Source: Uloborus plumipes (lineage: Eukaryota > Arthropoda > Arachnida > Araneae > Uloboridae). From it: DNA of 64,000 bases. Below are positions 1 to 64,000 of the stretch, piece by piece. The stretch's first letter is position 1. Each line of letters begins with the position of its first letter. The notes beneath the pieces were generated by a model. That model searched no databases and was not told where the DNA came from. It saw only the letters and a program-made list of their open reading frames with translations. Where the stretch lies: assembly GCA_038373865.1 (NCBI GenBank), contig JAXGGA010003393.1, positions 1 through 64,000 on the forward strand, given 5' to 3'. The position numbers were made by a program, and so were the translations under genes.

Positions 1-51
1 CTGTGCTAAAATGTAAGTTTTAATAATTTTTCAGAATTTTTAACAATGAAA

Positions 52-345
52 CACTAAAAAATGAATTTTGTTTTTACAGTATAATACAGCTACTTTTATG
101 GTAGTAAACTGTATTTTACAGTGCTAAACTGCAAAATGGTCCATTTTACAGCAATGAACTGTAAAATTGGGAATTTTACAGTTTATTACCTTGCATTTTA
201 AAATTTTAAACTTGAACCTCTGCTACTAGTATTATACTGTTGTTTTTTACAGTATAATATAACTAAATTTTACGGCAATAAACTATAAAATGGCTATTTT
301 TACAGTAAGAGACTGTAAAATTGCTAGTTTTACCGTTTATTAGAC
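52..345. repeat. TTTTACAGT dispersed repeat, copy 1 (dimeric)
   Basis: About 290 bp built from repeated TTTTACAGT / ACTGTAAAA blocks separated by AATAAACTGTAAAATTGCT-like phrases. Two related monomers lie in tandem, the second starting near 229 at a TTATACTGTTGTTTTT junction. Matching copies lie at 9452-9772, 18470-19384 (interrupted) and 20402-20548. No protein is encoded. The short inverted blocks would let a transcript fold into many small hairpins. It is probably a non-autonomous dispersed repeat; the class is unknown. Confidence 0.8.
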
Positions 346-736
346 CGGTTAACTGAAAAAAAAAAGATGAAAGATTACTATTATACTAAAAAAATTGGAA
401 GGTCTACTTTTTTAAGGTAGTCAAATAAATGAGAGAAATTGACGGGACACGACAATAATTAGGCACGAACTAGTGTTTCCCTAATAAGCTCTGTTTGCTT
501 CTAGAAAAGATCGTTACTTTGCTTCTCTAGCAATCATGTAAATTTTAAATTGGGGGTAAAAAGTAGCTATCTTCACATAATTTTGTAACAGCGCTATAAT
601 TTGGTAAATAATGCTCATTTTTGTTGAATATACGCAAAATTTTCAAGCATTTTACAGAATCTGCAGGCTCAAAAAATTTAAATATGTGACAACGAGCAGG
701 TATGATGAAGCTGCATTGATGCCAAAAAAAAAAAAA
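346..736. other. AT-rich interval, no gene seen
   Basis: No convincing ORF, RNA or repeat end is visible here. A short ORF overlapping the right edge runs into the TTAA element and looks accidental. Confidence 0.5.
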
Positions 737-740
737 TTAA

Positions 741-1626
741 CACGCGAGAGCTCGCGCGGGGTCGAAAACGACCCCAGCCATTTTTGTTTCAATTTCTTGG
801 AATGTCATGGACATATAAGGAAACCATCTTTTTGGAAGCTGCCATTGTGTACTTAACTGATATGTGGGTGTGGATGGAATTTTCCTAAATCCTTTTAATT
901 CTTGTAAACTAGGAAGGGTTCTTGCGATTGGAGTTTTTTACGATCGGAGGCGAGTACTGACGTCAGTAAAGTTCTCGGAACGGAACAGGTGTTTGGAGTC
1001 GGTTCCATTCAAAGAATTTCGAAATATTTTGTGAAAAGGAAGTACAGTGAACTCTCACTTATACGCCGCCTCATTTATGCGCCTTTTTCATTTATACGAC
1101 GATTTTGAATGGTTCCAGTACATTCCGTAGCAAAATAATGATACATAGTATCATTCGTTTATGCGTCGTTCTGCAGATAAATATTTCACTTATGGGCCGA
1201 ATTTTCCCTGAAATGTAAAAAAAAAAAATATTCTCTTTAAAAAATAAGCATTTTTCTTCACTTTCCTCTTTAATATTTCGTTTATGTTTGCTCAAGAAAG
1301 GCATTTTTTTCAAGCAAGAATTAGAGTTCGGAGATGGAAAATTATCTATTATGTATCGTTTTAAAGAGAACATTTGGTAATTAGGTATGTTACTTTTTTT
1401 TCTCTTCATCATTGTAGTTAAGTTACATTAATTTCCAAACCGTAGTATTTTGTCCCTTGTCTATAGAAACATTCTTATTCATTCTCTCATTAGAACCTAT
1501 GTTGCGTTTTTGTCCTTTAAATAGGCCACTTATACGTCTCTCAAAAAATGAAGAAAAACACATTGGGGTCGTTTTCGACCCAGCGCAAGCACTCGTGTTA
1601 CAAAACATGACTCCAGCTCTCACGAG
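741..1626. mobile_element. piggyBac-like non-autonomous TTAA element
   Basis: Flanked by TTAA at 737-740 and 1627-1630. The left end reads CACGCGAGAGCTCGCG followed by GGGTCGAAAACGACCCC. The right end, read inward on the other strand, begins CTCGTGAGAGCT and then has the same GGTCGAAAACGACCCC block after a spacer. TTAA duplication plus subterminal inverted repeats is the piggyBac superfamily pattern. No transposase is encoded. A CAGTGAACTCTCACTTATACG-type stretch near 1046 resembles a pogo/Tigger-type end and may be a nested fragment. Confidence 0.65.
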
Positions 1627-1630
1627 TTAA

Positions 1631-2281
1631 AAAAAATTGTAGTTTTCCCAATAGATGTAGCAGAGAAGAACGACACCAGAGTCTAATGCTGCTACGTCTA
1701 CAGTATAAACAAGAAACAAGTTTAATTTTATTTCAGAGTCAAATGCAACTGACTCATTTCTCCTGGTTCATACTGCCATTAAGATCCTTTGCTATTTCTC
1801 TATTTCTTTAAGTTAAGAGCAATTATTATGCATTACCTATTAGTCCAAAAATAAAAGTATAACTTCCGTAGAAATTGCTAGATTAAGCAAGAAGCGATAG
1901 CGTTTTCGATAGAAACGTAAGGGCTAATGAAGAATGATAATAATATTAATTGTATCATTTTTTAAAATTATGATTAAAGCTAATTAGCTTTTGAGGAAAA
2001 GCAGAAGCAGCTTCACCTTTAGGATGACGGATTCATCTTCATTGAGAGTAATTCTGTTTATTTTATCTTTTCTACTTGTGTATCACGCTTTTGCTCCTTG
2101 AGTTCTTTTTAGAAAGCAATACAGTTAAGATTCCTGCTTGATGATTAAAATTTCATTCTTGGATTTCTCCTCCCTTTTTTATTGTTCCAAGTTCTTTTTA
2201 GAGATATATTGAAAATCTATGTTCCGTGACTTGCAAGATGTAGCGTGTTGATGTAAAATTTTTGTATCCGTATAATACTGC
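1631..2281. other. AT-rich interval, no gene seen
   Basis: Ordinary AT-rich sequence between the TTAA element and the mariner insertion. I see no ORF of interest, tandem repeat or RNA-like structure. Confidence 0.5.
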
Positions 2282-2283
2282 TA

Positions 2284-3610
2284 CGAGGGTTGTCCGTAAA
2301 GTAAGTTTCCCTATTTTTTTCGCATAGAATCGATGTTTTATTCACATCAAGTAGTACATCATTAAAAAGCTTAGACTTTTATCTATTTTTCTACGTAGTA
2401 CCCTTTTATTTCGATGCCTTTTTCATGCGCGTAACCATCTTTTTTATTCCTTCGTCGTAGAAGTTTCCCGCCGCAATGCGAAGGTAATTCAGGACCTCAT
2501 CTTTCAGCTCTTCTCCGGTTGCGAAATTCGTACCTCCGAGATGCTTTTTCAAACCAGGGAAGAGATGATAATCGCTTGGGGCCAGATCCGGGCTGTAGGG
2601 AGGGTGAAGGACTGTCTTCCACCTGAAATTCTTAATGAGCGAGGTGGTTTTGCCCGCTGTATGCGGACGAGCACTATCTTGATGAAAACGGACTCCGCTA
2701 GACAGCATGCCCCTTCTCTTGTTCTGTATGGCTCTTCTAAGGTTTTTCAGAGTTTTGCAGTAGCGGTCAGCATTTATTGTTGTACCAGTGGGCATAAGTT
2801 CACGCAACAATAGACCTTTCCTGTCTCATAACACCGTTGCCGTGATTTTGCCGGCAGACAGCATTGTTTAAACTTCCGCATCGATGGCGAATGCGGATGT
2901 TTCCACTGCTTTGACTGTTCCTTGGTTTCTGGTGTCGCATAGTGAACCCAAGTTTCGTCCCCAGTGACTATGGAGTCCAAAAATTCTTCACCGCCGGCTT
3001 CGTAGTCCACGATAAATTTGGTAGCCGCTTCAACACGTTGTTTTTTGTTGTCCTCTGTGAGCATTTTTGGGCACCCACCTGGCACAAACCTTCGAATATC
3101 CTAAATGTTCCGTTAAAATCTTGTCGATAGATGTTTTGCTGACATCTGGAATCATCGCACTAAGATCTCGAACCGTCATTGTGTGATCTGCCTGCATTGC
3201 CGCTTCCACCCTCGCAATTGTTCCATCTCTAAGCGATGGGCGTCCGGATCGCTGTTCGTCATGGACGTCTGTTCGCCCTTCTTTAAACTCTTGGATCCAT
3301 TTCCGCACCATTTGCACACTTATTCATCCTTCTCCATAGACTTCTGTAAGTTGGGTATGGATTTCTGTCGCCGAATTTCCTTTAGCACACAAAAAACGAA
3401 TCACTGATCTCACTTCGCATTTGGCGGGCAAAGGAATCGGAAGCTCCAGTCTTAATGGCTGCCAAAACCAAACTTACGGTCACAGTGAGTAAACTGGGGG
3501 GGAATGTGGAGGGGAGGAACCAAGCTATACGCTAGGGTTGCCAGATTGCGCGTTACAGCGATTCACGTGCTTGTGGAAATTAGGGAAACTTACTTTACGG
3601 ACAACCCTCG
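2284..3610 (-). mobile_element. Mariner-family DNA transposon, full length but inactive
   Basis: The ends form a perfect 30-bp terminal inverted repeat starting CGAGGGTTGTCCGTAAAGTA, flanked by TA dinucleotides at 2282-2283 and 3611-3612. Length is 1327 bp, usual for mariner (about 1.3 kb). The transposase lies on the minus strand and is broken. The perfect ends combined with a damaged gene suggest a moderately recent insertion that could only be mobilised in trans. Confidence 0.93.
2406..3440 (-). pseudogene. Broken mariner transposase (D,D34D)
   Basis: Cut-and-paste transposase of the Tc1/mariner superfamily. The N-terminal helix-turn-helix region is recognisable upstream (about 3430-3318: KCEVRSVIRFLCAKG) and continues as VRKWIQEFKEGRTDVHDE and RSGRPS. 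The catalytic triad is visible: first D in VTGDETWVHY (residue 43 of the middle piece), second D in HQDSARPHTA (residue 45 of the last piece), third D in SPDLAPSDYHLFP (residue 80). There are 34 residues between the second and third D, hence D,D34D. A TGA stop lies at 3324-3326. The middle piece (3085-2774) is in a different frame from the first and last pieces, so at least two frameshifts occur, near 3030-3085 and 2774-2810. No functional enzyme can be made. Confidence 0.92.
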
Positions 3611-3612
3611 TA

Positions 3613-4443
3613 TTTTTGCAGTTTTTTTTTTTTTTTTTTTGATAAAACTTTCTTTAATTGGATAAAAATGTCGTTCCGGAAAAAAAGAAGTTTGTTAATT
3701 ATTTTGCAATTTTTAATTTTTTTTTTTTTTCAGAGATTTAAATTAAAAGAATACCTGCCTTATTTTCTCTTATTTCCTGGCATTAGAATTAATGTTATGG
3801 TTTTAATTGTAAAGTATAGATCGCTTAAATGTTCATTAAAATATAATGTTTTTTAACATTTACTTTCTTTGAAAGTTTTCATAAAATTATTTTTTGTTAT
3901 AACATTCAGTGCAAAATATATTTTTCCATAATTTTCAATCTCATAGATGGTGAAAATTAGAATTATCGCATTCAAAATATTTTAAGAATGATCATTTATT
4001 ACCTATCTTCCTAGTTCCTGTCATGAAGCCAACTGAAGAATAGGCGGAAAACGGTGATTTTTTCTATTTAATTAATTATAATAACAAAAATAATTACTAA
4101 TGTAATTATTATCATTATTACTAGGATTATCCTAATCATTATTCTAATTATTTTTATTTACATCTGTTTCAGACAAAAATTAGGAAGTTTAGAGCACCTT
4201 GTAATACAAATTTCCCTGTATTGTAACTTCACTGCCGTTATACGACGTGCGCCGGATAACCTGTTCTACAGCGACTTCAATAAAGCGGTTTTTAAAATAC
4301 GTGTTGGAGATATACGCTAGTTATTTTTTTTCCTACATATGGCTGTTACTGTACTAAAAAATAAAAAAAAAACAGTCCTTGAGCTTGTGTTAATTTCGTT
4401 CCCCTTTTCAGAACTAAGAAGAATTATTTTCGTTACCTATGTA
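3613..4443. other. AT-rich interval, no gene seen
   Basis: T-rich runs and (ATT)-type simple sequence near 4080-4150. A short TTATACGACGTGCGCCGGATAA-like stretch near 4238 resembles degenerate pogo-type ends but cannot be assigned. Nothing else supported. Confidence 0.45.
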
Positions 4444-4445
4444 TA

Positions 4446-4901
4446 CAGGGGGGGATTATGGCGCAAGTTGCGCCATCAAAATTTTTTTTTGGGGGGGGGG
4501 ATTTTTTATAACTAATTTATTTATTTATTTAAATTATTTATTATTTATTTTTTTAATTCAAATTATTTACGTATTTTTTTAATAAAAATTATTCATCAAT
4601 TTATTTTTCAAATTTTAATTATTTCTTTTATTATTATTTATTTATTTATTTATTTTGTGTGCGTGTGTGTGAGCTTGGAATGTCTGGAAAGGAAAAAAAA
4701 ACGATTCTATTCTGCGCACAATAAAATTTTTTAAAAAAATAATAATGTATAAAAAATAATAGATTCTTTTAAATAAATACATAATTTTCAAAAAAATAAA
4801 AAAGAGGGGTAAAACATAAAATAAAAAGCCCAAGAGGGTTGTGAACATTTTGGGGGGGGGAGGAATTTGCGCCATTGAGCTTGGGGGGATGGGCACCCCT
4901 G
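4446..4901. mobile_element. G-run foldback MITE
   Basis: The ends share ACAGGGG and, further in, ATGGCGCAA in inverted orientation (left near 4445-4475, right near 4865-4902), with TA on both sides (4444-4445, 4902-4903). Each end also carries a run of 8-10 G. The interior is nearly pure A/T simple sequence. No protein is encoded; a short minus-strand ORF here is accidental. Confidence 0.6.
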
Positions 4902-4903
4902 TA

Positions 4904-5222
4904 TGTATACACATAATTTAAACTAGTTCAAGCGTATTCTGCGAAACGATAGCTTTCTGTCATAGCTGCATCCCCTAGAATTAAAGAAAAAAAATAAATT
5001 GATTAATTTATTTATTAAACTGTGCTTTAAATTTCAATGCTCAAAATTGTTTCAAACATTACAACTAGACGAAAATAAAATCACCCCACCTTGAAGAAAA
5101 ATAAAAAAAACGTAGGCCTGGTAATAAGGGCAATTTAAAATCTCCCTCTCGTTCAGAACACAGAAATTAATTAAAATAAACGTTACAAATAAAATACAAT
5201 GGAAATCATTTTCCAATAATAA
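4904..5222. other. AT-rich interval, no gene seen
   Basis: No feature seen between the G-run element and the retrozyme target-site duplication. Confidence 0.5.
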
Positions 5223-5236
5223 ATAACTAAAAAAGG
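5223..5236. repeat. Target-site duplication, left (retrozyme locus 1)
   Basis: ATAACTAAAAAAGG, identical to 6969-6982. It brackets the whole tandem-plus-inverted hammerhead repeat and marks it as one insertion event. Confidence 0.9.
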
Positions 5237-5253
5237 TGCATTACACTATACCA

Positions 5254-5338
5254 CCAACTCGGCTATTTCGATCCATGGACAGCTGTTTCGAGCTCATTGT
5301 GCTCTCATCAGCATGGAATACGAAAGTAGTCGAGTTGG
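5254..5338 (-). ncRNA. Type I hammerhead ribozyme, unit 1
   Basis: In the sense direction: CCAACTCG stem I strand, inner stem CCATG, core CTGATGA, stem II GAGC/GCTC, GAAA, palindromic CAGCTG as a very short stem III, cleavage triplet GUC (after the C complementary to 5278), then CATGG and CGAGTTGG closing stem I. All conserved core bases are present. Confidence 0.88.
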
Positions 5339-5526
5339 AGGCAAAAATCCTCTTATAAAGCAAAGAGAGCCAAAAAAAACTGGTAGCTAATGTAAAATTA
5401 GAATACCAGCGAGCGACCGCACTTAGTACGGTACAACTCGTAAATTTTTTAGGCAGAGCTCAAGGTATAAAGCAGTGAGTAACCACCCCTAAGCAAGGGC
5501 TAAGGCAGAAACATGCACTACACCGT

Positions 5527-5610
5527 CAACTCAGCTAATTCGATCCATGGACTGCAGTTTCGAACTTATTATGCTCTCATCAGCATGGCATACGAAAGTA
5601 GTCGAGTTGG
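5527..5610 (-). ncRNA. Type I hammerhead ribozyme, unit 2
   Basis: Core CTGATGA, stem II GAGC/GTTC (one G-U pair), GAAA, stem III palindrome CTGCAG, cleavage triplet GUC, inner stem I CCATG/CATGG, outer stem CAACTC/GAGTTG. Predicted cleavage is opposite 5550/5549. Confidence 0.88.
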
Positions 5611-5797
5611 AGGCAAAAATCCTCTTATAAAGCAAAGAGAGCCAAAAAAACGGGTAGCTAATGTAAAATTAGAATACCAGCGAGCGACCGCACTTAGTAC
5701 GGTACAACTCGTAAATTTTTTAGGCAGAGCTCAAGGTATAAAGCAGTGAGTAACCACCCCTAAGCAAGGGCTAAGGCAGAAACATGCACTACACCGT

Positions 5798-5881
5798 CAA
5801 CTCAGCTAATTCGATCCATGGACTGCAGTTTCGAACTTATTATGCTCTCATCAGCATGGCATACGAAAGTAGTCGAGTTGG
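5798..5881 (-). ncRNA. Type I hammerhead ribozyme, unit 3
   Basis: Identical to the unit 2 motif, displaced by exactly 271 bp. Confidence 0.88.
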
Positions 5882-6068
5882 AGGCAAAAATCCTCTTATA
5901 AAGCAAAGAGAGCCAAAAAAACGGGTAGCTAATGTAAAATTAGAATACCAGCGAGCGACCGCACTTAGTACGGTACAACTCGTAAATTTTTTAGGCAGAG
6001 CTCAAGGTATAAAGCAGTGAGTAACCACCCCTAAGCAAGGGCTAAGGCAGAAACATGCACTACACCGT

Positions 6069-6152
6069 CAACTCAGCTAATTCGATCCATGGACTGCAGT
6101 TTCGAACTTATTATGCTCTCATCAGCATGGCATACGAAAGTAGTCGAGTTGG
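6069..6152 (-). ncRNA. Type I hammerhead ribozyme, unit 4
   Basis: Identical to the unit 2 motif, displaced by a further 271 bp. Confidence 0.88.
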
Positions 6153-6339
6153 AGGCAAAAATCCTCTTATAAAGCAAAGAGAGCCAAAAAAACGGGTAGC
6201 TAATGTAAAATTAGAATACCAGCGAGCGACCGCACTTAGTACGGTACAACTCGTAAATTTTTTAGGCAGAGCTCAAGGTATAAAGCAGTGAGTAACCACC
6301 CCTAAGCAAGGGCTAAGGCAGAAACATGCACTACACCGT

Positions 6340-6423
6340 CAACTCAGCTAATTCGATCCATGGACTGCAGTTTCGAACTTATTATGCTCTCATCAGCATG
6401 GCATACGAAAGTAGTCGAGTTGG
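6340..6423 (-). ncRNA. Type I hammerhead ribozyme, unit 5
   Basis: Same motif as unit 2. Only the sequence after the hammerhead differs in this unit: near 6538 a few bases are missing and AGGTATAAAG becomes AGCTATAAAG. Confidence 0.88.
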
Positions 6424-6606
6424 AGGCAAAAATCCTCTTATAAAGCAAAGAGAGCCAAAAAAACGGGTAGCTAATGTAAAATTAGAATACCAGCGAGCGA
6501 CCGCACTTAGTACGGTACAACTCGTAAATTTTTTAGGCACTCAAGCTATAAAGCAGTGAGTAACTGCCCCTAAGGAAGGGCTAAGGCAGAAACATGCATT
6601 ACACCG

Positions 6607-6691
6607 CCAACTCGGCTATTTCGATCCATGGACAACTGTTTCGAGCTCATTGTGCTCTCATCAGCATGGAATACGAAAGTAGTCGAGTTGG
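6607..6691 (-). ncRNA. Type I hammerhead ribozyme, unit 6
   Basis: Core CTGATGA, stem II GAGC/GCTC, GAAA, stem III CAGTTG (still self-complementary if G-U pairs are allowed), GUC cleavage triplet, stem I CCATG/CATGG and CCAACTCG/CGAGTTGG. Confidence 0.85.
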
Positions 6692-6826
6692 AGGCAAAAA
6701 TCTTCTTATAAAGCAAAGAGAGCCAAAAAAAACTAAGTACGCTCGCTAAGAGCTCACTGGTATTCTAATTTTACATTAGCTACCAGTTTTTTTGGCTCTC
6801 TTTGCTTTATAAGAGGATTTTTGCCT

Positions 6827-6911
6827 CCAACTCGACTACTTTCGTATTCCATGCTGATGAGAGCACAATGAGCTCGAAACAGCTGTCCATGGATCGAAAT
6901 AGCCGAGTTGG
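6827..6911 (+). ncRNA. Type I hammerhead ribozyme, inverted unit 7
   Basis: Readable directly on the plus strand: CCAACTCG at 6827, CCATG, CTGATGA at 6854-6860, GAGC...GCTC, GAAA at 6876-6879, CAGCTG, GTC at 6885-6887, CATGG, CGAGTTGG ending at 6911. Predicted cleavage is between 6887 and 6888. Its orientation is opposite to the other six units. Confidence 0.9.
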
Positions 6912-6968
6912 CGGTGTAATGCATATTTCTGCCTTAGCCCTTGCTTAGGGGCGGTTACTCACTGCTTT

Positions 6969-6982
6969 ATAACTAAAAAAGG
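6969..6982. repeat. Target-site duplication, right (retrozyme locus 1)
   Basis: ATAACTAAAAAAGG, a perfect match to 5223-5236. Confidence 0.9.
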
Positions 6983-7108
6983 ATTTAATTACAGCAAAAG
7001 TAAATTCAGCTTGATTTTTTTTTTTTTTGCAATTGCTCCAGTTTAGTTTGTCAAAAATTTGTTACTAGAATACAAACCTAGCATTTTCCAGTTCACGTTA
7101 CTTCATGA

Positions 7109-7283
7109 CAGGGACGTCATTTCAAGTTTTTCCTGGGGGGGGGAGCAAAGGGCAAAAACGCAATGCAATTTCATCGGAAATCAGCAAAAAGCACGCCCAC
7201 TTATATGTAAATACTTTGATTTTTCAAAGTCGGGGGGGGGGGGGCAATTGACCCCCTGCCCTCCCCCCTAAATGACGTGCCTG
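7109..7283. mobile_element. Short hAT-like MITE with G runs
   Basis: A 175-bp element with ends CAGGGACGTCATTT and, inverted, CAGGCACGTCATTT. It is flanked by a perfect 8-bp duplication CTTCATGA (7101-7108 and 7284-7291). An 8-bp duplication and CAGGG-type ends fit the hAT superfamily. Long G runs lie just inside each end. A related single end lies at about 31530-31562 on the minus strand. Confidence 0.7.
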
Positions 7284-7610
7284 CTTCATGAAGCTGTGAT
7301 GTAATAATTTTTAAATATGATTCGAATAGCGATTTTTTAATTTTTACAGATTATACAGTTATTGTAATATCTGCTTGAATACTTTTGTTGATAGACTTGA
7401 TAAATTTAAATAATTTTTGATAATTAAATTGTACCAATATAGACATACATATGTGAATATAATATTTTACATAAAATTAAACATGTTTCTTGCACTTAAA
7501 CAGCAACTGTCTTGAATCCTCTTGACTTTTCCTCTAATTTATTGATTAGTGCACCAAGTTTGTTAAATGCCTTGTAAGCATCAAACACATTTAAGTCTTT
7601 AAAAAAAATA

Positions 7611-7785
7611 TACCTTGCAAGAAAAACGCTGCAGAGTTGTAAACAAGTTCTCGTGCAAAAAATTGCGGGGATATTTTAATTAGGAGGACAAAGGCATAAT
7701 TAGTTCTGAGACATACGGCGTACCTGTTCGGGATTCATTGCATTCAATTCTCAATTCATTAAACGTACATATGTGCCCTCCACCT
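7611..7785. repeat. Direct duplication, copy A
   Basis: About 170 bp shared with 8255-8425. Matching blocks include CAAGAAAAACGC, GATATTTTAATTA, TAATTAGTTCTGAGAC and CTCAATTCATTAAACGTA. The two copies sit about 640 bp apart in the same orientation and differ by scattered changes. Confidence 0.75.
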
Positions 7786-8105
7786 AGTTGTTTGAACGGT
7801 TCAAAGTTGGACGAAAAATTACTCAAATCAAATAGTCCTGTCAGAGATCTTCGATTAAAAAAAAAAGAGTTTTTTTTTCAAATCCGACTGTTCATTCAAA
7901 AGTTATTAGGGACGCAGACAGACCACCATGCCAACAGACACATTTTCCCCATCTCAATACCCTACTTTTCAATTTTTCATTTTTCAATATATATTTAATT
8001 ATTTTATTTATTTTTACTTTTTTGACCCCTCAATGTTTTTAAGATGCATTAATCCGCTTTAAATGCTTTTTTCGTCTTGCCCTTAATTAAACAGGAAAGT
8101 AGGAC
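7785..8105. repeat. Fragment of the 34-37 kb inverted-repeat family
   Basis: Contains TTTGAACGGTTCAAAGTTG, CTGTTCATTCAAAAGTTATT, CCCCATCTCAATACCCTACTT and ends near GGAAAGTAGGAC. These match 36600-36980 in the same orientation. It sits between the two copies of the direct duplication. Confidence 0.7.
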
Positions 8106-8254
8106 AGAACAAAATGTGCCTCAAAACGAAGATAGATTCCCCATTAAAAATCATATTTATTCAAAAAGTAAAAGCTTTGTTTCATCGAAGTGTTAAGCAC
8201 AATCCCATTTAAAAGATAAAAGTTCGGCCTTGAAATCACGCATAAAGATAAAAT

Positions 8255-8425
8255 ATGTCTCACAAGAAAAACGCCGCAGTTGTAATAAGCTCTCATGTAG
8301 AAAATTGCGGTGATATTTTAATTACGAAGATAAAAGCCTAATTAGTTCTGAGACGCACGGCATACTGTTCGTGATTTAATGCATCCAATCCTCAATTCAT
8401 TAAACGTAAACATGTGCTCTCCACC
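8255..8425. repeat. Direct duplication, copy B
   Basis: Second copy of the sequence at 7611-7785, with the same order of blocks. It is rich in TAATTA-type homeodomain core sequences, so a regulatory role is possible but unproven. Confidence 0.75.
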
Positions 8426-9194
8426 TTTTGTTTAGAATTTTTGCTTCATGATGAGTTTCTCCGCCTTGAAAGGGCTTTCCGGAGCGAAAGAATACTCGAT
8501 TGGTGAATAGTTCGCAGTGATGATGATAATGATGAAAGTTTGATTATTGATGTCTTTCTTCTTAATCTTTTTATGTTTCGCCGTTGTTTGTTTTAATCCT
8601 TGCTGTGCTTTTGTTTCGAGTAGGGTGCATTGTTTAAATAATGGATTTTTGCCCGACGTTTGCTTCTTTAGAATTATTATTTATGTATTTTGTATGCTCT
8701 TGAATAGTGCCTTGTGATTTATTTGAAGTTGATTTGCTGTTATTTCTGCATTTCGAGAAATGAGTAAAAGACATATGTTCACTTTTTTAGTTAAATAACT
8801 AATAACTTGCGTGATTCTTGTTTCTAATTTTTGTCATAACACATTCGTCGGGCAACCCTGTTATCAGAAACACAGACTTATACTGTATAAATGAAAAAAC
8901 GTTAAATGATTATATGTAATGTTTTATTGAAAATAAATGATAATGACTTTTAAATGAATTGTTTATGTCAATGAAATGTTTCTCTCTCATCAAGTTTCAC
9001 AAATTGTCGTCTTTGAAATATGTTATCATAAAAAGCTTTTCTTGGCTAGATACGCCAGGAACATATGTTTAACATATTTTGGGTACAAAAAAAGTAGACG
9101 TTGGCCGCAATTCAATGTATTTTACACTTAAAGACAAAATGATTAGAAACAGATACGCATCGAAACTGCCATAAATATATACAAACTCCGCCCC
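8426..9194. other. AT-rich interval, no gene seen
   Basis: No supported ORF or repeat. A slightly GC-richer patch at 8450-8530 carries no recognisable motif. Confidence 0.45.
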
Positions 9195-9385
9195 TGGCAG
9201 ATACGAACACTTTCATTTGAAAAGGGGTGAGAAGTAAAGGCGACGCACATCCCAATGCTTTCCGTTTTTATTCGCTTATCGCTTCCTTGTTGAGTGTCAC
9301 TTCACATTTCGCCCCAATTTCGAGGAAATCAGAAGAGACCTGGCGCGTGCGCAGAATCCAGGAAGGTCGTACGATAAAATACTAG
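9195..9385. repeat. Dispersed repeat B, copy 1
   Basis: Shared blocks with 60583-60803 include TTTATTCGCTT, TTCCTGGTTGAATGT/TTCCTTGTTGAGTGT, AATCAGAAGAGACCT, GCGCA and AAGG.CGTACG.TAAAAT. More distant copies lie at 39735, 46375 and 52371. All run in the same strand sense in this window. Class unknown; possibly a SINE- or MITE-like repeat. Confidence 0.7.
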
Positions 9386-9451
9386 ACACTATCTAAAATT
9401 GTCTCTAGTTCCATCTGCAACCAATCAAAACTATAAAGGTTTAACATACAC

Positions 9452-9772
9452 TGTAAAAAATAGATGTTCCTTTTACAGTTTAATGCAGCTAATTTTACAG
9501 TAATAAACTGTAAAATTGCTTGTTTCACAGTTTATTACTGTGCATTTTAAAGTTTTAAACTGGAATCTCTGCTGCCAGTATGACATTGTTGTTTTTACAT
9601 TATAACATAGCTAATTTTATGGTTAAATTGCTCATTTTACAGTAATAAACTGCAAAATTGCTAGTTTTACAGTGATAAACAGTAAAATAGCTAGTATTAC
9701 AGTTTATTGCTCTTTCACAGTTTTAAACTGGAACCTCGGTTGCCAGTATTATACTGTGAAAACAACAGTTTA
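9452..9772. repeat. TTTTACAGT dispersed repeat, copy 2 (dimeric)
   Basis: Starts at CACTGTAAAAAATAGATGTT and ends near TATTATACTGTGAAAACAAC. Two tandem monomers are readable, with the CAGCTAATTTT landmark at 9486 and a related TAGCTAATTTT near 9608. Confidence 0.8.
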
Positions 9773-9789
9773 TTTGTTTGCAGTGTGGA

Positions 9790-10130
9790 CAAATGTTGCA
9801 ACAGTACATTTACCACCGATTACACATTTGAGCATCTTCCAGCAAGGCAGAAGAATTCTTAATATGTACCCCGGCCCTCCTCTTCCATCATCAAGAATCC
9901 GTGTGCCGGAATTCAGGTTTCCGTGCAAACCGCTCCCCGGGAACCACCTTGGCACGCGATCCGACCATCATCGGCCCCCACCCCCACGACACCCCCTCTG
10001 CCTGACATTTTGCCCGGAATCTCGCGTCCCATCTCGCGGTATTCAATGACCGACCGGTCAAGATATCTCTGATTTCGTTCCCATTGTTTTTGGGGTGGGA
10101 ATGCCTCGGCTTTGTTTTCTTTTGTTTATT
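9790..10130. other. GC-rich block of unknown function
   Basis: Clearly GC-richer than its surroundings, with CCCCACCCCCACGACACCCC-type stretches and no repeat relatives in this window. A 125-codon ORF (9672-10049) starts inside the TTTTACAGT repeat and shows no recognisable domain, so I do not call a gene. It could be a regulatory element, an untranslated exon or chance. Confidence 0.3.
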
Positions 10131-13006
10131 TCTGTTGCGAATGGAATTCTTTGCCGTAGATAAAATGGAATGACGGAAAAGCGGAACGATTTTAAGTGGA
10201 AATAGAAGGACGATATATTTTTGTTGTTGCTTTTTACTCTCGTTCGTGGATGAGAAGCCTTTTTTCTGAAATGAATGAACAGACGGGTTTTTATTCTTTT
10301 AACTTGAAGATCATTTAGCTGTAAATAACGGTAGAGATTTCGAATGTTTCTCCGAACGTTTGAAATAAAACCACTTTTCTCTAAGAAGTATGATTTGGTA
10401 GATCCATATCATTGCCGAGTGAACCGTTCCCCAATATAGGTTGAACGATATCAAAGATCAGAATTACATTTCAAATGCTTTTCAAACTATAATCTGATGG
10501 TTCCAGATGTCAATGTCGTATTTTTCTGGTTCAAAACGTGTTTCCGTCTTTTGATACTTGATTAGATTTTTATGAAAAAAGTTTTTTTGTTTGAGGAATC
10601 AGTCAATGAGTTTTCTACGGATGATTGGTCAAAGAAATATGCAGTATTATTTTGACCTCACGTTTATTTAGGTAACAATAAGATCTAAAAACTTTTACTC
10701 ACCAGGGACAATGCTACAGTGACTGACACAAGTACGCTTTGTGGCACTTTCAACCAGAACTGATGCAATATTATTTGAAACCGAACCTCTTTTTAAAATT
10801 CGAACCTCTTAACTTGTTTTTAACTTCATTCAGTATTATACTGCAGCCAAGGTCATCCTTTTGCATTTTTATGCTAAATTTTATTCTTTGAAATTCGCCG
10901 GATGAGGGTGACACTGTTGATATGGAACGTCAAAAAGTATATTTAAAAAATATTAATAAACATTTTAAAAACGTTTATTGATGAAATATGTTTTGATGTT
11001 TATGCACGTGTATGATTATGATAAAAAATATTTCACCACCTTAGCAATAATTAAACGTGGAACATGTTTGTGTAAAAAATAACAATTTAAGCTTTTAATG
11101 AAAAGATGCAATAGTTATAGTGAATTTACTGAGTGGTCCAAATAAAACACAATATTTTTCAATGCTTAAGCATGCAATAGCATTCTTAACATTTAATCAG
11201 TTTCCCATGAAGTTTTTCAGTGGGCCGTCTGATTTCAAATAGCGTAGAATCACCCATACATTTTCACAATCTACAAGGCTCCAAAAGGCTCGTCGGACAA
11301 AATGAAAACAGTCTACAAAATTCTAATTAGATCCGATGGGATACTTCTTGCATTCACTGGACAATACCTTTGCACTGGACAATACCTTGTTTTAATCGAT
11401 CTAGTCACTAATTTTAAGGAATCAATACACAAAAACATTCTCTTTTCTTTGTTTATTTCGTAATTAATTCTCGAAAATAATTCAAATGAAATCAATCACG
11501 TCGAAAGGTAAAGTTTGAAAAGCAAAACTGCAGGCATATGTTTTTTGTTTATGAGCTTATAGACGCAAAGATAATCAACAAAAGCAGGTATTTACAATTT
11601 TCCTGATTGATGAAGCTACCTAAAGGAATCAATGCATATCATTTTATTTAAGTCAGTTTTACAACATTGAGTCTTCTCCATAAACTTATCTTTTCCACAC
11701 CTTTTATTTCTACATAACAAGCACTGGCTCTTATATTTAAATTGCGATCGATGTTTTGGCTTTAGAGCTGTTTTACCTGGTATTGTATTTCATTATTATT
11801 CATTCCTTTTCTCTTCATTAATGTCATCGGGCGTTCAATCCAATTATTTTCGAGGCCGTTTGCAAAAATAGAATTTTATATTAAAAGCCAGCTCACATAC
11901 AGAACCAGCGTTCGGAGCTCCTATTCAGTTTGGAATCCCTCCCTTTGATGTTGCCGTACAAAGGGGGAGAGAGAAACCTAAACAAAATTCTTGCTCAAAA
12001 TGAAATAGCAACGGAAACAAAACAAAATCAAAAACGAAACTTATTTTCTTTGGCATGTGATGGCTGGAGGAGAAAGAAAAAGTTCCGTCTTTGGAGAAAA
12101 AAAAAAGACGGTGGCCAAAATAAGGCAGAAAGACATAAAGGATGGAACTCGACTCAAATATAAGTTAAAGGTTATAAAGAGAATGAGAGAGCTCGCTGCT
12201 TTTTTTTTTCCTACAGTCAATTGAATGACGAAGAGTAGAAAATGTGAAAGAAGGAATTGATTGGATTGAAAGAGCCTCTTAATGGAGCTCTAGAGCTTTT
12301 ATTTAGTGTTTACAAACCTTCGATGAGCGTGGGTTTATGGAAGGATAGATGTTCTGTTTTGGCAAAAAAAGTCATATCAGCTAATTTTCGTATAAATTCT
12401 TCGTGTAATTTCTTTCTTGAATGTTTACTGAATTTTCTCGGCACAATCGGACAAATAACATTGTATGTTAAAGAACTTAAATAGTCGCATAAGAAATGCA
12501 TACAAGTCTATAAGAGCGACGGTGCGAAATACATTTAAGTGTGAAGTAGCAATAGTAAATTTTTGTTAGTGTTTTTGATGGGAGTTTTTATGTGCTTTCT
12601 ATTTTTATAAAAACATGATTGTTTCAAAATATTTTTAATTTTTAATAAATTATTCATAAATACTAAGTACATTCATTTACACTACGAAACCCCAAATGCG
12701 TTTGTATTTTCTGAATTTATAATTGCACATATTTGAATAAATATAGTACACTTGTTTAAATACTTATTCCGCTATGTAATTTAGCTCATCTTAATAAATG
12801 ATTAAAAATTTGTGTTTTAATATTTTGCGCTTTGCTTTGCTAGAAAATATAAATAGTAAGTTCACAGTATTTAAATCAAGCTAGATAGGTACTGGGAACG
12901 ATAGTGGAGAATATTCTTGAATTAGTCAGGGAATTATTAATTTTGTGAAAAAAAAAATGTATCGCCAAGTGCTCCAACTGAGCCAGTGTTCTAATTTGAT
13001 GCCCCA
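10131..13006. other. 2.9 kb AT-rich interval, no gene seen
   Basis: No mobile-element ends, RNA genes or credible coding segments are visible. Short ORFs (for example 11930-12163, lysine- and arginine-rich because of A-rich sequence) look accidental. Confidence 0.5.
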
Positions 13007-13262
13007 ATATCTGTACCTCAGAACCAGACTAACGTAAGTCTATTTTTGTAACTTTTCAGGGGAGGGGAAAAACGATTGTCGGATGCATGCAAAGGATGGG
13101 ACTCGCGCTCTTTTAATGCAGCTAAATAATTATGAAGGAATTTGTTTCAAAGAAAAACGTTTTCATGGGTCGATGCGGAATAAGATTCTGCATACAATGC
13201 ACTAATAAAGTGAAAATCGCCATTTTTGGACTTACGTCCTTCTGGTTCTGAGGTACAGATAT
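13007..13262. mobile_element. 256-bp MITE, CTGTACCTCAGAACCAG ends
   Basis: Inverted ends ATATCTGTACCTCAGAACCAG and its complement at 13240-13262, extending to about 34 bp with a few mismatches (ACGTAAGTC is also shared). No coding capacity. Superfamily cannot be settled from the short AT flanks. Confidence 0.7.
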
Positions 13263-14360
13263 CGTTTTGGAATTTTTGGCAACGTATAGCGGCTTTTGAG
13301 TTAAGGAGCGTAATAGAACTTCTAAAAGAGCAAGTAGAATTGCTAAAAATTTTATAGTGCTATAATGTCTCGTTGAACGTGATTTTATTTATTTATTATA
13401 TTTATTTTTATTTATATATTTTCAACCCTATAACATTTGTAACGACTGTGAAACGTTTTAACTGTCGGCATGAAAAATCGAAAGAGAAAAAAGTCTCAAG
13501 TAAAATGATATCTTTATAGAATTTCAATAACTACCTAACAAATCAGTTTTGATTTGGAAATGTATAATATGTTTTGTTCAATGAACATAATTTCAATGTG
13601 GTTACTTTATTTTTCACAGAACTCGAAACTTAAGACGCGACAAATGCGAACCAATTCTTTCAAGAACAGTCTGAAGGAAAGTAAGTCAGTGTATAAAACA
13701 AGGAATAGAGTTCTGCTTTCTTTAGGCAAAAATGCGTAAATCAAGACGACAATCCTGAAGCATTTTAGAGTAGGAAAATCTACAAAAAAATATCAGATGA
13801 CATGAAGGGACATTTTCTGCATACAAAAAGAAAGTGCCAATAAAAAGAAAGAGGCTAGGAGTGTGCAAATATGGCTCTCTTTCTTATACTAAGGTGCTTT
13901 CAAAGTCAAAATGTTTAAAATGGTCTAGAATAAAGAAAGAAAAACTGGTGTGTTTTACCATCAGCAGCCTTGGCACATGTAGGACAGTTTTTTGTTTTAA
14001 ACATCTCAATTTCCCAAAACTATGCTGATGCTATAAAGCCGCATTAACACATGACGTTGCTGATAGTTCTGTAATAAATGATACACTGTTACAACTTCGG
14101 GTTGAATATGGCGTTTTTTAGGGTGAAACGTTGTAGCACCTATGGTACCTCCTGCAGGCACTTCATAGGGAGTCAAACGGAACCGTATGTCTCCCTTTAG
14201 GATGTCATAGAGGGCAGTAGGTTACCGTATGAAGCTTAATGGCCCCTTTAAAGGTTTCATAGGGAGTCAAACGACACCTTTTAAGGGCTGCCGCTGGTGT
14301 ACAACGTAAAAGATGCCGTATGCGACTCGCAGTATTAACCTTGTACGATACATGATGGAC
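13263..14360. other. Interval without gene; short internal repeat
   Basis: Mostly AT-rich. At 14160-14290 the phrase CATAGGGAGTCAAACG occurs twice (about 14165 and 14258) next to two further CATAGAG/TTTCATAG variants, so this is a small degenerate tandem repeat. No gene is supported. Confidence 0.45.
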
Positions 14361-14735
14361 GCTATATTGTCTTTTGCTAGAGCTGAATAATCATTTAAGG
14401 AATGCCTTTAGTAAAGGCGGACGTATATTCAGAAAAAAATACGAGGATTATAAGATAAGAATGGCAACATAGGGAATATTTTGTGCTATATTGTGTTTTG
14501 CTAGAGCTGATTAATCATTTAAAGAAAGCCTTTAGTAAAGACGGACGTATATTCAGAAAAAAAAAATACAAGGATTATAAGATAAGAATGGTAACATAGG
14601 GACTATTTTGTCTACGCTATATTGTGTTTTGCTAGAGCTGAGTAATCATTTAAGGAAAACCTTTAGTAAAGGCGGACGTATATTCAGAAAAAAAAATACG
14701 AGGAGTATAAGATAAGAATGGCAACATAGGTAATG
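14361..14735. repeat. Tandem repeat, three copies of about 125-131 bp
   Basis: Copies begin at GCTATATTGT at 14361, 14485 and 14616. Each has TTTTGCTAGAGCTGA, AATCATTTAA, CCTTTAGTAAAG, CGGACGTATATTCAGAAAAA and ATAAGATAAGAATGG in order. Copies differ by small changes. Confidence 0.9.
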
Positions 14736-16799
14736 TTTTTAGGCTTTTAAAAGAATTTTCAATTTTCCCGCTTTATTTTGGGTTTGTAAATAGCAAATCT
14801 TAGTAATAGCGATTATGCGTATGAAAAAATAATTCATTAGAAATACATATAAGGAAGCTTCGTGACGGCTAGAAAATACTACTTTTTAATTAACATGACA
14901 TTTATCACAAAAAAATATAAAAAAATAATGCCAGTCGTGAATAGTAGGTATTCAAAATGGTTTATTCTATAATTTCTTTAAACTTTTTTGCCTGTTAGAC
15001 TCTGAAGAAGAATTTACCACGTTCACTTCAAAATTAATTGAATTCAACTACCACATGGTATTTAAATCTATTCATCTGTCTAATTTTGCTCGAATATCCT
15101 CGTGAATGTCATTTTATGACATTTACTGAACCTGGAAACGAGTGCAGAAACAACCTACATAATAAAAGAGGGAAAGAACATAAAAATTAAAACAAAGGAA
15201 TGAAATTTTTCACTTTTTCGAACAACAAATTCCTCCCGGCAACAAAGAAGAAAAGAATTTTTCAATCTGCTTTAGAGAAAGGAGGGAAAAAAGAATGACG
15301 CGATAAGGAAGTAAAGAAATACAGGTAACTTTCACCTTATTTGCATGTTTTTTTTTGAATATATTACGAGAATATTTTTGAATTATCCGCTTTGTAGAAA
15401 GGAATAGAGTCGAGTTTCATTTTTTCTAAAAGCAATTACAAAAGGTATGAAATATCAGTTGTGGATCTTGTCTTATATTTTATTTTTATTTTATTATTGT
15501 TTTAATGCATCATTAAATGAATTCGTTTTTCTTATGTTTCGACTTAGGGTAACAATTGAAGGGCTTGGAGAATGATGGCGCTATGTTACATTTTGAAAAA
15601 TGAGCACTTTGGATAATGGTAAGCAATGGGTACAGGTAAGCAAATAAAACTTGGTACATGAAAAAGTAGATGTCATTAGACCAGTTTCATACGCACACTA
15701 ACGACAAAACCAGAAAACAAAAAAGCTGCAACAACTGCAACAATAAAACTTTGAACTTTAATTACTCATAATTTCTGTTTTGTCACTTAACCCCTTCATC
15801 TCCCAAGCCCTTCAATTTTGACGTAATTTAGACCAGCCATTTCTCAGCCTGTGGCCCGGTGGACCGGCACCGGTCAGCAGACAAAAATGACCCGTCTCAG
15901 AGATTTCAAGTTGTCCAAGTTAAATAAAAAATCTTTACTAAAAGAAAATATAAAAGTATAATATCCCAGTGACAGATATGTTACGTAACTTCTATGATTA
16001 GTTTTCATACTTGTCTACGATTTTTCGGAACTATTTAATAAATAATGTATAGTTAATACAGTAATTATTTATCTTTATATTTAATTATTTTTCGTGACAG
16101 CTCTTCAATATCAAGTAAAGTTACATTTATTTATCATAATTGCTATTATTTTTTGTAAACCAGGGGGCCCCGCCCCCCGCTCGCTTCGATCGCCAACCCG
16201 AATACGGCATCTCCGCTGATAAAGAGAATAATGACCCCCCTCCTATTTTTAAGAAAAATAATCATTTTATATAACTGAAATGCTCACATTCCCTTTAAAA
16301 GTACAGTAACACTTCCTTTGCAATTTTACAATTTAAAATAATTCGCCAAATAAATAAAAGATCTTGATCCTAGTTAAACCATCAAAATTAAACAAAAAGG
16401 AGCACAAAATTGTAGCCAGATTAGTTACACGTCTAGAGAAAATTTTACGACGAAACAGCATTCGTAATTTGTATTTGTCTTAAATAAAACTGTCGCTACA
16501 CCACAAAAAGAAGTTGCTCCTGAAAATTGTATGAGCTTCGTGTCTACATAAAACATCAAAAGTGTTTTTTCTTTCTTCGGCGGAGGGTGTCTCCGTCTAT
16601 GTTTGGGAAGGGAGGAGGGTCATCCTAATTTACCGCCCCGTGTGACACCCGTGCAAGGAACGTCACTGCATCAGGCACATTGTTGAAATATCTTTCTAAG
16701 TAATATACAGTGTATTACAGTCCTCTATAGTGAAATTCTTGGATCACATATAAATCAGCACTTTTCCCACTGAAAAACTGCAGAAAAATCCAATAAGTC
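14736..16799. other. 2 kb interval without gene
   Basis: AT-rich. Near 15831 the sequence GACCAGCCATTTCTCAGCCT followed by GTGGCCC resembles a hAT-type terminal sequence, but no partner end was found. Short GC-rich pieces at 16160-16240 and 16580-16670 look like repeat fragments of unknown type. Confidence 0.4.
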
Positions 16800-17095
16800 C
16801 ACATGATCTATAACGCTAAATATCAATTCAAATTCATTCAGCACAAAATGTCCCCGTGACATTAATAAACGACAAACCAGAAACTCGCTCTTTGCAAATC
16901 GTAAATTATTCCCAATTTGGCTGGAGAAATAATTGGCTACAATTTCCTTTGATCACATTCCTCGCGACAGTCGCTTTGTTTGGCGAAGGCAAGAAAACTT
17001 GGCACTTTCAAAGGCATTCAATTTCAAATGTGCCGCCAACGCTAACAAAGCTAATCAGTTTGCAATGAAAGCGAAAAGAGTGCCAGAAATAAAAA
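16800..17095. promoter_or_regulatory. Candidate regulatory block (weak)
   Basis: Dense in animal transcription-factor-like words: CCTTTGATC (TCF/LEF-like), AACAAAG (Sox-like), AAATAATTGG, GCTAATCA, ATTAATAAACGAC. The composition is more balanced than the flanks and no repeat copies are seen here. Motif matches alone are weak evidence; conservation would be needed. Confidence 0.25.
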
Positions 17096-17299
17096 TTAAG
17101 TGAAAGTTGAATGCAGTTCTTTTCGTCGAAATGCATCAGGCGTATCTTGAAAAGTACATGAAAAAGCTTTATTCCAATCAAAAGTATTTTTGCTGCCGCT
17201 CTTTGCTTCTGTCTCTTCGAATAATAGCCACTCTCAATAGCAGACGTCTCGTGCTTAGTTTTATTTTCGATTTCGTTGTCTTAGTGTGACGCTTTTCAA

Positions 17300-18464
17300 A
17301 GGGATCTTACTTTTTATTCCTTACTTTACAGGTGGTGAAACTGCCTTTTTCAACTACTTAATCTTTCAGTTACTTATTTATTTATTTTAAATTTTTAAAC
17401 CTGCGACAGACCTAAGCATAACTGTCGGCGGTCCTTGTCTGAAAGCCTAATAAAGTTTAGAACAGTATTTGAAACAATTAAAATTACTAGCAGTATTTTC
17501 AACTACAACGTCATAAAGTCCGGGACAGGTTTTTATGTGGTCACCACTCATGTAGAAATTAATTAAGCACAGTTGGCAAGTTGAGGAAATCCTACACATG
17601 AAATAAAGTTGCTAAAAATGCTAAATCTGAGAATTTGTTGTAAGAACATAAGTTATGTTTCTGGTATTGGTAGATTCGTATTATACTCGCATTTATTTTC
17701 ATGTTAGAGATGCTTAAGATGTTAAAATAATTTGCAAAGAGAAGCTAAAATGGAAAATATTTTTATTTGCTCTCTGTTTGGTGACTTTTTGCTCTCTTTG
17801 CTAACTTAAGTTACTTTTTTATCAAGAGATCAGTACATTACAAACAAAACCAAACTGTTTACTTATTACTTAACTCAGAAAAAAATATTCAAAAAAAAAA
17901 AAAAGGTACTTTTCAAGTTTTATCTCAAAAAAAAAAAAAGATTGAAAATCATTCATTCTACAAAATTAAACCGTAAAGTATCGCAAAATTTTGCAAGTTC
18001 TCTTAGCAACATATATATAAAACACCAAATTCTATTTTCACTCGATGTAGGAGAAAAACAACTGAAAGATTTAGCCTCCTGGAGAAACCTTGATCTGAGT
18101 ACCTCGAACAAGCGACATTTAAATCCTATTTTCTCTTCAACTTTGGAGGCCGTTTTATTGCTGTTGCGAACTGGGGCTCGGAAATTGAAGCCGAAAATAC
18201 CATTAATGTCAGTGCCAGGCTACTCTTAACCGTAACCGGTCTCAACGTAGACAATGAAGAATTGTCACCTGCCTTCATCAATCTCTCCCTTAAGATTATA
18301 TATTTTGAGGCGACTAAAAGTTTCCCCCGAAAAGTCAGTACTCCAATCCCTCGCTGCATCAAAGTATCCGGTCTTTTCTTTTTTTTTCATTGATTTTACC
18401 TTCAGAAAACAATAGTAGGACTGCTGAATGCAAGAATGGAACAAAAATTGTTTGTTTTGACTAC
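17300..18464. other. AT-rich interval, no gene seen
   Basis: A-runs at 17880-17940 and short ORFs only. Nothing supported. Confidence 0.45.
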
Positions 18465-18469
18465 GCTGT

Positions 18470-18630
18470 AAAAAATAAATATTGTTTTTACAGTATAATA
18501 CAGCTAATTTTATAGTAATAAACTGTAAAATCCCCAACTTTACAGTACTAAACTGTAAAATTGCTAATTTTACAGTTTATTATTGTGCATTTTACAGTTT
18601 TAAACTCTAACCTCTGCTGCCAGTATTATA
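18470..18630. repeat. TTTTACAGT repeat, copy 3, left part
   Basis: First monomer of a dimeric copy, ending at CCAGTATTATA where a transposon is inserted. It continues at 19216. Confidence 0.85.
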
Positions 18631-19215
18631 CAGGGTTATTCTAAATGATGGACCCCTTTTTAAAAATTCATATTTATTAAAGTACAAATCCGAAAGGAAC
18701 AATCTTTATTGCAATGTAAAGATGAAATTTCAAATTTTTTTTAGTGCAAAATTTTTTTCTGAAGCTGCAAAAAGAGGGCGCACCAGTAGAGTTTGCACCG
18801 GATTAGATTATAATTTGATTTACTGGCGCAGCTGAGGAAAATGGCGACCGTGGACCAAAAGGTTTTCTGCGTTCTTCAGTTTGTAAAAACTGCGTCACAA
18901 ATTTTAGTGCAGCGGGCATTTCGTGCCAAATTTGGAATTAAAGTCCCAACTAAAAAAAGCATAAGCCGTTGGTTTAAGCAGACTGGTAGTGTTTGTAAAA
19001 GGAAAAGCAGAGGAAGACCGCCTGTGTCACAAGAAGAAGTCACACGTGTGGTGAGGAGAAGTCAGCACGCGGTGGACACATTGAACATTTATGTTTATAT
19101 ATGAACAAAAATTTCAAATCTCCCCTTTCCGTTGATATAAAGATTGTTAATTTTTTTTGAAAACTTTAATAAATATGAATTTTTAAAAAGGGGTCCATCA
19201 TTTAGAATAACCCTG
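18631..19215 (+). mobile_element. Tc1/mariner-type deletion derivative with 53-bp TIRs
   Basis: Perfect 53-bp inverted ends starting CAGGGTTATTCTAAATGATG, flanked by TA at 18629-18630 and 19216-19217. It is inserted exactly in a TATTATACTGTTG site of the TTTTACAGT repeat; removing it and one TA restores the continuous repeat. Only 585 bp long, with the N-terminal end of a transposase fused to its extreme C-terminus, so the catalytic middle is deleted. Confidence 0.92.
18841..19103 (+). pseudogene. Truncated DUF4817-type transposase
   Basis: Starts ATG at 18841 (MATVDQKVFCVLQF). It contains the helix-turn-helix-like segment VQRAFRAKFGIKVPTKKSI, then SRWFKQTGSV and RGRPPVSQEEV, a pattern typical of arthropod transposase N-termini annotated DUF4817. 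After VVRRSQ the frame changes: the alternative frame reads ARGGHIEHLCLYM and stops, resembling the family's C-terminus. No catalytic domain remains, so it encodes at most a DNA-binding fragment. Confidence 0.8.
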
Positions 19216-19384
19216 TACTGTTGTTTTTACAGTATAATACAGCTAACTTTTACAACAATGAACTGTGAAATTGCTTGCTTTACAGAAAGAAACTAAAATT
19301 CTTAGTTTTACAGTTAATTATCGTGCATTTGACAGTTTTCAATTGGAATTTCGGCTGCCAGAATTATACTGTAAAAACAACAGT
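19216..19384. repeat. TTTTACAGT repeat, copy 3, right part
   Basis: Second monomer of the copy interrupted at 18631-19215, ending near ATACTGTAAAAACAACAGTA. Confidence 0.85.
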
Positions 19385-19604
19385 ATGAAATCCTTCTTTT
19401 ATTCAAGCTTTTCTTAGTTCGGATATCAAAAGCATAAATTATTTTTTTACTGACTTTATACAGAGACGGTTGGTACATAAATACAAGTTTTAATTCTCCA
19501 AAGATAGAAGCTTAGATAGTGAAGGTGTGATTATAACATGTACACTGCTCAAGATGAACGCTGGAAAAATTTATGTGTTGGTTAATAAATTCACTTACCC
19601 ACCA

Positions 19605-20170
19605 TACCGTAAAATACACTGTTAAAAATGTTCCTGAAATTTTACGGTAAAAGTTACTGGCATCCATGTTGCCATTAACTTTTACCGTAAAATATTTTTT
19701 TACTGTAAAATTTTACGGAAGAGTAAACGAGAATTAAAAACCGCGAGATATGAACGACAAGGATAGAACGCGGGACCCAATTTTTCCACACTGCTTTACC
19801 TTACTATCCACGGTACCAGATGAGACACATCAGGAGAGTGGAAATAGGGTGTCATCTGCATTTCACAGTAAGTCACGTGGTGATCAATTGACTCTGCCAT
19901 CGCAGTTTTTTATCGGTATAATTCACTGTAAAAATTTTCTGTACGGTAAACGCTGCATTTTCACTAACATTTACCATAAAAGCTTCCTGAATTTTTAACA
20001 GTGTAGGACGTATCGGAACAGCGAGGTGAAAAGGAACAAGGCTTCCAAGTCCTACAAAAAATTCACCATTAATGTCATTTTGGGTATTTTTCGTTCTTAA
20101 TTTATTTTTAGAAAGGTTTTATCACAAGGAATTAAGAAATTAAGTTTGGCCATTTTAAGGTTTTGTGTTA
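19605..20170. repeat. Relic of CCGTAAAA-ended element, split by a MITE
   Basis: TACCGTAAAA at 19605 continues after the MITE as GTATCGGAACAGCGAGGTGA, GAACAAGGCTTCC, CATT.TGGGTATTTTTCG and AGAAAGGTTTTATCA. This parallels 22065-22210 in order. It is an older, diverged copy of the element at 22067-23356. Confidence 0.7.
19617..20003. mobile_element. MITE with CACTGTTAAAAAT ends
   Basis: Inverted ends CACTGTTAAAAAT flanked by TA on both sides (19615-19616, 20004-20005). The interior holds several TTTTACCGTAAAA-like inverted blocks. It is nested inside the CCGTAAAA-ended relic. A small ORF inside (19750-19998) has no recognisable product. Confidence 0.8.
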
Positions 20171-20401
20171 AGCTAGCACATTTGACTAATGCGCAGCTCT
20201 TCACGTGCAGAGGCATGTTACATCATGTTTTTCAATTCTGCAAAACTTTGTATGTAATTACAGACCTTTTCGAGTTCTAAACCCATGGAAAGTATTTTTT
20301 ACTCTGGCTTTTACAAAAGTCTATTGTTTTCAGAATCACGAATTCTTCCGTTTTGGTTAAAGTAGAGAATTTCTCAAAAAGTGACGGATGTAGTATTTAC
20401 A

Positions 20402-20548
20402 CTCCAAAAAATGGATGTTATTTTTACAGCATAATATAGGTAATTTTATAGTCATTTTACAGTATTAAACTAAAATTGCTAGTTTCGCAGTTTATTACTG
20501 TGCGTTTTACAGTTTAAACTGGAACATCTGCTGATAGTGTTATACTAA
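20402..20548. repeat. TTTTACAGT repeat, copy 4 (single monomer)
   Basis: CTCCAAAAAATGGATGTTAT start, TTTTTACAGCATAATATAGG, TTACTGTGCGTTTTACAG and AACTGGAACATCTGCTG in the family order; only one monomer. Confidence 0.75.
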
Positions 20549-20739
20549 TTATAATAAGGTTAACAAAAAATATATAACTCTCCTAATCATTTAGTTTTAT
20601 AAAATTTTTTAAAACCCAAACTGATTATTCCATATCAGCCAATTTCGACTTACATAACAAACTTTTACTACCAAAAGCGGAAGCATAACCTATTAAATAA
20701 ATGCATAAAACTTGTCTGATTTTATGCAGAAACAGTAGA

Positions 20740-20990
20740 GCCTTAATTACACATTGTCAAACATTCGCAGCGCTGAAGAAGCGGGGATATTTGGCTCGAA
20801 AGTAATCCTCAAACAAATCATTAAAGATTGAAGTAATTATGCTCAACAGCAAAAGCGAATAATTTTTCGCCAGCCTAATTCAAAACTTGTTAATTACGGC
20901 AACGTGTGAGGAACGGGGCTCATTATGAGTTAAGTTCATTCAGAAAAATGGCGCCAAGCGCTGTTGGAAGAACGTGGACTATTCTTAAAT
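20740..20990. promoter_or_regulatory. Candidate regulatory block (weak)
   Basis: Several TTAATTA/TAATTAC homeodomain cores (about 20743, 20835, 20890), with GGCGCCAAGCGCTGTTGG and a composition more balanced than the flanks. No coding potential. Evidence is motif density only. Confidence 0.22.
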
Positions 20991-21154
20991 GTGTGATAAC
21001 GGGATATAGTAAGAGTTTTTAATGGAAAATACCTTTAAAGTAGGAAGCGAAGGGGGAGATAGTACTTAATTACTAGTTTTCTTCTTTTTTATGCTTGTAT
21101 TTTAACGGGAAAAAATATATTCATATAAAATTTCTTTTTTATACTCTTTTACTA

Positions 21155-21330
21155 GTTTTACACGAGGGTTTGCTTGTCTGCATGTATGTAACTCTGAATA
21201 AAAGATAAATTCACGTTGTTTACAAATATAAAAGTAATAAATTTAATACTATTATTAATACTGAAGGCTAAACTATGTTACATGGGTTGATGCATTATAA
21301 GTGGATGTAAACTTAGCGAATATTCAGTAG
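21155..21330. repeat. Low-copy repeat E, copy 1
   Basis: Shared with 61970-62200: TGTATGTAACTCTGAAT, ATTCACGTT, ACTATTATTAATACT.AAGG, AACTTAGCG.ATATTCA. Same strand sense. No terminal structure recognised. Confidence 0.65.
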
Positions 21331-21478
21331 TTTTAGTTTTGAAATTAAAAGGAAAATCAGCGTATCATGAAATATTTTGCTATACTCAAAAACGGTATTT
21401 TTTAGTTTTTTTTAAACTGCATTTGAAATTTTTTTATTCTCTATTGAAAGTTAAACTTACAGTACTATCCCAAGTAGC

Positions 21479-21874
21479 ATCAACTCATCGGATTTTTCTC
21501 GGCCGATCCTCGAGCTCCTCGTAAACTAATCCCGTAACGCACGATGACATCGTTCCGATCAGTATCCGAACACGGTTTTCGATGAGCTACTTTTCATCGG
21601 AAAGCGATATCCTTCCGGTCAACTTTCCCGATGAAAATAAGCCGAGCGTCCAAAATTGATCCTAAATTCATCGTCACGGGACTGCACTGCTCCAAAGCCC
21701 ATCGTATTTCGAGCAAAACTCATCGGATTTTGCTGCTCGGATTCTGTTCGGCCGATGAGACATATTGGAGCAATTCTCGATGAGAACTCATCGAATCCGA
21801 TCATCGGCCGAGGAGAATTTCATCGGGTTTCAATGAATGGCCGATCATCGGCCGATGACATTACGCTGCTAGGG
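21479..21874. mobile_element. GC-rich TIR element full of CATCGG motifs
   Basis: Ends CCCAAGTAGCA and, inverted, CCCTAGCAGCG. Between them CATCGG or CCGATG occurs at least seven times, often as ATCGGCCGAT. The block is much richer in GC than its surroundings and short ORFs run through both strands because of the motif. It appears to be a non-autonomous DNA transposon of unassigned superfamily. Confidence 0.6.
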
Positions 21875-22066
21875 ATCCTTCTTTCCATCTTTTTTTTTAA
21901 AGAATCAAGATTGCTTATTGAGTTTGCTTAGGAATGGATTGACATTTCTTAATCCACTGTCTATGTGAGTGGTAAATAGTAAGAAGAAATGTGTTTCATA
22001 GAGATTAATTTTACGAATTTTCGCTGCAATTTTAGATTAGTGTAGAAAAGAAAGTTTTTATTCGTA

Positions 22067-23356
22067 CCGTAAAATGGGGTGTATAGGAACAGCGGGGTCA
22101 ATCGGAACAAAACTTCCCGACCGTACAAAGAAATTCTTCATAAATATACTATTGAGTATTTTTCGCCATGAATTTTTTTTTAGAAAGGTAAGATCATAGG
22201 AAGTAGGAAAAAATTACTTTTGTCAATCTGGCAACGCTACTGGCTTCTAAAGAGGGCTGCACGTTGAATGCTAGAAAACATCACATTTTCATAGACTGCA
22301 AAACTTCATATGCAAGAACAAACCTTCTTATAATTAAAAACTATGAGTGGTATGTTTCAATTATACATGTATCTGAACAACAGAATACCACATTAGAATT
22401 TACATTTTTTATAAATTGTGCCATAAAAGTGAAGAATTCTGAAAAATGCCATAGGAAAAAAATTTGCGGGGTGAATCGGAACACTTAGTTCTGTTGTTCC
22501 AATTCAAACTTATTTGAAGGAAACTGCTTGAAAACTCAAGATTCTAACCCTAATTCTTCTAATCAAGACAAGGACAAGGATTTATTACTGTTTATCCCTT
22601 CTCGTGAGCAACTAGATCTTATAATGACAAAAGTTGCAGATTTCAAAAGATTTTTTCTCCAGGAGACTTCTTTTTACTTAAAATAAAAGGGGGAAAGTCA
22701 CATAGACTTTATGTAGTAAACGTCCAGCACACAGACAGTGATGAATAAGCGAAAAAATCTTTCAGGACAATCCCCGAAACCCAGAAATTTCAAAAAACTA
22801 AAGAAAAGGTAGAGTTCATCCCAGGAGATGTTATGAAAAAGCTTAAGCCAAGTCACAATTGCTAGTTTTAAAGACAAGTACATATTTGTGGACGACATGA
22901 GTGACTTCCATTCATGTTAAATCTTTGTATTTCAATTCAAAAGTATTTCTTAAAATTACTTTTCATTTTTCATAAGTTCAAAATTATTTTGAATTTTCAC
23001 AAATTATAAACGTTTACTGGTACTGAAATTATACATTTATTTGACAGTAATTATCTGTTCTTATTCTCTCCCATCTATATTACTCATGTTTGTGAGACCT
23101 ATTACAGATTAAATTGAAAAAAATAAAAATTTTAACAAGTGTTCCGATTGACCCCTATCAGCGGGGTGATTCGGAACACCCATAATTTGCTATATATTTT
23201 AATAGTAATTGTTCAAAATCTTTTGTCTTTGCTTGGAATATCAAAAGTAAAGCAAGACCGAAGTTTTTATCCAAAAAATAAAATTAAAAAAAAATCTTTT
23301 AACTGCTTTTTTTACAATCAAAGCTGAAAAGTGTTCCGATTAACCCCATTTTACGG
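22067..23356. mobile_element. 1.3 kb CCGTAAAATGGGGT-ended element
   Basis: Inverted ends CCGTAAAATGGGGT with TA on both sides (22065-22066 and 23357-23358). The interior repeats a GGGGT.AATCGGAACA phrase: near 22091, 22469, and as a back-to-back inverted pair at 23140-23180. No transposase is recognisable among the short ORFs. Related ends occur at 19605 and 45185. Confidence 0.75.
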
Positions 23357-23359
23357 TAA

Positions 23360-23820
23360 CTCAAAACTAAGTAAAACTCTACTGAAAGAATTGAATTTCG
23401 ATGAGCCACAGCTTCACTGTAAGCTGCAGAAAAGGAAACATCCCGGAAAACCCTTTAAAACAAGTCTTCAATCCAAACTTGAAATTGTAAATCCATTTGG
23501 GTTTTCGATAGATGCACTGCTTAGAACTAGCAAAACGAAATATATTTTAAATATACACTAAAAAACTCTCCAAATATACAAAATGTCGGGAAAGAATAGA
23601 GCTCAATAGAGAGCTTTTCTAGAAGATTCTAGAAGAAAAAATATGTTTTGGTATCTAGAGTATATTTTGATGTGTGAGAATGTTTAAAAACTTGTTTTAA
23701 TTGAAAATTATTTGTAGTTAGTGGAAATTTTTTTACACATACTGTAATTTAGTCTTTTGTGCACCTATCTCTGTTAATGTGATCTTGGAAAAGAGCTTTG
23801 TTTCAAGTAGTAGTTAATAT
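23360..23820. other. AT-rich interval, no gene seen
   Basis: A 76-codon ORF (23331-23561) starts inside the element end and is not recognisable. Nothing else seen. Confidence 0.4.
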
Positions 23821-24162
23821 TGTAACGAGTCCGTAGCACCTTCAACTTTCTTTAAATGAGCATTCCAATCTTGAGGAAGTAACCATAAATTTATTTACAA
23901 ATATGTACACTTATTTATAATAGGAGCACGAAACAATTGCTAAACATCCAGCAATTAGGTAGCAAATAGTACACTGTAGTCTCAACAGTAACTCAGCACC
24001 ACGTATCTAACGTGAACAGTAATTAAGAAATTACAAAAGCAAAACAAATATTCGCCCAAGCGAATAAAACGAGCCTCACAGAAATCAAATCTGAGAAAAA
24101 CTAACTGTGTTCGAGGCAGTTGGACAGCTATTTATACTCGGAAGGAAATTTCTACAACATTC
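23821..24162 (-). repeat. Possible solo LTR (minus strand)
   Basis: The minus-strand reading runs from TGTTGTAGAAATTTCC, through a canonical TATAAATAG box near 24128-24136 and an AATAAAT polyadenylation-like signal near 23889, to CTCGTTACA at 23821. The TG...CA ends and internal promoter order fit a retrotransposon LTR. I see no second LTR, coding region or clean target duplication, so this is tentative. Confidence 0.35.
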
Positions 24163-24808
24163 TAGCAAAATGCGGAGTGTTCGATTCATTCACAAACTTA
24201 AATAATCCATTCAAGAAAATTCTATACATAGAAAAAAAAAACCACGATATTAAAACTCTGAGCGAAAATTTCTTCATGCGTATTAAATGTAGGAGAAGTA
24301 CAAAAACTACAAAATGTTACGTGGTCGGTATACCAATGGTAAAAGTGATATCTTTAGATACTTTTGCAACATGTCACCAAATAAAACCAAAACTAGTGAA
24401 ATGGTGCAAGGCAGGAAAAACAACAACTATTTACAAGATTTGTAACTATATATATGATTTTTTTGCACAGTTGAATATTTTTTTGAATAGTTATTTTTTT
24501 AATAACTTAAACTTTTTTTTATTTTATTGTTACTGCGAACTGGTTTGTAAGAATGTTTTCGTGGTTTTCTTTCTGAAGATTGAGGAAAAAAAAAGATGAA
24601 TTTTCAATTTTAATTTAAGTCTTACATGGATATTTCCAGGCTGAACTCACATAAACAAAGACGATGTAGTCCTTAACTAATGGCAGAAAAAAGAGGGAAA
24701 AACATACAGATCTTCCAACGTTGTGTATAATCTACCCAATGAGCCATCTGCCTTTCCGTTTAAAATTTAAAAGTTTTTACCATTTTATTTACTTTCTTTT
24801 AATTATTT

Positions 24809-25192
24809 GCAACGGATTAGAAACGAAATTTGAGACACTTCATTTAGGAACATTTTTTTTTGTCTGATAAAATGTGTTTTGATTTGCTTCCTATTTTTAA
24901 TTCTATTTTTCAAAACAATTAAGGAATTTTCTAGGGAAGAACTATAATAGCTGCATTGTTTAAAATATGTTGCATTTTTATTTATTCTTTTGTTTACTTT
25001 TTACATGCGTAGTTCATCAGGTGAGATAGGCATATTTGGTTTTACGAAATAAGCATTATGTGCTAAAAAAGTATGTTTGCCATATTTCTCAGGTAATTAA
25101 GAGAATATTGATCAGATGCTGGAAGGCCAATGTCGATATAAAGAAAAGTAGGCTTGTTTACTTCTTGACAGAACTTCTTGTAGTTATTTGCT
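24809..25192. repeat. Fragment of the 34-37 kb inverted-repeat family
   Basis: Matches 35250-35653 in order: GATAAAATGTGTTTTGAT, AACAATTAAGGAATTTTCTA, GGAAGAACT, TGATCAGATGCT, AAAGTAGGCT, and the end CTTGACAGAACTTCTTG. Diverged from the two arms at 34-37 kb. Confidence 0.75.
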
Positions 25193-25199
25193 ATAGAAG

Positions 25200-26020
25200 T
25201 CAAAGTAAAATAAAATTTTGCGGATTGTTCTATCAATCATCTTTGTCTAAAAATTTTCGAAATTTAACAGATTTACATTGAAATACACTTCAAAAATAAA
25301 GTTTATTTGCGAGGAAATCGTTTGGAGCCAATTTTATCACACTGCAAACAAAAGTTCTGTAAACATATTGCAAATTTTTTTCTCCAAAATGCGTCACTGA
25401 AATTGGAGTGCTTTTGATAACTTTGCATTTATTTATCCAGTAATTTTTAATTTAATTTACCGAAGAAACAAATTTCCATAAATTTACAAACATTTGCTAA
25501 ATTGCCTGAAGGGGGTATTTATTCTAAAGACAATTTCTATTTAGAAATAAATCTGAATGCCTATTCTTGAATTTTATAGGAAACAGAATTTTTCTGAACA
25601 TTAAAATACTGTACACATTTTTAAGCATGAAAGTTATTGAGCATGAAGAATGTATATTTCAATATTAATTTTAAATTTAACTGAGAGAATGCTTAAATAA
25701 TGCAATTTAAATAAAGCATATATTACAAAAGGCACTGCAAAAAAAATGGAATAATTTGATCGTGTTGTCAATTGTTTGCAAATGTATTTTCTTCCTTCAT
25801 AACAGTCTGAAGAAATGCTTATCAGCAATGCATTTTTAATAATAAAATTTTCAAATATATCAAAACGTTATTCAATGTAATATAGCGAGAGAACTTATTC
25901 GTAGTATCATAGAAATAGTGGTTGGCGGATGCTATGAATTCTGTCTATTTGATCCATTTCACATAATATGATTAAAATTCATAAAGTATATTTTGTTAAA
26001 GTTCTCAACGTTATATATAT
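25200..26020. other. AT-rich interval, no gene seen
   Basis: No supported feature before the mariner derivative at 26024. Confidence 0.45.
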
Positions 26021-26023
26021 ATA

Positions 26024-26741
26024 CGAGGGCTATCCAGAAAGTAGATTACGTTTTCGTCTGTGTCCGCTAGGGGCGGGGCTAGCGCGGCCATCTTGGGGTC
26101 AGAGCGTTGCGCAGCTCAGTCGGCATCTAGCCGTGCTAGTGAGAGGTTCGTGCTGTGCTCTGTTCAGATACTGTGACGGTTTAAAATGTCTGCGTTAATT
26201 GAAAATCCCTCTAGCTGCGAGGTGCGTGCAGTAATAAGGTTTCTGACTGCAAAAAACTGTAAACCGATAGAAATCTATCGGCAGCTTTGTGAAGTGTATG
26301 GGGACAACATTATCACTGAAGGTGGAGTGCGTCAGTGGGTCATAAGATTTAAAAATGGCCGAACCAATGTTCACGACGAGGATCGAAGTGGGAGACCCAG
26401 CATAGTGACTGCCGAACTTGTCGAAAAAGTCGATGCTAAAGTCCGTGAAAATCGAAAATTCACAATAACGGAACTTTCTTTGAGTTTTCCAAAAATTTCG
26501 CGAAGTTTGTTGCACGCTGCAAGAAGAGGTAACGAAGTGGTTGAAGGCGCAGGCGGCCGAATTTTTCGACGAAGGAATTTCCAAGCTCGTACATCGCTAC
26601 GATAAATGCCTTAATTTGTATGGTGACTATGTAGAAAAGTAGTATTTGAGTGTGGCTTTCATCTGTATATAATAAAATTTGTTTCCTATACTTTGTTTAT
26701 TTTTTATTCCAAAACGTAATCTACTTTCTGGATAGCCCTCG
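26024..26741 (+). mobile_element. Mariner internal-deletion derivative (718 bp)
   Basis: Inverted ends start CGAGGGCTATCCAGAAAGTA and include AATCTACTTTCTGGATAGCC on the right, with TA flanks in a short TA repeat. The element keeps both ends of a mariner transposase gene but lacks its middle, so it can move only if a related transposase is supplied. Confidence 0.92.
26186..26644 (+). pseudogene. Mariner transposase, catalytic region deleted
   Basis: ATG at 26186 gives MSALIENPSSCEVRAVIRF, then VYGDNIITEGGVRQWVIRF and DEDRSGRPSIV, the typical mariner paired helix-turn-helix N-terminus. After SLSFPKISRSLLH the frame shifts. The alternative frame reads LKAQAAEFFDEGISKLVHRY and KCLNLYGDYVEK followed by a stop at about 26642, the usual mariner C-terminus. 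All three catalytic aspartate motifs are missing. The gene is the product of an internal deletion. Confidence 0.9.
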
Positions 26742-26751
26742 TATATATATA

Positions 26752-28262
26752 CAGTGCGTTTCGAAATGATAGGTCCACCCTTATTTTTCAAAATTTCGAC
26801 TCTTAATTGAGAATAAGAATCACTTTTTTTAATAGTGATTATATATCTGTAATTGTTAAAACTATGTTTGATGAAATTTCTTAAAAATAAATCATTTCTT
26901 CTTATTTAATGCAAATTTTCATTTTCAGACCGTTTCAAAGGGGTCCGCCTTCAGAACTTTTGGCCCAACCACGTTTATTTCCAAAAATTTGCACAAGTAT
27001 CGTTGCTTAGTCTTACTACGGTATTATGCTTGCTGCTGTGGAGGTATTTAGACAGATTTGAACAGCACTTTGTAGTCAAACAAAACGGGTTGTCGTTGCA
27101 GTCTTTCGCTGGTTGTGCAGCGGAAAATTGATGCATTTAAACAGCCTGGAAAATCGAATAGAGAAACAGGTAAGTTATTAAACAGATCACAAAGCGTTGC
27201 AAACAATTTTTTGCTATTTAGAGAAATGCTTATAGCAGTAAAAAATCATCTGGCCGCCCATCAAAAGTGACCCCCCGAAAACGAAGCACTATCGTAAGAG
27301 ACCTAAAATCTGGAAATAATGAGCATATCCACTTTGGGCAAGCAACTGAACCCTTCAATATCAAAATCTACAGTCCACAGAGCGGTAAAGAAGTTCTGCA
27401 ATTTAGTTTACGGGAAAAGAAAAGCGGCTCCGAAATTGACTAAAAAGCACAAAGAAAAGAGAGTGAAATTCGCGCAGGAAGTGATGTCCTGGAAACAAGA
27501 TAGGCATCGTGTGATATTCAGTGATGAAAAGGAATTCAACTTGGATGGTCCAGATGGTTTTTCATTATTACTGGCACGGTGGTTCCGTTATGGTGTGTGC
27601 CCGATTCAGAGGGACAGGAAAAATTGATATAGCATTTGTAGACAATGGTTTGAATGCTGCTGGCTATAACAAGCTGTTTGAACAATTTTTCTTCCACAAT
27701 CAGAACCCATTGGGGGCTCATTCTTCATGTTCTAACCGACTAATGCTCCTCTGCACTCTGCAAAGTCCACTTTTGAATGGTTTCTGGATAATGTTGTACA
27801 TATTATCGATTAGCAACCTTACAGCCCCGACCTGAATCCAGTAGAAAACATATGAGGTATACTCGCAAGAGCGGTATATGCAGGCGAAAGGCAGTACAAC
27901 AGTACTGCAAACTTAAAAAGGGCTATTTCTTCCGAATGGTCAAAAATTGGGACAAATTGTTTTCAAAAACTTGTAGAAACTATGCCAAATAGGATTTATG
28001 AGCTTATTCAGAAAAAAAATCAGAAAGCTTTCTTATTAATTCAACGTTTATTTGATGCTTGGTTCAGTGGACTTATCTTTTTGAAACAGCTGTTTCATCT
28101 AATGTTAGTTTCCCTCATTATTCCTATTATTTTAAAATTATTTATGAGCTATTTTACATTGAATGAAGTAATGTAGTTTATAAAATAGTACTTTGTACAC
28201 AATACAACCTTTTTTACCAGCATAACTTTCGTTTTTGCTGGTGGACCTATCATTTCGAAACG

Positions 28263-28267
<5 letters not shown>
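26752..28267 (+). mobile_element. Tc1/Tc3-like transposon (1.5 kb), inactive
   Basis: Inverted ends AGTGCGTTTCGAAATGATAG followed by GTCCACC, with TA flanks (26750-26751, 28268-28269). It starts only 10 bp after the mariner derivative, in the same TATATATATA stretch. The transposase is on the plus strand and degraded. Confidence 0.9.
27190..28012 (+). pseudogene. Degraded Tc1/Tc3-like transposase (DD34E type)
   Basis: Recognisable blocks in order: SSGRPSKVTPRKRSTIVRD (about 27246), the helix-turn-helix TLGKQLNPSISKSTVHRAV, VIFSDEKEFNLDGPDGF with the first catalytic D, a frame change near 27558, HYYWHGGSVMV, then NAPLHSAKSTFEWF, where the second catalytic D lies in QDNAP-type sequence but here reads PTNAP. 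Finally YSPDLNPVENI contains the catalytic E. In-frame stops occur at the position before QPYSPDLNP and after ENI, both likely former tryptophans. The C-terminus ends near ETMPNRIYELIQKK. Confidence 0.88.

Positions 28268-28305
<38 letters not shown>
28266..28305. repeat. (TA)20 microsatellite
   Basis: Uninterrupted TA repeat between the Tc3-like and the Tc1-like elements. TA dinucleotides are the target of both families. Confidence 0.97.
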
Positions 28306-28308
<3 letters not shown>

Positions 28309-28634
28309 TGAAGTGACAAAAGTCATGGGATACCTCTTAATATCGTGTCGGCCCTCCTTTTGCCCGGCGAAGTGCAACAACTCGACGTGGCATGGACTCA
28401 ACAAGTCGTTGGAAGTCTTCTGCAGGAATATTGAGCCATGCTGTCTCCATAGACGTTCATAATTGTGAAAGCGTTGATGGGGCAGGATTTTGGGCACGAA
28501 CAGACCTCTCGATGGTGTCCCATAAATGCTCAATGGGATTCATGTCGGGCGATCTAGGTGGCCAAATCATTCGTTGGAATTGTCCAGAATTTTCTTCAAA
28601 CCAATTGCGATTACAATCCAATGCACCCTGCCCT
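28306..28634 (-). mobile_element. 3' end of a Tc1-like transposon
   Basis: On the minus strand it carries the C-terminal part of a transposase, then AAGTGACAAAAGTCATGGGA-type terminal sequence at 28310-28330. The rest of the element is absent. At 28610-28660 it ends in a 25-bp perfect hairpin, indicating truncation with a fold-back breakpoint. Confidence 0.85.
28338..28634 (-). pseudogene. Tc1-like transposase, C-terminal fragment
   Basis: Minus-strand translation gives MIWPPRSPDMNPIEHLWDTI (the E is the last catalytic residue of DD34E), RSVRAQNPAPSTLSQL, an in-frame TGA, then TAWLNIPAEDFQRLVESMP and RRAKGGPTRY followed by a stop. It is the last third of the protein only. Confidence 0.88.
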
Positions 28635-28660
28635 TAGGGCAGGGTGCATTGGATTGTAAT
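28610..28660. repeat. Perfect 25-bp inverted repeat with 1-nt spacer
   Basis: The left arm 28610-28634 and right arm 28636-28660 are exact complements around T28635. The left arm is Tc1-like sequence; beyond the right arm the sequence is unrelated. Confidence 0.95.
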
Positions 28661-29090
28661 TTGTCAGCATTTTAAATTCAAATTCAGTACAAACATTATA
28701 AAATAAATTAGTGGCATAAATTTTATATTTTTAAGATTAAAAAGCAAAAGCTAATCAAGTTTATTAATCACTGCTGACTTATTTCAAACAAACACTCATG
28801 AAACCTGCAAAGCTGAATCTAAAAAATCTATATGCTGCTCCTGCCCTCTGAAGATTAAGCAGCGCATTACCCATGTTGATGTTTTACATGTTAGTTTTAA
28901 ATTTCAAGTAGTTTTAAATGTTTTTCCTGATGTTTCTCATTGTTGTTCTATTTTATTTCTGTTACTCCAATTTATGCACAGTTACTCTTCATGAGCTATT
29001 ATTGTCTCTTTTTGATATTCATATTTGCAATTGATTTTTAGCTGCAATAAATGCGCTAGTTAATTTGCAGACTTTAAACTGTTAATCTTG

Positions 29091-29092
<2 letters not shown>
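28661..29092. other. AT-rich interval, no gene seen
   Basis: Nothing supported. Confidence 0.45.

Positions 29093-29164
<72 letters not shown>
29093..29164. repeat. (TA)36 microsatellite
   Basis: Uninterrupted 72-bp TA repeat. Confidence 0.97.
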
Positions 29165-29165
<1 letters not shown>

Positions 29166-29279
29166 CACGTGGTGTATTATATATGAATTTCGCAGCATCT
29201 AACTAGCAAGAAGTTCCCCTTAAATGCTAGAGCATTTTGAAGTCAACTGATTTATATTTTGATTATAGCTCTATCATTC

Positions 29280-29470
29280 ACCAGGACCCAGAGTTCTTTG
29301 CAAGTACGTGCTCAAGAGCAGGGGCGCTTTGTTTGACTTTCATCTGGAGCGGGAAAAATGATAAAATATGAATCTCTTCCTGCAGCACGAAGATCGTAAA
29401 CTCCGGGAAAGTAAATCTCGGGATTTCTCTCCCTGTCATAAAATTTAAGGCCGTTTTGTGGTGGTCTGCA
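29280..29470. repeat. Dispersed repeat F, copy 1
   Basis: Matches 40262-40445 in order: AAAATATGA, TCTTTTTC/TCTTCCTGCAGCACGAA, GTCGTAAA/ATCGTAAA, GGCCGTTT, TTGTGGTG. Same strand sense, diverged. Confidence 0.55.
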
Positions 29471-31320
29471 TTTCTGCTTCATGGGCGCATATTTGCAGGT
29501 TCTACGTGAGGGGGGGGTGTTTTCAGAGTATTTTCTGAATTTATAATTGTTTGCTTTAGCGGAAATGAAGTTAGCGAAATATATAAAATAAGTATGGTGT
29601 TTAGTTTTGATTTTACTTTTATGAAATTCATGGTGTTGTAAATAGAGTTGTTTTTATTGCGATAGCCAGTATTGGAATGGTATGGAATGGTAAAGCAGTT
29701 TAGGGCTAACAATTATGAAAACATAAATTAACAAGAAATAAAAGGTCTAAAGTAAGTAGGAACATCAAAATCACCCATAAATATAAACGCAGCCTCAGTG
29801 TTGGCGTTTCGTGCTGCCACGTGCTCAATTCACGGGTTGGGACTGTCATTTCATTCGTGCGGATGACTGCCTAGCCGGAACATATAAACTAACTAGCTTT
29901 AGTACCCAAGCGCCTTCAATTCAAAAAAAAAATCTGGTGTGGACCCCACATTGCTTCCTTTAGCGTTTAAATGTTATAACAGATGCCTTAAGTGTTTCAA
30001 TAGTACCTTAGAGTAAGCAAGATAACAATGCAAAAATGTACACTCCTAGTTTGTCACGAATTAAAGCAAAATAAAATAATATATTAAATGGATAACAAAT
30101 AAATAAATATAATTAATTGGTGGTAAATATTAAAATTGATTATCAAAATTCTGAAGTATCGGGACTGATTTGGACCATTTTCGTTGAAATGACCCAAACA
30201 TTATTATTATTATTAAAAATTATTCAAAACATGTTCACTAAAAACATAAATTAATAAACTTATATTTTTTAAATAATTAACTGAAAATTTTACTTAAGTT
30301 CCAAAAAATAAAGATTAACTTTCTTAAGATGCAAATTAACATCTTAAATACAGTCAAGTCTTGATAACTCGAAGTCCAAAGGGACCAGCTAAAAGCTTAG
30401 AGTTATTGGTAATTCGAGTTATAAGCAGTTCCTATTCTCTTTTCAAGAATTTTGGATTGAATGAAAACAAACATAAAGGTATATTTGAGTTTATAATGCT
30501 TTAAGTCATTGAGACTTGATTGAATATTATTAAGGGTCATGTTCAACATGTTCTCGAGGAGTTACAGAGCAGCGTAATAGACGTGAACAGATTTTAACAG
30601 CAGAAAAATATCTTTCCTGAAAAGAAGAGATTACAAAAAATGAAAGAGCGGAAAAAAACAAAATTCAAAGTTTCTTTACTCACATTAAAATTCTTTAAAA
30701 AAAAAAAAAGAGAGAGAAGAGAAAAGAAAAGAATAAAAAACATGCCTAAGTTGTGATGATTCCTGGGAACAGATTTGAACACTTTAGCTAATGTTGGATA
30801 GTTTATTTATTGTATGTGATTTTCTATTATAATAAAGCAATATAATCAAGGCAAAGTAAAAAATATCCTATTACAACATCATTTGGTGTTAATGGAATGC
30901 ATTTTTTGTTAAAATTACAAAAACTAAAAATAAAAGAATTCAATAAATAGATTAATTTGAGAATTTATATTAAAAGCTGCGGCGATTATTGCTTTGAGCT
31001 AACGATATGAGCCTAAGTTTTTCCCACCTTTTTGTCGCACATTAGTCCTTGCTGGTTTGTAGCTTTTTTTCTAAATATTGTAACTAAAGTATTTTTAAAA
31101 AGCTAAAGACAATTATATTTTATTTGGAAATAGTGAAAAGTGCAGTATATAGAATGCTTCCACGTCCAGTACAAAGTGGGAGGTATAACATGAAATTTTT
31201 GTTTTAGAAGCAAACATTGGTAAAGGAAACATGAAAAGTAATTATATCATCTAAAAGGTTTATCAAATGATGAAATTTTTAACTGGGATTTTCGCAAAAG
31301 AAAATTTTCAATAGGGTCCT
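29471..31320. other. 1.8 kb interval without gene
   Basis: AT-rich. At 30352-30435 the sequence CAGTCAAGTCTTGATAACTC and later AATTCGAGTTATAAGCAG resembles a pogo/Tigger-type terminal repeat, but no partner end was found. Simple A-rich stretches at 30690-30740. Confidence 0.4.
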
Positions 31321-31324
31321 CACA

Positions 31325-31512
31325 TCATATCGGATAACCCTCATATCAATTCCGGATATCTCCCACATCAATACCGGATATTCTACCGGATATCCTGCAA
31401 AAAATTGCCGGATATCTGTATCCTGAGTGGTTAGCCGGATCGGATATCACCGGATACCGGACATTTAAAAAAGTCGGATAGGCCGGATATCGGATATCCA
31501 GTCCATCCCTAG
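31325..31512. repeat. CCGGATATC-rich block, probable transposon end
   Basis: The word CGGATA occurs about ten times within 190 bp, many as CCGGATATC. The right edge reads GGATATCCAGTCCATCCCTA, which on the other strand begins TAGGGATGGACTGG, like a hAT-type end with internal subterminal repeats. The other end was not found. Confidence 0.5.
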
Positions 31513-31529
31513 TTTGGACCCTTTGCCCC

Positions 31530-31563
31530 CCCCCCCCTGGAAAAACTTGAAATGACGTCTCTG
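31530..31563 (-). repeat. Single end of the short hAT-like G-run MITE family
   Basis: The minus strand reads CAGAGACGTCATTTCAAGTT then TTTCCAGGGGGG, matching the left end of the element at 7109. Confidence 0.55.
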
Positions 31564-32384
31564 ATTTCTCGGCTGTTTATATGTTGGTAGGTACACGTGA
31601 AAATAGGTCGAAAAAAACTTCTCAACATTCATTCGGGGGTGAGAAAAATGTTATCATCGTTGTTCTTTTTCTTGCAAAGTATAAATATAGTGTAACTATG
31701 ACGATCTGTCACTTGCCAAACATGTAAATTATAGGCAGAAACAAGTTCATTTACTTAATATCTCATAAGCAGGAAGAAAGGAAGTTTGGCATATTGACGA
31801 GTTTAGAAATTTTTTAGCTAATTAATATGTTTTTAATTATTTTTAAATCGTTTTTTTTATTGTTTACAGCATTTTTTTCACACACTACAGTGAATTTGTG
31901 CGATTTTTGCGATAGCAATACATTTCTTTACTGGCAATACTTCATTTGTAATGCATGATTTGTTTAATAAAATTTGTGTGAGAGTTATTAAAATAATCAT
32001 GAACGTAATATTCAAAATTGATACTCGTACGTTAGGGTTTTTGGATTGAGCTGCATAAATTAAAAACATGTATATACTTCTAATTTGTTTTCATTATGTG
32101 TAATAATTTTCTGATGATCAAGCTCCAACAATAACAGATTTTCTTTTACAAAAAAAGAAAAAATGATTTTCTTTGCGTATTTTAAAGAAACCCTACTTCC
32201 CCTATTCTTTTCTTAAATTCACCTTTCCCTAATGTACCTTCAGGAACGTTAGGTGCTGACCGACTACGGACAGGCAGACTATAATTTCGAAAACAAATGA
32301 AACAATTAACATTTACTCCTGTGCACCTAAAATAAAGCTTTTTGTTCCTTTCTTCATTTAGAAGCTAATTAGCTTCAACCACAC
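31564..32384. other. AT-rich interval, no gene seen
   Basis: Short ORFs only; nothing recognised. Confidence 0.45.
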
Positions 32385-32462
32385 AGAGGATTGCATGCCA
32401 AGCGCCTGGCCTCCGGACAAACAGGATAAATTTTACGATACAGATGAACAGAAAAACACACA

Positions 32463-32535
32463 AAGCAAGGTGGGAATTGAACCCTCGACCTCCAGCATAG
32501 TTTCGTAGTTTCTACCACAAAACCAAGGAAGACCC
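32463..32535 (-). repeat. tRNA-like SINE head (minus strand)
   Basis: The minus strand has the pol III B box GGGTTCAATTCCC preceded by GAGGTC, and an A-box-like TTTTGTGGTAGAAACT about 40 bases upstream. The acceptor stem does not pair, so this is not an intact tRNA gene. A degraded tRNA-derived SINE is the better reading. Confidence 0.5.
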
Positions 32536-32782
32536 AGCTGAAATAAATAATACTTCAATTCAAAACAAAATTACAAAACTTCTGTAAAAACAGCTTACAT
32601 TAAGCAAGCAAATGCCCCATTATCAAGCAGTTTGAGGACATACCAGATTTCTAGTAGTTGTAGCTATATTTATTTTGTTCCAGCTAGAATTATATCTTAC
32701 AGTTGTGTATAAGTGATATATAGCTTACAATATGCCTATTGGTTAGTCATAAGCAAAAGTTCAAAATTGCGTTGTAAAATTG

Positions 32783-33003
32783 CATTGGGGGTCTCAGTGG
32801 CCGAGCGGTCAAAGGTGTGTAGCCGATAACTCTGAGACGATGGGTTCGACTCCCACCCTTGCTCCGGATGTACTTTCCTTCCTTTGTGATGTAATCTCTT
32901 TCATACATTGTCTGTACAAGATATATGTAATAAAAAACATGTGTGATGGAGGCAAGACACTAGATTGTAGTCCTCATCAAAAAAAAAAGAAAAGAAAACA
33001 AAC
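32783..33003 (+). repeat. tRNA-derived SINE with A-rich tail
   Basis: A box AGTGGCCGAGCGGTCAAAGG at about 32797 and B box GGTTCGACTCC at about 32842 lie at tRNA spacing. GGGTTCGACTCCC gives a T arm, while the 5' and 3' acceptor strands do not match. About 100 bp of body follow and the unit ends in AAAAAAAAAAGAAAAGAAAA. This is the layout of a pol III SINE (leucine/serine-like tRNA origin by the GGCCGAGCGGTC block). Confidence 0.75.
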
Positions 33004-33207
33004 GAGCATATAGCCCCAAACGAAAAGAAACGAAATTTATTGTTCTTGTGAGCTCATTGCAATTTGAATTTTCGTTGGCAGCTGGCTAGAAAAAATGGTG
33101 AATGTGTTGATTTCAGTGAGTATATTCCCGCAATGAAACGTTTGCTGCATTCCTACTAAATCCGCTTTGTTGTGCAAAATGTTTTTTTTTTTTTTTTTTT
33201 CGTTTTT

Positions 33208-33690
33208 GTAAATGGGGATTCTCTGTAAACTCGTCATTTTTCACACGAAATCTGTCCGGCACGGTTTTTTGAAATGTTCGTATAATTATAATACTATTGC
33301 TCAAAAAATGAATCTATTACTTTGGTTTGAAAGAGTGCCAATTAAAGTTTGTTTTTTTCTGATAAATCATGATAGGGGTAAGTCCCTCGCCTAGTATAAC
33401 TAGGCAGGGGACTGTGCCAGGTGACCGTGTTTTTGCTCCTTGTTGCGTAATATCTGCAAAACTATTGGAACATAATTAGTTACGAGACTACCTATAAATT
33501 TAGGCACAAATCATGGACATAATAACTAATATGTGTTTTAATTAAATTAATTGACATTAATAAATTACTTCCCAGAAGACTGTTTTCGCAACGACCCTGA
33601 CGCATACTTTCGTCACAAACGTGGCTCTCAAACTAAGCGAAGTAGCGTTTCAACACCGTTCTCTGCGATTTCGGCAAATTCACACTGATT
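33208..33690. repeat. 480-bp duplication, copy 1
   Basis: Collinear with 38545-38998: CTCTGTAAACTCGTCATTTT, AATACTATTGCTCA, TGATAAATCATGA, the hairpin GCCTAGTATAACTAGGC, TAAATTTAGGCACAAA and TTTCAACACCGTTCTCTG. Copies end at the same point, TTTCGGCAAATTC. A T-run lies at the left. Confidence 0.88.
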
Positions 33691-34380
33691 ACTTTAAACT
33701 TCATACCAAAAACTCCAGACAAAAATCACATGGCAATTTTAAGTTTTAGAAATACATAATTATACCTTACTTCATAAGAAAAATATAGCTTCATTATTCT
33801 ATTTTTAGATATTAATTGCCAAATTTATGTAGTGTTAATAGGTTTTTTGAAACACTATATTTAACACTTAGACTATGGGATTGGGACAGCCAGGGGATTG
33901 TGTTTTTGGGTGCTTAGATACTTTCTAGAAAAAAAAATGAAATTGTTATCACTCCAAATACAATTGGGACACAAAGTATTAATGCTTTACTTGTATTAAG
34001 AGCGATAATTACTTTATTACACTTTATTATTTTTAAAATACTCAGTCCGGACAGCCAATTACCAGTTTACAGAGAATCGCCCAAATGCATATGTGTAGCA
34101 AATAATTAAACTTCTATGTGTAGATTAAAACGAAAACTATTTGTTTTGGAATTCTGCAGCAAATTGTACTGCAAAACTAAAGTGATACAGTTAAAATTGA
34201 GAAAAACACTTTCAGTGGCTCTATTTAAGAGACTTTGGGCGTTGGCTAGTTGAAACCTTGCAAATCAGAGGTTAGTAAATTCTCGTTTTTCTTCTTATAT
34301 ATATTTGATACTATTGCATTTTGTAATCCATTTGAAAATATTAAAAAACTAAGATAGTACACTTGTTGCTAGCCTTTTTT
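33691..34380. other. AT-rich interval, no gene seen
   Basis: Nothing supported. Confidence 0.45.
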
Positions 34381-34449
34381 AGCCTACTTTCCCGTTAAGA
34401 ATAAAAGAGAGACGAAAAAAGTATTAAAAGTAGCTTAATGCATCCAAAG

Positions 34450-34506
34450 AGTATCGCCAAGTCCAAAAAATATCGCCAAGTTAAAAAAATATCGCCAAGT
34501 TAAAAA
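34450..34506. repeat. TATCGCCAAGTT minisatellite (left arm)
   Basis: Three copies of about 20 bp: TATCGCCAAGTCCAAAAAA, TATCGCCAAGTTAAAAAAA, TATCGCCAAGTTAAAAAAAC. Confidence 0.85.
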
Positions 34507-36834
34507 AACAAAAGGTAAAATGAATATCGAAAAATTAAAAATTTGAAAGTAGGGTGTTGAGATGGGGAGTTTGTGTGTCGGTCGGTCGGTCTGTCTTTCT
34601 CCCGCCCCCCCCCCCCTTATAACTTTTGAATGAACAATCCGATTTGGACAAACATTTTTTTGTTGGAAATATCTCGGCGAGTACAGCTCATTCCCATATT
34701 TGATTTTTCAATTTGAACAGTTTTTGGTTCAACTTTGAACCGTTCAAGCAACCTTTCCCCACCTAATAACTTCTGAGTGAACCATCCGAATGGAATAAAC
34801 TTTTTTTTGTTGGAAAGATCTCGGAGAGGCTCATTCCCATATTTCGCTTTTTGATTTAAACCATTTTTTGTTCAATATTGAACCGTTCAGAAAAAAAAAT
34901 TAACATTAGCGCCTACGGGGAATTTAAGTTGAATGTTGATCCTGAACTTAAAGTCGGATTTCCTTCAAACTAACTTTGTAAGAAAATGGTTTTGATAAAC
35001 GTTTGTAAAGTACTTTTCTGAATAATCTTCTGTGAGGACTCTGATTTTGACTCCGACTCCGCAAACATGGCGGAAATGCAGGTTCAGAAAAAAATTACTG
35101 ACTGTGCAGACGATTTTTTTGTTTATTTATTCATTTGCTTTATTTATTTATTTATTATTATTATTTTTTTCTTTTGGCAGACGATTTTTTTTGTAACAAA
35201 AATTCTTAATTCATGAGCGAATTTTGTTCTTTATTTATATTTAACAACCGGCAACTGATTAAAAGTGAAATTCGAGACATTTTATCAACGGACGCGTTTT
35301 TCTTTTCTTTTCTTTTTCTTTCTTTCTTTGATAAAATGTGTTTTGATGTACTTTGTACTTTAAATTTTTTTTTGAAAACAATTGAGGAATTTTTCTACGG
35401 AAGAACTGTAACAGTTACATTCTTTAAAAGATGCGACAAAACTTTATTTATTCATTTATTTACTTTTTATGTGTCAATTTCATCTGATGAGAGGGGTATA
35501 TTTTGCTTTTAGAAATCAGCTTTAAGTGCTAAAAAGGTATGTTTGACATAATTTTTAGTCTCAGATAATCAAGATAATAATGATCAGATGCTAGAATGCC
35601 GATGTCGATGTACGGGAAAGTAGGCTCGTTTAGTTCTTGACAGAACTTCTTGTTTATAAAGTATTGTGAAAAAGCAAAAACAATAATGGTACTTGTACCT
35701 CATTAAAGAACTTGGAGGTTAAAAAATACCTTTATACACAGCAACTGTACTTGTTGTAAGTATTAAAAGAGTAACTTCATGGTGTACATAATATGAAACA
35801 ATGCGAGGTCCTAACAATGTACCTAGCTCAAGATTGGGAAACTGGAAAATAACAAGAAGTTCTGTCAAGAACTAAACGAGCCTACTTTCCCGTACATCGA
35901 CATCGGCATTCTAGCATCTGATCATTATTCTCTTGATTATCTAAGACTAAAAATTATGTCAAACATAACTTTAAAAGCAAAATATACCTCTCTCATCAGA
36001 TGAAATAGACACATAAAAAGTAAATAAATGAATAAATAAAGTTTTGTCGCACCTTTTAAAGAATGTAACTGTTACAGTTCTTCCGTAGAAAAATTCCTCA
36101 ATTGTTTTCAAAAAAAAATTAAAAGTACAAAGTACATCAAAACACATTTTATCAAAGAAAGAAAAAAAAAAGAAAAAAAAAGAAAAAAAAAACTCGTCCG
36201 TTGATAAAATGTCGCAAATTTCACTTTTAATCCGTTGCCAGTTGTTAAATATAAATAAAGAATAAAATGCCCTAGTGAATGAAACATTTTTGTTACAAAA
36301 AAAAATCGTCTGCCAATAATAATAATAATAATAATAATAAATTCAATAAAACAAATGAATAAATAAACAAAAAATCGTCTGCACAGTCAGTCATTTTTTT
36401 TCGGACTGTTTACTCAAAAGTTATTAGGGGTGACAGCTTGCTTGAGCGGTTCAATGTTGAATGAAAAATTGTTCAAATCGGAAATGTAAATACGGGAATG
36501 AAGTATCCTTGAAAAGTTCTTTCCAACAAAAAAAAGTTTGTTCAAATCGGACTGTTCATTAAAAAGTTAGTATCGCGGGACCGGTTATTTGAACGGCTCA
36601 AAGTTGAACCAAAAATTGTTCAAATCAAAAAATCAAATATGGGAATGAGCTGTACTCGCCGAGATCTTTCCAACAAAAAAAAGTTTGTCCAAATCGGAAT
36701 GTTCATTCAAAAGTTATTAGGGGGGACAGACAGACCGACCGACCGACCGACAGACCGACCGACACACAAATTCCCCATCTCAATACCCTACTTTCAAATT
36801 TTTAATTTTTCGATATTCATTTTACCTCTTTATT

Positions 36835-36912
36835 TTTTTAACTTGGCGATATTTTTTGGACTTGGCGATATTTTTTTTAACTTGGCGATATTTTTTGGAC
36901 TTGGCGATATTT
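36835..36912. repeat. AACTTGGCGATA minisatellite (right arm)
   Basis: Four copies of about 19-20 bp, alternating AACTTGGCGATATTTTTT and GGACTTGGCGATATTTTTT; the inverse of the left-arm array. Confidence 0.85.
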
Positions 36913-36980
36913 TTTCGATGCATTAAGCTACTTTTAATACTTTTTTCGTCTTTCTTTTATTTTTAACGGGAAAGTAGGCT

Positions 36981-38199
36981 AAAAACGATGAAGAATTCAA
37001 GATACAATCCGCTTCAGTTTTGATATGCTCAGACGTATCTAATAGTGTTCACTCTTTTAAGCTTCAGAAAGTTAAATACCATAGCCCAAAAGTATTATTT
37101 CTAGCTTTAATTTGAACGTGCAATTTATCAAAATGCTTCCCTAGGAAGCATTTACTACTTTTCATGTTTAAAGTCGCATGATATTAAAGCAAATACAGTA
37201 ACCGAATTTGAAAGGATTGCAGTAGACTACGCTAATACGATTGAAGTTCTTTAGAATCGCTTTGGAAAACATTCGCATTTTATACAAACTTATGTATGTT
37301 GTACAAAAATGCATATACTTTCCACGGTTTATGTTTTAATTAATATTTACGATAAATGTACCAATGCAGATAGACCCCGAGTCAGTCATTGTTGCGTCTA
37401 ATATGTATAGCACGTTACTTAGATTTTATTTTTAAACCAGATTGAACTTTCAAAAAAACACGAGATAAAAACCCATAAAGTGAGTTGAGGTATTACAAAC
37501 TTGATAGAATTTATTAATAGAAAAGCTGATAACCAAAGAAAGGAGTTTATTTCATACAAACGTAATCCGCCCACCCCCCTTCACGCTCAAAATGTTCTAC
37601 CTTAAAACAGTAACAATAAGAAGATTTAGCCCGTAGAAGAATTAATTAAACGAACTAATAAAATACTTTTGCTGTTGAAGTTTTGACACCCATCAATACA
37701 CTATTTATTGTTCAAATGTTGACCAGGACTCAAAACTTGACCTTCTTGGAAGAATTCTGCTTATCATTTGGGGGGTGGGGAGCTTTGATTTAGAAAGAGT
37801 GGATCGCTCAGTTATTAAAAAGCAAATATGATTTTAAATTTATTGTACTCAACCTTCTAATTTTTATCTTAATAACGTGAAGCTTGTCACAATGGTTATG
37901 AAAATTTTACAATAGTTTAACACTATACAAATCTTTTAATAAGCCCAATTGCTTGAGGCATAAGTAATGTTTTAACATTAGAATTTCAAACCTGAAATAA
38001 GTTTCTTATAAACCGTATACGATTTTCAGGCATCCTTTTAAGTGATTTTTTTAGCATAGAGATGTGGAAAGTTGACACCACGAGTTAGATTCTAAAAACT
38101 AACAAGTAAAGTTTATCGTTAGTTTAATTCAAAAACTAAATGTGTATTTCTTATCAAAATGAATACATTTCCTATCTATTTTTCCAGCATCCGAGAAAT
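36981..38199. other. 1.2 kb interval without gene
   Basis: AT-rich, no mobile-element ends or ORFs of note. Confidence 0.45.
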
Positions 38200-38440
38200 T
38201 ACTTACAAAAGCACCTTAAATCACCCCCCGCAATTACCTCATTTAAATTCAATTCATGCAGGCAGCAATAAATGAGTTGCAGGCTTCCCTAACAAATGTG
38301 AGTTCATTAAGTTTAATGTATTCGCCGAAAGGATTCCGCTTTAACGCGGGGTGTTTGCGCACGTTTAAACAGATATCCCAGCGAAGCGCGCTGTTTGTTT
38401 TCAGAAAATTGAGCGCTGCTCTGGTCGGTTATTTATAAGG
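38200..38440. promoter_or_regulatory. Candidate conserved or regulatory block (weak)
   Basis: Balanced composition with CAATTACCTCATTTAAATTC and GTTTAAACAGATATCCCAGC followed by GCGCGCTG-like sequence. A 60-codon ORF (38256-38438) crosses it with no recognisable product. It could be an exon, an enhancer or neither. Confidence 0.22.
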
Positions 38441-38544
38441 TCAAGTGGCAACTAGGTATATCCAATTTCTTAAATTGAAGCATCCGTTTGTAAGAGGGAA
38501 TGCAGTATATTTAATCACTATCGATAATTAACTTTTGTGTGTGG

Positions 38545-38998
38545 GTGGGAGAGCCTCTGTAAACTCGTCATTTTCCATACAGAATCTGTCCGTTTTTTTT
38601 TTTTTTTTTGAAATGCTCCTATTATAATACTATTGCTCAGGAAATGAATCTGTTACTTTGGTTCGAAAGAGGGTCAATTGAATTTTGTGTTTTTCTGATA
38701 AATCATGACGGGGACAAGTCCCTGCCTAGTATAACTAGGCTTTTCTCTGTGTATTTGCACTTTGTTGAGTAATATCTGAAAAATAATAGAAAAATAATTC
38801 GTTACGAAACTAATTATAAATTTAGGCACAAAACGTGGACATAACTAATGTTTCATAATTAAACTAGCATTAATAAAATCACTTCCCGGAGGACTGTTTT
38901 CGCAAAGACCACGATGCATGCTTTCAGCACAAATATGGCTCTCAAACTGAACAAAGTGCCGTTTCAACACCGTTCTCTGGAATTTCGGCAAATTCGGA
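38545..38998. repeat. 480-bp duplication, copy 2
   Basis: Second copy of 33208-33690, same orientation, diverged by scattered substitutions and small indels. The hairpin GCCTAGTATAACTAGGC is kept intact. Confidence 0.88.
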
Positions 38999-39072
38999 AG
39001 AAATACGTAAGAGATTTAGTAAGTGAAGTCTTTTTAGAAAGGATTTCTGGATGCAAATACCTGCACAGTTTT

Positions 39073-39528
39073 CAATGGGGGAGTTTTCGAGAGCATGCTT
39101 CAAAACATAGGAATTGACCTTTTTTTTTATTTTTTGACACAGTTATATATTTTTTATGAATTATTTTAACCGGTGCGCAGCTGCTATTCCGAAAAATTCC
39201 GTCTGCGCATGACGTCAGTGGTGCACGTAAGCGCGAAATCTAATTGGTTGTAGTGAGATGACGAAGGTCGTGACGTCACCGATTCCTGCGATTGGACAAC
39301 TCAAGTCAAGCAAAATGGTGTTATTATTGGAAAGAGAGCTGTTAGGTGCACCACTGACGTCACAAGAACCACGCCCCGTTTTTAAGGTAGGGTATTTAAA
39401 AAAAATAACAAAAAATAAACTGTTGGAAAAATTAAAGTATTTTCCGTTCCTACGGTATTTTTTTATATCATTCCATCAATTTCAGTAACAAAAAGTAGTA
39501 CTTTTGACTGAAGGAAACTCCCCCATTG
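39073..39528. mobile_element. TIR element with three CRE-like palindromes
   Basis: Outer inverted ends CAATGGGGGAGTTT and its complement (39515-39528). Inside is a second inverted pair, TGACGTCAGTGGTGCAC at 39210 and GTGCACCACTGACGTCA ending at 39362. A third TGACGTCA lies at 39271-39278. There is no recognisable protein. It may be two nested MITEs. Confidence 0.65.
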
Positions 39529-39734
39529 CAAAATTTAGAAATTCAAAAAGCGCTCCTGGTTTCAGCCAATAGTTTTTGAACAGAAAGAGTAAAGAGGGGT
39601 TAAAAGTTCCGAGATAAGTAGTTTCCTCTGAAACAGCGTAACGAAAAAAAAGATGCGAACCATATTCTGAGCTTCCTGATGGTTCAAGAAACCGACCTAA
39701 GAAAATTCACGCAGACTTACTGTCCGTCCTTGAA

Positions 39735-40021
39735 AACCGCGCCTAGCACTCGTGAACCATTCCACTTAAAAAAGGGGAGATGGGTTGTGAGTGGAAAGTT
39801 TCCGAAGTTTTAAATTTAAAACTTTAACTTGCATTTGCCATCCTTTTGACACATTCAACTAAACTATGTATTTGAAATTAGCATCGTTCTACATTGTTTG
39901 ATACGGCTCAAAATGCTTATTGTTCTTCCCCTCATTGTTATCTTACCTATCAGTCATATTTTAGTAAGATCAACGAACACCTGACGCATGCGTAAATACG
40001 CAGAAGGTTTTACCAGACAGT
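39735..40021. repeat. Dispersed repeat B, copy 2
   Basis: Collinear with 52371-52665: CGCCTAGCACTCG, ACCATTCCACTTAAAAA, TTTCCGAAGTTTT, GCATCGTTCTAC.TTGTTTGATACGGC, TTTTAGTAAGATCA, CTGACGCATG.GTAAATACGC and GAAGGTTTTACC. Confidence 0.85.
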
Positions 40022-40261
40022 ATACTTTACACTTTTTATCACAAAGGAATGTGTGACAGTAACGTGTTAATTTGTTTTCTTATCCATGATCTTGCTTGGC
40101 TAAATAAAACAATGAACCGGACTTAGTTGAAAAGCAAACTTTTAAAGCAGTCACAGCTTAGCTGCTGAGAAATACAGACCCCGTGTCAAACGCATGAATA
40201 AGCCTTTGAATAAATCAGGCTTACTTTCACTTTTCCGTGATTTCTGACGTCATGACTTTGT

Positions 40262-40445
40262 TACCTGATGCATGTTCTAGAGAGGCAGGACCGAGCCGGA
40301 ATTGTTTGCCTTTCTCTCGAAGCTGGAAAATCGTAAAATATGATCTTTTTCACAGCACGAAAGTCGTAAAGTTGCGAAAAGAGTGCCTGGCCGTTTCTTT
40401 TGGCTCGTAAAGTCAGGGCGCTTTGTTGTGGTGATGACGTAATCT
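40262..40445. repeat. Dispersed repeat F, copy 2
   Basis: Diverged copy of 29280-29470, same strand sense. Confidence 0.55.
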
Positions 40446-41640
40446 TTCACGGCTGTGTGTAAAAATTTATATGGAAGTAGAACTTAATCACAATAAAAAG
40501 TGCTTGGGACGAAAAAGTATATGTTTGCATTGAAGTTTGTATTTGGTGAATAATTTTGTAGTTACTTGTGTTGTTGTTTCTTACACCACTCGGGTATCCG
40601 AGCCCGAGTAAATGGATCTACTCGGATTTGAGGCAGATTTTGTACGGATTCCGTTTATACGAGCGCCATTAAAGTGGAAGTCCGATTTAGCTCAACACAC
40701 ATGCTGTATGACCTGTTTATAGGGCAGGTAGACATTCAAAACATGCATTTGCATAGCGAACGGAGAAAGATAGAAGATAAAATGCATCCATGCCCGAACC
40801 TTTATTCGAGCTCGGGACCACGCCATCCGAGTTAGACTTCTCTGTTCACTAGACAAGACAGGGATTTTTTTTTTTTTTTTTTGTATTTTTGAAAAGTTCT
40901 TTAATTCGCGTATTTTCTAATGTTTTCCTTAAAGATTTCACGAAAGTCTTTTATTTTAAGCACAAATTGTAACAAAACCAACACCATACCTGAACCGATA
41001 TGGAACCTTTTCTGCCTAAAGAGAGTACAAAGGTAAAACGAAGCTATTTATAGCTCACAGTGGCGAATTTACATAAATTTATTTCTATGTGAGGTTAATT
41101 ATTTTATTACTATTATTTCTTTCATTCATCGCATTTTATTTCATTTCCATAATCTAACCGACAAGTATCCAATATCAAACACTATTTACTGTAAAACAAG
41201 AGTTGCCTAAAATAACTATTTATCACCGATTCTATGCAGGGCTTGCCTTAGTAATCCAGTTTCGTCTACAGGTGATCTAAAATACACACTTAGCTGCAAT
41301 TATCCATCCGCATATTTGCACATAATTCGTACTCACAGATCCAAAGGGAAAGCGAATGATTCGCTAGGAATTAAACTCACACGAGGCGAGTAAATCACAA
41401 CCGGTTTCAATTCTGAGACCGCTCGAGCGGGGCAATTCGCTTAATGTTAGCGAAGTGAATATTTGCTTATTATTAGCACAATTGGATCTAATCTTTCATG
41501 TGGATCACCCATCGCTTTATTTGAATGTTGACTCGGAGAGGGAAAAGAGCTTTTTTTCTCCTGATTTCTCGGCATTTTTTTCTGGTAACAGGAATAGTAC
41601 TTTATGAAACATCATGTCTATCATTCTCTTCCATATTCAC
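40446..41640. other. 1.2 kb interval without gene
   Basis: AT-rich with moderate GC patches near 40600-40850. No recognised feature. Confidence 0.4.
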
Positions 41641-41642
41641 TA

Positions 41643-42110
41643 CTAGCTTATTACACGGCGTTGCCCGGTACTGGATTATGCTTCACCTATTTCATGCTAA
41701 AATGAAGTAGGTGAGCCTTAAATTGATAATTCATTGTTACGCAATCTTTGTTGGGAAACACTCATATTTGAATGTGTTAAATTTTATCTATTTGTACGCT
41801 TAAAGGCTTAACTCTATTACTCTATTTTTTCAAAATAGAAAGAAAATGGTCATTTTGTGACAAAAAAATTGAATTTTGAACTTTTTGCATATTTTTTTAA
41901 ATTTCAAAACTCCACCTGTGTAAATTCTAATGCACCAAGGAGCCTCTGTGCCAAGTTTGTTGAAAATCCGACGAAAATTTGTATAAGGAACAAACATACA
42001 AAAATATAAATCTGTGGCTTGGTTCTAAAAGGGCCTAAGTCAAAAATGTTAGTTTCGAGAAAAAGGCGATGAAAGACATTTGAGATTTTTTAGAATGCTA
42101 TAACTTTCTT
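41643..42110. repeat. Repeat fragment with ACACGGCGTTGCCCGGTA head
   Basis: Starts ACTAGCTTATTACACGGCGT then TGCCCGGTA, a phrase I recognise as common in arthropod dispersed repeats, but I cannot name its class. A hairpin CACCTATTTCATG...ATGAAGTAGGTG lies at about 41684-41716. The part TCTGTGGCTTGGTTCTAAAA at 42012 recurs inverted near 43045, so the segment flanks both sides of the palindromic MITE. Confidence 0.4.
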
Positions 42111-42239
42111 ATATTAGGATTCCCATTATTATTTTTTGGTATTTGTTTATTGTTAGTGTAAAGAAACATTATTTAATCATATGATTTTTTTTATATATTA
42201 TATAAATTATATATTATATATATAAATGTATAATATATA

Positions 42240-42890
42240 CAGGGTGTCCACTCCAATCGTGGACCAATAGCTAATTTCTAAACCGTTAGAGATAAGCATA
42301 TAGTTTATTTAGGAAAAAATCTCCAAATTACGAAAGGAATTTTGGGTCTATTCAATGTTTTTCAAAAAATAAAATTTTGAAAGAGTTACGAAATTTAAAT
42401 TTTTATACAGCCCCCCAGTCTTATCAATCATATTTAGTAAAACATACTTGACACTGTAACGTTTAAAACTAAAAAAAAATCACTCTTCTACCACAAAAAT
42501 TAACCGAGTTATGACGTTTTGAAAAATCAAGATTTTGTATTATTTCATGACGTCATCGAGCGATCGCTTAAGGGACCGTATGCGAAATCCTTCAAAATCT
42601 TGATTTTTCAAAACGTCATAACTCGGTCAATTTTTGTGGTAGAAGAGTGATTTTTTTTTAGTTTTAAACGTTACAGTGTCAAGAATGTTTTACTAAATAT
42701 GATTGATAGGACTGGGGGGCTGTATAAAAATTTAAATTTCGTAACTCTTTCAAAATTTGATTTTTTGAAAAACATTGAATAGACCCAAAATTCCTTTCGT
42801 AATTTGAAGATTTTTTCCTAAATAAACTATATGCTTATCTCTAACGGTTTAGAAATTAGCTATTGGTCTACGATTGGAGTGGACACCCTG
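42240..42890. mobile_element. 651-bp palindromic MITE
   Basis: Two arms of nearly 300 bp are close to perfect complements, starting CAGGGTGTCCACTCCAATCG, with TA on each side (42238-42239, 42891-42892). The centre (about 42537-42592) is a short unique loop with ATGACGTCAT and CGAGCGATCG. It is inserted in a TA-rich microsatellite. No protein is encoded. Confidence 0.92.
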
Positions 42891-42939
42891 TATAATAATT
42901 TATATAATATGTAATATACATATTACATATTATATAGAC

Positions 42940-43065
42940 ATTGGCCTTTGTAGAATTAGAGTTTTACTAAATTGGAAACTTTTGATGTAAATAACACAGA
43001 ATGTGAAAAAATTGACATTGTCCCTTTTAGAACTAAGCCACAGAAATATACATACATCTTTTTTA
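42940..43065. repeat. Inverted partner of the 41997-42110 segment
   Basis: CCCTTTTAGAACTAAGCCAC followed by AGAAATATACATAC is the complement of the sequence at 41995-42035, so the palindromic MITE sits between inverted repeat flanks. Confidence 0.5.
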
Positions 43066-43249
43066 TATATAGATGTTTAAAAGCTTGCTACGAATTTCGA
43101 AATCGGTATTTCATTCATTTTTTGCTCTTGGGTTCGTTTAAAATTTCGTATGTAATCAAAAAGTCGATACCAATGTATCCAGTATTTAATAATGACAAAA
43201 TGAGATGTTTGCTTGCTTGTATGTTTGTGCGTAACGGTAAGGCCTGAAA

Positions 43250-44600
43250 AAATGAAATCTGATATACGGACGTAACAGCTCATGACGATGATGTGTACAA
43301 TGTACATCGTCGCTGGAGTTAGATTAATTTATCTGGAAAAGGTATAATGCTTTCTGTGGTTGAGTTTTTTATTCCCAATGCAGGTTCAGTTTTATTTCAA
43401 TCAATGCGTGTGTCAACTCAACGGGAATGGTAGGTACATTTTTTAAAACATGTCATTTCAGATAAATGTATTTGGCAGCAAATATTTCTTCGAGTAAACG
43501 TTTATATACCCTCCCCCCTTCCTTGTAGCTTTATAAGTTTTATATGTTCAAAACTAATACTCATTTTCAACTGACAAGGGTTACAAGAATCCCAAAGAAG
43601 TTTTTACAATTGAGAATTACATAAGTCAAACAATAATATTCAGAATACTATACAAGCTTTATTCATAAGAGTACATCTTATTTTGCAGCGTTTGTTTATA
43701 CATTGAAATAAAAAAAAGCTAAAAACTTGTAAAGATCCGACAGAGCTACCAAGGTCTCGAAAGAAAGTTTCAGAACATTATCGAGTTCACATTAACATAT
43801 GAGTCGGATTAGCATTCGGAAAAATACACGAACTGATTCGGAATTGTAATATTCCAAAGGCAACAATAGTATCGTTATCTATTGTTGTCTTTGCAGTTTC
43901 TATAAAGAAACATAACGTGGAACGCACACACATTTTAATGTTTGAAGTAATGGAAAATTAGGTGATTAAACTTCGAGATACGTACGTACATTGTATGCTC
44001 ATTCGATACTCTTTTGGCAAAAGGAGTACAGCAAATATATCTTAGTTAAGAAAAACTAAAATGCAAAATGGTTTCTAATTAAATCTCTTTTCTCAGTAGA
44101 CGTTGTGATTTTGCAAAAATAAGGTCAAAAATAGAAACTTTCTTTTGTTAATCCATTCACATCAAAACCAAGTTATTTGTAAAATTTTTGTATGCAATCC
44201 ACGCAGAAGGAAATCTTGTTTTAATTAAAACTATTTGGTAAATCCAGAAATTTGATTTGCACTTATTTGTTAAATTAGCGTTTGTTTATTATTTTTTAAC
44301 ATTGCTGTCATGCTTCTTACAGCAAAAAACTAAAAACGTATTTTTAAAGTATACAGTATTTTATAGTACTTTAATTTAAAAATTATTTTTATTAATATAG
44401 ATTTTTGGAGAAATAATTTGAAGTGCGATTGTAAGAGATGTTATTTATTTTTAAATTTATTCGTTCGTTTCAAATATCAGGATTTTTTTTAAATTAATTG
44501 AAAAGTCAAACATTAACTTTTTAAAAATAAAATTGAGTACATAGAAGTAAAGCATTGTTGTAATTACTACGCACAGTATCACACTACTTTAATCGTTAAA
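43250..44600. other. 1.3 kb AT-rich interval, no gene seen
   Basis: Nothing supported. Confidence 0.45.
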
Positions 44601-44609
44601 AATCTCTAT

Positions 44610-44830
44610 TCTCACTTAATCACCGGGCCCTTCCATCGCGAAATTCTTCGAAACAAGTCCGTTATAAGTTATCCGTCCGTCATTGGAGCTGCCGGAAAAG
44701 TTAGCGCTCCGTGAAAAGGCTCCGTTATGGACTTTCGCCGTCTTCCGCCATTTTTCTCGTTCCAAATAACTGCGGAAATTCGGCAGCCAGTAACGCGGAG
44801 CGACAGGCAGTAAAGAAAGTTGATAAAACA
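44610..44830. other. Moderately GC-rich block, function unknown
   Basis: Contains CCGTTATAAGTTATCCGTCC and CGCCGTCTTCCGCCATTTTT. No repeat relative in this window. The 72-codon minus-strand ORF here has no recognisable domain. Possible regulatory or exon sequence. Confidence 0.25.
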
Positions 44831-45184
44831 ACAAGAACTTGTGGTTGAAAATTTTCGCTAATAAAATGTTTTCACTGAGGTTAGAGACTCTTATCTTCGA
44901 GAGTTATTTTTGGATTCTTTAGCATGGGCGGGGAGCGGTCGCAAATTTAAATTTTTGCGGTGGAGGGAAATTCCATTGCTCTTAGTTTTGGAATGTGTAT
45001 CCTTCGAGAAATCTATGCCGTTGAATTCATATTTGAAATTTTGTTTTTCAACCGTATTTGAAATGCAAGAACGTTTGCAAAATTTTTGCTCAGTTAATAT
45101 TTCTTGGGTCTGCCTATACATTTAATGTCGTCAATTGTGAGGTAAAAAGACTGTAGGTTTAAACGACTAAGTATTTCAACATTA

Positions 45185-45416
45185 TACCGTAAAGTCGGGT
45201 TACTTGGACCCTAGGGGGTTACTTGAGCCCATTACAGTAAAATGATAAAATCTAGGTTTGGTACTTACTAGTTGAAGACTTGCACGTAGTTCCTCGTTTC
45301 TCCGCAAGGTAGAAGCACTCTGCAATATCTAACGCTAGTACCAAACCCAGATTTTATCATTTTACTGTGGGCTCAAGTAACCTCCTTGTGGATCCAAGTA
45401 ACCCGACTTTACGGTA
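45185..45416. mobile_element. 232-bp hairpin MITE, CCGTAAAGTCGGGTTA ends
   Basis: Starts TACCGTAAAGTCGGGTTACT and ends with its complement. The arms also share GGTTACTTGAGCCCA-type blocks and GATAAAATCT.GGTTTGGTAC, so nearly the whole length folds back. TA on both sides. Its ends resemble those of the 22067 element. Confidence 0.88.
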
Positions 45417-46374
45417 CTGGATATTCCTAAGGAAACTGACTTTTTTGAAAATGACTTAATAGGAGATCAGCGACAAATATTTTATTTATTCTTGCAGATT
45501 AATAAGCATGCAAAGTCAGATTTTTGGGTGTTGCAACGCAGAGCCCATAGTTTCAAACATATTACCAGCCCTATTTTAATAATGTAACATACATGCAAGA
45601 ATTTTTCTCAAACCCATAAGAAATTTCTTGTTTGCTATGACTTCCCTCCCTAAAGAAAGTTCTGGTTGTTCTAATGGTGCCATGACTTATTTTTTAACTG
45701 CACAAAATAATGAATTCATCAGTTATATTATCTGTTTCATCATGTTTTAAACCAACGGGTTTCTGTAAAATTATTAGGAAATGATAGTTGAATTTAATTA
45801 TTTTCGTTGCTGTAAACTCAAAAGAAAATTGCATTTCATTATTTGGTAAAAAGCTAAATGGTTTTTAGATTTGAATACGCGAGTGCTTATAGTGCAACTA
45901 ACGACATAGTTTTAATACCTGGGCTCTTGTAGAGGATCATATTTCCAATAACATATATAACGCGAGTTTCTCATGTTATCGGACTACAACTTTTTTGCGT
46001 GACATTGACGAAATACTGATAAATGGTATTACTTTGTTTTGGTTCAAATCTTCATTTGCTAAGCTGTTTTTTGATGTAAATGGCACCTTTTTTTCATACA
46101 CAACATTTTTCCCCCACAACTATTCTCACGAAGTATACTACTTTTTTTGCACACCATATGGCCGGCTGACACGCAACAACACGATCACTTTACATGGAAA
46201 GCACACAAAAACATAGTCGGCAGCAATAAACGATACCTCAATTAGTTTACTTTTCGATATAAGAATGATATTCATGGTAAAAAAACAGAAAACAAGTGGA
46301 TATCAGTAACATTTATGAAGTTTAACGTCATTACGTTTTTGAGTTTCAATACTGAAAAGTCTGAAATACTGACA

Positions 46375-46570
46375 GTCAAAAGGATATTATCCTTTTGACT
46401 TATTCAGCTAAACTACGCATTTGAAATTAACATCGTTGCACGCTGTTTGATACGGCTCAAAACGCTTTTTATTATTCTTCCCTTATTATCTTACCTAACG
46501 CCCCTATTTTAGTAAGATCAGAGAAGACCTGACGTGTGCGTAAATGCGCGGAAGGTTTTACCTAGGAATT
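46375..46570. repeat. Dispersed repeat B, copy 3 (partial)
   Basis: Matches the 3' two thirds of the 39735 and 52371 copies: TTGAAATTAACATCGTTGCA, GTTTGATACGGCTCAAAA, TTTTAGTAAGATCAG, GTGCGTAAATGCGCGGAAGG. Confidence 0.85.
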
Positions 46571-46705
46571 TACTATACTCTCGTACTTTGTATTAATATA
46601 AACATTATTTAGTTTACATATCTATTAATGGGTATTTCTTTTATCCCTATTTTGAGTAGACATGCAAAAAATACATTTCACATGTTTGCACTTTAAAATG
46701 AAAAA

Positions 46706-46718
46706 CATGATCTTTATA
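46706..46718. repeat. Target-site duplication, left (retrozyme locus 2)
   Basis: CATGATCTTTATA, identical to 47131-47143. Confidence 0.88.
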
Positions 46719-46780
46719 TACAGCAATGAGTAACCGCCTCTAAGCAAAGGCTAAGGCAGAAACATGCAATACACCGAAAT

Positions 46781-46860
46781 TCGACCATTTCGATCCATGT
46801 ACAGCTGTTTCGAGCTTATTCTGCTCTCATCAGCATGGAATACGAAAGTAGTCGAGTTGG
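46781..46860 (-). ncRNA. Type I hammerhead ribozyme, locus 2, GUA cleavage triplet
   Basis: CTGATGA, stem II GAGC/GCTC, GAAA, stem III palindrome CAGCTG, cleavage triplet GUA instead of GUC (still a permitted NUH triplet), then CATGG pairing with CCATG. The outer stem I is weaker than in locus 1 (only about TCGAC/GTCGA). Confidence 0.75.
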
Positions 46861-47035
46861 AGGCAAAAATCCTCTCATATAGTAAAGAGAGCCAAAAAAA
46901 CTGGTAGCTAATGCAAAATTCTCTTATATAGCAAAGAGAGACAAAAAAACTGGTAGTTAATGTAAAATTAGAATACCATTTACAATAGCTACCAGTTTTT
47001 TTGGCTCTCTTGGCTATATAAGAGGATTTTTGCCT

Positions 47036-47120
47036 CCAACTCGGCTACTTTCGTATTCCATGCTGATGAGAGCAGAATAAGCTCGAAACAGCTGAACATG
47101 GATCGAAATGGTCGAGTTAG
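47036..47120 (+). ncRNA. Hammerhead motif, locus 2 inverted unit, probably dead
   Basis: The core CTGATGA, GAGC/GCTC, GAAA and CAGCTG are intact, but the cleavage-site triplet reads GAA. The invariant U before the cleaved base is lost, which should abolish self-cleavage. Confidence 0.75.
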
Positions 47121-47130
47121 CGGTGTGTTG

Positions 47131-47143
47131 CATGATCTTTATA
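47131..47143. repeat. Target-site duplication, right (retrozyme locus 2)
   Basis: CATGATCTTTATA, a perfect match to 46706-46718. Confidence 0.88.
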
Positions 47144-48540
47144 ATCCGTTTAATATTTTATTCTCTTTTCTTATAACAAGGGAACAGGAATTTGAAAAAA
47201 AAAAGATAAAAATGATTTTTAAAAAATATCTTGGAGCGATGTGAAAGAAATACAGGAGTAACGAAAAATGTCGCTAAAATCTTAAAACATCTGAATGAAT
47301 TTGGTCTATTTTAGTCATGTTTGTGTGTAACGAAAAAAAAAACAGTGGCGTAGCGAGACATTTCTCAAGGGGATATCCTATAAGCTAAGAAAAACAAAAT
47401 CTAGTACTTAGAATTCTATTTTTACTTTATATTCCATTTTTTTCTAGGAAATAAGTTAGTATGTCATTATTTCGGTTTTAATTTAGTATATTTATGAAGT
47501 ATTAAAACTTTCTTCTCGTAGAGAAAAATTTCTCAAGAGGGCTATTCACCAAGCTAAGAAAAACAAAATATAATGCTTTTAACTCTATTTTTACTTTATA
47601 ACTCTGAAGAAAATAGTTTAGTATTTCGGTTCTAAACTAGTATAGTTATGAAGTATTGAAAATTTAAGGATGAATATAGCACAGAGTTATTTGGTGGTTG
47701 AATAAAAGAAGTAAACTTGAAATTCTTTAATCTGAATTTCGTGTTTTAAATGCACAAATTATGATTAATTCAACCGTTTATTTCAAAACCAGTCATTTCA
47801 AAACCAGTCTTGAAATTCTTTGATCAGTTTTTGGAATTCCATGCTATTTGTTACAGCTCCTGCAGAATGTGTGTGCGTTTTTTTTTTATTATTTTTTTAT
47901 TTGCTGGGCATAGTATCAGCAATCAAATGCATAGAATTAGAGCTCTGTCTATCGAACTGTTTAAGAAGAAATTTGTTTTGTGATTATCTTTCGCTTCCTA
48001 CAAATCTACACATGTCTATCGCATTTTTCTGTCCCGATTCAGTTCAAATTGTGCCAGGGAATATATGACACTTGCAAGTGTCTTTAAATTAGCTCCAATT
48101 ATACTCCTATGAATTTCGTTAAAGTGATTCTTTCTTATATTAATAAACTTGTGCAAACATATTTTACATTTCCAGAGTATCACAGAAATTAACATTTTCC
48201 GTTCGAAGTTATGAAACTATGAAAACCTAGGTTAATAAACTTTAGTTCTTTGCTATGTTATAAATTATATATTTTCCATGGCTAAATTTTATACACATTT
48301 AAAACTTAAAATACTTGACAGCTGTGTGATTCATGAATTCAAAGTAGCATAAGTGTCTTCTAGAAATGAAAACTTCACTCAAGATTATCAATAATGGATA
48401 ATGCATTTTGAAAATCTAGTAAAATTAATATCCAGTTCTTGAATAACAGTATAAAAAAGGATGAAGAAAAATTGATTTTTCAGAAAGCAAATAGAAATTT
48501 AATTCGGACAGAGTATGTTTGTTTTTTTTTAGTTTGATTC
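47144..48540. other. 1.4 kb interval without gene
   Basis: AT-rich. A weak direct repeat is visible: AAGCTAAGAAAAACAAAAT at about 47382 and 47551, each followed by TTTTTACTTTATA. The ORF at 47820-48068 is unrecognised. Confidence 0.4.
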
Positions 48541-48542
48541 GT

Positions 48543-48706
48543 ATGTGTAAAAGATGATCTTGCTATATAGCATTGACGCTCCCGGAACCGATATTTAAGA
48601 TGCTAGCTATATCCTGATGTGTAATTCTTGGGTCTTCCCTCACTAAAAACCGCATTTTTTGAACATTTTCTTCAATAGTGCTCGGACGTCCGCTTCTGAC
48701 GCCATC
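48543..48706 (-). pseudogene. Mariner transposase fragment (helix-turn-helix)
   Basis: Minus-strand translation gives RSGRPSTIEENVQKM, then REDPRITHQDIASILNIGSG and SVNAI, a stop, then QDHLLHI. This is the second helix-turn-helix of mariner transposases (RSGRPS linker followed by an R.T..EIA..L.IS.GSV-like block). No terminal repeats were found around it. A TTAA MITE (48733) lies just upstream of the fragment. It is a short relic. Confidence 0.8.
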
Positions 48707-48732
48707 TTCTAATTATCTTTCCCCATGCTTAA

Positions 48733-48955
48733 CCCTACAGTGCATGATTTTTTTTCTTCGAAAGAACTATATATATTTTTAAATGTAATAAGAAGACATT
48801 GGAAAAGAGTTTTAAATGTTTTATTTTGAAGATAGATGGTTACATTTGCTTTAAAGATACCTAATACTTGCTTTTTATGCTTGAGTTGCCTTTTGCCTGG
48901 TCATAAGGAAAAATAGTCCATGTATCCAGTTGGCAACGCAATTGGCAGTGTAAGG
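48733..48955. mobile_element. piggyBac-like MITE, 223 bp
   Basis: TTAA at 48729-48732 and 48956-48959. Ends CCCTACAGTGC and, inverted, CCTTACACTGC. No coding capacity. Confidence 0.7.
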
Positions 48956-48977
48956 TTAAATTCGTTGAACTAGTTAA

Positions 48978-49140
48978 CCCTTTATGCCCCGACGGGACAT
49001 AGAAGTACCGATTATATTAATTTAGTATTGAATCCTAAATGGCTGGAATCATGCTGGTACTTGAAAGTACCACTCCTTGTACTTTGCTGAGAGGTCGACA
49101 GATGGTACCTGCGATCGGAAACAGATTTCCTAGGGGCTTT
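48978..49140. mobile_element. Possible piggyBac-like MITE, right end unclear
   Basis: TTAA at 48974-48977 followed by CCCTTTATGCCCC. A loosely complementary GGGGCTTTAAGG lies at 49134, but no second TTAA follows in the right place. The interior has a short palindrome GGTACTTGAAAGTACC. Confidence 0.35.
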
Positions 49141-49384
49141 AAGGCGTAGGGAGCCTTATACCCTACTGATTGTCAAAATTTGTCTGTGCGTTATATATGC
49201 TGTTTTATATTTTCCACTAAAAAAAATAAAAAAATATACAAAAAGTCATTGCTAAATTAATTTGACAAACAAAATGTTAAATACCGTAGCACGTAAAGGA
49301 GAAATACTCGTATATGGGGAGGCGGAAGATAGGCTTTGGAAACACTACGCAACAGTCAAATCTTTAAAAAAATTGTCAAAAATA

Positions 49385-49683
49385 TGTTGAGCCACAATAC
49401 TAAACCCTACGCACTTGCAAATTGAAGTGAAGTGAAGCGTACCATTGTATCGAGCAAATGACGTCATAACACCATATAAAATGTTCCACGTGCAGTTCAC
49501 TTGGTAGTTCACCTTGCAGTTCGGCTGTTGCTAGCCGCTTATGTCTCTAGTCATGTAGTTTTGTTTTAACTCGTGTTTTAACCTCATTTATGTCCTTACA
49601 GTTCACGTATTTTCAATAAATATGTTTTTATCATTCACCATCCTAGTCCACTGCCTCTGCTTCTTACACTTGGATACACTACA
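49385..49683 (+). repeat. Possible solo LTR
   Basis: TGTTGAGCCAC start, CATATAAAATG as a possible TATA element, CAATAAATATG as a possible polyadenylation signal about 135 bp later, and a CACTACA end. The order fits an LTR. No clear target duplication and no second copy here, so the call is tentative. Confidence 0.3.
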
Positions 49684-49689
49684 AAATCA

Positions 49690-50076
49690 TGGCTCGCCAA
49701 GCTTCTCTGTGCAACTCCATCGTCGGAATACGGGAGCGCTGTGTTCATAAGAAGGAAGACCCCACGTAAAAATTATACTGTTCATGTCATAACGTGTAGC
49801 TATCTGCCATAGATTAAAGAAGGTTGAAACTATAGATGGCCACTGAAAGTACATTTTTAACTCATATATTTCTATGATAGTCTAAAAACGTTTTAACCAC
49901 CTACGTATATGTGTCTGAGCTAAGTCGACTTTCACCTTAATGGAGCTTTGTAAAAAAAGGAAGCCGTATCGTTTCTTTAAATCGGTAGAGTAGAGTACGC
50001 AGGCTCGAATAACCTGGTGGTACAAAAAATCAACAAACCAATCAGTTGTTGTTATGCTCTAAAAGCCTCCTATAAA
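49690..50076. other. Interval without gene
   Basis: No supported feature. Confidence 0.4.
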
Positions 50077-50090
50077 CTAATAGTTTGCAT

Positions 50091-50324
50091 GCAATGAGTT
50101 ACCGCCCACAAGCCAGGGATAAGGCAGCCATACCATGGTTTGCGGATGTTCGCTGGTGATGGTAAATTTATTTTATCTACCAGTTTGAAGGCAATCTTGG
50201 CTACAACAAGAGGATATTTGCCTTCAGCTCGATCATTGGCTATTCCCGACTGAGGAGTTCAAAATAAGGAAGAAATCGGTCTCAGGATGTCAATGGTCGA
50301 GCTGTGAGTGTATTTGCTTCAGTT
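50091..50324 (+). mobile_element. Degenerate retrozyme-like element, locus 3
   Basis: Starts GCAATGAGTTACCGCCCACA and shows, in the order of locus 1, CTACCAGTTTGAAGGC, CAAGAGGATATTTGCC, a hammerhead-like core, and TCGAGCTG. Flanked by CTAATAGTTTGCAT (50077-50090) and CTAATGGTTTGCAT (50325-50338), a 14-bp duplication with one mismatch. Older than the other two copies. Confidence 0.65.
50225..50304 (+). ncRNA. Degenerate hammerhead-like motif, locus 3
   Basis: Outer stem I CAGCTCGATCATTG pairs with CAATGGTCGAGCTG; core CTGAGGA (50250-50256, allowed by CUGANGA); GAAA at 50272-50275; a GTC at 50289-50291. Stem II pairs poorly (GTTC with GGAA), stem III is not the usual short palindrome, and the stem next to the core does not close. 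Probably inactive. Confidence 0.45.
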
Positions 50325-50338
50325 CTAATGGTTTGCAT

Positions 50339-50624
50339 ATTTTAGTAGTAATTTAATAGCTAATTGGTTTAGTTTTTGTTTTGATTTCCAAAAACTGCGG
50401 CAACGACAACAAAGAAAAAATAACAGTTTCGATTAAAAAATGTGCTTTTACTCTCCTTTGGCAACCAGAAAAAAATCCTGCTTAGGATGTTTTGAACCGG
50501 ATAAAGTTGGGCAAAATTTATCTGTCGAATCCCTTGTCCAATTAAAGGGGCAAGTGGATAAAGGTGATAAAGTTTTGCATAGCAAATTCAGTGTATTAGC
50601 TTCAAAACCCCTATAAAAAGCTGC
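50339..50624. other. Interval without gene
   Basis: Contains a single end of the AAAGGGGCAAGTG MITE near 50538-50560 (AAAGGGGCAAGTGGATAAAG). Nothing else. Confidence 0.45.
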
Positions 50625-50628
50625 TTAA

Positions 50629-51173
50629 TCCTTTAACTGTCAAGTTTTTTTTCATGATTTGGCTGCACAAACTGTCAAATTTTTTATTGCAAAAATCAAA
50701 TGTTTAGTACAAAATAAAATATACTTAGTTGTTAAAAATTGATATTTTGAAGCACATGGGTAAAATATTTAAAGTTTTGTAGCACATTTGCTTGAGGCGG
50801 CTGCCACTCAACATGGCAGTTGTAAAGTTCGCTTTTAATGAAGCATTATTTTCTAAAAATGAAAAAATATTAATTATTTTCTAAAAAATAAATAAATGAA
50901 ATAAAATTAAATAAATAAAAATGAATACGCTTCAGTAATTCAGTCTTGTGTGGTATAACTGGAAACACTTTTCCGAGCACAAACCCGAGAAACAGTCGGG
51001 TTTGACAAAGAGATGAAGCCGAAATAAACGTCTCCCGATATATATTCGGGTATAACAATACGATGCACTCAAAAAAAAAATATATATATTTATACCCCGA
51101 GTAATACTCGGGCGTTACATTTTCGAACACCAGTGCTGTGCCCGAGATTATCTCGGGCATGACAGTTAAAAGG
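50629..51173. mobile_element. piggyBac-like MITE, 545 bp
   Basis: TTAA at 50625-50628 and a mutated TTGA at 51174-51177. Ends TCCTTTAACTGTCA and, inverted, CCTTTTAACTGTCA. The right half contains several CCCGAGTAATACTCGGG-like palindromes. Confidence 0.65.
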
Positions 51174-51293
51174 TTGAACCATGTAGGCATACTTGATCTG
51201 ATGCCTCTAAATCAAGTACAATAACTCTTCAGATGCTTTGCCGTCCAAAACTACAAGAAGCATTGTATTTATGTTACACAAATTAGTTCATTT

Positions 51294-51533
51294 AAAGGGG
51301 CAAGTGAATAAAGGTTATATGTGATATTTTTTTTCTAGAAAAAGCTTTTAAAAAAATGCTGTGTTATATTTTGTAAGGAATTTTTTCTCAATGGGTAAAA
51401 CATGGTCATATTCTTAGTCATCAACATTTCTGTGAATAAAGGGACTTGATACTAATGGACTTATCACCTTCGTCCATGGTAAAAAGCAAGTTTCAAAAAT
51501 TGTCACATATCACCCTTTTCCACTTGCCCTTTC
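51294..51533. mobile_element. MITE with AAAGGGGCAAGTG ends, 240 bp
   Basis: Inverted ends AAAGGGGCAAGTGAATAAAG (left) and GAAAGGGCAAGTGGAAAAGG (right, complement), continuing with ATATGTGA in both. No coding capacity. Confidence 0.75.
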
Positions 51534-51639
51534 AATTTTTTAAAACCATTTTTACAGAACACTTTTTAACTTTTCCACTTTTTCACTTAAAAAAAATAAA
51601 TAAATAAACAAAAAATAAAGATACCCGAACAATATGGAG

Positions 51640-52145
51640 TCATAAAAAAACTAACAACAGACGTCCGGAGTATGCTTTCTCCATAAAAAGGCATCCATTC
51701 GCTGCACCCCCATGTAACCAGTTGTTGTGATGCTCCAGAAGAGGCATCTCCCGCCAGAAATACATCTCTATCAGTTTGTGTCCTTCCCCCAAAACTCATT
51801 TCCTCGCTCCGAGGAATAGGTCCCATATTCTTCCTCCAGTACCATCACTCAAGAGTACCGCTGCATTGTACAGAAGCGGGGACTGAGCACTTTTATTACC
51901 TGTGAGAACATTAAGATAAGAGAGCGACGCGGCTCGAAAAGTGCGGGAACTTTTGGCGCGCTTTTGCACCTAGGACGCGCCGGCTGCAGAAATGAAATAG
52001 ATTTTTCAAAGGAACTATTTAACTCCTTCCGAGATAACTGGAGGAGTGAGGTACAGGTGGAGATGGTGCCTTTTCGGGCGAGAATACGTGTTGTCTCCGC
52101 ATTGATGTTGCTTTTTGGGGTGCATCGTTGGTATGAATATTACTT
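51640..52145. other. GC-richer block of unknown function
   Basis: Includes AAAAGTGCGGGAACTTTTGG and GCGCGCTTTTGCACCTAGGA. ORFs on both strands (51826-51587 minus, 51964-52149 plus) have no recognisable domain. No repeat copies in this window. Could be a regulatory region or exon; unproven. Confidence 0.28.
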
Positions 52146-52370
52146 TTGAATGAGAAAAAGTGTTTCCGTGCTTTTTATGTCGCTCATCAGAATTGAACTG
52201 GAAACGAGACGTCAGCTGTACTCTTTCTGATCAAGATTTTCAAAAGAATTGCATTATGAAGCTAACTTTTTTTTTTTTTACAGCGAAGTAGGCAATAAAT
52301 CGGCTTAAATCACTCTAGTGCGATGGGAAAAACGAAATAAATAATTTACTACTTAAAACAAACACTGCCC

Positions 52371-52665
52371 ATCCGTGAAAACCACGCCTAGCACTCGCTA
52401 ACCATTCCACTTAAAAATGGGTGATGGGTTATGAGTGGGAACTTTCCGAAGTTTTCAATTCAAAACTTGCATTTGCAGTCCTTTTAACACATTGAACTAA
52501 ACTGTATTTTAAACTAGCATCGTTCTACGTTGTTTGATACGGCTTAAAATGCTTCTTATTACTTTTCTCTTTATTGGTATATTACCTATCACCCCTATTT
52601 TAGTAAGATCAGGGAGTACCTGACGCATGTGTAAATACGCGGAAGGTTTTACCTAAGAAAATCAC
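52371..52665. repeat. Dispersed repeat B, copy 4
   Basis: Collinear with 39735-40021 over nearly the whole length, same strand sense, with scattered changes. Confidence 0.87.
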
Positions 52666-52669
52666 AGTA

Positions 52670-53430
52670 TTAATGTGTGACGGCTTCTTCCAGCAATGAA
52701 AGCTGTTATTCTATCTGGCATACTGTCAGCTTAACCCTTTCAAGTGCATGGCCATATGTGTCCAAATATTTTATTTTATATATTATCATGTACAAATAAT
52801 TTATAAATTAATTTTTTTCCATGTTATTGAGGCATCGAAATCTTAATGTTAGTTAAAAAAAAAAAGTACGGTAATTTGACTTCAAAAACATCGCAAATTA
52901 AATACATCTGCATTCATATTGCAAACCGTCTACTTTTATCTAACGTAAGATTGCTTTTTTACTTTTTGATTAAAGATTAAGTAATATCGTTACATATCTA
53001 AATATTTTTGAGTAAAAGAAGATAACAATTAAAATCTAAATATAACTATACTATTGAGTCTTCAATGGACTATCTGGACACATAAATCCCAATCATTTAC
53101 ACAAAAATGTACAATCTACTGCACTGCATTTCACAACACTTTACAAACTTGTGATTTACATTAAGAACTATATTTCTGTTTAACGTTTCTATTTAAAAAG
53201 TAACTGCTTCCAACCGCTCTTAGAGCTATTTATGGAAGTATCAGGCATGAATTTAAAAGTTTAGAAAGCGAGCTTCAGTGCGCACAGCAAAACCTCGTTA
53301 ATACTATTGAATCATTTCACAAAAAGCAACAAACTGGAATTTAAAACTACAAAATCTTGATGGCCACTGCTGAGTCAATCCAGAAATAAGCCGCAATGTG
53401 ATAGTTAATTCCGTTACCAGGAGCGTCCCG
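52670..53430. other. AT-rich interval, no gene seen
   Basis: TTAACCCTTTCAAGTGCATG at 52731 looks like a piggyBac-type left end, but no matching right end with TTAA was found. Nothing else supported. Confidence 0.4.
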
Positions 53431-53432
53431 AT

Positions 53433-53453
53433 GGGAGGTCACTGTGACCTCCC
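53433..53453. promoter_or_regulatory. Perfect palindrome with AGGTCA-CTG-TGACCT core
   Basis: A 21-bp perfect palindrome centred on T53443. Its core AGGTCACTGTGACCT is an inverted repeat of AGGTCA with a 3-bp spacer, the classical steroid-receptor (estrogen response element type) half-site arrangement. Function in this genome is unknown and the match may be chance. Confidence 0.35.
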
Positions 53454-55375
53454 AATAATTTAAGTATTCGGCTCATTTTGCTGACGATTTGGCAATTTAA
53501 AGGCAATTAGTCCGTGGGACAGTAAGCCATATCGTTTAGTTTGGAAGAAATAATTTTGGCACACGAGAAAACAACGGAAGTGTACGAAAAAAATGTTTAG
53601 TGTGAAGAATATTAAAAGTTCTGGAATAAAACGCTGCTCTCAAGTACAAAAAAGTGCCATTAAATAACGAACTATTTCACAAACGCGTAGGTAATTACAC
53701 CGAATTTTCTTCCGATGAACCAATAGGAGGCGCCGAAAACGTAAACAAACTTTCGATCGTAATACGCAGTGTTTATTTTATGTAGCTTCTCTAAGTGCAA
53801 GAGCAAAGCGTTGTGTATTAACTGTTTTGGTTTGTCATATGCAGAAATATTTGTTTTATTCTTCGAACTTTGTTACTAAAACGAATTTTTGTTCTAATAG
53901 AATGTCAAATTTAATAATAATTTGGCATCACAGCGTCGTTTTCTAACGTTTGGCAACAAATATTTACACCGTTATGTCTGAGTCATGTGCACTGCGTCGT
54001 TTGTGTTTTTTCGTTTGGTTTTTAAAATGCTATCGTGTTTTTCAACATACATCATTGGATCAAGATTCATTCTTATCACATTATTTTCTAAATATTCTCA
54101 AAAATGTGTTGAACTGTGCTGCGGAACTTACATCGCAGAAAGCAGAAGTATCAACTCCGTCACAGAACATCACAGTAATCACGGCATTTAAAACCGATTT
54201 GAATCAACTCAAGATATTTTCTGGAAACACGATCCTCTTTCATTCTTCTAAAAGTCTTGAAAAATGAGTATGTGCTACAAGTTTTATTATTTTCATATTT
54301 AATTTCGTTCACACAGGTTAGTATTCACTTACTTTTCAAACGATTTACTGCAAAAAGACCCCCGAGTAGAACTGAGTATAAACGGGGGCTAAGCACATTA
54401 CAATTCAAGCCAAAACTTTTCCCAAATATCAAAGAACCTGCTTCGAATAAATTTCCGAAATGATAACTAATATTTGAGAGCAAGCAGCTGCCATAGAGCA
54501 GAGGAATTGACTTGATTTTTCCCTCAAGGACTCAACATCCTATTTTGTGTTCATCGAGAAACCGTAACAAATGTATTTATCCTGTAGAAGATTTACAATG
54601 AACAGAAATTTACTTCTTTTAATATTTCCGTTTTTAATATTCAGTGTTAATAAAAACCTTTTCTATAGAATCTTATCATAAAACCTTACAGGAATAAAAC
54701 TAAGCATACATTTTTTGAGAAATTGTTGTTTTTCAAACTGTAATAATAATTTTGTTTTCAGCATCTTTTTTTAATAAGGTAGTATTTAGTTGTACTTTAT
54801 AAACACAGTTTTTCACATTTTCTGCCTTACAAACTGAATAGAAAATCAATGATCCATATTTCTGATATACAAGACGAGTTATCCAAAAAAAAAAAGAAAG
54901 AAAAATTGCACCAACCATGGGTTTATTGAAGCTATAGTTTATTGAAGCTATAGAAAAAAGTTTTCTGCGAAACTTTGTTTCATAATGAAGGAGCAACTGG
55001 TCAACTTTTTATTTCCGCGCGGTTTTTGTGATGCAACTATTAGAGTTAGTTTTTCTGAAAGGTATTTGCACCAGGAGCACGAATTTGGATGTTGTCACCC
55101 CCAAAAATAGTGCAGGGGGCTACTAAAGTTACAACAAATGGATTCGCTAAAATTCCCATATCTTCATTATTTCTTGATTTATAACCGGTTTTGAAACCTT
55201 AAAATGCTTAATACTACCTTATAAAAATTTGAGGCATAAAAGTCTCAATTCAAATTGTTGACACGTGTTTCTAAGCTATTAAGAGCTCTTTTTCAATGTA
55301 AAAGATGAGAGTTCATGAACGTAAAGTCTGCCGGCTAAGGATGTTTTTTTCATTGAATAGGGGCTCCTTTTAATT
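53454..55375. other. 1.9 kb interval without recognised gene
   Basis: Two overlapping ORFs (53950-54267, 105 codons; 53985-54191) have no recognisable domain, signal peptide or splice context I can defend. Sequence near 53700-53800 is less AT-rich. No repeat ends seen. Confidence 0.35.
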
Positions 55376-55379
55376 AATT

Positions 55380-56010
55380 CGGTCATTTGGCCAATCGGGG
55401 GGTGGGGGGGGGGTGGGAGGTCCCCCCTCCCAAGTTTTGAAACAAAATGTGAATGCAAATTTGTGTGTATTTACCTTTTTCACAATATGTATTGAATTTG
55501 TCCCTTTGCCTTGACCCATCGTTTAGATGGGGGTTAAACTGCCCCCCGTCCACCTCATTTCTTTGAAAAATTTTGTTGTCTTTTGTCGCTCCCACTTATA
55601 TGTAAAAAACATTTTTACGTATAAGTGTGTTCTTTGTTGTTTTCCTATCAAATTTACTTTGAGTATACAAAATTTTATCCCCTTCTCTATACTTTTTTGA
55701 ATAGGGGCGTGCACAAAGGAGGTGAATACACCTGTTAGTCTAGAAAAAAGCTTTTTATTTTCGAGCTTTAAATTTTTCTGTCATTTTGTAAAAAAAATCG
55801 GTTGGGAATATACACCCTGATGTTAATAAAGCAAGCCTAAAATTGAAAATCGTTAAATAAGGAGGGAAGTATGTGCAGGGGGTAAAAATTAAGGTGGGGG
55901 AGGGCAGCCATTTTTGGCCAGACCAAAATTTCTGTACACACTCCTGCAGCTCCTGATAAAAATTTGGAAAAAAGGGCCTGTCCATCCCCCCCCCCCCTTC
56001 GGTGGAAAAA
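55380..56010. other. G/C-run-rich interval
   Basis: Several runs of 6-10 G or C (55398, 55423, 55540, 55988) in otherwise AT-rich sequence, like the G-run foldback families at 4446 and 7109. I could not define element ends. Confidence 0.4.
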
Positions 56011-57625
56011 AATTGATTCTAGTATTCAGCGTAAAATAAAATTGTCGACCATGTTTCGTCCGTTATTGTATGAAATTCATCCTCTAAATTACCGTCCATA
56101 ATGAATTTTACAACTCATCAAACCCGTATTTACCGCAGCAACACCATTGCTTTTACGTGGAAAATCGAGTAGACGAGATTAAAGCGGAGCTCATGTTTAC
56201 ATTTTCCTTGTCTATGATTGGTTCGAGTTGCTGGACGATGCAACGATAAAAGAAGCATGTTCCTTCGCAAAGATGATACAGTTCCTCATTTAATTTCAAT
56301 TTTCGAACTTAACTGCAGCAGTTAGTTCCAGAACTTTTTTTCTCGTAATTACTAAGCATAATTTTACGAAAAAGTGGTATTTTCTTTCGTGCCAGAATTT
56401 TTACTGCGAAACTTGATTTCTAGCAACAATTCTGGAGCTGAACCACGGACTAAATATTGCAGCATTGAGATTTGTTTTTTGAATTGTCTTTTTTTAATGT
56501 TTTTTCTCACTAAACGTTATACATGTAAGACATGTGTGTATAATTGTATTTTATCTTTTGGTAAAATTGGAACTTCAGTCGGCAAATTGATAATTTTTCC
56601 CCATCTCAAAAATTTTAGTTCGGAGCGCCCCCGTCCGTTTCATTAATATCTGCAGAGCTGTTTCTTTTCTAGTTGCAAATTGTCGTCAAATAATAGGCTC
56701 GTTGTGAAAGAAAATCAAAATTGCTGAGCGCGCAAAGCTTGCCGGATAGAAAAGATAACGCAGCATAATGACCAACGAAGTGTCACAAACAGTACAAATT
56801 CCTCGTTTAAACAGTTGACCTGTCAAATCACAACAACGCATCCGATGACGTCAGACTAATGGTGATTGATGATAGGCAGAGAAGCGTGCTAACGTTATTT
56901 ATTGTCGAAGGACAGCAGTCATTCGCTGTGCAATTAGGATCCAGGGTACGATTGGATATCACGTCGAATGAGTTATTATGGTTTTCTGTGGAAGCATTTA
57001 TCACGCTTAATACTGAATTGCTTCTATTAGAATCAAAGAAATTTTATATCCGTTTAAACATTTGGTAAAGAAATTTCTATTGTCTACCACAAAACTGGAA
57101 AAACAATTTACTAAAGAAGCATATTTTTTTTATTTTCTTCAAGTTAGAATTGATAAGGCTCTTGAAATGTAATTTTTTTTTCTCAAATAAAACAGTTATC
57201 TTGTTGTAGAACAGTGTAGTAATAGATATACGGATAAAGATATACGGAGGAAAACAAGTGCCTTCATTTGGGACATCAGTGGGAAGGGGGATCAATTGCC
57301 CTCCCCCCTCCTCTCCGTAACTTTGTATCAATTCAATGTATTTACATATAAATAAACACGTTTTTTGTTGTTTTTTTTTGTTATTATTCAAATTGAGTAC
57401 ATACCATTAACCCCCATTTGGAAAATTCAAAATGAAAGGCCTGATGAAAACACTATACAGCGTAGATTAACCAGTGAACAAACATCTCCCAGGGACGTAT
57501 TTTTCAGTAGGCTTTAGGAGTACTTTTCTTAGACAACTTGCCTGTAATAACTTCCTTCCAGACCCTTAAAGAAGTAAACGACTGAAACATGGATGAGTTT
57601 ATTCACTGAAATGATGGATTTTTTC
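56010..57625. other. 1.6 kb interval without recognised gene
   Basis: Short ORFs only (56374-56646, 56859-57068 and others), none recognisable. A further G-run patch lies at 57280-57310. Confidence 0.4.
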
Positions 57626-57633
57626 CCCTTTAA

Positions 57634-58041
57634 CCCTTTAAGCGGTTTGCCCGTACGGTGTACGTGCTACCCGAAATTGGCCTCATCTGGTTTGCCCGTA
57701 CGGCGTACGGGCATCGATATTTTCAGATTTCCTTTTCTGGTTTTCTCGAACTGTTCGGAAAATTGTAAACCTCAAAATTCACAGTAAGTGTGAGAGAAAT
57801 TTTTGCATAATTTGTAAACCATTCATTACTGCATGCAGAATGTACTTGAAAAAAGCAAATATTTCGGGATTTTGTGACCGAAATTGTAAAATAAAAAATG
57901 TTGTAAAAGCATTAAAACGAAAGAAAAATTTGAAAATTCTTTATATTCTTATTCTGTTAAGTATGGTACTTAACTATATGCAATAAAAAAATATGCCTTT
58001 TTTGGAAGCATTTCTGGTAAAATAATTGACCGCTTAAAGGG
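57634..58041. mobile_element. piggyBac-like MITE, 408 bp
   Basis: Perfect TTAA duplications at 57630-57633 and 58042-58045. Ends CCCTTTAAGCGGT and its exact complement. The left interior has GTTTGCCCGTACGG twice, spaced about 47 bp. No protein is encoded. Confidence 0.85.
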
Positions 58042-58216
58042 TTAAACACACCAAAAAACGTTTTGCAAATCTGCAGAAGTTATCTAAGTTTTTGAATACT
58101 AATCATGCATTTTTTTTAAATCCATTAAATTGCTTCATTATCAGGTGGCAAATGCTACAGTCTTTAATAATTTCATGATTTTTTTTAATGAAATAGTGCT
58201 TAATTTTTCATTCTTT

Positions 58217-59837
58217 ACGTTATAGGGTGAATATCAGGAAAAGTGCCAACTTGACCATGGAAATTTTCAATTTTTAAAGATACTCAGAAAATAAAATTAA
58301 TAGGGTATTTCAAATACACATTAGTAACAATTTTTTTAAAAAATTAGGGGCATGGTCAAGGTGAACATTTACCCCTATTTTTTTTGGGGGGGGGGTTGTC
58401 TTTGAGTGTTACCGACATGATGAGAATGCTACCGATCTGACAAATATTACAGATTCTACACACTTCTAGTGCACAAAAATAAACACATTCACTCACTACC
58501 TTTTATGTTTAAAAAGAAAATAATTCTTACTTAGAATATAATAATTCTTACAGCCTGAACGCTTTTTTGTATCATAAATAAAGTTAGAGACCAATTAAAA
58601 GTTAGTTAAAAATTAAATTAGTGCGACAAAGTTTTTTTTTTAAACAGATAAATAGGTTAATAGTTAAAAAATCAAAATAAAATAAAATTCTTAATACAAT
58701 CTTAAAAAATGAACTTAATCCAAGACAGAGTTTGGCCGGGGGGGGGCAGGGATTTGCACTAAACTGTTCGTAAGTTTTCCATTTTAAAGCAAAATTATAT
58801 TTTTGGGTGCAGTAGCAACGAACGAAGGTCTGAATATTGATGTAATAGAAAAGAGGGTGAAGACGGCAAAAATTTTGTTTAAAAACTCAAATTTTGCGGA
58901 AAAATTAATGTTTTTGAAGCACTTAAAAAAACAATAAATAAACTGCTTCCAATAATGAAAAATTTGGCGATGCACTTGAAATTATCTTTTTTCTTTAAAA
59001 CTCAACACAAAACACGAAGCGATTGCGAAAAAACATCGGTAATGCACGCATCCGTTTCGTAACAAATATCTTCTACTTCGGCGCTGCCGACATGACCGCT
59101 GCCGACATGACAAATTTCCCGCAATATGATAACTGATCATCCTTAATTAAAGATTTGAAAATAAAAACGCCTTATTATGCCCATGACGGTAGGTTTCTTT
59201 TCCAGTATGCAAAAATAGATTGAAAAATTAATTTATTTTGTGTCTTAATTTCCGCTGCCGACATGACACTTCATTTGGTAGAAACAGAAAAGTCAAAATT
59301 GAAAAAATCTTACCCGTAATTCAATGCAGCCGAAGTGAAAATTTTCTATCGGAAACATCACATATTAGAGCTTCACCCAGCGTAATTTTTGGCGCCAAAA
59401 AATGTTTTGTCTAGATTTTATCATTACGGAAGTTGGCTCCCTCGTCAAGTTATGAAAACTAGTGACAAGCAGAAATTGCTTTCTTTTTATCGATCTAAAT
59501 TCATTTTATCTTTAACACAAGAGTTAATCTTCATAGATGAACATAAAACACGTTATTTCCACACGTATTTGTTTCTGCTGCGATGTTTTATAATCCACAG
59601 GATATTTTTGAACTTTCCTATTCGAATGTGTGACGCGCTGCCGACATGACATTGAGGCAATAAAAAGAGTTCTATTGTCACAAATTAAAGCAAAACCTGA
59701 AAATTTTGTCATGGATTGTATGTGCGACGCAGTTTACTGTATGAGAAAAGAAAAATCTTTGGTTTTTATTTGGATGTGCTCGAGAAATTCATTTGTGACT
59801 TAAAGTAGCACTTTTCCTGATATTCACCCTATAACGT
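58217..59837. mobile_element. 1.6 kb TIR element with GCTGCCGACATGAC repeats
   Basis: Perfect 30-bp inverted ends starting ACGTTATAGGGTGAATATCA, with a 5-bp flanking duplication TCTTT (58212-58216, 59838-59842). The motif GCTGCCGACATGAC occurs at about 59088, 59101, 59251 and 59638, with a variant TACCGACATGA near 58408. No transposase is recognisable, so it is probably non-autonomous. Superfamily not assigned. Confidence 0.85.
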
Positions 59838-60108
59838 TCTTTTGGAAAATTAATTTTTCCTTTCTCTCGTATTGCCATCGGGAAATTGACGACATGCATT
59901 TTGGGGGGAAGTGGGACAATGATGGGAGTTCGGAATTCGAGACTTTCTCTCTAAAGTACTTGCTACGTTTTGGCTATTGAAAATAGGCCTACAGAAAGTG
60001 TAAAAGAAATCATTTGATCGTTTAACCTTTAACTGTACATTTGACTTAGTCAGACTTATCAATTATCATTTGGACTCATAAACAAGCGATATATTACAAA
60101 TATAACAC

Positions 60109-60190
60109 ACATTATAATTTACTTTGCTGCAGTTGTGATTTTCTAGAAGTGAATGAGAGAGAATGCAGGTACTTTTTTTTTTAATTTTAT
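60109..60190. repeat. Short direct repeat, copy 1
   Basis: ACATTATAATTTACTT.GCTG, GTGATTTTCTAGAAG, GAATGAGAGAGAATGCAGGT; repeated 188 bp downstream. Confidence 0.88.
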
Positions 60191-60296
60191 TTCGTACATT
60201 TTTTACATACTATTTTTTAACATTCATTTCTTGTATTTTATTTCGAAAATCTCTTTCTGCAATCACTTGGAAGGAAAACGAATTTTATTGTGCAAC

Positions 60297-60360
60297 AAAC
60301 ATTATAATTTACTTCGCTGTGATTTTCTAGAAGCGAATGAGAGAGAATGCAGGTCCTTTT
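60297..60360. repeat. Short direct repeat, copy 2
   Basis: Second copy of 60109-60175 with a few changes and a 5-bp deletion. Confidence 0.88.
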
Positions 60361-60582
60361 TTTTCTTGTGTTATTTTTTATATTTAAATTATTGGGCTCA
60401 TATTTTTTAAAGTCATGTTTCATAAACTGTTTCTGAAAACAGAGTTAACATCTTTCAGAAAAGTACTGCATGGAATTATTGTTACGTATCTTTGCCAAAC
60501 AACAACTATATGGATTGAAAGAAAAAATCAAACTTAAAGTGTTAACAGCTGTTGACAAACACATACAAATACTCTCACAGCT

Positions 60583-60803
60583 ACGAAACGTACTGTCTGT
60601 TTTCGAACTCTGCGCCCGACAGTCCCGAACGCTTCCATTTGAAAAAGGGGTGATAGGTTAAGGAGACGCGCTTGCCGGTGCTCTCAGTTTTTATTCGCTT
60701 CTTATTTCCTGGTTGAATGTTACTTTGCATTTACCCCCTACTTTAGGAGAATCAGAAGAGACCTCAGGCATGCGCAAATGCAAGGAAGGCCGTACGGTAA
60801 AAT
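60583..60803. repeat. Dispersed repeat B, copy 5
   Basis: Closest to 9195-9385. Shared order: CCATTTGAAAAAGGGGTGA, TTTTTATTCGCTTC, TTTCCTGGTTGAATGT, AATCAGAAGAGACCT, CATGCGCAAATG and GAAGGCCGTACGGTAAAAT. Confidence 0.72.
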
Positions 60804-60809
60804 ATTACA

Positions 60810-61180
60810 GTATGATTTAGTTTATTTATTTGAATATAACTGAAGAAAATACTTCTTTTTAATGACATAAGCAATTCTATTTTGTAAAACTTACTGTTTT
60901 ATCTGCTACTTTGAAACAAATTATTTTTAAAAATATTTCAGACTTTTCCTACCTTTAAAATGACCTACTTTCAAACAACCAAAAGTCAATAATAATGTGA
61001 TCTCATATCCACTTTAATTCAATTACGCAACCCTAACAATGAAGTACCCCACCACTGCTATCTTCTATTCCAATATTTACTAAAGTAACAACATTAATGT
61101 AATTCACTTTAAATCTGTTTAAAAAGAATAACGATTTAATTACGTTATAAATTCTAAAGCAAGTAAACAGGCATCGCTTC
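60810..61180. other. AT-rich interval, no gene seen
   Basis: Nothing supported. Confidence 0.45.
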
Positions 61181-61184
61181 AGCG

Positions 61185-61495
61185 ACTAAGAATCGCATTA
61201 GCCACCATTGTTCGAACTTCCTCCCCCCCTCAAAAGTCCCAATTATTAATTCATCTCTTGAACCAGCTATTTCCCCATAATACATCCCCGGCTAATGAGA
61301 TTAAACTGCGATAGCTAGAGTACTTGATGAGAAAAGACAACACTCCAATAGCAACATAATACAAAATCCTCTATGATCGGGGTTACAGCAGATAAGCCTC
61401 CAACTAATTTGGGAGCTTCTCTTTAACCGTAACTTTTCGACCACCCATTTAGGCATTAATAAAATTTAAATTAACCCTGCTATTTATACTTTACT
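61185..61495. promoter_or_regulatory. Candidate conserved or regulatory block (weak)
   Basis: Balanced composition and many homeodomain-like words (CCAATTATTAATTC, GGCTAATGAGATTAAACT, GGCATTAATAAAATTTAAAT). No ORF and no repeat relatives seen. Motif content only. Confidence 0.25.
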
Positions 61496-61969
61496 TGGGC
61501 TTGAAAAAAGATTTTGTTTTAAAAATGGCTTTTTTTCCCCTTTCCAAAACTCAGTATTATTCTTTTAGGTGTTTTTGGAGGTATTAGTATTGAGCATTAG
61601 TCTTAAAGTCGTATCTGTTATTTCTCTTTTTATTTTTGAGGGTAAATGTTCAATAAATGTTAGCCTTTTTTTGTACCAATTTTCGTAATTTTGGTCCTAA
61701 CTTTTGTCTTATTTAGATATTTAAAAATAGCGTGTCATATAGTAGCTGTTGCTCCATAAGTTTTAATCCAACCAATGCGCTTAGTGCAAAGTCATTTACT
61801 GTTACATTTCACAGAATGTTAAAATTGAACCTTTAAAGATAACACTAAATATTTTGGGTTTCGCTCCAAAACAAATTTTTGTATGTATGTATATATGTAT
61901 GAATGAAAGATAACATTCACTTAAGCAAGCAATAGCAAAGAAAACTCACTCTACAAATATAAAAATACT

Positions 61970-62200
61970 ATATTTAGTACTATTATTAATATTAAAGGCT
62001 AAACTATATAACATGATGATGTATTACAGGTGTTTCAGCTGGTTGTATGTAACTCTGAATTAAATATTATATTCACGTTCTTTGAAAATATACAAGTAAT
62101 ATATTGAATACTATTATTAATACTAAAGGTTAAACTATATTACATGATGATATATTACAACTGCATGCAAACTTAGCGTATATTCAATGGTTTTGAAAAT
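61970..62200. repeat. Low-copy repeat E, copies 2 and 3 in tandem
   Basis: ACTATTATTAATA.TAAAGG.TAAACTATAT.ACATGATGAT occurs twice, about 124 bp apart. The second unit also has TTGTATGTAACTCTGAAT upstream and AACTTAGCGTATATTCA downstream, as in 21155-21330. Confidence 0.7.
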
Positions 62201-62844
62201 CTTCTTTTTAGTTTAACTCTAAAAGAGTATTTTTTTCATTTTTTAAGCTATATTTAGAATTATTTCTTTGCAATGAAGAATCAGCTATATCAGTAACTCA
62301 TTTAGCTTCTTCTTTTGCAATACTGAAGTTCTCCTTTGGGAATGCAGAGAGTTTTATTTTTACTTTTTCAATAGATATTTATGAGTGATTTATATTATTT
62401 TATTTATATTTATCACTGTTAGTTTTTGTATTTAATTGGTTTCTTATTTTTTTTTTCTTTTTGAACATTTATAGTGCAGCAGATATGTGACAAAAAATAG
62501 TGGAATTGTGCCTTTAATGATAGAAGCAAATAACTTGGGGTGCACATACTATATATATTAACGAGTAATTCTGGATACGCGGCCATCTGAGATTTCGAAT
62601 ATTTCAGTAATGGCGGACGTTCGAAATTCCGGCCTCTGAGTAACGTATTATATACTTCTTTGTTTCGTTATTCACAATGTTAATAAGAGTACGTTGCGAA
62701 AAAAATCACGGAATTTAATACCCTTCTATATTAAAGTTCTATTGCATTATTTTTTTTCTAACGAATTTTAACTTTAACCGCTAGGGGCGTTTCATAGTTC
62801 TTTTTTTATCGCCCAAAAATGCGCAGCTGGGCAATTCCACGGTA

Positions 62845-63240
62845 ACTTACGTTACATTTCGACCAACTCTTATGCATTTAGTACCTCAGTACAGACAAAT
62901 TTTGTTGTACAAATCTTGTATGAAAGCATTTTTTGAAAATGACAGTTGAAAGCAAAATTAAAATGCAAAAATATTCGATGCATTTAAATTTTACAAAATC
63001 TAGCAGTCAAAGATAAGGCAGTAACTTGCGTTACACAAAAAGGGAATGACATAATATGAAAATTGGTTCTGAGGCAAATTTCTGCTCTATTACAGCTGTT
63101 TTATTGTTTGAAGCATAATTTATCAGTTCCTTATAATGCTTAGGAATATATTTTCATTAATTTAAAAATTTATTTCAAAAATTGAAAATTATGGGAATTT
63201 TTAACTGGGTAACTTATGTTACAATAACTTACATTACAAA
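62845..63240. repeat. GTAACTTACGTTAC-type repeat block
   Basis: GGTAACTTACGTTACA (about 62841), AGTAACTTGCGTTACA (about 63021), GGTAACTTATGTTACA and ATAACTTACATTACAA (63208-63240) are variants of one near-palindromic word spread over about 400 bp. They may be subterminal repeats of an element; no ends were defined. Confidence 0.5.
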
Positions 63241-64000
63241 ATTTACTTACAAGCATATCTTTATTACAAAAATTAATGAATGAAAATTACAGCTTAGTTT
63301 AGATCGAAACATTGAAAATTAACAATTATGAATTAAATTTACAGAAATTTAATATCAAACTCAATGAAAAATCAAAAATATTACATAACATAAGACTTAA
63401 ATCTATACTGGCTGCTGCTATTAACAAGTTCAGGTAATTCAATTTTTCAAATCATTCTTTCTTTCTTATTATAAATTTCATCTGTCGTTACTGGCCATTT
63501 CTAATTGGTTCCAACAGCAGCCATTACTTATATTTTAAACTCGTTTTCTTCAATAATCGTCACAACTCAAGGATACATTGTATTTTCGTACTTTACTACA
63601 CACCATTCACCAGCTTTTATCTCTGTTTTTTCTTCTTGTTCCTTAAAATACTTAACTAAACAAAACCCCTTAGTTTGTTAATTTCTAGTTCTTAAATGGT
63701 CATTGTCAATGTGCGGATCTTCAGAAAGTATTTTTGATAAATTTTGCTTTTTCTAACATATTTCAATACCATAAAGAGGGACTTATATTTAAAAATCTGT
63801 AATATCCACATGACTTTTCTCATACCCCTTCTACAGCGCATCTTTTCTGCAGAGTTTAGTGGCATTTTAATGCAGAATAAAATGTATTTCACCTGTAAGA
63901 GATAAAATATTTTCGTATTTGTTACTTCTAAAACATATTTGATAATTTTAAATCATAACAGAAGTCATTTTTGAATAATTTATAGTACATTACTCCTAAA
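63241..64000. other. AT-rich window end, no gene seen
   Basis: A short minus-strand ORF (63892-63692) is unrecognised. Nothing else supported. Confidence 0.45.

What the first reader, a model, noticed from the sequence alone, without database searches (positions are those of the whole stretch)
5237..6968. Tandem array of hammerhead ribozymes in one retroelement-like insertion
Seven copies of a complete type I hammerhead (CTGATGA, stem II, GAAA, very short stem III, GUC triplet, CCATG/CATGG stem I) lie in a 271-bp-periodic array bounded by a perfect 14-bp target duplication. This matches what is known of animal retrozymes: non-coding retroelements that make small self-cleaved, often circular RNAs. 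A predicted monomer would be about 271 nt. The core bases, stems and duplication are read directly; the retrozyme identity is inference from the family pattern.
Basis: partly seen in the sequence, partly recalled or inferred. Interest (0 to 1): 0.92.

Follow-up and report, generated by a model that had tools for sequence, protein, structure and literature searches.

The report
Retrozyme array with Penelope-like insertion footprint
This is a small non-coding jumping element, of a kind already known from animals, that carries seven self-cutting RNA motifs; its mirror-image ends hint at which enzyme family copied it into the genome, which has been an open question.

Summary
A perfect 14-bp target duplication bounds the insertion. 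The window holds two more such insertions: 46719-47130 (two hammerheads, 13/13-bp duplication) and 50091-50325 (one diverged hammerhead, 12/13). The diverged copy keeps the fold through nine double-compensated pairs. The sequence features tested fit animal non-LTR retrozymes; self-cleavage, circular RNA and host could not be tested.

More informative: in all three insertions both outer ends are RNA 3' ends (head-to-head). One end lies 34-44 nt after the ribozyme cut, the other 78-81 nt. Penelope-like inserts show this anatomy (inverted pLTR, a short 'tail' on one end), and the longer end lies near where a purified Penelope protein starts reverse transcription. The array core repeats one 271-nt unit 4.27 times without a difference. 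I conclude: a new member of a known kind whose anatomy supports Penelope-like mobilisation, so far only a suspected helper. The rule rests on three insertions; the own genome could not be searched.

The parts
5223..5236 (.). Left target duplication of element 1, ATAACTAAAAAAGG
6969..6982 (.). Right target duplication of element 1, 14/14
5237..6734 (-). Element 1, tandem arm: sense RNA reads on the minus strand; six hammerheads (model matches 5236-5352, 5508-5624, 5779-5895, 6050-6166, 6321-6437, 6589-6705)
5382..6539 (-). Core of the array: 1158 nt identical to one 271-nt unit (type B) for 4.27 laps; 948 nt (3.5 laps) of it lie between sites that tell B from the outer type A
6735..6968 (+). 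Element 1, inverted arm with the seventh hammerhead (6813-6929); type A sequence
6924..6968 (+). 'Tail' of element 1: stretch between the two conserved end positions, present at this end only (start approximate)
   Evidence: by alignment
46706..46718 (.). Left target duplication of element 2, CATGATCTTTATA
46719..47130 (.). Element 2: minus-strand arm with tail (hammerhead 46759-46874, triplet GTA) and plus-strand arm (47022-47138, triplet GAA, predicted inactive)
47131..47143 (.). Right target duplication of element 2, 13/13
50078..50090 (.). Left target duplication of element 3, TAATAGTTTGCAT
50091..50325 (.). Element 3, diverged relative: short minus-strand tail arm (about 50091-50141, no hammerhead) and plus-strand arm with one hammerhead (50210-50320)
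50326..50338 (.). Right target duplication of element 3, 12/13

Best explanation
Element 1 is a non-autonomous retrozyme-type retroelement. Shown from sequence: tandem units of about 271 nt with intact type I hammerhead cores; a self-complementary 8-nt helix III; arms joined head to head with RNA 3' ends outermost; two conserved end positions, one on each side, in three insertions; target duplications of 13-14 bp. Inferred: a multimeric transcript is cut by its hammerheads, mainly pairing as dimers across units, into 271-nt monomers that a host ligase may close into circles. A Penelope-like protein (GIY-YIG endonuclease with telomerase-type reverse transcriptase) acting in trans cuts both DNA strands 13-14 bp apart and starts cDNA from each 3' end at one of two internal sites of the RNA. 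The two cDNAs are joined head to head. On one side the enzyme ran several laps round a type-B circle, or along a multimer, between two stretches copied from type-A RNA.
For: Ten hammerhead sites in three insertions with their own duplications. Fold conserved in element 3: 23 of 25 pairs kept, 9 double-compensated against element 1, 20 of 20,000 shuffles reach this; on the MAFFT alignment 7 compensated pairs against a mean of 1.9, 0 of 500. Helix III is ACAGCUGU or ACUGCAGU; two strands of the 45-nt core fold at -24.9, one at -9.5 kcal/mol. Ends at 41, 34, 44 nt and at 81, 81, about 78 nt after the cut, one of each kind per insertion. Penelope inserts have an inverted pLTR head to head and an optional tail on one (passages); a purified Penelope protein extends both strands and starts cDNA at two internal sites bounding the tail, one of them 85-92 nt after the cut by my subtraction. 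Core of 4.27 identical laps.
Against: Three insertions only, all in one window. No Penelope element found in the window (Pfam on 30 ORFs, 29 of them among the 79 of 80 aa or more; motif scan of 275 ORFs). Duplications are 13-14 bp here, 8-10 bp in the rotifer Penelope passages. In the in vitro work the hammerhead was not needed for insertion and no reads began or ended at its cut. Rfam scores stay under the gathering score. Cleavage and circles not shown.
Confidence: 0.62

Rival explanations
1. The insertions are solo or reduced pseudo-LTRs of an autonomous Penelope-like element of this genome, by-products of its own insertion and not an independent retrozyme family.
For: Same anatomy as Penelope pLTRs, which carry type I hammerheads.
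Against: The units repeat every 271 bp with nothing between them, and the sense strand has no frame longer than 5 aa from M over four laps. The stem I internal loop and stem II are of canonical rather than minimal form; element 3 is nearer to a minimal one.
Confidence: 0.17
2. A LINE moved the RNA: twin priming gave the inverted arm, and the shared ends reflect a LINE-recognised 3' end.
For: Long duplications are LINE-like (15 bp in Nematostella repeats, passage in PMC4918200); twin priming makes inverted arms (recalled).
Against: There is no A-tail at either end (sequence), and the second end of a twin-primed insert should vary, whereas both positions recur in three insertions (random ends would do so in 10 of 200,000 trials with positions and tolerance chosen after seeing the data).
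Confidence: 0.12
3. The array grew in the DNA: an inverted insert like element 2 was expanded by unequal crossing-over or replication slippage, and no circular RNA template was involved.
For: Outer parts are type A and the identical core is type B, as if the core had expanded inside an older insert.
Against: Against the type-B unit the right-hand outer part (6539-6734) shows 17 substitutions and 2 indels, so type B did not arise by copying the resident type A; a second template is needed. This does not exclude later DNA-level expansion.
Confidence: 0.25

Closest known systems
Animal non-LTR retrozymes (Cervera and de la Pena 2020, PMC7229834; parts 1-4 of 6 read)
   Same: Type I hammerheads in tandem repeats of about 150-450 bp, low GC, non-coding, target duplications longer than 4 bp.
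   Different: Head-to-head inverted arms and two fixed end positions are not described there ('inverted' 0 times in the main text); circular RNA shown there, not tested here.
Penelope-like elements with pLTRs (PMC3846280, passages; Anolis PAc, PMC11167929, parts 1-2 of 4)
   Same: Inverted head-to-head terminal units, a short extra tail on one end, type I hammerhead, internal start of cDNA.
   Different: No ORF, no RT or endonuclease; unit 271 bp; duplication 13-14 bp instead of 8-10 bp.
Newt and axolotl hammerhead repeats (in PMC7229834, part 3)
   Same: Very short helix III with a palindromic tetraloop, expected to work as dimers.
   Different: Repeats of 330-350 bp in large numbers; sequence not compared here.
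Schistosoma W-elements (PMC8490949, passages)
   Same: Satellite-like repeats, some with type I hammerheads, one example with a target duplication.
   Different: Long satellite families on a sex chromosome; no tail or head-to-head rule reported in the passages seen.
Plant LTR retrozymes (PMC4918200, passages; PMC7761336, passages)
   Same: Hammerhead retroelements thought to move through circular RNA.
   Different: Type III hammerheads, 4-bp duplications, primer-binding site and polypurine tract there.

Membership tests
Animal non-LTR retrozyme | Type I hammerhead with complete core | tested here: met
   Seven of seven cores in element 1; Rfam RF00163 22.3-26.5 bits at six sites, under gathering; compensated stems in element 3
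Animal non-LTR retrozyme | Tandem repeats of about 150-450 bp | tested here: met
   271 bp in element 1; elements 2 and 3 have no direct tandem of the full unit
Animal non-LTR retrozyme | Low GC | tested here: met
   0.431, 0.398, 0.451; the paper gives under 45% in a legend and under 50% in the text
Animal non-LTR retrozyme | Non-coding, no own reverse transcriptase | tested here: met
   Longest sense frame from M 5 aa; antisense frame of 81 codons, 78 from M, not studied; no RT found in the ORFs tested
Animal non-LTR retrozyme | Target duplication longer than 4 bp | tested here: met
   14/14, 13/13, 12/13
Animal non-LTR retrozyme | Self-cleavage and linear plus circular RNA | not testable with these tools
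   No RNA data
Animal non-LTR retrozyme | Animal host with many copies | not tested
   Own-genome search not answered in 16 requests; three insertions in 64 kb
Penelope-type insertion | Head-to-head inverted terminal units | tested here: met
   Three of three insertions
Penelope-type insertion | Optional tail of about 30-40 bp on one end | tested here: met
   End positions differ by 40 (45 without a 5-nt insertion), 47 and about 34 nt in elements 1, 2, 3; somewhat longer than 30-40 in two
Penelope-like element (autonomous) | ORF with RT and GIY-YIG endonuclease | tested here: not met
   None in the insertions nor in the ORFs tested
Plant LTR retrozyme | Type III hammerhead and 4-bp duplication | tested here: not met
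   Type I order of motifs and 14-bp duplication

The most novel reading that the evidence does not exclude
Animal retrozymes are SINE-like parasites of Penelope-like elements. Their inserts are two-ended products in which each cut DNA strand starts cDNA at one of the two Penelope start sites of the retrozyme RNA, and the tandem part is a rolling-circle copy of a ribozyme-made RNA circle. The tail stem-loop, better kept than the rest between diverged copies, would be the signal the Penelope protein reads.
Probability: 0.5. Interest if true: 0.72.

Novelty: new member of a known kind. Interest (0 to 1): 0.5.

Why it matters
Which enzyme moves animal retrozymes is open: PMC7229834 calls Penelope-like elements a strong candidate, a 2022 guide says they may be the helper, a 2024 review names LINEs or Penelope-like elements. 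The three insertions suggest a footprint that could be checked in any assembled genome: are the ends of retrozyme inserts two fixed positions, one on each side, and are the arms head to head? Element 1 also looks like a frozen rolling-circle cDNA (4.27 identical laps).

Tried and rejected
Rfam at gathering scores: no hit. The strong miRNA matches (MIR8562, MIR9563), both below their gathering scores, sit on the hairpin of the inverted arms and are read as artefacts of it. Scans for relatives: this family's hammerhead in viral contigs 0; a generic hammerhead in viral contigs 1 (L001) and in genome contigs 0; the tail motif in viral contigs 0. L001 has phage-like ORFs by my reading, no repeats and no Rfam match, so its match is taken as chance. 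Host from a DUF4817-like fragment: no homologue in the protein collection. Of the 18 relaxed-motif rows, ten are the sites reported; the other eight do not pass the stem test and were dropped (two of the ten, the plus-strand site of element 2 and element 3, do not pass it either but match the model and are homologous by BLAST). The distance that one search prints for the short end of element 3 (51) used a cut placed 7 nt too early; one search gives 44. The chance control for element 2 was run at spacing 426 (0 of 63,174); its true spacing is 425. I first placed a template change in the run of T; one search shows that the diagnostic sites do not allow so exact a placing, and I dropped it. Searches for this architecture in retrozymes; no listed title and no passage read describes it. 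Only open papers are held, and three that would matter are not (PMC4209133, PMC5785218, PMC8557442).

Full report
Observation. The array, the hammerhead motifs and the 14-bp duplication are present as stated. The array has 5.5 copies of a 271-bp unit. Six hammerheads read on the minus strand. The seventh reads on the plus strand in an arm, about 6735-6968, that is the reverse complement of the unit: 93% over 223 nt against the middle units, 97-98% against the outer copies. A strict motif with paired stems I and II finds eight hammerheads in the window, seven of them here; 200 dinucleotide shuffles of the window gave one hit in total. Rfam's type I model matches six of the seven with 22.3-26.5 bits, under its gathering score of 34, so nothing is reported at the default threshold.

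More of the same. BLAST with the unit and a covariance model built from seven of the sites show ten hammerheads in three insertions: element 1 (5237-6968, seven), element 2 (46719-47130, two) and element 3 (50091-50325, one). Target duplications are 14/14, 13/13 and 12/13 bp. In element 2 one triplet is GTA (allowed by the NUH rule, recalled) and the other GAA, predicted inactive. The four weaker hits of the model (22.0 to 14.1 bits) are opposite strands of the same sites.

Is it a conserved RNA? Against element 1, element 3 differs at 11 of 25 stem positions on the 5' side and 12 of 25 on the 3' side, yet 23 of 25 pairs form and nine are changed on both sides. The internal loop TATT/AT in stem I and the length of loop II (seven) are kept. 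Pairing the arms of one with the partners of the other gives only 16 and 15 of 25. Reshuffling the changed 3' letters reaches the observed pairing in 20 of 20,000 trials. This alignment was made by hand, with one bulged base set aside. On the MAFFT alignment of seven sites, which shifts part of element 3, seven pairs are compensated against a mean of 1.9 in shuffles, 0 of 500 reaching it, and sliding the partners lowers pairing from 93.9% to 41% or less. All this rests on one diverged sequence: among the copies of elements 1 and 2 no stem pair counted is changed on both sides.

Helix III has two forms in element 1, ACAGCUGU and ACUGCAGU: one double change that keeps self-complementarity, as expected if two hammerheads pair through it. 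One outer copy has ACAGUUGU, self-complementary with G-U pairs. Two strands of the 45-nt core fold at -24.9 kcal/mol, a single one at -9.5. Amphibian hammerheads with such a helix III cleave better as dimers (PMC7229834, part 3).

Monomer. The unit between two cuts is 271 nt with GC 0.432 and a circular minimum free energy of -71.1 kcal/mol. The longest sense frame from M is 5 aa; the antisense direction has a frame of 81 codons, 78 from M, which I did not study.

The insertion footprint. In all three elements the arms point outward, so both outer ends are 3' ends of the sense RNA. Measured from the cut, one end lies at 41 nt (36 without a 5-nt insertion), 34 nt and 44 nt in elements 1, 2 and 3; the other at 81, 81 and about 78 nt, the last by homology because the long arm of element 3 lacks the hammerhead. 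A few bases at the junctions are shared with the duplication and could shift these values by about 3-4 nt. Each element has one end of each kind. With random ends on a 271-nt unit, two further elements would share both positions within 8 nt in 10 of 200,000 trials; positions and tolerance were chosen after seeing the data. The tail stretch is 81% identical over 37 nt between elements 2 and 3, the other alignable parts 70-74% between element 3 and the rest.

What this matches. Rotifer Penelope inserts have pLTRs with an adjacent inverted pLTR, an optional 31-bp tail at the 3' end of one of them, and 8-10-bp duplications, though some copies have none; head-to-head is called the most frequent arrangement (PMC3846280, passages). 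A purified Anolis Penelope protein cuts and extends both strands and starts cDNA inside the RNA at two sites that bound the tail, described as 30-40 bp in Drosophila virilis. One site lies 111-118 nt into an ORF in which the hammerhead cut is at 26, so 85-92 nt after the cut by my subtraction (PMC11167929, parts 1-2 of 4). The ends here (34-44 and 78-81, up to about 85 with shared bases) agree in order and roughly in distance. The model is cDNA from both 3' ends of a staggered break, each at one of two start sites, joined head to head. Against it: in that in vitro system the hammerhead was not needed for insertion, it did not cut without the protein, and no reads began or ended at its cut.

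The laps. From 5382 to 6539 the array is 1158 nt, or 4.27 laps, identical to one unit; 948 nt of it (3.5 laps) lie between sites that tell this type B from the outer type A. The outer parts on both sides share ten type-A bases and are 97% identical to the inverted arm, which is 93.5% identical to the core units. This reads as a cDNA that began on a type-A RNA, changed to a type-B circle or multimer, and changed back. A DNA-level expansion within an inverted insert is not excluded.

Limits. Pfam finds Mos1/mariner-, Tc3- and DUF4817-like pieces, which suit an invertebrate, but that is recall and no test. No reverse transcriptase was found in 30 ORFs given to Pfam (29 of the 79 of 80 aa or more after a low-complexity filter, plus one of 63 aa) nor by a motif scan of 275 ORFs of 55 aa or more. 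The own-genome search did not complete in 16 requests, so the rule on ends rests on three insertions of one window. Three scans of viral contigs and one of genome contigs gave one match, taken as chance.

Verdict. A new member of the animal retrozyme kind by the sequence features tested, with seven of seven cores intact and an undamaged duplication, and with an anatomy that points to Penelope-like machinery. The eight literature searches listed no paper that, by title or by the passages I read, describes this anatomy for retrozymes; several papers that might are not held.

Noticed in passing
34376-36985: Large nested inverted repeat of about 2.6 kb: 15 arm pairs of 43-215 nt, 74-98% complementary, with 147-bp and 19-bp tandem units inside; looks like a foldback element.
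   Followed up: partly
114-320, 9493-9687, 18508-18560: A palindromic motif TTTTACAGNAATAAACTGNAAAA occurs 9 times (up to 2 mismatches) in three places, mostly in 30-bp tandem spacing, against none in 100 shuffles.
   Followed up: partly
2409-3323 (-), 26177-26602 (+), 27307-27624 (+), 18814-19101 (+): Broken pieces of mariner/Mos1-like and Tc3-like transposases and a DUF4817-type helix-turn-helix fragment.
   Followed up: partly
14359-14739: Tandem array of three copies of a 131-bp unit, 89% matches, not identified.
   Followed up: no
5504-6556 (+): The antisense direction of the type-B unit is open for 81 codons in each lap, 78 from M; probably chance, not tested.
   Followed up: no
46866-46969: A 49-bp stretch of the retrozyme unit is doubled inside the minus-strand arm of element 2, perhaps a template slip.
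   Followed up: no
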